A stretch of 32,086 nt of DNA from assembly GCA_002688315.1 (NCBI GenBank), contig NZCN01000001.1, positions 18,662-50,747 of the forward strand, given 5' to 3'. Both the position numbers and the translations under genes were made by a program. Within the stretch, counting starts at the first letter, position 1. Each line of letters opens with the position of its first letter. This DNA comes from Candidatus Woesearchaeota archaeon (GTDB taxonomy: Archaea > Nanobdellota > Nanobdellia > Woesearchaeales > UBA10216). The notes under the pieces are model-generated. The model was not told where the DNA came from. It saw nothing but the letters and a program-made list of their open reading frames with translations, and made no database searches. Of this stretch, positions 1 to 32,086 are shown one piece after another.

Positions 1-141
1 GTCTTTTTGAAAAATACTGCATCTGCCAGAGTCTTGCAAAAAACTGGTTATAAACGTCAAATTTTACCTACAATAACAAAAAAAGGTTGGAAATTAATAC
101 TTTCAGTTAAGTATGTTGCAATATCGAACCGAAACAAATAA
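1..141 (+). CDS. GNAT-family N-acetyltransferase, C-terminal fragment
   Basis: Frame 1 is open from the window edge to a TAA at 139-141 and gives 46 residues. The segment NTASARVLQKTGYKR matches the acetyl-CoA-proximal motif of RimI/RimJ-type GNAT acetyltransferases (N-x-x-S-x-R-V-L-x-K-x-G-F/Y). It is followed by a basic segment and a final strand, LSVKYVAIS, in the place where these proteins usually end in a short beta strand. The start and most of the acetyl-CoA fold lie outside the window, so the substrate cannot be told. The family call rests on one short motif. Confidence 0.6.
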   Translation, partial: VFLKNTASARVLQKTGYKRQILPTITKKGWKLILSVKYVAISNRNK

Positions 142-182
142 ATATAGCCAGATTAGCGGTTTTTGTAGTAGAGTGATTATAT

Positions 183-833
183 ATGGCTAAGAAGAAAAAA
201 GGAGGCAAAAGGAAGAAATCAACTGCTAAAAGAGCGGTTTCTAAGAAAGCAAAGGCTAAGAAAAGCGTAAAAAAAGCTGTTAAAAAGTCTTCTTCTGCTA
301 AAAAAGTCAGTGGTAAGTTCAATCTCATAGTTTCATTTGATCCTAATCATGCAGGTACTGCAGAGAATGAGCTAACTGAAGCGTTAAAAAAGATAGGGGA
401 AAAGCCAAAATTAGCAGCTACAGGAGTTGAAGGACTCTTTAAGGTAGCTGTGAGCGATGCCAGAAAAGTTGTAGGAAGGCTTCGCGACTTATGCCATGCA
501 GACCCTAACTTGTTTGTAGCAACACATCATTACACTCCAATAGATGTCTGGTGCAAATCAGAACTTTCTCAAATGCAAAAGAACATAAAAAAGCTTGAGT
601 CTGGCATTGGTGAATCAGAGAAATGGAAGATGAATCTTAACAAGCGCCATTGGAACAAGATGGATGGCATCAAGCTTATAATAAAACTTACTGACTCAAT
701 TGACCGCGAGAACGTTGATTTAAGCAACCCGAAAAAGATAGTCCAAGTTGAAATCATAGGAAAAGAAGCAGGCATATCCCTGCTAGAGCTTGAAGACTTA
801 TTCGACGTTGCTGAAATAAAAGACGAAGCTTAG
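183..833 (+). CDS. THUMP-domain protein with lysine-rich N-terminal tail (Tan1-like)
   Basis: A protein of 216 aa. Residues 1-45 are almost entirely K, A, S, R and G and resemble a histone-like or nucleic-acid-binding tail. From residue 46 the sequence becomes a folded domain (FNLIVSFDPNHAGTAENEL..., then VEGLFKVAVSDARKVVGRL...), the pattern of a THUMP RNA-binding domain as in Tan1, the partner of the tRNA cytidine acetyltransferase. A second conserved block (NLNKRHWNKMDGIKLIIKLTD, VDLSNPKKIVQVEIIG) fits the end of THUMP. A TATA-like ATAAATATA lies at about 139-147. No catalytic domain is visible, so the likely role is tRNA binding or presentation in a modification complex. The gene overlaps the convergent nreA by 4 bp. 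Confidence 0.75.
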   Translation: MAKKKKGGKRKKSTAKRAVSKKAKAKKSVKKAVKKSSSAKKVSGKFNLIVSFDPNHAGTAENELTEALKKIGEKPKLAATGVEGLFKVAVSDARKVVGRLRDLCHADPNLFVATHHYTPIDVWCKSELSQMQKNIKKLESGIGESEKWKMNLNKRHWNKMDGIKLIIKLTDSIDRENVDLSNPKKIVQVEIIGKEAGISLLELEDLFDVAEIKDEA

Positions 834-2083
834 TAAGCAGTAAGTTTTCTCTGAGTTTTGATGTTTCTTAGTAATTTACTGCTGCTAATAACATTGCCAA
901 TGTTATGGCTGAATTTATTTTTTATAAAGGTGGTCGCGTAGTCAATCATTAATTCTTTGGAAGCGAAATTGATTGGTTTTGACTGCATTGCTTTTCTTGC
1001 TGCCTGCCTGCAAACCCACACGCCAAGAGGCACTGTATATTCGTCAGTTATAACTCTTATTGCTAATATAGCTGCTTGTTTCTTGAGTTGTTTTAGCTTT
1101 TCTAAAATTCCAATTCTTGCTGCAAAATAACCGCCTGCTGTTTCATTAACGTATGCTTTGCGGCCTTCATAAGATTCATAGTCAGTTGTGTAGATGCTGA
1201 GTCCAGCCATTGTTTCAAACAATTCATAACTCCACACGTCTGGAAAAAGCATTACAGCATAATAATTCCCAAGATACCCGCCGAAGTAGAGCTTGTAGTC
1301 GTTACTGCTATTGTAATCTTTTATTGTTGTTATTAGTTGTTTTCCTATTATGTCATCAGAAGCAGTTATCCCCCATTTTGTTGGAACAAGTTTTCTTCCA
1401 GTTTTTAATCCAATTGCTCCAACTGTGAGAATTTTTGTGAGAAAGTTCTCATCAAATCCTGATTTGTACAGGTAATTTATTGCTTCAGCAGCTTTTAAGT
1501 CAGTGTCTGAAAAAACTTTTTCTACTTTTTGCGGAATTTTAGGATTAGCGGTTATTCTTGCTTTCTTTACTTCAGCAGAAGGTCCTGTCGGAGCTGTAAT
1601 TGAATCAGTAGCCATACGCAAGACTGGTTTTTTCTTGAGAAACATTTCCAACTCAACTGGACTAGAGGCCATACCTACTTCCTGGCTTATCTGAAGGATT
1701 TTATCTGTGCTTTTAATGTGAGATTTTGAATGCGAGTTAATGAGTGCAGAGCGGTACTCAACTATCTGCGGTATTTGAAATTGCTGAGCAGCCCAAAAAT
1801 TTGGAGCATCGTAAAGCCATGCATCTTCTGTTAGTTCAGGAGGGCTTAAAACTCCAACATTTACAAAAGGATATCCAAATCTTCCAATAAAAGGTGCAGG
1901 ACTATTGCCGAAAAACTGCTCTTTCAGTTTAGGTTTTATCTTGAATTTAGCGATTGATTTAGCGCAAATAGGGCAGTTGAAGTCATTGCATGTTTTAAAA
2001 GGATGATGGTCTGTTCTTACAAATGGCTTCTTTCTCAGCATCATATAAGCAAGATTATTGATAAAACTAAAAATTTTGTGCAA
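830..2083 (-). CDS. nreA: NreA-type archaeal DNA repair protein
   Basis: A protein of 417 aa in the Nre family, conserved archaeal DNA-repair proteins that bind PCNA. Evidence is an N-terminal zinc-type cluster (C32, C37, C40, with NCPIC) and the family block GNSPAPFIGRFGYPFVNVG near residues 59-77, followed by LSPPE. The protein ends QRKLTAY, which fits the start of a PIP box (Q-x-x-L-x-x-aromatic) but stops one residue short of the second aromatic. The start used is TTG at 2083; ATG codons at 2044 and 2041 would still keep the cysteine cluster. Its TATA-like TTTAAATAC (about 2110-2120) lies in the short divergent region shared with the antiporter gene. Confidence 0.85.
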   Translation of the reverse strand: MHKIFSFINNLAYMMLRKKPFVRTDHHPFKTCNDFNCPICAKSIAKFKIKPKLKEQFFGNSPAPFIGRFGYPFVNVGVLSPPELTEDAWLYDAPNFWAAQQFQIPQIVEYRSALINSHSKSHIKSTDKILQISQEVGMASSPVELEMFLKKKPVLRMATDSITAPTGPSAEVKKARITANPKIPQKVEKVFSDTDLKAAEAINYLYKSGFDENFLTKILTVGAIGLKTGRKLVPTKWGITASDDIIGKQLITTIKDYNSSNDYKLYFGGYLGNYYAVMLFPDVWSYELFETMAGLSIYTTDYESYEGRKAYVNETAGGYFAARIGILEKLKQLKKQAAILAIRVITDEYTVPLGVWVCRQAARKAMQSKPINFASKELMIDYATTFIKNKFSHNIGNVISSSKLLRNIKTQRKLTAY

Positions 2084-2130
2084 ATCTTTAAAAATAGAAA
2101 AATTCAGTATGTATTTAAAAAGAGGAAAGA

Positions 2131-3609
2131 ATGGCAGTTGATATTATCTTTGCAACAGTTGGCATAATCATACTTTTGGGTTTTCTTAGCGATATCATAT
2201 TTTCCAGGACAAAAATACCTGATGTTTTATGGCTTATCCTTATCGGTATCTTAATTGGTCCTTTGTTTAACTTTGTAAAACCAAACGCTTTAGGCGAAGC
2301 TGCTTCAATCTTTACCTCATTTGCTTTGCTTTTCATACTGTTTGAAGGCGGCTTGCATATAAGAATAAAAGATTTAATGAAAAGCATGTATGGAGCAACA
2401 ACAATTGCTATTGTTAATTTCATCCTTACAGTTTTAGTCATAACCGGCATAGCAACGTATTTTGGCTGGGACATGACTAATTCATTGCTTCTCGGAACAA
2501 TTCTTGGAGGAACTTCTTCAGCAGTTGTAGTTCCAATAGTAAGAAAACTTCAAATTGGAAAAGAGAACTCTCTTGTTCTCATATTAGAATCAGCGTTTAC
2601 AGACGTCTTATGCATCGTAGCTGCACTCACCATTGTCCAGATAGTCAAACTTGACAGCATCAGCCTTGGAGGAGTATTGAACTCGCTGTTTGGAAGCTTT
2701 GCAATTGCAATCTTTGTTGGTTTAATAGCTGGTTTTGTGTGGATACTGCTTCTGGAAAGGTTTGAAGCATTAAGCAGATCATACATATCAACAATAGGAA
2801 TGCTTCTTATCGTGTTTGGAATAACTGAGTTTGCCCAATCCAGCGGAGCAATAGCAGCACTTGTTTTCGGAATACTTATGGGAAATTCAAGAAAAATATT
2901 ATCTTTGGCTGAGCATGAAGATGAAGATACCTTATCTTCATCTGCCAGAGCTTTTTTCTCTCAAATATCTTTTTTCGTGAAAACATTTTTCTTTGTTTAC
3001 ATAGGCATACTCACAAGCTTAACAGAATTCCGGCCAATTCTTCTTGGATTGCTGATTGCAGTCGCAATATTCCTTATCAGACCAATATCAGTAAAGATAG
3101 CATTTAAGCCTCAAGAAAACCAAAACCCCCAGGACAAACCAATAATGGAAGCAATGATTCCAAAAGGACTTGCAGCAGCAGTTTTAGCACAAGTGCCAAT
3201 GCAGGAAGGCATAGCAGGCTCTGCCAAGCTTTTAACTCCTGTATTTGCTACAATATTTTTTACAATTGTTATAACAACAATAACAGTTTTCCTTATCAAG
3301 CATAACAAATATCAAGGAACAAGCGAATTAATGATTAGATTATTCAATAAAGCATTCAGCAAGACTTTAGCTAAAAAGCAAAGTGACAAAGAAATTATTA
3401 AGAATTTTGAGAAAAAAGCTGCTAAAGTAGCTGTAAAGAAACCTATTCCAAAAAAAGGAAAACAGCTAAAGAAACAGCCTTTAAAGAAAGCAAAGAACAA
3501 TCTGAAAAAGAAAACACAGCAAAAAAACAAGAAGAAGAAAATCAATAAACAAATTGTAGCATTACAAAAACAATTTATTACTCCTGTCAATAAAAAGAAT
3601 AAGCTTTAA
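2131..3609 (+). CDS. Cation/proton antiporter, CPA (NhaP/KefB-like) family
   Basis: A protein of 492 aa. Residues 1-400 form about 12 hydrophobic segments of a monovalent cation:proton antiporter in the cell membrane. Family features include an early LILIGILIGPLFNFVKP segment, the GGTSSAVVVPIVRKL block near residue 130, and ESAFTDVLCIVAAL in the core helix that holds the ion-binding acidic residue. The last about 85 residues are cytoplasmic, highly basic and low in complexity (K, N and Q repeats), an unusual tail that could contact nucleic acid, ribosomes or lipid head groups. AGAGGA lies 5-10 nt before the ATG. The exchanged ion (Na+ or K+) cannot be told from the sequence. Confidence 0.85.
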   Translation: MAVDIIFATVGIIILLGFLSDIIFSRTKIPDVLWLILIGILIGPLFNFVKPNALGEAASIFTSFALLFILFEGGLHIRIKDLMKSMYGATTIAIVNFILTVLVITGIATYFGWDMTNSLLLGTILGGTSSAVVVPIVRKLQIGKENSLVLILESAFTDVLCIVAALTIVQIVKLDSISLGGVLNSLFGSFAIAIFVGLIAGFVWILLLERFEALSRSYISTIGMLLIVFGITEFAQSSGAIAALVFGILMGNSRKILSLAEHEDEDTLSSSARAFFSQISFFVKTFFFVYIGILTSLTEFRPILLGLLIAVAIFLIRPISVKIAFKPQENQNPQDKPIMEAMIPKGLAAAVLAQVPMQEGIAGSAKLLTPVFATIFFTIVITTITVFLIKHNKYQGTSELMIRLFNKAFSKTLAKKQSDKEIIKNFEKKAAKVAVKKPIPKKGKQLKKQPLKKAKNNLKKKTQQKNKKKKINKQIVALQKQFITPVNKKNKL

Positions 3610-3659
3610 AAGACAGTTTGAATTCTTAAGAGGGTATAGCCCCGTAGTGTAGTGGCAAA

Positions 3660-3688
3660 TCTAAGTTAGTCAGTAACTTAGAGTCGAT
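3660..3688 (+). other. 29-nt insertion in the D arm of tRNA-Gln (probable second intron)
   Basis: Without this stretch the D arm reads GTGT-AGTGGCAAA-TCAT, the usual archaeal tRNA-Gln form. The boundaries can slide by up to 2 nt because TC is repeated at both ends. The insertion holds a perfect 8-bp hairpin, CTAAGTTA-GTCAG-TAACTTAG (3661-3681). AATC (3658-3661) can pair with GATT (3686-3689), which may be the central helix of a relaxed bulge-helix-bulge site, but I could not build a textbook one. Confidence 0.65.
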
Positions 3689-3704
3689 TCATGCCAGCCT
3701 TTGG

Positions 3705-3746
3705 AGGAACAAGCCGCGAACCTTTAGTTCGCAAGTACCAGAAGAA
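3705..3746 (+). other. Canonical archaeal tRNA intron, position 37/38
   Basis: A 42-nt intron after G37. CTTT (exon, 3699-3702) can pair with GAAG (3741-3744), leaving three-base bulges GG|A and AA|A at the two splice points, as expected of a bulge-helix-bulge site for the splicing endonuclease. The intron holds a 6-bp hairpin, GCGAAC-CTTTA-GTTCGC. The outer helix beyond the first bulge is weak, so the structure may be relaxed. Confidence 0.8.
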
Positions 3747-3778
3747 AGCTGGAGACGGCGGTTCGAGTCCGCCCGGGG

Positions 3779-4177
3779 CTATCTTTCTAACCTAAAGAAC
3801 TCCATATAAAGAGGGATAAACATAAGAATAAAACTAGCAATAAAGTTGACAATATTGCTCAGTATTGCAGAACTTAAAATCCAAACAATAGTAACTCCAA
3901 TTAGTTTTCCAATTTTTTCGTGATAGAAGAATTTGAGCGTACCAAAATGTATTGCAATCAGAGATATTAATATTGGTAGAATTGAATACAATATAACTAC
4001 AACTCCTCCGCTAAAAAAGCTTCCGTCAAAATCAGGAGGTAGAACAAGAGAAGAAATTGTCCATATAATCAAAAACACAGCTAAAACAGATAAGCTTCCT
4101 GCAACAATCGCAGCTTTGAGAGCGCTCTTATACGTTTTGTCGGTAAATTTGAAAAGCTTAGAAAATGCCCATAACAA
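3779..4177 (-). CDS. Small polytopic membrane protein, N-terminus probably frameshifted
   Basis: The open frame gives 132 aa with three to four hydrophobic segments (AIVAGSLSVLAVFLIIW, VVVILYSILPILISLIAIHFG, LIGVTIVWILSSAILSNIVNFIASFILMF). I do not recognise the family. The TTG at 4177 is a poor start: the same frame continues upstream as another hydrophobic segment (about 4178-4237) with no good start codon. An ATG at 4245 in a different frame lies 26 nt after a TATA box (4266-4275) and opens MAFAIESLVILPFFLYGA before a TAG. A one-base shift would join this start to the long frame, so the true gene may span 3779-4245. Its stop overlaps the tRNA end by 3 nt. Confidence 0.55.
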   Translation of the reverse strand: MLWAFSKLFKFTDKTYKSALKAAIVAGSLSVLAVFLIIWTISSLVLPPDFDGSFFSGGVVVILYSILPILISLIAIHFGTLKFFYHEKIGKLIGVTIVWILSSAILSNIVNFIASFILMFIPLYMEFFRLER

Positions 4178-4265
4178 TCCTGAATTCGCTAAGCCCCATA
4201 CAAGAAAAAAGGCAAAATAACTAAACTCTCTATTGCAAAAGCCATTATACTCTAAAAAAACAGTT

Positions 4266-4275
4266 TCATATAAAA
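4266..4275 (-). promoter_or_regulatory. TATA box for the 3.8-4.2 kb membrane gene
   Basis: On the minus strand TTTATATGA is centred about 26 nt before the ATG at 4245. This is the spacing seen at other leaderless genes here and supports 4245 as the intended start. Confidence 0.5.
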
Positions 4276-4353
4276 ATTTTTATGAAGGTGATATATAAAA
4301 ATACGAAGAAGATTATAATCTAGATTTTTATCTAACTCTCGCAAAGGAAACAA

Positions 4354-4361
4354 TTATATAA
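4354..4361 (+). promoter_or_regulatory. TATA box for the short-chain dehydrogenase gene
   Basis: TTATATAA is centred 26-27 nt before the ATG at 4384, implying a leaderless transcript. No Shine-Dalgarno sequence precedes the start. Confidence 0.6.
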
Positions 4362-4383
4362 CCCGATTCTATCCTTAATTCTA

Positions 4384-5217
4384 ATGTCAAAAGTGGTGTT
4401 AATTACAGGGTGTTCTTCTGGGATTGGTTTAGCTACTGCTGTTTATCTTGCTAAGCAAGGCAATAAGGTTTATGCATCATTGAAAGATTTGAGCAGGAAA
4501 GATAAATTAGTGGCAGAAGCAGAGAAAGAAAACGTTACTATTGAAATGCTTCAATTAGATGTAACTAATGATGCATCAGTTACTGAAGCTGTTGCAGCAG
4601 TTGTGGAGAAAGAAGGAAAAATAGATGTCCTGATTAATAACGCTGGCTATGGAGTTATGGGACCAGCAGAGACAGTTAGCATGGAACAAGCAAAAGCAGA
4701 GTTTGATGTTAACTTCTTTGGCTTGCTAAGAGTTACGCAAGCTGTGCTGCCTCATATGAGAGAGCAGCAATCTGGCCATATTATTAACATTAGCAGTATT
4801 GCAGGCATAAGAGCAATGCCTACTTCTGACTTGTATAATGCTTCTAAGTTTGCAGTTGAAGGGCTTACAGAGGCAATGGCGCCTACACTTGCAGTAGCAG
4901 GGATTAAAATGACTCTTATTGAGCCAGGTCCTGTAGATACGGATTTTATTGGAAGGTCTCTTCAGCTTGGAGAAAAATTGCAGAATGTTGAAGTTTATAG
5001 AAAAATAACTGAAAAGATTAGTGCAAGAAGAACTGAAATGTTTAAACATTCCCAGAAGCCTGAAGAAATTGCAGCTTTGATAAACGAAGCTATAACTTCC
5101 GAAAAACCTGATTTTAGATATCAAACCAGTGAAGCTGTAAAAGAAATGGCACGTGCGAAACTTGTTGACTTAACAGGAAATGAAATTATTGAGAAAAGCA
5201 TTGAGGGACTGAGATGA
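4384..5217 (+). CDS. Short-chain dehydrogenase/reductase (SDR family)
   Basis: A protein of 277 aa, the normal length for a classical SDR, an NAD(P)-dependent oxidoreductase. The N-terminal Rossmann motif is TGCSSGIG (TGxxxGIG, residues 8-15). D59 in LQLDVTND binds the adenine side, NNAG follows near residue 86, and the catalytic set is Ser in ISSIAG with YNASK (Tyr and Lys). PGPVDTDF is the usual segment after the active site. There is no Asp or basic residue pattern clear enough to assign NAD or NADP, and the substrate is unknown. It overlaps the next gene by 4 bp (ATGA), so the two are probably cotranscribed. Confidence 0.85.
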   Translation: MSKVVLITGCSSGIGLATAVYLAKQGNKVYASLKDLSRKDKLVAEAEKENVTIEMLQLDVTNDASVTEAVAAVVEKEGKIDVLINNAGYGVMGPAETVSMEQAKAEFDVNFFGLLRVTQAVLPHMREQQSGHIINISSIAGIRAMPTSDLYNASKFAVEGLTEAMAPTLAVAGIKMTLIEPGPVDTDFIGRSLQLGEKLQNVEVYRKITEKISARRTEMFKHSQKPEEIAALINEAITSEKPDFRYQTSEAVKEMARAKLVDLTGNEIIEKSIEGLR

Positions 5218-5522
5218 GAGCATCTTACAAACAAAAATGCATTGTTTGCAGGAAAAATCATGCATTAGTTACCTGGAAGAACCGTGTTCCTGTGTGTGTA
5301 GAATGCAAGATGAGAGAGATTAACAAGCCAATTAAAGATAAAAAATTCAAAAAAATGTTTGATATTGATAACGCTTTATATGAAAAATCAGGCTTTCTTA
5401 GAAACATAAAGTCAAGCTATCTTCGATTTGGAGAGCTTTCTGAAAAACAAATAGAAATGTTCAAAAAAGTAGTGGAAGAAGTTAAAAAAAAGAAAGATAA
5501 AACTAGCGATAACGAAATATAA
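5214..5522 (+). CDS. Small zinc-ribbon protein, unknown function
   Basis: A protein of 102 aa. Two cysteine pairs, CIVC (residues 9-12) and CVEC (28-31), spaced by about 15 residues, make a likely treble-clef or ribbon zinc site. The middle is basic (INKPIKDKKFKKMFD) and the end is a charged helix (EVKKKKDKTSDNE). This suggests nucleic-acid or ribosome binding, but that is inference. The start overlaps the SDR stop as ATGA. The 3' end overlaps convergent nnrE by 20 bp. Confidence 0.65.
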   Translation: MRASYKQKCIVCRKNHALVTWKNRVPVCVECKMREINKPIKDKKFKKMFDIDNALYEKSGFLRNIKSSYLRFGELSEKQIEMFKKVVEEVKKKKDKTSDNEI

Positions 5523-6180
5523 GGCTTTTTTCTGAAAACATGTTTTTAAGCTTGAATTTTTTATTTACAACTTCAGGAACTGTCATGTAGGAAACTAAAA
5601 GCTTTCCTGTTTTTGAAGAATTTATCAGGCCTTTTTTTGCAGCAGTCAAAGCAAGAGTAGTTATTGCTTTTATGCACGGATTGTAAGCTTTTCCTGTGGT
5701 TGCGTCAAGGCCTGAAGGCAAATCAATTGACAAAATTGGAAGTTTTGAATTATTTGCTGAAGTTATTAATTTTGCAAACTTGCCGCGAGGATTGCCATTG
5801 ATGTTATAGCCAAGAAGACCGTCAATGATTAAACTGTATTTTTTAAAATTTACATTTTTAGTTTCCTTAACCCCAATTCTTTTGAGTATTTTCCATTGGT
5901 GAAGAGGCATTGGTTTTAATTTATTAGTGGAAGTAGCAAAAACAACATCAACCTTGTATTTCCAGTTAAGAAGATGCCTTGCAGCTACCAAGCCATCACC
6001 GCCATTATTGCCAGTGCCGCTTAAGATTAGAATTTTCTTTTTTTTGTCATTCTTGATCATTGTAGTGGCTGTAACTGCTGTAAATAACCCTGCCAGTTCC
6101 ATCATCCTTGGAACATCTATGCCAAGCTTAATCATTGCTTTGTCAAGCAAAGCCATTTCTTTTTTTGTAAGGGCTTTCAT
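5503..6180 (-). CDS. nnrE: NAD(P)H-hydrate epimerase (YjeF N-terminal domain)
   Basis: A protein of 225 aa. It repairs damaged NADHX/NADPHX by epimerising the R form to the S form used by the ADP-dependent dehydratase. Family signatures are a leading helix (EMALLDKAMIKLGI), GTGNNGGDGLVAARHL, IIDGLLGYN, and DLPSGLDATTG, which holds the potassium-binding and catalytic residues. It is a stand-alone N-terminal domain; the dehydratase domain fused to it in many organisms is absent and is not in this window. One nucleotide separates its ATG from the stop of the upstream phosphoribosyltransferase gene, so the two form an operon. Confidence 0.88.
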   Translation of the reverse strand: MKALTKKEMALLDKAMIKLGIDVPRMMELAGLFTAVTATTMIKNDKKKKILILSGTGNNGGDGLVAARHLLNWKYKVDVVFATSTNKLKPMPLHQWKILKRIGVKETKNVNFKKYSLIIDGLLGYNINGNPRGKFAKLITSANNSKLPILSIDLPSGLDATTGKAYNPCIKAITTLALTAAKKGLINSSKTGKLLVSYMTVPEVVNKKFKLKNMFSEKSLIFRYR

Positions 6181-6181
6181 T

Positions 6182-6817
6182 TCAGGTATTAACGCTAGCT
6201 TTCTTTAATAAGCTTTTTACCTCTTCATCGCTGACCTGTTCAAAGTTGCGGTAAAACTCACCAACAGCCATAAAATGTGAAGGAGTATCTATTATTACTA
6301 ACTCGTCTACTTTTTTTCTTAGCCTTTCTAAACTATCGTGAGGACCTACAGGAACTGCTGCTATAACTTTTTTTGGTTTTTTGCTTTTTACAAAATCAAT
6401 TGCCGCAAAAAAGGTATGGCCGGTTGCTATTCCATCATCAGTAACTATTACTGTTTTATTTTTTATTTCTGGAAATTCTGGCTTGCCAGTTAATTCAGAA
6501 TAACGATTTGTTATTGCTGTTTTTAGTTTGTCAATTTCTTCCTTAATATAGCTGTCGCTTATTCCCTGCACCTCAATTAGCTGTTTATCTAGACTAACCA
6601 AATCATTGCAAATTGCGCCTATTGCAAGCTCAGGCTGGCCTGGGTAAGGCACTTTTTTTGAGATGACAATGTCCAACCGGCATTCTATCTGCTTTGCAAG
6701 AGCATAGCCAACCTCAACGCCGCCTCTGGGAATGGAAAGCACAAAAGCCTTTTTTTTGTATTTTGAAAGCTTATCAGCAAGCATCCTTCCAGCTTCAAAT
6801 CTGTCGTTGAATACCAT
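6182..6817 (-). CDS. Phosphoribosyltransferase-family protein
   Basis: A protein of 211 aa. The PRPP-binding motif VIVTDDGIATGHT is the type I phosphoribosyltransferase signature. The N-terminal part (FEAGRMLADKL, VLSIPRGGVEVGYALAKQI, DIVISKKVPYPGQPELAIGAI) is typical of an uncharacterised PRTase subgroup that is often annotated near hydrolases, rather than of Apt, Hpt or PyrE. The substrate is unknown. A TATA-like TTTTATAAAATT centred near 6843 is 26 nt before the ATG. It is the first gene of a two-gene operon with nnrE and is divergent from the small membrane gene at 6897. Confidence 0.8.
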   Translation of the reverse strand: MVFNDRFEAGRMLADKLSKYKKKAFVLSIPRGGVEVGYALAKQIECRLDIVISKKVPYPGQPELAIGAICNDLVSLDKQLIEVQGISDSYIKEEIDKLKTAITNRYSELTGKPEFPEIKNKTVIVTDDGIATGHTFFAAIDFVKSKKPKKVIAAVPVGPHDSLERLRKKVDELVIIDTPSHFMAVGEFYRNFEQVSDEEVKSLLKKASVNT

Positions 6818-6896
6818 GAAATTAGTATAATTTCTGATTTTATAAAATTTTAGTGAAATACGTAATGTTTAAAAAGCGCCATTACCTAGTGTAATC

Positions 6897-7097
6897 GTGG
6901 CTAAAAAGGGCAAGAAGAAGCTTGTAATGCGCAAAGATTACTTTGGTGTTGGTGCGCTTTCTTTGTTTGTTGGTGGTGTGTTTTTCGTACTAACTGTGCT
7001 GACTACTGCTACTTTTTTTAGATTTTTTATAGTAGGATTCTTCGTTATACTTGGTTTGATAGACCTTATTCTATATGCTATATTTAAGGAAAGATAA
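6897..7097 (+). CDS. Small two-helix membrane protein
   Basis: A protein of 66 aa that starts with GTG. A basic N-terminus (MAKKGKKKLVMRK) is followed by two hydrophobic segments, about residues 18-38 and 42-62, and a short charged tail. The basic N-terminus predicts that both ends are cytoplasmic. TTTAAAAAG (6868-6876) lies 26 nt before the GTG, which supports this start and a leaderless mRNA. No family is recognised. It lies just upstream of the S15 gene with its own promoter. Confidence 0.6.
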   Translation: MAKKGKKKLVMRKDYFGVGALSLFVGGVFFVLTVLTTATFFRFFIVGFFVILGLIDLILYAIFKER

Positions 7098-7116
7098 GCT
7101 GATACTACAGTAATCT

Positions 7117-7124
7117 TTATAAAC
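7117..7124 (+). promoter_or_regulatory. TATA box of the S15 gene
   Basis: TTTATAAA is centred 27-28 nt before the ATG at 7148, giving a leaderless or near-leaderless ribosomal-protein mRNA. Confidence 0.65.
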
Positions 7125-7147
7125 CACTGTTAAACTCGATTAATAAT

Positions 7148-7603
7148 ATGGCACGTATGTATTCCAAGAAACGAGGAAGAGCAGGCTCAACAAAGCCTCT
7201 AAGAAAGACAAAGCAAACTTGGGTTAGATATAAGGCTAAAGAGGTTGAATTATTAATAGGAAAACTCGCAAAAGAAGGCAAAACCTCATCTCAAATAGGA
7301 ATAATTCTTCGAGACACTTACGGAGTGCCTTCTGTAAAACTTCTTACGAAAAAGAGCGCTTATCAGATAATGAAAGAAAAAGGAGCTTCTCAAACTATTC
7401 CTGAAGATTTGATAGCGCTGATAAGAAAAAATATCAGCCTTAAAAAGCATCTTGAAAGCAACAAACAAGACAAAACAGCAGGGCACGGCCTTGAATTAAC
7501 AGAATCCCACATAAGACGGCTAGTAAAGTACTACAAAAGAACAAAGAAACTGGCTGCTGACTGGAAATACGATCCTACAAAGATTAAGTTGCTGTTAGAG
7601 TAA
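7148..7603 (+). CDS. rps15: Small ribosomal subunit protein S15 (archaeal S15P/S13e type)
   Basis: A protein of 151 aa, the length typical of archaea and eukaryotes; bacterial S15 has about 89 aa. The archaeal N-terminal extension MARMYSKKRGRAGSTKP and W-V-x-Y are present. The family core is GKTSSQIGIILRDTYGVPSVK, and the conserved C-terminal S15 signature contains LTESHIRRLVKYYKRT followed by WKYDP. It binds 16S rRNA in the platform of the 30S subunit. Confidence 0.97.
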   Translation: MARMYSKKRGRAGSTKPLRKTKQTWVRYKAKEVELLIGKLAKEGKTSSQIGIILRDTYGVPSVKLLTKKSAYQIMKEKGASQTIPEDLIALIRKNISLKKHLESNKQDKTAGHGLELTESHIRRLVKYYKRTKKLAADWKYDPTKIKLLLE

Positions 7604-7682
7604 GCTTCTTTCTTAATCTGTTGCATAACCTTTAAATAATCGCATCTTTTTTAAGAGGTTATAAATTTCTGCAAGTGATTTG

Positions 7683-9089
7683 ATGGACAAATATGAAGAG
7701 TTTCAGCAATTGGTGAATTCAGCTGTAAAAGAATTCAAACTCTTAAATAAAAACGAAATAATACGGGTAGTTTCTCACCTTGATGCAGACGGCTTGAGCA
7801 GTGCTGCAGTGCTGATAAAAGCATTAAACAAAGATAACAGAAGATATTCGTTATCAACAGTACACCAGCTTGATGAAGAAGTTATAAAACAGATTGTGAA
7901 CGAACCTTACAACTGCATTTTCTTTACAGACTTGGGCTCAGGCCAGTTTAAGTTAATTAAAAAATACCTTGCACAAAAAAAAGTTTTCATTTTAGACCAC
8001 CACCAGTTGGAAGACGAGCATGCAGCAGAAAACATAGTTCATGTTAACCCGCATATCTTTGAAATAAACGGCTCTAAAGAAATCTCAGGATCTGGCGTTA
8101 CTTATCTTTTTGCAAAAGCTCTAAACAAGGATAATGTTAACTTAGCTCATATAGCAATAATGGGTGCGGTTGGAGATATGCAGGAAGATAAAGGATTTGA
8201 AAAACTAAACGCAGAAATACTTGAGGATGCGAAAAAGACAGGCAATATAAAAGTAATAACAGGACTGCGGGTTTTTGGAGCCCAGACAAAACCTTTGCAT
8301 AAAGTTATCGAGCAAAGCAGTGAATATCCTATTCCTGGAGTTACAGGAAATGAATCTGCATCTATAATGTTCCTGCAGCAGCTTGGAATAACTTTGAGAA
8401 AAGAAGGTGGATGGAAAAAGCTTATTGATTTGACAGATGATGAACTGCAAAAATTATCTACTGCAATAATATTAAAGCGGCTTGATGAAGAAAACCCTGA
8501 AGCAGTATTAGGGCCTGTCTATATCCTTGAAAATGAGAAGAAAGAATCTCCGCTAAGAGACATCAAAGAGTTTGCTACACTGCTTAATGCCTGCGGAAGG
8601 CTTGGAAAAGCATCAATAGGAATAGGAGCCTGCCTTGGAATTGAAAAGATTAAAGAAAAAGCCATAAAGACAAGAGATGCTTACAAGCGTGAGATATCAA
8701 ATGCAATGAAATGGTATAAAACTACGAAAGAAACAATAAATGGAAAAGGGTATGTTATAATAAATGCTGAAGATAAAATAATGCCTACTATCATTGGAAC
8801 TCTTGCTTCTATAATCTCAAAATCAGGCGAAATTGAAGAAGGCAAATTAATTCTTTCAATGGCTCAGATGATAAACGGCAAAACAAAAGTAAGCCTTAGA
8901 ATAAGCGGTAATGGAAATAAACTTAATTTGCGTGAAATAATAGCAAAAATAGTTGAGCCTGTTGAAGGCCAGGCAGGCGGCCACCACCAGGCAGCAGGCG
9001 CATTAATAGATACAGAACGCGAGCCAGAGTTTATTGAAACTGCAAAACGAGTTCTAGAAATGCAGGCTATGGAAGAGCATGTTGTTTAA
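7683..9089 (+). CDS. DHH-family single-strand nuclease (archaeal RecJ/GAN-like)
   Basis: A protein of 468 aa. The N-terminal DHH domain holds metal-binding motifs: SHLDADGLSSA (residues about 31-41), TDLGSG, LDHHQLE and GAVGDMQ. The C-terminal DHHA1 domain ends with GGHHQAAGA. This is the layout of archaeal RecJ homologues, including GAN, the nuclease that joins the GINS-CMG replication complex, and of related RNA/DNA exonucleases in 5'-end processing. Which of these roles applies cannot be decided here. A TTG directly precedes the ATG; I chose ATG at 7683. AAGTGAT lies just before the start and may be a weak ribosome-binding site. It lies downstream of S15 with a separate promoter (TATAAA near 7660 or TTTAAATAA near 7631). 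Confidence 0.85.
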   Translation: MDKYEEFQQLVNSAVKEFKLLNKNEIIRVVSHLDADGLSSAAVLIKALNKDNRRYSLSTVHQLDEEVIKQIVNEPYNCIFFTDLGSGQFKLIKKYLAQKKVFILDHHQLEDEHAAENIVHVNPHIFEINGSKEISGSGVTYLFAKALNKDNVNLAHIAIMGAVGDMQEDKGFEKLNAEILEDAKKTGNIKVITGLRVFGAQTKPLHKVIEQSSEYPIPGVTGNESASIMFLQQLGITLRKEGGWKKLIDLTDDELQKLSTAIILKRLDEENPEAVLGPVYILENEKKESPLRDIKEFATLLNACGRLGKASIGIGACLGIEKIKEKAIKTRDAYKREISNAMKWYKTTKETINGKGYVIINAEDKIMPTIIGTLASIISKSGEIEEGKLILSMAQMINGKTKVSLRISGNGNKLNLREIIAKIVEPVEGQAGGHHQAAGALIDTEREPEFIETAKRVLEMQAMEEHVV

Positions 9090-9128
9090 CTAATTAAAAA
9101 ATAAAAGAATAAGTGTCTCTTAGCAGCT

Positions 9129-9482
9129 TTAATCCTGTGCTAGGCTGTATACTGACTTGAGCGCTACTATGAGTGCTGCTGGTATTACAAATGTTAAGAC
9201 TGACAGCAATACTCCTTCCAAGTAAGCTCCTATTAATGGTATTTGTCCTAGTACAGCTCCACCAAGGGAAGTTATAATAACCAAAGAAACCGTTGACATC
9301 AAAAAGTGGTTTGTTTCTTTTAAAGTAACATTCATTAAACCTACCACTATACCTAGTGCTATAAGAACAGAACTTAAAATCGCATTCAAACCACCAGGGT
9401 AAACCATACCGCCAACAATAGCAACACCTGCACCTAACACAAAAAGCAAGCTACCAAGCTGATTACCACTCTTTTTAGCCAT
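9129..9482 (-). CDS. Small polytopic membrane protein
   Basis: A protein of 117 aa with about four hydrophobic segments: residues 10-28, 34-50, 60-85 (with a polar break) and 90-110. The N-terminus is MAKKSGNQ. The last residues are cytoplasmic by the positive-inside rule. No family is recognised, though small four-helix proteins of this kind are common in DPANN genomes. AGAGGTG ends about 5 nt before the ATG, a clear Shine-Dalgarno sequence and a contrast to the leaderless genes around it. Confidence 0.6.
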   Translation of the reverse strand: MAKKSGNQLGSLLFVLGAGVAIVGGMVYPGGLNAILSSVLIALGIVVGLMNVTLKETNHFLMSTVSLVIITSLGGAVLGQIPLIGAYLEGVLLSVLTFVIPAALIVALKSVYSLAQD

Positions 9483-9539
9483 AAAAACACCTCTTTTTGA
9501 TACTTATATCAGTATTATCGATTAAATCGTTTTTAAAAC

Positions 9540-9644
9540 TTTCGGAAATTTGACGCATTTCCGAAATTCCAAAAAACGAAGTTTTTTGATAGCTATCGAA
9601 AATCCGAGATTTTCGGAGCTCCAAAAGCAAAGCTTTTGATAGCT
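9540..9644. repeat. Array of short perfect hairpins
   Basis: Six inverted repeats lie in about 100 bp. They are TTTCGGAAAT/ATTTCCGAAA (9540-9566, loop TTGACGC), CAAAAAAC/GTTTTTTG (9570-9588, loop GAA), GATAGCTATC (9588-9597), CGAAAATC/GATTTTCG (9597-9615, loop CGA), GGAGCTCC (9615-9622) and CAAAAGC/GCTTTTG (9622-9638, loop AAA). Neighbours share their end bases. TTTTGATAGCT occurs twice (9584-9594 and 9634-9644). The region has no gene and lies just before the HEPN/MNT pair. Confidence 0.8.
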
Positions 9645-9698
9645 TTCTATTTCTAACTATGCGCAATTAGGAACAGAAACGAAAATTATTTAAACAAG

Positions 9699-9724
9699 TG
9701 TTAAATATATTTAACATATGTTAA
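9699..9724. promoter_or_regulatory. Overlapping palindromic operator at the MNT gene start
   Basis: TGTTAAATATATTTAACA (9699-9716) is an 18-bp perfect palindrome. It overlaps a second perfect palindrome, TTAACATATGTTAA (9711-9724), which includes the start codon. Together they make three TGTTAA half-sites in alternating orientation. A TATA-like TTATTTAAA (9687-9695) lies about 27 nt before the ATG. A protein bound here would cover the transcription start and initiation codon. Confidence 0.6.
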
Positions 9725-10227
9725 AATTAATTAAAGATTTGACGCCTTTTTTTGAAGATTGCTACAGAAGAATTAATGTAAGAGAATATGCTAAGATTAT
9801 GAGTATATCTCCTCCAACAGCTTCTAAGCTTCTAGCATTCTATGTTACGGAAGACATATTACTTAGCGAAAGATATAGGAATTATATTCTTTTTTACGCT
9901 GATAAGGAAAGCAAGGATTTAATAGCTTTGTCGAGAATATATTGGGCTTACAGGCTAAAAGAGCTTTTAGATTTTATGGAATCAAAACTTAATAGCCCAA
10001 CAATAATCTTGTTCGGTTCTCTTTCTAAAGCAGAAGCTAAGATGGATTCTGATGCGGATTTGGTTATATTTTCTCATAAAAAAGTCTTGAACCTTGAGAA
10101 TTTTGAAAAAAAACTGAAAAGAAAGATACAATTATTTTGGTTTAAATCATTGAAAGATGTACAAGACTCAAATCTCACAAATAGCATCATAAATGGTTAT
10201 GTTCTAAGAGGGAGGCTATCTTTTTAA
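9718..10227 (+). CDS. Winged-helix plus minimal nucleotidyltransferase (MNT) protein, HEPN partner
   Basis: A protein of 169 aa. Residues about 16-60 look like a winged helix (INVREYAKIMSISPPTASKLLAFYVTEDIL). Residues about 95-120 hold the nucleotidyltransferase motif: G100-S101, then S-D-A-D-L-V with metal-binding acids D112 and D114. In place of the usual second glycine after GS there is a charged stretch (KAEAKMD). In HEPN-MNT toxin-antitoxin systems the MNT protein is the antitoxin and AMPylates the HEPN RNase. One base separates it from the HEPN gene. The helix-turn-helix could bind the palindromes at its own start, giving autoregulation. Confidence 0.8.
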   Translation: MLKLIKDLTPFFEDCYRRINVREYAKIMSISPPTASKLLAFYVTEDILLSERYRNYILFYADKESKDLIALSRIYWAYRLKELLDFMESKLNSPTIILFGSLSKAEAKMDSDADLVIFSHKKVLNLENFEKKLKRKIQLFWFKSLKDVQDSNLTNSIINGYVLRGRLSF

Positions 10228-10228
10228 A

Positions 10229-10639
10229 ATGGACTGGCAAGAATGTTGCGATAAAAGAATAGCAAAAGATGTGAAGCTGGATTTGCCCTTAATCGCTTCT
10301 TTAATAAAGTCAAGTGCAAACAAAATGAAATCTGAAAATAGTCTTATGATAAGTGAAATCACAGCAGCGTCAAAGCTTTCCTTGGCTTATGATTCACTTC
10401 GCGAGCTGTTAGAAGCCTCAGCACTTAAAAAAGGATATAAAATTTACAATCACGAATGCTACACTGCTTTTCTCAAGGAAGTAATAGGAGAAAGTGTTAA
10501 AGGAGATGAGTTCGACGAAATAAGAAAAGTAAGAAATGCAGTAAACTATTATGGAAAAAGCATATCAACAGAAGAAACTACAGACATAATACTAAAAATA
10601 AAAAATCTCAGAAACTTTGTGAATAGTTTGTTGAAATAA
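10229..10639 (+). CDS. HEPN-domain protein, probable RNase toxin of the MNT pair
   Basis: A protein of 136 aa, all helical in character. The conserved segment RKVRNAVNYYGK (from residue 99) fits the archaeal HEPN form R-N-x-x-x-Y-Y-G; in active HEPN RNases the motif is R-x4-6-H, and here tyrosines Y107 and Y108 stand in the histidine region. Activity as an RNase is therefore not certain. It is cotranscribed with the upstream MNT gene (1 nt gap). Confidence 0.75.
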   Translation: MDWQECCDKRIAKDVKLDLPLIASLIKSSANKMKSENSLMISEITAASKLSLAYDSLRELLEASALKKGYKIYNHECYTAFLKEVIGESVKGDEFDEIRKVRNAVNYYGKSISTEETTDIILKIKNLRNFVNSLLK

Positions 10640-10752
10640 TTATGGCTAATAATTACTCTCGAAAGAGTGTTAAAGCTTTATCTGAATATTGCTTCTATAT
10701 TCCTGTTTTTTCTATGCTGCCTTTTGATATTAAAATTATCTATTCAAATTAT

Positions 10753-10770
10753 TTTCGATAAAAATCGAAA
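10753..10770. promoter_or_regulatory. Inverted repeat upstream of the AbiEi-like gene
   Basis: TTTCGAT-AAAA-ATCGAAA, with 7-bp arms, lies directly before TATTTATAAA (10771-10780), which is centred 26 nt before the ATG at 10803. This is a plausible operator next to the TATA box. AbiEi-type antitoxins are known to repress their own promoters by binding inverted repeats. Confidence 0.5.
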
Positions 10771-10802
10771 TATTTATAAATGATGTATATTACTAACGAA
10801 AT

Positions 10803-11381
10803 ATGAAAAAAACTGAGCTTATATACCGTGCAATTTTGCAAAGCGTAGAAAACAAAACTGTGTTAACTCAGCTTGAATTAGCTAAAGCCTTAGAGATTTC
10901 TCTAAGTACTGTTAACAACGCATTGTTGCCATTACGGAAAATGGGAGCAATAAAGGTTAATAGAAGAAATTTTCACGTGATAAATGTAAAGAAAATACTG
11001 TATTACTGGGCAAGTGTTAGAAATCTTGAAAAAGATATCATCTACAAAACTAGGGCAGAAGGAATCGTCTCAGAAATAGAAAAACAAATGCCTCCAAACG
11101 TTGTGTTTGCAGCTTATACAGCCTATAAATTCAAGTTTAAGGATGTAGCAGCAGACTATTCTGAAGTTTATGTTTACTGCAATGATGCAGATTTAAAGGA
11201 ATTGATAAAAAGGTTTCCTAAAAACAACAACAACCCAAATTTGTTTGTACTCAAGAAAGACTTTAAAGATAAGAAAGTGTCTGCTGCTCAGATTTTTGTT
11301 GACTTGTGGAATGTGAAAGAATGGTATGCGAGCGATTTCATAAAAGCTTTGGAGGAAAAATGGAGTATTGGCATGACTTGA
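10803..11381 (+). CDS. Winged-helix regulator, probable AbiEi-like antitoxin
   Basis: A protein of 192 aa. Residues 1-60 are a winged helix (ELAKALEISLSTVNNALLPLRKMGAIKVN). The rest is an alpha/beta domain (VVFAAYTAYKFKF..., EVYVYCNDADLKELIKRF, LFVLKKDFKD..., QIFVDLWNVKEWYASDFIKALEEKW) typical of archaeal regulators paired with AbiEii-type nucleotidyltransferases. The stop overlaps by 22 bp the start of a truncated partner gene, which has its own GGAGG. The assignment is by domain order and neighbour, not by a catalytic motif. Confidence 0.65.
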   Translation: MKKTELIYRAILQSVENKTVLTQLELAKALEISLSTVNNALLPLRKMGAIKVNRRNFHVINVKKILYYWASVRNLEKDIIYKTRAEGIVSEIEKQMPPNVVFAAYTAYKFKFKDVAADYSEVYVYCNDADLKELIKRFPKNNNNPNLFVLKKDFKDKKVSAAQIFVDLWNVKEWYASDFIKALEEKWSIGMT

Positions 11382-11458
11382 CAACAGAAAAAAGCTGGAA
11401 ACTTCTGCAAGAACTCCAGTCACCCCAACCGCCATTCACAGGAAAACATTCAATTTGA
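11360..11458 (+). pseudogene. Truncated AbiEii-like nucleotidyltransferase (toxin remnant)
   Basis: Behind GGAGG (11351-11355) an ATG opens a 32-codon frame. Its first about 20 residues (MEYWHDLTTEKSWKLLQEL...) look like the start of archaeal AbiEii-type nucleotidyltransferases that follow AbiEi-like regulators. After about 11419 the reading changes to a proline-rich run and stops at 11458. The remaining nucleotidyltransferase fold with its GG(W/S) and acid motifs is missing. Comparison was from memory of the family, so the call is tentative. Confidence 0.55.
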
Positions 11459-11562
11459 GCTTCTACTTGTTCAGACTGGTTTGAAAAGAAGATTAAGTTT
11501 ACTAATGCAAATAAGACTAACACTATTCCGATAGTTTTATGCATTCTTTTTCTACCTACCAT
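11407..11562 (-). pseudogene. Truncated secreted protein with start of a thrombospondin type-1-like repeat
   Basis: A leaderless start at 11562 (or the internal ATG at 11544) lies 25 nt after TTTATAAA (about 11583-11591). It encodes MVGRKRMHKT, a hydrophobic segment IGIVLVLFALVNLIFF and a likely signal-peptidase site after EQVEA. Then comes NGGWGDWSSC, the opening of a thrombospondin type-1 repeat (GGW-x-x-W-x-x-C-S). The frame runs on past 11407 to 11338 but no longer looks like the repeat; the expected cysteines and CGxG are missing. The gene seems to have lost its 3' part at the same place as the facing nucleotidyltransferase gene. Confidence 0.55.
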
Positions 11563-11609
11563 TCAATACCTTAACTTTAAAATTTATAAAGCTTTAGTCT
11601 TTTCTTTAT

Positions 11610-12542
11610 TCACTCCCTTATCTCTGCATCATCAATTATTCCATCTGAATCAAGATCAATGCCTTCTACAACTTTTGCCATTATTTTGCGGTTATGAACA
11701 TTGCCAGAAACTATTTCTTTGAAATGCTTGAGAAAAGCAACTATTGCTGCCCGAGTTCCTGAGTAGCGCTTTCCTGCAACCACTAATATTCCTTTTTCAC
11801 TGTTGAACGGATTTTTTGCCTTAACTATTAACCCTGCTTCATCTGTTGGATATACAGTATTAGAAATATTGGATTTTATTGCCCACTGCTCTTCCTTAGC
11901 AAACCTTACCGGAAGTTTTGAATTTATTTGGCCCATAACTCTGTTGACAACAGGCCCTCCAATTATAATCAAATTATTATTTTTTAATTCTTCTTCCCTT
12001 ACTTCTGTATCAAGCTTCACATATAACTGGGGAACGTAATTAAGAAAAGTTCCAATGAACAAAGCCAAGTCCATTCCGTAATAACCATCACGAGACCTTG
12101 CTTTCTCAGGACCATGAGGGTCAGGGCTTCCAACAACGATTAAAGCATCAAGCTTTCCATTTTTAATTAACGGCTGCAAAAAATCCGAGTCAGATTTCAA
12201 CTGGAATACTTTCTGAGTTTCCTCAAGCTTCTTGAATTTGATTACAACAGCAGGCTTTTCAACAGAATAATAACGAGCTACAGCTCCTTGCTTTCCTTCT
12301 TCTTTTACAACTTTCACTATGCCTGCTTTCTCGAGGTTGCGTATGTGATAATATACTTTTTGCTCATGCACTTTAAGTTCTTTAGCAAGCTCAATTGGGT
12401 ACATTGGCTTTTCAGTAAGAAGTTTTATTATTTTAACAGCTAGCTCAGAACTTATGCTTTTAGCTTCTCTTGCATCAATCTCACAGGCAGGAAGCGAAAA
12501 AACGCCTTCTTTTTGTTTTTCAACTACAAACACAGTAGCCAC
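11610..12542 (-). CDS. Winged-helix regulator fused to an S-layer-like domain
   Basis: A protein of 310 aa. Residues about 30-95 form an ArsR-like winged helix (AVKIIKLLTEKPMYPIELAKELKVHEQKVYYHIRNLEKAGIVK). The C-terminal two thirds contain NLIIIGGPVVNRVMGQINSKLPVRF and GILVVAGKRYSGTRAAIVAFLKHF, which resemble the S-layer-associated domain of archaeal surface proteins, where the same GGP...N and AG...GT...A pattern occurs. There is no signal peptide, so it should act in the cytoplasm. The end holds an EF-hand-like loop, DLDSDGIIDDAE, as in dockerin-type calcium sites. The GTG start is supported by a TATA-like TTTAATACA about 25 nt upstream. Confidence 0.7.
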   Translation of the reverse strand: MATVFVVEKQKEGVFSLPACEIDAREAKSISSELAVKIIKLLTEKPMYPIELAKELKVHEQKVYYHIRNLEKAGIVKVVKEEGKQGAVARYYSVEKPAVVIKFKKLEETQKVFQLKSDSDFLQPLIKNGKLDALIVVGSPDPHGPEKARSRDGYYGMDLALFIGTFLNYVPQLYVKLDTEVREEELKNNNLIIIGGPVVNRVMGQINSKLPVRFAKEEQWAIKSNISNTVYPTDEAGLIVKAKNPFNSEKGILVVAGKRYSGTRAAIVAFLKHFKEIVSGNVHNRKIMAKVVEGIDLDSDGIIDDAEIRE

Positions 12543-12564
12543 TCTAAATTGTTTAATAAGTGTA

Positions 12565-12663
12565 TTAAAAAAAGAATTATAATAGTTGCTTATTTAATGT
12601 TTTCTCTTTTGGTAAGCATTATGGATTATTTAATAGAGGTTTTAAAAAAAGAATTGTAATGGT
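12565..12663. repeat. Pair of 22-bp direct repeats in the divergent promoter region
   Basis: TTAAAAAAAGAATTATAATAGT (12565-12586) and TTAAAAAAAGAATTGTAATGGT (12642-12663) match at 20 of 22 positions and are 77 bp apart. The first copy overlaps the TATA region of the winged-helix/S-layer gene; the second lies about 50 bp before the secreted-protein start. The rest of 12543-12714 contains only the promoter of the plus-strand gene (TTTTTATAC near 12686). Confidence 0.55.
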
Positions 12664-12714
12664 GTTATATTCTCAAACACAATGTTTTTATACATGTTTC
12701 TTTAGAGTGAGGGC

Positions 12715-14232
12715 ATGAATAAGCAGCTTTTAATTGGATTTGTAGCTGTTCTGATGCTTCTGGCACTTCCATATGCGTTTGCTGATGATGGGCACGATGG
12801 CTCTTCTGACAGTGGTTCTGATACAGAACGTAAATCAAACATTGATAATTTGAGAGATGCTGATAAAAGAGTAGGTGAACTTAGAACCAAGTCAGAAACA
12901 AAGACAAAGGAATTGATACGTGATGCTTCAGGAAAAGTTGTTGGAAAGAGAAAAACAGAAATTAAAAGCGAAGTAAGAATAAGAGAAGCGAGAAAAAGAG
13001 TAGATAAAGTAGATAAAAATAGTGTTATTGAGAGAAAAGCATTTACAAAATTAAAAGAAGAAGAAAAAATCAAGTTTAAAAAATTACATGGAGATAAGCT
13101 AGGAGTTGTATCTAGTTTAGAAACTGAACAAGTAAGTAAGCTAAAGGATATCAGAAGCGACAGACTTAGAATACTTGCTTCTAAGAAATCTGATGATTTG
13201 AAAAAATTAGCGCGGCTTAAAAAAACAGATTTTGAGAAAGTGGCTAAACTGGACAGGCACAGAATAAAAGAGTTTACTGACTTAGCTCCAGAAGAAGCAG
13301 AAGCCAGGTTAAAGAAAATCAGAGTTGTTAAAGCAAATGAAGACTTTAAGTTTAGGCCGTTAACTTTGGAAAAAGTAAAAACCGTAGCAAAATCTCATAA
13401 GAGACTGAAAGAAGTTGAAGTAAAGCTAAGAGAAAAGCATACAGAAAGAATAGACAAGCTCAAAGCAGTTAAGGAAAGAGTAAAAACTTGCAAAGAAAAT
13501 TCAAATGCAGAGAACTGTGAAAAAGTAAACGAAGAAGCTTTAGACAGAGCAAAAGAAGCTGCTTTAAACATTATTGAGCGTTTAGTCAATCATATTGATA
13601 AAATTAAAGATAAACTTGAAGGTTCTCAGGATTTAACTGAAGCTGATGTTGCTGAAAAAATATCAAGATTAGATTCTTTGCTTGGAGAAGTTGATGAAAT
13701 TAAAATTTCTATTGAAGCTGCAACAACAAAGCGAGAATTAAACGATGCTGTAAAAGATTTGAGAGCAATTGTTAACAAAATCAAAGTAAAAAGCAAAGCG
13801 TATTCGCAAGGCATTATAAGAGCGCATACTATTGGAATAATCCACAGGAGTGAAATAGCTGAAAAGAAACTGGATTGTTCACTCTCTGCTCTTGAAGATG
13901 AAGGGCTAGATATTGATGATGTGGATGCACAAGTCGATGAGTTTAGTGAACTTATACACTCTGCAAGAGATAACATTAAGGAAGCAAAAAATGTCTTTGA
14001 CAAAGAAAGCGATGAAGCTGTAGAAGAATCTAAACTTCTAATATCATCTGCAAGAGATTCAGTTAAAGAAGCTCAGTCAAAACTTGTTGACATAAGAAAA
14101 ACTATTGTTGACTTAGGAGGCACTATTTGTACTGAAGCCCAAGACATTGTTATTGAAGACGATGAAGAAGTTGAGGTAGAGGAAGAAGAAACTGAAGATG
14201 TTGAATCAGAAAATGAGGTTGTTGCACCATGA
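12715..14232 (+). CDS. Large secreted coiled-coil protein, unknown function
   Basis: A protein of 505 aa. Residues 1-24 are a signal peptide (MNKQLLIGFVAVLMLLALPYAFA). A D/S/G-rich linker follows, then about 430 residues of highly charged K/E/R-rich helix with heptad-like spacing, with one cysteine pair in the middle (TCKENSNAENC) and two more cysteines (KKLDCSLS, GGTICTEA). The last about 30 residues are acidic. There is no transmembrane anchor or clear sorting signal, so it may be held at the cell surface through partners such as the lipoprotein encoded by the next gene, which overlaps it as ATGA. TTTTTATAC about 26 nt before the ATG supports the start. Confidence 0.7.
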   Translation: MNKQLLIGFVAVLMLLALPYAFADDGHDGSSDSGSDTERKSNIDNLRDADKRVGELRTKSETKTKELIRDASGKVVGKRKTEIKSEVRIREARKRVDKVDKNSVIERKAFTKLKEEEKIKFKKLHGDKLGVVSSLETEQVSKLKDIRSDRLRILASKKSDDLKKLARLKKTDFEKVAKLDRHRIKEFTDLAPEEAEARLKKIRVVKANEDFKFRPLTLEKVKTVAKSHKRLKEVEVKLREKHTERIDKLKAVKERVKTCKENSNAENCEKVNEEALDRAKEAALNIIERLVNHIDKIKDKLEGSQDLTEADVAEKISRLDSLLGEVDEIKISIEAATTKRELNDAVKDLRAIVNKIKVKSKAYSQGIIRAHTIGIIHRSEIAEKKLDCSLSALEDEGLDIDDVDAQVDEFSELIHSARDNIKEAKNVFDKESDEAVEESKLLISSARDSVKEAQSKLVDIRKTIVDLGGTICTEAQDIVIEDDEEVEVEEEETEDVESENEVVAP

Positions 14233-14438
14233 AACAAATATTAACAATACTTGGCGTTTTTTCAATAATCCTATTGATTGGCTGCGCAGTTCCTGAACTA
14301 CAGATTACTGAGGAAGAATTAACTGATGCTGATATTGAAGCTATGACTGAACCTACTGCAGAACAGATAGAAGCAGACTTGGATACGAGTTCTCTTGATG
14401 AAATAGAAGGAGATTTGGATTTATTGATTCTTGAATGA
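14229..14438 (+). CDS. Small acidic lipoprotein
   Basis: A protein of 69 aa. MKQILTILGVFSIILLIGC has a lipobox-like LIGC, so the mature protein would begin at C19 with a lipid anchor. The mature part is very acidic (EEELTDADIEAM..., EIEGDLDLLILE). The start overlaps the stop of the coiled-coil gene by 4 bp (ATGA), so the pair is translationally coupled and probably works together at the cell surface. No family is recognised. Confidence 0.65.
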   Translation: MKQILTILGVFSIILLIGCAVPELQITEEELTDADIEAMTEPTAEQIEADLDTSSLDEIEGDLDLLILE

Positions 14439-14456
14439 TTTTAGAATTAAAGAATT

Positions 14457-14726
14457 TTAAAGCATTGTTCTAATGTTGTCTAAATGTTCAGCTATGTCAT
14501 TGCCTTTCTTTGTTAGAGCTAGAAGCTTTAGCCTGCCTTGCTTTTCAAAGTTAACAAGGCCTGCGCGTTCCATTTCCTGAAGAATTTTTACAACATGAGA
14601 GTAAGTGCAGTCAATTGATTTGGCTAAAGAAGATGCGTAAACCCCGCCTTTTGAGTTTCTTAAATCAACAAGCATCATAGCAGGCTTTTCGCGAAAAAAA
14701 ACATTAAATATTTGAGCATTCTCCAT
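14457..14726 (-). CDS. MarR-like winged-helix transcription regulator
   Basis: A protein of 89 aa from ATG 14726; a TTG three codons earlier at 14735 would add MEL. The sequence SSLAKSIDCTYSHVVKILQEMERAGLVNFEKQGRLKLLALTKKG is a standard winged helix with its wing, followed by a short dimerisation helix. Regulators of this size are often autoregulatory. A TATA-like ATTTATATATATG near 14766 precedes it by about 40 nt. It faces the coiled-coil/lipoprotein pair and is followed by dphB in the other direction, so its target is not shown by context. Confidence 0.75.
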   Translation of the reverse strand: MENAQIFNVFFREKPAMMLVDLRNSKGGVYASSLAKSIDCTYSHVVKILQEMERAGLVNFEKQGRLKLLALTKKGNDIAEHLDNIRTML

Positions 14727-14825
14727 TAATTCCAACCCCTTAACTCTAAACGTTATTTTTTAACATATATATAAATGTTTCTAAACACATGGTTTTTGAT
14801 ATAAGTTTATCGACGGGAAAATGCT

Positions 14826-15581
14826 TTATTTCCACATCTTAAGAGCATCTTCCTCTACAAAATGCAGCTCGCCAGGAACGATAAGACTATGTGGCTGCTT
14901 TCCAAAATCTTCTTTCAGCAAATCAGAAGCAATGCCGGATTTTATAACGAAATCATCGCTGCCGATTCTTGCAACGCCAACACAGAAAGTTTCTTTAGTA
15001 AATACGTTTTGATGTTTTCGTGATTCTATCTCAAGCAAAATGTTTATTGCTTCAGAAACTGTCATGAACTTATCTTGCTCAGGCTTTAAGTCAAGCATAA
15101 CTAATGTGTGGAGTCCTAAAATTTTGTTTTGTTTTATCACTTCATAAGAAGTTTCAGGCCTGAAATTTTTGTCAGGGAAAGGAATTGAAGTGGTTTTCCC
15201 AAACTTATAAATTTGAAGCCCAGTAATTCCAATGGCTGTTAATATAGACGCGTTGTTTATTATCTTAAACCCAACACTTTCTTTTTTACATCTCAACATT
15301 AAATCAATGTGCGTTGTTGCGCCAAAAGGATCTCCAATAACAAGCAACGCAATATTTTTAGTTTTTGAGGAATTAACGAGTTCATCTGTCTGCTCTACAA
15401 ACTTTCTGTCAACTATTGTTATCTTTTTGCCATAGTATTTTTCCAAATCAGAAATACTGCAGTTAATCAAACTGGTGTAGTTTTCCAAATAAACTTCATC
15501 GCAGCTTTTGATGGTTTCTAAGCCTTTTATTGTTATGTCTCTCTCATCATTCAAGCCAGTCCCAATTAAGTACAAAGTCAT
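14826..15581 (-). CDS. dphB: Diphthine synthase
   Basis: A protein of 251 aa, normal for the archaeal enzyme. It methylates the modified histidine of elongation factor 2 with S-adenosylmethionine, the second step of diphthamide formation. It starts MTLYLIGTGLNDERDIT, the tetrapyrrole-methylase-like fold, with YLENYTS, the LVIGDPFGATTHIDL loop and the LVMLDLKPEQDKFMTVSEA block that mark DphB rather than other methylases of the fold. TTTTTAAAATC centred about 26 nt before the ATG supports a leaderless start. Confidence 0.95.
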   Translation of the reverse strand: MTLYLIGTGLNDERDITIKGLETIKSCDEVYLENYTSLINCSISDLEKYYGKKITIVDRKFVEQTDELVNSSKTKNIALLVIGDPFGATTHIDLMLRCKKESVGFKIINNASILTAIGITGLQIYKFGKTTSIPFPDKNFRPETSYEVIKQNKILGLHTLVMLDLKPEQDKFMTVSEAINILLEIESRKHQNVFTKETFCVGVARIGSDDFVIKSGIASDLLKEDFGKQPHSLIVPGELHFVEEDALKMWK

Positions 15582-15618
15582 GGTAAAAGGAAACTATTGT
15601 GATTTTAAAAAGCTTACT

Positions 15619-16551
15619 TTACTGCTTACCACGATAAAATCTTGCAGCTTTTTCCGGAGAAACTGAGTTTACTGTAATGCCTGAGCTTAGCTCAATACCT
15701 GCCCATGTTGCCAGTCTTGGCGTTAATTCAATATGGAAGTGCATGTTTTTGTTAGCCGGAGAGTAATGGATATAATAATTGTAAGGCGCATTAATCTTTT
15801 TGAGTTTTTTCAAAGCTTTCAAAAGAATTGCTGAAAGGTCTTTTAATTCCTGCTCTGAAAAATCAGACAACTTCTTGTGATGTTTCTTTGGGAGAATCCA
15901 TAGCTCGTAATTGAAACGCGAGGCATAAGGGGCAAAAGCAATTATGGATTTATTTTCAAAGCATTTTCTTGCAGATTTTTTTTCAATTGAAATCACTTTG
16001 CAATAATTGCATTTTCCATTAGCATATGCAGAAACCTCTTCTTTTATAACGGGGGGAAGAATGTTCATAGAAATAACCTGCGTGTGAGAATGCTTTAGCG
16101 AAGCTCCGCCTTCTCTTCCATGATTTTTAGCTACAACAACATATTTTACGTGTTTTTTCTTTTCCAGCTCACTTATTCGGTTATTGAATACTTTTAGCAA
16201 CGTAATAATTTCTGTATTTTTTAAATCCCAAAGCTGCTTTTTGCTTGAAGGAGTTTCAGCTATTATTTCATGGCTGCCGTAAGCAGCTGCATGCGCAAGC
16301 TGATTTTTTTTCTTTACAGAAGGATTGCCAGCTTCCTCAACAGCCGGGAATTTGTTTGAGAACCACCGCATTTGCCATTTCTTGCCGCCTATTCTTCCGA
16401 TTTCTTTTGGCGTAAGATGCTCATTTCCAGGGCAGAATAAACAAGTCTTAGAGCTGTAATCTTTTTTTACTAATTCAACAGGCCGTTTGCTTCTTCCTGG
16501 CGCTATTATTACCCAGCGCTCTAGAAAATAATCTTTCCTAAGTTCTGTCAT
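15619..16551 (-). CDS. galT: Galactose-1-phosphate uridylyltransferase (HIT superfamily)
   Basis: A protein of 310 aa. Two GalT-like half domains are present. The N-terminal one begins LRKDYFLERWVIIAPGRSKRP and carries CLFCPGNE, the first half of the metal site. The active motif is KHSHTQVIS (H-x-H-x-Q), whose second histidine is the UMP-carrying nucleophile, and CNYCKVI is a further cysteine pair. The C-terminal half contains NYYIHYSPANKNMHFHIELTPRL. It could also act as an ADP-glucose phosphorylase, a related activity. GCTTATATAG, 27 nt before the ATG, supports a leaderless start. It lies next to glycosyltransferase genes. Confidence 0.88.
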   Translation of the reverse strand: MTELRKDYFLERWVIIAPGRSKRPVELVKKDYSSKTCLFCPGNEHLTPKEIGRIGGKKWQMRWFSNKFPAVEEAGNPSVKKKNQLAHAAAYGSHEIIAETPSSKKQLWDLKNTEIITLLKVFNNRISELEKKKHVKYVVVAKNHGREGGASLKHSHTQVISMNILPPVIKEEVSAYANGKCNYCKVISIEKKSARKCFENKSIIAFAPYASRFNYELWILPKKHHKKLSDFSEQELKDLSAILLKALKKLKKINAPYNYYIHYSPANKNMHFHIELTPRLATWAGIELSSGITVNSVSPEKAARFYRGKQ

Positions 16552-16598
16552 TATAGTTTTACTTGAATAATCACTATATAAGCTTTTCTTACTATGCC

Positions 16599-18533
16599 TT
16601 ATTTTTTCAATTCTTCAATAACTTCCATTACGCCAGAAGAAGAAGGATTACTTGTGACGTGGTCTGCGATTACTTTTAATTCTTTATCAGAGTTTGCAAC
16701 TGCAACCCTATAACCAGGAACGTTAAATAAATCAATGTCATTTTTAGCATCCCCAACTATTATTGTTTTCTCAGGCTCAATGTTAAGATGAGTTAAAGCA
16801 ATTTTTGTCCCAATTCCTTTATCAACTCCGCTGGGAAGTATCATAATCTGGTCCACGTTTGATTTGTAAGTGAGTCTTTTGTTGAATGACCTAAGAAGGT
16901 TTTTTACTTTGCTTAGGTCGTTAATTGATACGCTGATGATATTAAGCCCTAAATCAGCTTTTATTCCAGCATCTGCAATTATTTTTGCAGCTTCCTTAAC
17001 TGTATTTGACGCAAAAGTTATAAGCTGGTCTTTTCTCGGGAAATAAATAGCAGCACCATTCTCTGAAACAATGCACTGCCACACTGGATGATTTTTGTAA
17101 AGCTTGTGTGCATACTCAAATGACCTTCCTGTTACAAGTATAAGCGGCTTCTTAAGAGCTTTCATTTTCTTGATTAACTCTTCATTAACTTCTCCAGGAT
17201 TATCAGTTATAGTACGGTCAAAATCTGTTATCAAAGCCTTAACATCATCTAATTTCATCATATGCAGACCCCATTCGCTTTTCTGTCTGAGAATATTATG
17301 ATACAGCTTAATGTGATCTTCAACATTCCTTCTCATCATAAATTTTTCCTGGATTATTTTCAAGCTTCCCTCTCCCATTTCTTTGTTTAGTTTTGGATCT
17401 TGTAAAAGTTTGACCAAAGCATCAGAAGTTTCTTCTATGTTGTTCACTCCAACAAGAAAACCATTTACACCATTCTGGATTTGATTTGCTATGCCTCCTG
17501 CATTTGTGCCGACTACAGGCTTGCCGCAGCTCATTGCTTCTGTTACTGCAAGGCCAAAGCCTTCTGCTTTAGAAGTCAAAGCAGCTACGTCTGCAGAACT
17601 GTAAACAGAAGGAAGATTTTCATAACGAATTGTTCCTGTGAATACAACGTATTTTTCTAAATTTAAATCCTTTACAAGGTTATGCACCGCATCTTCATAT
17701 TTTTTGCGTATGTTAGAAATCTTGCTTGTTAAGGATTTTCCTCCTATGAAAACAAGTTTTGCGTTTGGAACCTTATTTAATATCAATGGCAAGGCTTTTA
17801 TCAGTTGTTCGTGGCTGCTTTTTATATCGATGCGCTGTGTGCAAAGAATTATTTTTGAATTCTCAAGCCCAAATTTTTTCTTAAATTCCAAGTCTGGCTG
17901 CGCAGGCTTGAAAATTTCTGTGTTTGCAAGCGGAAAAAGAAGCGATGTTTTTTCTCTTGGAAGTCCTGCTTTAACAGCATTTTCAATGTATTCCCGGGAT
18001 GAGAAAACAACACGGTCATATTCCATCATTTGATTGATTAAGAATTCTTTCAGATGACTTGACATGTTCTCAAGAAAAGGAATGTGCCATCTGAGAAGCA
18101 AAGGTGTTCCACGTGGAACTCCTTTATACAAATATAAAAGTTGAAAATCGTGAATGTCCACTATTTCTGCAGGCTCTTTTTCAAGCAGCTCGTCAAGCTG
18201 CTTTGCAATTGCCTCATTTATTTCATGGTATTCCTTAAATCCAGGCATCTTGCTTGCTTCTTTATCAAAGCCTCCAAAACCATGGCAGGCATCCCACACG
18301 CTTTCCTTGAATTTTATGAAGCTTTGCATGAGTTCCTGATTAATCGGCTCTTTAGGAACACGATACACGTTTATTCCTTTAACTTCTTCAAAGCTCTCTG
18401 CTCCTGAAGGCCTTAAGTGTATTTCAGCTACTTCATGGCCTCGTTTTTGCAGCTCTCTGCTAAGATTCAGCAAGTAAGTAGATACGCCTCCTATGTTTGG
18501 ATAAAAAGACTGAGATGCAAAGAAAATTTTCAT
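16599..18533 (-). CDS. GT4 glycosyltransferase fused to a HAD-IIB sugar phosphatase
   Basis: A protein of 644 aa from ATG 18533; an in-frame start 8 codons earlier is less likely because a TATA box sits 27 nt before 18533. Residues about 1-420 are a GT-B glycosyltransferase: SFYPNIGGVSTYLLNLSREL at the acceptor side, and EGFGLAVTEAMSCGKPVVG, the E-x7-E donor motif. Residues about 430-644 are a HAD-IIB hydrolase: DFDRTITDNPG (nucleophile Asp), VTGRS, a central cap, and VVGDAKNDIDLF near the end. This is the order of sucrose-phosphate synthase/phosphatase-like enzymes, so it may make a glycosyl-phosphate and then remove the phosphate. The substrate is unknown. It shares a promoter region with treT. 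Confidence 0.85.
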   Translation of the reverse strand: MKIFFASQSFYPNIGGVSTYLLNLSRELQKRGHEVAEIHLRPSGAESFEEVKGINVYRVPKEPINQELMQSFIKFKESVWDACHGFGGFDKEASKMPGFKEYHEINEAIAKQLDELLEKEPAEIVDIHDFQLLYLYKGVPRGTPLLLRWHIPFLENMSSHLKEFLINQMMEYDRVVFSSREYIENAVKAGLPREKTSLLFPLANTEIFKPAQPDLEFKKKFGLENSKIILCTQRIDIKSSHEQLIKALPLILNKVPNAKLVFIGGKSLTSKISNIRKKYEDAVHNLVKDLNLEKYVVFTGTIRYENLPSVYSSADVAALTSKAEGFGLAVTEAMSCGKPVVGTNAGGIANQIQNGVNGFLVGVNNIEETSDALVKLLQDPKLNKEMGEGSLKIIQEKFMMRRNVEDHIKLYHNILRQKSEWGLHMMKLDDVKALITDFDRTITDNPGEVNEELIKKMKALKKPLILVTGRSFEYAHKLYKNHPVWQCIVSENGAAIYFPRKDQLITFASNTVKEAAKIIADAGIKADLGLNIISVSINDLSKVKNLLRSFNKRLTYKSNVDQIMILPSGVDKGIGTKIALTHLNIEPEKTIIVGDAKNDIDLFNVPGYRVAVANSDKELKVIADHVTSNPSSSGVMEVIEELKK

Positions 18534-18555
18534 ATTAAACAGGGAGAAAACAAAC

Positions 18556-18565
18556 ATATAAATAT
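18556..18565. promoter_or_regulatory. Shared bidirectional TATA box
   Basis: ATATAAATAT is nearly symmetrical. Its centre at 18560.5 is 26.5 nt before the ATG at 18587 (plus strand) and 27.5 nt before the ATG at 18533 (minus strand). No other TATA-like element lies in the 53 bp between the two starts, so one box may serve both leaderless genes. Confidence 0.65.
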
Positions 18566-18586
18566 CCTTTGCTACAAAGTTAGTAT

Positions 18587-19786
18587 ATGCGTTACAAACT
18601 TAAAGATTATGAGCAGTTTGCAGGCAAAGGCTTTACTGAGAAAATACACGAATTGGCAAAACCTCTTGAACATAAACATATTGCTCATTTGAATTCAACT
18701 TATTATGGCGGAGGCGTAGCAGAGATATTGAACAGTTTGGTTATGCTTCTTAACGATGTTGGCATAATTACAGGCTGGCGCCTTATAAAAGGAGATAAAG
18801 ATTTCTTTGACGTTACTAAACAAATTCACAATGCTTTGCAAGGCGAGCATGAACATTTTTCAAATTCAGAAAAATCAATATACATAAACACTAACCACGC
18901 TAACTCTGTTTTCACACACTTAGACCGTCATGAACTGGTGTTTGTTCACGACCCGCAGCCGCTTCCAATGATACATTTCTATAAGAAAAAATGTCCCTGG
19001 ATATGGCGATGCCATATAGACATTTCTAATCCAACTCACGGCATTTGGAGTTACTTAAAAAAATTTGTAGTTAAGTATGATGCAGCAGTTTTCTCTGTAG
19101 AAAAATTCAAGCAAAAACTGCCACTACCGCAGCACATAATCCCTCCAGCTATTGACCCGTTAAGCAGCAAAAACGTAGATATGAAAGAAAGCGCAATAAA
19201 CAAGCAACTCAAGAAATTTGACATACCTACTGACAAGCCAATCATAGCCCAAATTTCAAGATTTGACCGATGGAAAGACCCCTGGGGAGTAATCGATGCT
19301 TACCATCTAATAAAGAAGAAGTTTGACTGCAGACTAGTGCTGCTTGGAGCAGTGGCATCTGATGACCCTGAAGGCGACAAAATATATGAAGGAATTATAG
19401 AAAAAGCAGCTTCAAATGACAATATTCATGTTATAAGCTTTCAAAGCGACATGCTGGTTAATGCCCTACAGCGAGCATCATCTTTGATTATTCAGAATTC
19501 AATAAGAGAAGGGTTTGGATTAACCGTAGCTGAAGCATTATGGAAAGGAACGCCTGTTCTAACAAGAAGGGTAGGAGGGATTCCTTTGCAAGTGAAGAAT
19601 GGCTATAACGGCTATTTTGCAACGGATTTGCATGACTTCTCGAATAAAGCTGTAAAGCTTTTGAAAAACAAAAAGCTGGCTAAGAAAATGGGAGCAAACG
19701 GACGAGAGCATGTACGGAAAAACTTCCTGATAACAAGACTTCTCGAGGACCATCTGAAACTTTACAAAAATGTTCTGAAACTCTAG
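18587..19786 (+). CDS. treT: Trehalose-synthase-type glycosyltransferase (TreT-like)
   Basis: A protein of 399 aa. The N-terminal part HLNSTYYGGGVAEILNSLVMLLNDVG, followed by FFDVTKQIHNALQG, matches TreT, the enzyme that makes trehalose from NDP-glucose and glucose. VFVHDPQPLPM and WRCHIDISNPTHGIW carry the further conserved acceptor-site residues, and REGFGLTVAEALWKGTPV is the GT4 donor E-x7-E motif. Trehalose is a known compatible solute, but this window does not show which nucleotide sugar is used. It is divergent from the fused glycosyltransferase/phosphatase gene. Confidence 0.9.
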   Translation: MRYKLKDYEQFAGKGFTEKIHELAKPLEHKHIAHLNSTYYGGGVAEILNSLVMLLNDVGIITGWRLIKGDKDFFDVTKQIHNALQGEHEHFSNSEKSIYINTNHANSVFTHLDRHELVFVHDPQPLPMIHFYKKKCPWIWRCHIDISNPTHGIWSYLKKFVVKYDAAVFSVEKFKQKLPLPQHIIPPAIDPLSSKNVDMKESAINKQLKKFDIPTDKPIIAQISRFDRWKDPWGVIDAYHLIKKKFDCRLVLLGAVASDDPEGDKIYEGIIEKAASNDNIHVISFQSDMLVNALQRASSLIIQNSIREGFGLTVAEALWKGTPVLTRRVGGIPLQVKNGYNGYFATDLHDFSNKAVKLLKNKKLAKKMGANGREHVRKNFLITRLLEDHLKLYKNVLKL

Positions 19787-19852
19787 TTAAACATATGCTT
19801 TGTGATGCAAAAAAGAAAAGTATAAATACAGTAGTAACAAAAACAAAGCAGA

Positions 19853-20023
19853 ATGGTAAAAGCGCCTAAGAAAGCAGTTACTGCAAAGCAGTTTTTGCAT
19901 GCATACTTGGCAATGGAGCGTCCGAACACAACTCACTTATTCTATACAAAAGGAGTGCTTGACTTTTTAGTAGGAATGATAATAGGAATAGTTATTGGAA
20001 TAATAATAGCAGCTTACGTATAA
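19853..20023 (+). CDS. 56-residue single-helix membrane protein
   Basis: A short gene of 57 codons including the stop (TAA 20021-20023). A basic start (MVKAPKKAVTAKQFLHAYLAM) is followed by a polar part and a C-terminal hydrophobic helix (FLVGMIIGIVIGIIIAAYV), so it is tail-anchored in shape. TATAAATA (19821-19828) lies about 28 nt before the ATG, which supports real expression. It does not look like the Sec-beta subunit. No function is recognised. Confidence 0.6.
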   Translation: MVKAPKKAVTAKQFLHAYLAMERPNTTHLFYTKGVLDFLVGMIIGIVIGIIIAAYV

Positions 20024-20031
20024 ATCAAATT

Positions 20032-20841
20032 CTAAGTTATTGTGACTCTTCTGGAGATGCTTGCCTCGTCGAACTGGCTAGGTGGGTCTGCTCTCACAAA
20101 AAAGTCTTCAAAATCAGTTGCAACGCCTGTTGCAGTAATAGTCCAGGATAAACTGCACGTATCTCCGTTATTAAGGTTTCCGCAAAGCTTTGAATTCAAA
20201 GGTGTTGTGAATTTTGCTCCAACAGCTCCGGTAAGAGGAACAGCCTCACCGCTCATATACCTTGCTTCCATAAACACATCGCCGCAATCTGCATTAGGAT
20301 TGCCTACACAGACTGCGTCAGCAGTAAGTGTAAAATCATTCCCTTGAGCTACTGGTATGTCTGAAGCAGGCAATTCAAGAAGGACAGATACGCCTTCTAA
20401 ATTTACCCCAACAAAATCATCTTGTTTCTCAATGAAATTATCCCCTAACCTGAAACTTCCAATAATGTTTTCCGGCAACAGTCTTATTGTGCTGTACTCT
20501 CCTCCACTAATATCTAACATTACTATTGCCATTGTGAAATTGGCTGTATCAGTTCCTCCTGAACTTGTCTTTAAGTTTGATTTGTTGTGGAAGGAAAGCT
20601 TGTATGATTTTCCGTCAAGGCTAAAAGGCAAAGCAAACATTCTGCTATACCCATTTTTAGCGTTTACTGCCATGGTTAACTCTGATTCTATAACATCAGC
20701 CAAGTCTTCAGCCACTTCTTTATCGCGGTCATCAGTTGCAGTAACAAGCTTGTCAGAGATAGCAGCAAGAAAAGCTATCAAGAAAAGTGTCATGAATGCT
20801 ATTATGAGAGCTGCCTCGTTTGCAGCTTGTGCTTTCTTCAT
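20032..20841 (-). CDS. Secreted protein with class III (pilin-type) signal peptide and beta-rich domain
   Basis: A protein of 269 aa. MKKAQAANEAALIIAFMTLFLIAFLAA is a type IV pilin-like (class III) signal: a short basic start, a cleavage-type segment with the glutamate at +5 or so, then a hydrophobic helix. The remainder is extracellular and beta-rich, with a last domain (DIPVAQGNDFTLTADAVCVGNPNADCGDVFMEARYM..., LCGNLNNGDTCSLSWTIT) like an Ig or CARDB fold, with two cysteine pairs. AAAGGAGGT lies 4 nt before the ATG, a strong Shine-Dalgarno sequence. It may belong to a pilus or be a membrane-anchored adhesin. No assembly ATPase lies nearby. Confidence 0.75.
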   Translation of the reverse strand: MKKAQAANEAALIIAFMTLFLIAFLAAISDKLVTATDDRDKEVAEDLADVIESELTMAVNAKNGYSRMFALPFSLDGKSYKLSFHNKSNLKTSSGGTDTANFTMAIVMLDISGGEYSTIRLLPENIIGSFRLGDNFIEKQDDFVGVNLEGVSVLLELPASDIPVAQGNDFTLTADAVCVGNPNADCGDVFMEARYMSGEAVPLTGAVGAKFTTPLNSKLCGNLNNGDTCSLSWTITATGVATDFEDFFVRADPPSQFDEASISRRVTIT

Positions 20842-20912
20842 TTTACCTCCTTTGATATGTTTAACTAATACAGATATTTAAAATTATGGGAGAGATAGAG
20901 TAAATACTGTAA

Positions 20913-21194
20913 TTAAGGCAACTCTAAATCATGAGCATCATACCTGTGCAATAAGTTTCCATCTTTTCCGTCAAAGATTTGCAGTTCGTCAACCAGCACA
21001 AACCACGTTCCTTCAAGCTTTTGATGTTCAACAGGCTCATCATCCCCAGACATACCAGTAACATATTCACCAACATTCAATCTAAAAGGGTTTTGAAGAT
21101 AGTAATAGTGCTTTGGTTCTTGACCCTCCAACCTAAATACCGTATTTTTGAGAGTGCTCTGAGCTTCTGTAACCACACCTTCCAGTTCTATCAT
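20913..21194 (-). CDS. Hypothetical protein, 93 aa
   Basis: A soluble, acidic protein. The pattern of short strands (MIELEGVVTEAQ, TVFRLEG, HYYYLQNPFRLNVGEYVTG, TWFVLVDELQIFDG) is that of a small beta-barrel, possibly OB- or SH3-like, but I recognise no family. It ends ...RYDAHDLELP. A TATA-like CTTAAAGTTAAAC is near 21215. It lies between the pilin-like gene and ftsZ and shares no operon with them. Confidence 0.5.
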   Translation of the reverse strand: MIELEGVVTEAQSTLKNTVFRLEGQEPKHYYYLQNPFRLNVGEYVTGMSGDDEPVEHQKLEGTWFVLVDELQIFDGKDGNLLHRYDAHDLELP

Positions 21195-21289
21195 AGTTAC
21201 AACGAATTTGTTTAACTTTAAGAATTTACCGTGCAGGAGTGCACAAAAACGTATACTAGAAGCTTTTTAATATATATTCTGCTGTGCAG

Positions 21290-21303
21290 AAATATTTATA
21301 TAG
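21290..21303 (+). promoter_or_regulatory. Possible distal promoter of ftsZ
   Basis: AAATATTTATATAG contains a TATA-like box, giving a start near 21323 and a leader of about 200 nt. A second box, CTTTATAAAC at 21428-21437, would start near 21459 and give a leader of about 70 nt. The remainder of 21195-21528 has no gene. Confidence 0.4.
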
Positions 21304-21333
21304 TAGTTTCATTTAAAAATATAGAAATTGTGT

Positions 21334-21397
21334 GTGTTTTGTTGGCGCAAAACACGTTAATTGAGTTTGATTGAACAAATGCTTTTTGGCGAAAGCA
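21334..21397 (+). promoter_or_regulatory. Two leader hairpins with identical TTGGCG loops
   Basis: GTGTTTTG-TTGGCG-CAAAACAC (21334-21355, 8-bp stem) and TGCTTT-TTGGCG-AAAGCA (21380-21397, 6-bp stem) have different stems but the same six-base loop. A third weaker hairpin, AAGTAG/CTACTT (21408-21430), follows. All lie between the two candidate ftsZ promoters, so they would be part of a long ftsZ leader or a DNA-level control site. Confidence 0.55.
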
Positions 21398-21528
21398 CGA
21401 ATTCTAGAAGTAGCTATAGCATAACTACTTTATAAACTTTGTGGTTTTTTTAGTAAAATCATTGAAGGTAGTTGTGTTCTGGCGGATTGAAAACTAAACA
21501 AAAAAACCTAACGAGGGGTGGCAAAAAA

Positions 21529-22608
21529 ATGGATTTTATCGTACAAGATGCATTAAAAAGTGCAGAACAGCAGCCAGAACTTAAGGCAGCAATTGGACAG
21601 GCAAACATAAAGGTTGCTGGAGTAGGAGGAGCAGGCAATAATATGGTAAGCTGGCTCCATAGAAAAGGCGTGAAAGGTGCTGAGATTATTGCTTGTAATA
21701 CTGATAAGCAACATCTTGATATCAGCCATGCTGACCAGAAATTCATCATTGGCAAAGAATTAACACGTGGACTTGGTTGCGGAGGTTTTCCTGAAAAAGG
21801 TGCTGAAGCAGCTAAAGAAACAATGCAAGAGATAAAAGAAGCCATGAAAGAGTCAGACATGGTTTTTGTATGCGCAGGAATGGGCGGCGGTACAGGAACA
21901 GGAGCTGCTCCTGTAGTTGCGAAAGTTGCAAAAGAAAACAATGCAATAGTAATAGGAACTGTTACTATGCCTTTCAAAATAGAAAGAGCAAGAATAGACA
22001 AGGCAGAATTTGGATTGCAACAATTAAGGCAAGTTTGCGATACAGTAATTGTTATTGATAACAACAGGCTAGTGCAAATAGCTGGAAACCTTCCGATACA
22101 ACAGGCATTTGCAGTTGCAAACGAACTAATTGCAACTATGATAAAAGGAATTGTTGAAACAATAGCTGTTCCTTCGCTTGTAAACCTGGACTATGCAGAT
22201 GTTAAAGCTATCATGACCAATGGTGGAGTAGCTGCAATAGGAGTAGGAGCTTCAGACACTAACAGCAAAGTTGAAGAAGCAGTGCAAGGCGCACTAAGCA
22301 ACCCATTGCTTGACATAAACTACAAAGGAGCTTCTGGCGCTTTAATACATGTGAGCGGAGGACCTGACCTGACACTTGATGAGATAAACAAGATTGGAGA
22401 GCTAGTGACTGAAAGCCTGGATGATGACGCAAACGTTATCTGGGGCGCAAGAATCTCTGATGAAATGAAAGGGAAAATAACAGTGATGACAATCATCACT
22501 GGTGTAAGCAGTCCATGGATCTTAGGAAGCGGCACAAACGAAAACAAAGCAGGAGTACCTGCTAAAACCGTGGTGGACAGCGACCTGGGCATAGAGATTG
22601 TATCATGA
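21529..22608 (+). CDS. ftsZ: Cell division protein FtsZ
   Basis: A protein of 359 aa from ATG 21529. An upstream in-frame start (21472) is rejected because GAGGGGTGG (21513-21521) sits correctly before 21529 and the added residues are not FtsZ-like. Features are KVAGVGGAGNN (residues 29-38), NTDKQHL, the tubulin signature GGGTGTG (119-125) and the T7-loop NLDYADVKAIM that completes the GTPase site in the neighbouring subunit. It is a true FtsZ, not CetZ or tubulin-like. The short C-terminus (VDSDLGIEIVS) ends near GIEIV, so the tail that binds membrane partners is reduced or different. A strong terminator follows. Confidence 0.95.
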   Translation: MDFIVQDALKSAEQQPELKAAIGQANIKVAGVGGAGNNMVSWLHRKGVKGAEIIACNTDKQHLDISHADQKFIIGKELTRGLGCGGFPEKGAEAAKETMQEIKEAMKESDMVFVCAGMGGGTGTGAAPVVAKVAKENNAIVIGTVTMPFKIERARIDKAEFGLQQLRQVCDTVIVIDNNRLVQIAGNLPIQQAFAVANELIATMIKGIVETIAVPSLVNLDYADVKAIMTNGGVAAIGVGASDTNSKVEEAVQGALSNPLLDINYKGASGALIHVSGGPDLTLDEINKIGELVTESLDDDANVIWGARISDEMKGKITVMTIITGVSSPWILGSGTNENKAGVPAKTVVDSDLGIEIVS

Positions 22609-22628
22609 TCACCGTTTAGGTGAGTTTC

Positions 22629-22708
22629 TTTGCCTTCATTTTACCACCCCCAACAAACAAAGTGAAGGCAAATAATTTGCCCTGCCTTCAAAAGCGGGGC
22701 ATTTTTTT
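22629..22708 (+). terminator. Two stem-loops and T-run after ftsZ
   Basis: The first stem is TTTGCCTTCATTTT/AAAGTGAAGGCAAA (22629-22642 with 22659-22672, 14 bp, one G-U pair). The second is GCCCTGC/GCGGGGC (22679-22700, with a flanking T-A pair), followed by seven T (22702-22708). This has the shape of an intrinsic terminator, and it separates ftsZ from the convergent rio1. Confidence 0.7.
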
Positions 22709-23420
22709 ATTTTTTAGAAGCAGTAATCTTTTCAAACAACTTTTCTTCATTAACTTCAACATCTAATTTCCTAAAGAATTCGCCAACATTGTGGACATCT
22801 CGCTTTAGCATTTCTTTTGCGTGAGGAGCTCGGAGTGGAGATGCCTGAGAGAAGTCAATCAGCACAGGCTTTTCGTTGTGGTTGAGAATATTGAACTTTG
22901 ACAAATCGCCGTGAACAAAGCCAGCTTTGTAGTATTTTTTCATGTTGTCAATTATTTTGTCAAGGAATTCTTTTGGCTGTTTTGGTATGTTGTCTTTCAT
23001 TTTCTGGGCAGGCTGTTCGTCTCCCACTAAGCTCATTACCAATATGTTTTTCATAAAAGCTATGGGAAGCGGAGCTTTAACCAATGCTTTTCTTGCAGCC
23101 ATTAAATTACGGTATTCTCTCTGTGCCCATGAAAAAATAATCTCGCGACGTTTCTTTGCTAAATTTTCATATCTTGGATCCGGCTTTATATATTCGTACA
23201 TGCGCTTGAAGTCTGCTGTTTCCAGACGGTAAATTTTGATGATAACTCTTTCGTCTCCTTTTTGTGCAGAGAAAACATTTGCTTCCTTTCCAATTGAAAC
23301 AGGGCTTAAAGTTTCCTCTTCAAAAAAGTCCTTGCTGCTGAGAACGAATAGATTCCTGATAGTAAAGCGGTCAAACACGTTTTCCTGTGTCTTAAAGCGC
23401 TCTCTGAATTTTTTGGCCAT
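22707..23420 (-). CDS. rio1: RIO1-family serine/threonine protein kinase
   Basis: A protein of 237 aa, close to the archaeal Rio1 length. The kinase features are GKEANVF (residues 44-50, the flexible phosphate loop of RIO kinases), the lysine in VIIKIYR, the long flexible RIO1 loop (FKRMYEYIKPDPRYENLAKKRREIIFSWAQREYRN), the catalytic HGDLSKFN (D172, N177) and the metal-binding LIDFSQA (D189). RIO1 is an ATPase/kinase in late small-subunit ribosome maturation. It starts at the ATG at 23420, 26 nt after a TATA box. Divergent from trmI. Confidence 0.94.
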   Translation of the reverse strand: MAKKFRERFKTQENVFDRFTIRNLFVLSSKDFFEEETLSPVSIGKEANVFSAQKGDERVIIKIYRLETADFKRMYEYIKPDPRYENLAKKRREIIFSWAQREYRNLMAARKALVKAPLPIAFMKNILVMSLVGDEQPAQKMKDNIPKQPKEFLDKIIDNMKKYYKAGFVHGDLSKFNILNHNEKPVLIDFSQASPLRAPHAKEMLKRDVHNVGEFFRKLDVEVNEEKLFEKITASKK

Positions 23421-23442
23421 AGAGACAATAACTGCAACTATG

Positions 23443-23460
23443 TTTATAAAACTTTATAAA
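23443..23460. promoter_or_regulatory. Tandem TTTATAAA boxes between rio1 and trmI
   Basis: TTTATAAA occurs at 23443-23450 and 23453-23460. The first is centred 26.5 nt before the rio1 start (23420, minus) and the second 29.5 nt before the trmI start (23486, plus). Each octamer is a palindrome. Only 2 bp separate them, so the two genes would compete for TBP binding. Confidence 0.6.
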
Positions 23461-23485
23461 AAGAATAATTGCTTCTAAAAAACAC

Positions 23486-24229
23486 ATGGAAGAGATAAAA
23501 CTGATATTAGTTAGTAATAGTGGCAGATTTATGTATGTTAGAGATCTTAAACAGGATTACCACTGCCAATTTGGATTAGTTACGAAAGATGATTTGAAGA
23601 AGATAAAAAAAAGTGGCAGTGTGAAAACAAATACTGGTGTTGAGCTTCAAGCATTTGCTCCTGGTTTTATTGATGTTTATAGAAAAATAAAGCGTGCACC
23701 GCAAATAATCCCTCTCAAAGACATGGGTAGCATTGTTTCTGAAACAGGAATAAGCAAAGAAAGTATTGTGGTTGATGCTGGCTCTGGTTCAGGAGCATTA
23801 GCGCTGTTCCTTGCTAACATTGCAAAAAAAGTAGTGAGTTATGAGATAAGAAAAGATTTTGCAGATATTGCTGCTGAAAACGTCAAGTTTCTTAAATTAA
23901 AAAATATTGAAATAAAAAACAAAGACATTTACAAAAGTATCGATGAGAAAAATGTTGATGTTGTTACTTTAGACTTGCCAGAGCCATGGAAAGCTCTGGA
24001 AGCAGCTAACAAAGCGTTGAAGACAGGAGGCTTTATTGTTTCTTATTCTCCAACAATACCTCAGGTTTCTGACTTTATTAAAGCATTAACAGGTAATTTT
24101 CTGCATCTGAAAACAATAGAAATAATCCAAAGAGAATGGGAATTCAATGAACGTGTTATCCGCCCAAAATCTCAACCAATAGGACATTCAGGATTTCTTA
24201 CGTTTGTTAGAAAGATTAATCAAACTTAA
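23486..24229 (+). CDS. trmI: tRNA (adenine-N1)-methyltransferase, TrmI-like
   Basis: A protein of 247 aa. An N-terminal small beta domain (ILVSNSGRFMYVRDL..., FGLVTKDDLKK) precedes a Rossmann methyltransferase domain. The AdoMet site is VVDAGSGSGALALFLAN; SYEIRKDF follows, and LDLPEPWKALEAANKALKTGG is the NPPY-equivalent region of the TrmI group. Archaeal TrmI methylates A57/A58 in the T loop of tRNA. The C-terminal part (EFNERVIRPKSQPIGHSGFLTFVRK) carries the family ending. It overlaps the convergent GDYXXLXY gene by 14 bp. Confidence 0.9.
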   Translation: MEEIKLILVSNSGRFMYVRDLKQDYHCQFGLVTKDDLKKIKKSGSVKTNTGVELQAFAPGFIDVYRKIKRAPQIIPLKDMGSIVSETGISKESIVVDAGSGSGALALFLANIAKKVVSYEIRKDFADIAAENVKFLKLKNIEIKNKDIYKSIDEKNVDVVTLDLPEPWKALEAANKALKTGGFIVSYSPTIPQVSDFIKALTGNFLHLKTIEIIQREWEFNERVIRPKSQPIGHSGFLTFVRKINQT

Positions 24230-24737
24230 CTATTGTATCATTTATCAACAAATCCTTGACAATTGCATTGCAGGAAGAATCCACAACTACAATAACAGAA
24301 AGATTTTGCCTAGAGCGTTCTATTGGCCTGCCTTCGCCTTCTGGAACAAAGTAGCTTTCTATTCCCCAAGTTGCGCTAACACGATTCGAGCGGCTTTGAA
24401 TGATTTCTCCTTTTAAGCAAACCTGATTTTCATTTAAAGAAGGCTTGGTTTTGCTGACAGAGTCAACTGTCCAAAACTTTTCTTTTTTTGAGAGAGAAGC
24501 GTATATATTTTCTTGCCTTTCAAATTGCATATCTCCAAGAGTTTCATTGTCAATTGTAGAAATTGAATAACTTAGTATTACATAATCTCCTCTGAATAAG
24601 TCTCTTGGGTCAACAGGAGCAGTATCAAGTAAAATTTCCTCTCCTGTGCTGACTGTGTATAGTTTTGAACCTAAGAAAAGCAGTAAAACAATGGCAGGTA
24701 CTAAGCCAAACAACAGAGGAACATATTTTTTATTCAT
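24216..24737 (-). CDS. GDYXXLXY-domain membrane-anchored protein
   Basis: A protein of 173 aa from ATG 24737. An N-terminal transmembrane segment (VPLLFGLVPAIVLLLFLGSKLY) is followed by an extracytoplasmic beta-rich domain that contains DLFRGDYVILSYSIS, the G-D-Y-x-x-L-x-Y signature of the domain found with DUF2157 membrane proteins. VDPRD before it is also conserved. The function is unknown. The start overlaps the end of the DUF2157 gene by 8 bp, so both are made from one mRNA. Confidence 0.75.
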   Translation of the reverse strand: MNKKYVPLLFGLVPAIVLLLFLGSKLYTVSTGEEILLDTAPVDPRDLFRGDYVILSYSISTIDNETLGDMQFERQENIYASLSKKEKFWTVDSVSKTKPSLNENQVCLKGEIIQSRSNRVSATWGIESYFVPEGEGRPIERSRQNLSVIVVVDSSCNAIVKDLLINDTIVKFD

Positions 24738-26028
24738 TTGCATCCATATTTCTAATTAATTCACGGCGCTTCTTTTCAAGATATACAGCGCCTGCAATTA
24801 AGAATATGCCTCCCAGTATCAAAGCAATAGATCTTGGAAGGAATCTGTACGCAGTGTTCAGGTATATGTGCGCAAGCCCAATAACAAAGAAAAATATTCC
24901 TATGTTAACAAAAGGCGTTATTCCCTTATAATAGCCTACTAAAATTGTTCCAATAGCAACAACAAACAGGAGAAGAGTGAAAAGAATGAACATTGAGGTT
25001 AAAAAGCCTTCTGATGGCTGGAGATATGAGTTTCTGTATGGTGATGTAACTTCGCTCATGAAATTGTCTTTTAGAAAACTTACTACTGTTATAACAGCAA
25101 AGCCGAAAAATGAAACAAGCAACAGCAAAAATTCATACATTCCTGCTTTTTTGGAACGGTTAGAAACAAGAACACCTACAATTGAGCCTATGCTGGTTAT
25201 GACAAAAATTGCAAATATTGCTGAAGCAAAGAAACTTCCAAAAAGATCTGTAGAAGGCATTCTGTAACCTATTTCCAAACTGAAGAAAAAGAATGAGAAC
25301 AATATGTAAATTAAACCAACTGTCTGATAAATTATGCTGAATTTAGCAAACTTCTCAAACATTTTGTGAAGCTGCCCTGCGCCGTATAAACTAATTCCGA
25401 ACGCAAGGAATATCAGCATTGTTGAGAAGAAATTTGCATTGAAGTAACCGCCTAATTCTGCACGCATCCAACCTGCAAAAGTAAGTATGGAAATAACAAG
25501 GATTGGATTTGAAGACAATGCATAACTTAAAGGAGCAATTGCTAAAAACCATAAGAGTATTAAGAAGCTGCTGTTAGCAGGAACATTATATATCTGCGCA
25601 GTTAGGAATATAGTGGCTCCTACAAAAAGTGAAGCTAAAAGCAAGAGTGATTCTCCAACAGCCGGATAATTAGGCTTATCAAACTTTAATTTCCAACCAG
25701 CAAAATAAGTTGCAGATGTTGTTCCAAAAAGCAAGATTATTTTTGCAAAGTCAGGAATAGCTCTCCAGTTTGAAGCTACAAAAAGAATAACACCAATACC
25801 AACAAGAATCGCACCCAAGGTAGAAATTACAGCAATTGTTTTAGAGCTTCTATGATGATGATGATGATCTTCTTCTGCTTCATATTCAACTTTTTGCGTT
25901 TTCTTTGGAGTCTTAGGCGCTTTTGCAAGGTCATACTTTGCTAAGATACGCTCTGCCTGATAGTCTTCTATAATCCCTTCTTTTTTCCAAGAATTAACTT
26001 CTTTCTTAAAATCAGGTGTATTGCTCAT
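24730..26028 (-). CDS. DUF2157-family polytopic membrane protein
   Basis: A protein of 432 aa. Residues 1-60 are a cytoplasmic helical DUF2157 segment (SWKKEGIIEDYQAERILAKYD) with a His-rich linker, DHHHHHR. The rest has about 12 hydrophobic segments. In other genomes DUF2157 proteins pair with GDYXXLXY proteins, as here with the next gene. Reaction and substrate are not known; the arrangement suggests a complex at the membrane. The His cluster could bind metal, but that is speculation. Confidence 0.75.
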   Translation of the reverse strand: MSNTPDFKKEVNSWKKEGIIEDYQAERILAKYDLAKAPKTPKKTQKVEYEAEEDHHHHHRSSKTIAVISTLGAILVGIGVILFVASNWRAIPDFAKIILLFGTTSATYFAGWKLKFDKPNYPAVGESLLLLASLFVGATIFLTAQIYNVPANSSFLILLWFLAIAPLSYALSSNPILVISILTFAGWMRAELGGYFNANFFSTMLIFLAFGISLYGAGQLHKMFEKFAKFSIIYQTVGLIYILFSFFFFSLEIGYRMPSTDLFGSFFASAIFAIFVITSIGSIVGVLVSNRSKKAGMYEFLLLLVSFFGFAVITVVSFLKDNFMSEVTSPYRNSYLQPSEGFLTSMFILFTLLLFVVAIGTILVGYYKGITPFVNIGIFFFVIGLAHIYLNTAYRFLPRSIALILGGIFLIAGAVYLEKKRRELIRNMDANE

Positions 26029-26065
26029 ATAATGCTTAATAACTCTGCGTGTTTTAAATATTTAA

Positions 26066-27250
26066 CTAAATAACATCTTTCTTAACAATCTCTCCTGGAA
26101 GAGTTGTTTTTCCTGGCCAGATTTTCCTGCCTGGATATATAGAAGTCCGGATGCCTGTCTTTACGTTATCAGCAATTACTGTTCCAAATTTGCGCCTGCC
26201 GCTGCTAATAAGCTTCCCCTTTACTATTGAATCAATCTTTTTTTCATCATGCCTAAGATTTGCTACAATAAACCCTGCAGCAAGGTTAACATTCTCCCCA
26301 ATCACAGAATCGCCTAAATAGCTTAAGTGACCTATCTGAGTGTTGTCCATGACTATTGAATTTTTTACCTCAACAGAATTTCCAACCCTGCAATTGTTTC
26401 CAATTGAAGTAAAAGGCCTAATGTAACAGTTTGGGCCGATATCGCAGTGCTCTCCAATAACAACAGGGCCTTCAATGTATGTTCCAGCTCTTAAGAGAGT
26501 GTTCCTCCCAACAACTACTTTTCCTTTAATTGTAACGCCTTTCTCAACAGTTGCATACACATCCCCGCTTATTTCATCCAGTAATCTTTCATTTGCATAC
26601 AGCAACGACCACGGATATGTTGTTGGCAGCCAAAAACCTGCTTCCTCAACAACAACTTTTTCTTTTTTAGCAAATGTTTTGATTGCATCTGTAATCTCGT
26701 ACTCTCCTCTGCTGCTTTTCTTAAGTTTCTTAGTAACTGAAAAGATTTTGTCATCCAATACGTAAAAGCCGGTGTTTGCATGGCCAGGAACACTTTTTTC
26801 AGGCTTTTCCACCATATCATGTAAGTAGCCTTCTTTAATCATCACATCACCAAAACTGCTTACATCTTTGACTTCTTTTACTAAAATACAATAATCGTGT
26901 TTTACGCATTTTTTTATATCTTCGTTATTGTACAAGTCATCTCCCATTAAGACAATAAACTTTCCAGAAATAATCTTTTCAACAGCTAACAACGCATCGC
27001 CGGTTCCATACTGCTTTTTTTGCTGAACAAACGTAAGCCTTATTCCGCCGTAAGTACTTCCCAAATAATCGCTTATTTGTTTTCCTTCATGTCCTATCAC
27101 AATTACAGCTTCTGAAACAATGCCGTGCAGCTGTGAAAGAATATGCTCAATAATTGTTTTGTTTGCAATCTTCAGCAAAGACTTTGGCTTGCTTACAGTT
27201 AATGGGTGTGTTCTCGTTGACTTCCCTGCAGCTAAAATAACAGCTTTCAT
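26066..27250 (-). CDS. glmU: Bifunctional UDP-GlcNAc pyrophosphorylase / GlcN-1-P acetyltransferase (GlmU-type)
   Basis: A protein of 394 aa. The N-terminal nucleotidyltransferase starts MKAVILAAGKSTRTHPLTVSKPKSL, with the phosphate loop and lysine, then GDDLYN with the metal-binding acid. From about residue 240 there are left-handed beta-helix hexapeptide repeats (VTIKGKVVVGRNTLLRAGTYIEG..., CDIGPNCYIRPFTSIGNNCRVG). The C-terminal helix domain is that of archaeal Sugar-1-P nucleotidyltransferases such as ST0452. It is the last step in UDP-GlcNAc formation. The ATG overlaps the glmM stop (ATGA). The exact sugar may be wider than GlcNAc. Confidence 0.85.
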   Translation of the reverse strand: MKAVILAAGKSTRTHPLTVSKPKSLLKIANKTIIEHILSQLHGIVSEAVIVIGHEGKQISDYLGSTYGGIRLTFVQQKKQYGTGDALLAVEKIISGKFIVLMGDDLYNNEDIKKCVKHDYCILVKEVKDVSSFGDVMIKEGYLHDMVEKPEKSVPGHANTGFYVLDDKIFSVTKKLKKSSRGEYEITDAIKTFAKKEKVVVEEAGFWLPTTYPWSLLYANERLLDEISGDVYATVEKGVTIKGKVVVGRNTLLRAGTYIEGPVVIGEHCDIGPNCYIRPFTSIGNNCRVGNSVEVKNSIVMDNTQIGHLSYLGDSVIGENVNLAAGFIVANLRHDEKKIDSIVKGKLISSGRRKFGTVIADNVKTGIRTSIYPGRKIWPGKTTLPGEIVKKDVI

Positions 27251-28584
27251 TTTACACCAATCTCTGATTTTACTGTTTCAACAATACTATCGGCAAGCTC
27301 TTTTATTATTTTTTCGTTTTCTCCTTCCACAAGTATGCGCATTTTATTTTCAGTTCCAGAATAACGTACAAAAACCCTGCCATTTTCCAGCCTGCTTTCA
27401 GCTTCTTTAATCTTTTCAGCAACAGCTGGTATGTCTTTTAACTCTTTTTTTTCATTGACAGCAACATTTACCAACAATTGCGGATATTTTTCAACAAAAG
27501 AAGCAAGTTCAGACAGCTTTTTCCCTTGCTCTTTCATTGAATTCAGTATCTGCACAGAAGCAATCACAGCATCAGCTGTTTTTGAAAATTCAGAAAAGAT
27601 AACATGCCCTGAAGTTTCTCCGCCAATGCTGTAACTATTGTTGAACAATTCAGCACTTACGAACTTATCACCTGTTTTTGTCCTTACAGTTTTAACCCCG
27701 AGCTTTTGCATTGAGTTATCAAGACCACAATTGCTGTAGTTTGTAACAACTATTGTGTCTTTGTTTAACTTTCCGTTTTCCTTGAGATGAATAGCAGCAA
27801 TAGCAATTAAAGAATCGCCTTCAACAATATTGCCTGTCTCATCAATCATAACAATTCTGTCAGCATCACCATCAAAAGCAACGCCAGCATCCAACTTATT
27901 TTCCTCAACAACTTTTTTTAGCTTTTGCGTGAACAAAGCACCGCAATCTTTGTTGATATTAAGGCCATCAGGCTCGTTGTTTATTATAGTTGCTTCAGCT
28001 TTTAGCTCGCTGAACAAATCCTTTATCAAATAAGAAGCAGAACCATTGCCAGTGTCAATTGCTACCTTCAATCCTGATAAATCACTGCCTTGAAGAGTGT
28101 CACCAACCATTGAAATGTAGTCTTGTTTTACATCTCTTAAGCGAAAAACACTGCCTGGCTCAGAAGATGCAAATTTTTTTGAAAAAAATATTTCTTCAAG
28201 CTGCGCTTCCAATTCTTCGTTAAACTTAAATCCATCTTTGGACATAAATTTGAAACCATTTTCATCAGCAGGATTATGAGAAGCAGAAATCATAACACCG
28301 CCATCGCATCCATGAAAACCGATTAAATAAGAAACTCCGTTAGTCGGAATTATTCCAAGAGGAACTGCATCTGCTCCTGCTGAAGTTATTCCTGCAATTA
28401 AAGCTTCCTCAAGCATTGCGCCAGAAAGCCTAGTATCCCTGCCAACCGCTATCTTAATTTTTTTGCTGTTATTGCCTTTTGCAATTAAAGTAACAAAAGC
28501 CTTTCCCAAATCCAAAGCTGTCTCTGCAGTGATTGGATATTGATTGGCTTTCCCCCTTATGCCATCTGTTCCGAATAGTTTCAT
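27247..28584 (-). CDS. glmM: Phosphoglucosamine mutase
   Basis: A protein of 445 aa in the alpha-D-phosphohexomutase family. It turns glucosamine-6-phosphate into glucosamine-1-phosphate. It starts KLFGTDGIRGKAN. The active serine is S102 in MISASHNPADENG, the metal-binding loop is FDGDADRI, and the sugar-binding loop is GGETSGHVIF. RYSGTENKMRI is the phosphate-binding C-terminal loop. The order glmS-glmM-glmU in one operon supports glucosamine rather than glucose or mannose as the substrate. One base separates it from the upstream transaldolase-like gene. Confidence 0.92.
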   Translation of the reverse strand: MKLFGTDGIRGKANQYPITAETALDLGKAFVTLIAKGNNSKKIKIAVGRDTRLSGAMLEEALIAGITSAGADAVPLGIIPTNGVSYLIGFHGCDGGVMISASHNPADENGFKFMSKDGFKFNEELEAQLEEIFFSKKFASSEPGSVFRLRDVKQDYISMVGDTLQGSDLSGLKVAIDTGNGSASYLIKDLFSELKAEATIINNEPDGLNINKDCGALFTQKLKKVVEENKLDAGVAFDGDADRIVMIDETGNIVEGDSLIAIAAIHLKENGKLNKDTIVVTNYSNCGLDNSMQKLGVKTVRTKTGDKFVSAELFNNSYSIGGETSGHVIFSEFSKTADAVIASVQILNSMKEQGKKLSELASFVEKYPQLLVNVAVNEKKELKDIPAVAEKIKEAESRLENGRVFVRYSGTENKMRILVEGENEKIIKELADSIVETVKSEIGVK

Positions 28585-28585
28585 T

Positions 28586-29245
28586 CTAAATTTTCTGCCC
28601 TAGCTTTGCCCAGTCATCAAGGAACTGTTTCAAGCCAGCATCAGTTAACGGATGCTTATACAATTGTTCTATTATTTTGAAAGGCACTGTTGCAATATCT
28701 GCCCCAAGCAATGCTGCCTGCTTAACATGGTCAGCATGTCTTACTGACGCAAACAAAATCTTTGTCTTAAAATCGTAATTGTCGTAAATCTCACGGATTT
28801 CTTCGACCATCTCTGAGCCGTCATGACCAATATCATCCAAGCGGCCTACAAACGGACTAATAATATACGCTCCTGCTTTTGCAGCAAGCAATGCCTGATT
28901 AGCAGAAAAACATAACGTAACATTAGCTCTGATTCCTTCTTTAGCAAGAGTTTTAACAGTTTTTAAACCGTCAGGAATCAAAGGTATCTTAACAACAACG
29001 TTTTTGTGAACTTTAGAAAGAACGCGAGCTTCTTCCACCATTTCATCGTAACTTGTTGCAATAACTTCTGCAGAAACATCTCCATTGACAATCTCGCAAA
29101 TTTCCTTTACAATTGCTTTGAAATCTTTACCTTTATCCTTCTCTTTAGCTACAAGGCTGGGATTAGTTGTTACTCCATCAATAATACCCCAATTGTTTGC
29201 CTGCTTTATTTCATCTATGTTTGCTGTGTCAATAAATATTTCCAT
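28586..29245 (-). CDS. Transaldolase-like protein (small TalC/fructose-6-phosphate aldolase group)
   Basis: A protein of 219 aa from the ATG that gives [13 protein letters not shown], the usual start of this group. An upstream start at 29260 would add five residues. [11 protein letters not shown] has the Schiff-base lysine, [19 protein letters not shown] and [12 protein letters not shown] follow, and [15 protein letters not shown] is in the normal place. The group contains both transaldolases and fructose-6-phosphate aldolases, and the sequence alone does not separate them. In this operon either activity could affect the fructose-6-phosphate that GlmS uses. Confidence 0.85.
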
Positions 29246-29275
29246 TTTTATCATCCCCAACTTGTTTTTTTATTT

Positions 29276-29914
29276 TTAAAACTCATCAATACTTATTTCA
29301 CTAAGACTATTAACAATTTTATCAGCTTCTGACAAATCTTCTTCAGACGCATATTTTGACCTTAAAGCTACGCATTTCATTCCAGCTGCCTTTGCAGATA
29401 ATATTCCTGCTTTGGCATCCTCGATAACTAGACAAGCATTTGGATATACATTTAATTTTGTAGCAGCTAAAAGATAAGATTCAGGATCGGGTTTCCCAAA
29501 GCGAACATCATCTCCACTCACTGTAATCTGAAAGAATTTCTTAACATCAAGTTTACTTAAAATCATCTCAACATCATCTCTATTAGCTCCTGAAGCAACT
29601 CCTAGCTTGACTTTTTCATGTAATTTTTTAATCAGCTCTGTTGCACCATTGACTTCTGCTATGCTGTTTTCCGCAATCTGCGGAAATAACCTGGATTTTT
29701 CTTTGCATAAATCTTCTACATCAATGTTTAGATTGTTTCCTTCAACTATTCCTTTAAATCCATCCTCATCAGTCCTTCCAGGGCAAAAGCGTGCATAATC
29801 CTCAGTAGTAAGTTTAAAGCCGTGCTTTTCCAAAACTTTTCGCATCGCTGATTCATGAGCAACCTCAGAATCTGCAATCACTCCATCCATGTCAAAAATT
29901 ACTGCTTTTATCAT
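29276..29914 (-). CDS. HAD-family sugar phosphatase/phosphoglucomutase-like
   Basis: A protein of 212 aa. Motif I is FDMDGVIADSE (nucleophile D8 and acid D10). The cap helices follow (EKHGFKLTTEDYARFCPGRTDEDGF), then SGANRDDVEMIL and GKPDPESYLLAATKL (lysine) and IEDAKAGILSAKAAGM (acids). This is the beta-phosphoglucomutase / phosphatase subgroup. The substrate is probably a hexose or amino-sugar phosphate, since it lies directly behind glmS; the two overlap by 4 bp. Which of the two enzyme types it is cannot be told. Confidence 0.82.
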   Translation of the reverse strand: MIKAVIFDMDGVIADSEVAHESAMRKVLEKHGFKLTTEDYARFCPGRTDEDGFKGIVEGNNLNIDVEDLCKEKSRLFPQIAENSIAEVNGATELIKKLHEKVKLGVASGANRDDVEMILSKLDVKKFFQITVSGDDVRFGKPDPESYLLAATKLNVYPNACLVIEDAKAGILSAKAAGMKCVALRSKYASEEDLSEADKIVNSLSEISIDEF

Positions 29915-31665
29915 TTTACTGTCACGCTCTTTGCCAGGTTTCTTGGTTTGTCTGGGTCGTGGTTTCGTAGTAATGCTATGTGGTAAGCAAGTATCTGCAC
30001 AGGAATAATGTTAACTATCGGACTTGCGTTTCCTGCGTCAGGCACTTTAATCCAGTAATCAAACACTTCGTTATTTTCAGGAGCAATGCCAATGATAAAG
30101 CCCCCTCTGCTTTTTATTTCCATAGCATTGCTAATAATCTCATCTTTTGATTCATCATTCGCAACCAAAGCAATGCAAGGCGTTCCTTTATCAATCAATG
30201 CAAGAGGTCCGTGCTTAAGCTCGCCGCCAGCAAATCCTTCAGCATGGATGTAAGCTGTTTCCTGAAGCTTAATTGCAGCTTCCAAAGCAATTGGATAATT
30301 CAAACTTCTTCCAATAATATACATATCATTTTTATCCTTTAACATTTCTGCAAGTTTCTTTATGTATTCTTCGTATCTTGGATTAAGCATGTCGTTAACT
30401 CCTTCAGCAACATCCATCAGCAATAGTTTGCCTTCCTGAAGCTTTCCAACGGTTGCGTAAGTGAGAAGCGTTATAACAGCTAATTGTGCAGTTGTTGCTT
30501 TTGTTGAAACAACAGCTCTTTCAGCGCCTGCATTCACCATGAGATACTTATCTGAATTCCTCATCATCGTACTGCCAAAAACATTAAGCAACGATATTAC
30601 TTTTGAACTTTTCTTTTTAGCAGCTTCTATTGCTTCAAGAACATCTGCTGTCTCACCGCTCTGAGATATTGCTATGATTAATGATTTTGGAGTTAAGTAA
30701 TGATTGTAATTAGGAAATTCAGAAGCAACGTAAGCATTAACGTGCTTTTTAGCAACTTTTGAAAATAAGTACTCGCCTGCCATGCAAACTTTTCCAGCAG
30801 TACCGCAGCCAACAAGGAATGTTCCATAAGCGTTGTTTATGTCAGAAGCAACAGACATGATTTTTTCCTCATCTTGGTTTATTGCTCTGTATAAAGTATC
30901 TTTCTGATCCATTATCTCTTTGATTAAGTAATGCTTGTAACCTTCTTTTGCAGCTGTTTCAGGCTGCCAGTCAATTTCTACAACTCGCTTTTCGATTTTA
31001 CCTCCTTGAGCTTTAAAGAATTCAGCATCATTGTCAATAACAACAAGCTCATTGTCATCAAGATACTGCACTTTTTTAGTATGATTGAAAAAAGCAGTTA
31101 TATCAGAGGCAATGAAAAACTCATCTTCTCCAACACCAACTATGAGCGGAGTTCCTTTTCTCACAGCAACAATTTTTTTTGAATCAGAATCTACAGCTAC
31201 GAAAGCAGACCTGCCTTTCAGAAATTTCACAGCTTCAGCCACAGCGCAGTCAAATGGTATGTGTTGATTCATATAATCTTCAATAATATGAGCAATGATT
31301 TCAGTATCTGTTTCAGAAACAAATTTATGGGAAGAAAACTGCTTCCTTAATCCTTGATAATTTTCTATAATTCCGTTGTGAACAACTGCTATCTTTCCAG
31401 TGCAGTCAAGATGAGGGTGCGTATTATCTTCAGTAACACTGCCGTGAGTGGCCCATCTGGTGTGGCCGATTCCTATGTTGCCAGAAGCAAGGCTTATGTT
31501 AGTGCTATCACTTATCTTGCCTACTTTTTTTACAACTTTGATATCAGAATCAGCAACAGTAGCTATGCCCCAAGAGTCATACCCTCTGTACTCGAGGCTT
31601 TTTAAGCCCTCTAAAACAACCTTAGAGGCATCTTTCTTCCCTTTGTAAGCAATTATACCGCACAT
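29911..31665 (-). CDS. glmS: Glutamine-fructose-6-phosphate aminotransferase
   Basis: A protein of 584 aa. It makes glucosamine-6-phosphate from fructose-6-phosphate and glutamine. The N-terminal Cys2 (MCGIIAYKG) is the glutaminase nucleophile, followed by RGYDSWG and HTRWATHG. Two SIS sugar-binding domains follow (from about residue 270), with ISQSGETADVLEAIE and the KLQETAYIHAEGFAGGELKHGPLALID segment. The protein ends NLAKSVTVK, as is usual for the family. It is first in an operon of five genes. A possible small upstream ORF ends 6 nt before its start. Confidence 0.96.
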   Translation of the reverse strand: MCGIIAYKGKKDASKVVLEGLKSLEYRGYDSWGIATVADSDIKVVKKVGKISDSTNISLASGNIGIGHTRWATHGSVTEDNTHPHLDCTGKIAVVHNGIIENYQGLRKQFSSHKFVSETDTEIIAHIIEDYMNQHIPFDCAVAEAVKFLKGRSAFVAVDSDSKKIVAVRKGTPLIVGVGEDEFFIASDITAFFNHTKKVQYLDDNELVVIDNDAEFFKAQGGKIEKRVVEIDWQPETAAKEGYKHYLIKEIMDQKDTLYRAINQDEEKIMSVASDINNAYGTFLVGCGTAGKVCMAGEYLFSKVAKKHVNAYVASEFPNYNHYLTPKSLIIAISQSGETADVLEAIEAAKKKSSKVISLLNVFGSTMMRNSDKYLMVNAGAERAVVSTKATTAQLAVITLLTYATVGKLQEGKLLLMDVAEGVNDMLNPRYEEYIKKLAEMLKDKNDMYIIGRSLNYPIALEAAIKLQETAYIHAEGFAGGELKHGPLALIDKGTPCIALVANDESKDEIISNAMEIKSRGGFIIGIAPENNEVFDYWIKVPDAGNASPIVNIIPVQILAYHIALLRNHDPDKPRNLAKSVTVK

Positions 31666-31671
31666 TTAGAA

Positions 31672-31728
31672 TCACTTAAAATTGCGTAACAGCTGCAAAA
31701 AGAAAGCAGCTGCCACGGAGGTGTTCAT
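31672..31728 (-). CDS. Possible leader peptide upstream of glmS (18 codons)
   Basis: ATG at 31728 opens MNTSVAAAFFLQLLRNFK and stops with TGA at 31672-31674, 6 nt before glmS. TTATAAAC (31754-31761 on the minus strand) is about 29 nt upstream, so the mRNA could begin at this ATG. The ORF spans a perfect 7-bp hairpin, CAGCTGC/GCAGCTG (31690-31712). Whether it is translated is unknown, and the ORF could be chance. Confidence 0.35.
   Translation of the reverse strand: MNTSVAAAFFLQLLRNFK
31690..31712 (-). promoter_or_regulatory. Hairpin in the glmS leader
   Basis: CAGCTGC and GCAGCTG, 7 bp with a 9-nt loop, lie about 25-47 nt before the glmS start. It could be an attenuator or a ribosome barrier. 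It does not resemble the bacterial glmS ribozyme. Confidence 0.5.
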
Positions 31729-31786
31729 ACTGCAACATAGCTAGCTTAGCATGTTTATAAGTATTATTAAAACATTAGTAAAACCA

Positions 31787-31807
31787 TTAAAAAAATATTT
31801 GTAATGG
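31787..31807 (+). repeat. Third copy of the TTAAAAAAA...TTGTAATGG element
   Basis: TTAAAAAAATATTTGTAATGG matches the element at 12642-12662 at 19 of 21 positions. With the preceding CCATTA it also forms an inverted repeat, CCATTA...TAATGG (31784-31807). Like the other copies it lies in a divergent promoter region, here between glmS and the small gene at 31862. Confidence 0.4.
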
Positions 31808-31861
31808 CATATGTTTGCAGTTAACAAACCTTTATTAATTCTAAAACAATATGAGGAAATT

Positions 31862-31960
31862 ATGAGTTATTTAGATAATATAATAAGAAATGATGCTTTT
31901 ATAATGGTATCTTTAGTTATTATTACGCTTATAGTAGTATTTAGTGCTTTGAGAGGTTAA
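31862..31960 (+). CDS. 32-residue single-helix membrane peptide
   Basis: A 33-codon gene including the stop. MSYLDNIIRNDAFIMVSLVIITLIVVFSALRG has one central transmembrane helix. TTTATTAAT is centred about 27 nt before the ATG, and the next gene's ATG follows the stop directly, so translation is plausible. It is too short for SecE. No family is recognised. Confidence 0.5.
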   Translation: MSYLDNIIRNDAFIMVSLVIITLIVVFSALRG

Positions 31961-32086
31961 ATGAAGAAAGAAATAAGGCTTCTTGGAATAGATGACGCGC
32001 CTTTTGACAAGTTTAAAGACAAGAAAACACTGATACTGGGAGTTTTCTTTAGAGGCGGTGACAGCATAGACGGCGTGCTTTCCGAA
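31961..32086 (+). CDS. DUF99/UPF0215 protein (endonuclease dU family), N-terminal part
   Basis: The first 42 codons are present before the window ends. MKKEIRLLGIDDAPFD and GVFFRGGDSIDGVLS match the start of the archaeal DUF99 (UPF0215) family, which is related in fold to endonuclease V and for which a deoxyuridine endonuclease activity has been proposed. GIDDAPF places the first catalytic aspartates. It directly follows the small membrane-peptide gene with no gap. Confidence 0.85.
   Translation, partial: MKKEIRLLGIDDAPFDKFKDKKTLILGVFFRGGDSIDGVLSE

Follow-up and report, generated by a model that had tools for sequence, protein, structure and literature searches.

The only tRNA-Gln(UUG) gene detected in this Woesearchaeota genome is probably functional and most likely (probability about 0.88) carries two protein-spliced archaeal introns, one of them in the D loop with a relaxed bulge-helix-bulge (BHB) motif of the HBh' type. 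The gene lies in a stretch of 32,086 nt, analysed as a whole and called the window here. In the precursor, D-loop nucleotides UGGC (nt 16-20) would pair with GUCG of the intron beside a 9-bp intron hairpin, giving the relaxed motif. The splicing endonuclease would act at AA^A and at AU^U to release the D-loop intron from between positions 21 and 22, and would likewise cut at 37/38, and RtcB would join the exons into a standard 72-nt tRNA. We infer both the cutting of the precursor by this enzyme and the exact cut sites; the genes of the endonuclease and RtcB are both present in the genome.

A tRNA-Gln(UUG) gene with two insertions

The gene was located at 3638-3781 on the forward strand and specifies a 144-nt precursor with a predicted mature length of 72 nt and intact stems. 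The acceptor stem is a perfect 7 bp (AGCCCCG/CGGGGCT), the D stem is GUG/CAU, the 5-bp anticodon stem CCAGC/GCUGG closes the loop CUUUGGA, and the T arm reads GGCGG UUCGAGU CCGCC with a 5-bp stem. As placed by the fold, exon 1 (3638-3658) holds the 5' strands of the acceptor and D stems and the D loop to A21, exon 2 (3689-3704) runs from U22 to G37 and contains the anticodon UUG, and exon 3 (3747-3781) extends from A38 to the discriminator A73; all are on the forward strand, as are the introns, helix strands and upstream element of this gene given below. A possible TATA-like element, CTTTAAAAG, was noticed in the sequence about 30 nt upstream (3604-3612).

Between exons 2 and 3 lies a 42-nt insert (3705-3746) at the canonical position 37/38. 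It can be drawn as a BHB, proposed from the sequence as CUUU GG^A ... GAAG AA^A, although the minimum-energy fold favours a different pairing there. The second insert, between exons 1 and 2, is a 30-nt D-loop intron (3659-3688) at tRNA position 21/22, placed by the fold and by comparison with relatives. The initial annotation of a tRNA-Gln with two insertions, a 42-nt intron in the anticodon loop and a further insertion at an uncommon site, was thus borne out. The lengths given there for the D-arm insertion (29 nt) and for the tRNA after removal (73 nt) were corrected to 30 and 72 nt, the former by the BHB cutting rule and the uninterrupted D loops of relatives.

ARAGORN at default settings called no tRNA at 3638-3781; when long introns were allowed, it miscalled the gene as a tRNA-Leu(CAA) with a 70-nt intron. 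The Rfam tRNA model misaligned on the gene and scored below the cut-off (26.4 of 29 bits). Essential tRNAs in such genomes can therefore be miscalled by standard tRNA finders. The assembly (912 kb, 15 contigs) is 99.7% complete, and its tRNA-Gln start sites numbered two, those of this UUG gene and of a CUG gene (L010). The initial annotation had held that a separate intact tRNA-Gln(TTG), if there were one, would show this copy to be a pseudogene; a genome-wide search detected no second tRNA-Gln(UUG) gene. The genes in the window use 64 CAA and 69 CAG codons. The gene should be needed, since the sole other glutamine gene found has the anticodon CUG and CAA nearly matches CAG in frequency among the window's genes, and as the only tRNA-Gln(UUG) detected it is probably functional.

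The D-loop motif and its counterparts in relatives

When the whole precursor was folded without constraints, the minimum-energy structure of the D arm was (((...((((...(((((((((.....)))))))))))))...))). Along the arm, the D stem is followed by UAG, UGGC (paired with GUCG), an AAA bulge, a 9-bp hairpin, AUU and the 3' strand of the D stem. The 5' strand of the central helix, UGGC, lies at 3653-3656 (nt 16, 18, 19 and 20) and its intron-side partner, GUCG, at 3683-3686; the helix has two G-U pairs and a moderate pair probability of 0.52-0.67. The inner helix of the intron (3660-3668/3674-3682, loop 3669-3673) is the hairpin that had been described as a perfect 8 bp; the hairpin was recovered and proved one pair longer (UCUAAGUUA/UAACUUAGA).

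Within each bulge, archaeal endonucleases cleave after the second of the three nucleotides (PMC2738675). The 5' splice site (AA^A) falls in a 3-nt bulge; its 3' counterpart (AU^U) is in an internal loop (3x3) that lies below the intact D stem. With the cut after the second bulge nucleotide, the intron is 30 nt long and its removal would leave UAGUGGCAAUCAU. Two relatives (L031 and L048) have the uninterrupted D loop GGCAAUCA, matching the predicted junction, and excision in this gene yields a standard 72-nt cloverleaf with the same junction. The 4-bp central helix UGGC/GUCG and the 3-nt bulge at the 5' site are those of a BHB. A strict hBHBh' has a second 3-nt bulge and an outer helix at the 3' site; here a 3x3 internal loop takes their place, so the motif is a relaxed HBh', a bulge-helix-loop form accepted as a variant of the BHB family (PMC6379350). 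The initial view that no textbook bulge-helix-bulge can be built holds for the strict motif; however, the relaxed one forms in the unconstrained fold, in a tRNA-Cys of the same genome and in most related inserts.

A comparison with tRNA-Gln genes of relatives, as the initial annotation had proposed, drew on 19 genomes from the family and 145 from the order and gave 141 distinct parsed genes. The D region was 4-6 nt long in 108/141, and an intron-sized insert stood at the same place in the other 33. At least two more tRNA-Gln genes, which did not parse (L184 and L257), look D-loop-interrupted too. Among the scored related genes the insert was 14-49 nt long and its sequence varied freely. For each insert, the four exon nucleotides that stop two short of the 5' site were scored for pairing with the four preceding the 3' bulge; 30 inserts were in register and three others from related genes were not. 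The automatic register placed the insert of the present gene one nucleotide off (1/4 pairs), which the fold-based register corrects. On average 3.4 of the 4 central pairs formed (n=30), with at least three pairs in 28 genes and all four in 15. When the 3' strand was slid by 1-4 nt, the means fell to 0.6-2.1 of 4 pairs.

At position 20 the pair was exchanged among homologues: C stood with partner G in 14 of the 30 genes and U with partner A in nine, the two types spanning about ten and seven families, respectively, by manual reading. This is compensatory change in the central helix, with relatedness not fully controlled. Random dealing of the 3' strands among genes gave a Watson-Crick mean of 2.66, compared with 2.97 observed; the observed value was reached in 1/5000 deals, a figure that is not a strict probability because the genes are related and kinship is not fully removed. 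In folded precursors, at least three central pairs with P>0.5 were present in 20/30, compared with an expectation of 0.5 from precursors in which shuffling was confined to the intron. The recurrence of central pairs at the predicted register, and fold counts far above those of shuffled introns, indicate more than chance. Many relatives thus share the insert site and keep the BHB register, and the uninterrupted D loops of two match the junction.

Several related genes had unusual layouts. Very short D-loop introns of 14-15 nt were seen in L207, L236, L274 and L211, one tRNA-Gln gene (L038) had three introns, and another (L049) combined a D-loop intron with an insert near 53/54.

Contacts between the elbow nucleotides G18 and G19 and the T loop are needed in a mature tRNA. 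This bears on the earlier suggestion that the D-loop insert is kept as an extended D arm of the mature tRNA, with the hairpin standing on the D loop. In favour of retention, the hairpin is stable and the remaining cloverleaf folds with it in place. However, the insert pairs G18 and G19, and holding them in a helix would cost the elbow. Relatives keep the BHB register while the length (14-49 nt) and sequence of the insert vary, most related genes have no insert at all, and some show the exact uninterrupted D loop. We therefore regard retention as very improbable. That the copy is a pseudogene or an insertion-disrupted remnant might be read from the failure of automatic finders to call it correctly, but its stems are perfect, both inserts have BHB-like sites, it is the only UUG-Gln gene detected in a 99.7%-complete genome, and the insert site is common to many relatives; a dead copy is scarcely credible on these grounds. 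Splicing of both inserts from a working gene remains the preferred reading.

Other interrupted genes of the genome

The tRNA-Cys(GCA) gene (L026, reverse strand; G000:C1, about 89852-89960) is interrupted at 21/22 by a D-loop intron of 28 nt, with the same HBh' layout as in tRNA-Gln (CGGC UA^A - hairpin - GCCG AU^A) and central-pair probabilities of at least 0.99. A strict pattern for tRNA-Cys with a D intron matched this genome only, and such strictness makes the result no proof of uniqueness. Inserts at 59/60, in the T loop, were found in Arg(CCU), Arg(UCG), Ser(UGA) and a Leu(UAA)-type tRNA (L029, L027, L023 and L024, reverse strands). The predicted BHB helix adjoining the T stem was seen at least partly in the fold of three of the four (0.4-0.7); the Leu(UAA)-type motif was drawn by analogy and is absent from its minimum-energy fold. 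Separately, a tRNA-like sequence from the D arm to the T arm, with no adjoining acceptor stem, was observed at G000:C15:33198-33252 (L028, reverse strand), near another tRNA-like gene whose T loop appears to hold an insert; it could be a fragment, a split gene or a pseudogene.

The rtcB gene (L289, reverse complement; G000:C14:44290-42966, minus strand) has its frame shifted by a 32-nt insert. This insert folds as a BHB with a 3-nt bulge at each splice site (AAGG CU^C - GAUUGC hairpin - CCUU AG^A), and its removal restores HEGYGFPIGG in frame. The same codon is interrupted likewise in four relatives (G001, G010, G084 and G050; L321, L322, L327 and L328) by 29-31-nt BHB inserts, and HxGYGFPIGG or HFGYGLPMG is in frame after removal. 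The central helices differ yet match in each case (AAGG/CCUU, AGGG/CCCU, GGGG/CCCU and UUGG/CCAG), and the outer helix is merely 0-2 bp. A second intron was found in G084, at GIGFD^INCG. When the inserts were shuffled 300 times each, the motif together with a restored frame appeared in 0/300. The rtcB reading frame thus seems to carry strict BHB introns here and in relatives, so that the tRNA ligase mRNA seems to depend on a splicing pathway completed by that ligase itself. In the literature covered, cbf5 is the confirmed archaeal pre-mRNA intron (PMC2738675). An rtcB intron was reported nowhere in the literature searched, and many journals lie outside that search. In addition, RtcB of about ten genomes of the order (among them G094, G131, G095, G120, G146, G127, G144, G102 and G044) had an in-frame insertion of ~1.5 kb, the size of an intein, near profile position 50, giving an open frame of ~1000 aa.

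The splicing endonuclease and known systems

The endonuclease gene is split by an assembly break (G000:C5:34483-34932 and C13:1-165), and the two contig ends share coding sequence. Its product of ~175 aa has an N domain (PF02778) and a catalytic domain (PF01974). The catalytic Y/H/K residues were invariant in 36 homologues. The closest named homologues, from 'Candidatus Woesearchaeota', share 82% identity with it, and the host is accordingly taken for a Woesearchaeon. A single two-domain subunit of about 170-180 aa with this triad is what an alpha4 enzyme has. No second endonuclease gene was found in this genome at E<=10, and matches in 135/145 genomes of the order were nearly always one full-length protein of single-subunit size; this absence of a second subunit was judged by sequence profile, which a strongly diverged beta could escape. 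The L079 homologue, modelled with AlphaFold (pLDDT 83), had its best fold match in Methanocaldococcus jannaschii 1a79 (TM 0.89/0.91). The lone enzyme is alpha-type and M. jannaschii-like, probably a homotetramer, and it is the enzyme that presumably cuts the tRNA-Gln introns.

Efficient removal of relaxed-motif introns has been described only for (alpha-beta)2 and epsilon2 enzymes and linked to the CSL/ASL loops (PMC6379350, PMC12397907), and organisms with alpha4 enzymes have been described with strict BHBs at the canonical site (PMC4090602). ARMAN-2 has about seven extra residues at the ASL site (Y160/K161). In the homologues of the present enzyme, the segment between YG and LSxxEA was 8-9 residues long in 58 of the 62 scored, as in M. 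jannaschii, showing no loop insertion with a lysine near the active site. The initial annotation's idea of an endonuclease with relaxed specificity is thereby sharpened, since only a single alpha-type enzyme was found and it lacks the loops tied to such specificity. Many relaxed introns beside a single loop-less alpha endonuclease across a DPANN order would contradict the published co-evolution rule.

Three explanations compete here: the lone alpha enzyme is itself relaxed, a strongly diverged partner went undetected, or the setting within a full-length pre-tRNA suffices, as has been reported at 37/38 for the alpha'2 enzyme of A. fulgidus. A heteromeric enzyme of alpha and a diverged beta, as in N. 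equitans, would account for the relaxed specificity, and the best PDB match by sequence is indeed the N. equitans alpha chain (3iey_A), which belongs to a relaxed alpha-beta enzyme. However, a similar beta should have been seen, because the N. equitans beta chain matches the present alpha protein at 5.6e-15 (phmmer). The single gene at E<=10 in this genome, the one full match in nearly all of the 135 positive genomes and the closest fold, that of the homotetrameric M. jannaschii enzyme, also speak against a partner, and we consider it rather unlikely. Whether the loop-less, lone alpha4-type enzyme of Woesearchaeota accepts relaxed HBh' D-loop introns appears to us an evenly balanced question; if it does, the rule by which relaxed motifs require an (alpha-beta)2 or epsilon2 enzyme equipped with ASL/CSL loops fails in a large archaeal group.

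Compared with the M. jannaschii alpha4 enzyme (1a79), the protein found here has the same full-length fold, the Y/H/K triad and an equally short segment at the ASL site. It differs in its setting, among many non-canonical introns rather than the strict canonical-site BHBs described for alpha4 organisms (PMC4090602). The D-loop motif resembles the published HBh'/BHL form in its central helix, 5' bulge and intron helix, and in having an internal loop in place of the outer bulge (PMC6379350); unlike in the published cases, where cleavage was efficient only with (alpha-beta)2 and epsilon2 enzymes (PMC6379350), neither enzyme type was found here. Non-canonical tRNA introns are on record in Thermoproteales, N. 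equitans, ARMAN and Asgard archaea, D-loop sites among them (PMC4090602; PMC6379350; PMC11291895). The tRNA-Gln gene therefore adds to a known kind, since D-loop introns were already known. Its D-loop intron is, like those, short, BHB-type, outside the anticodon loop and, as often there, accompanied by a second intron in its gene. The sites known (20/21, 22/23, 25/26, 53/54, 59/60 and others) do not name 21/22 in our numbering, in a list that ends with 'etc.'. The introns described here differ further in their host, a Woesearchaeon with a single alpha endonuclease, and in that the exon strand of the central helix is repeatedly formed by D-loop nt 18-20a.
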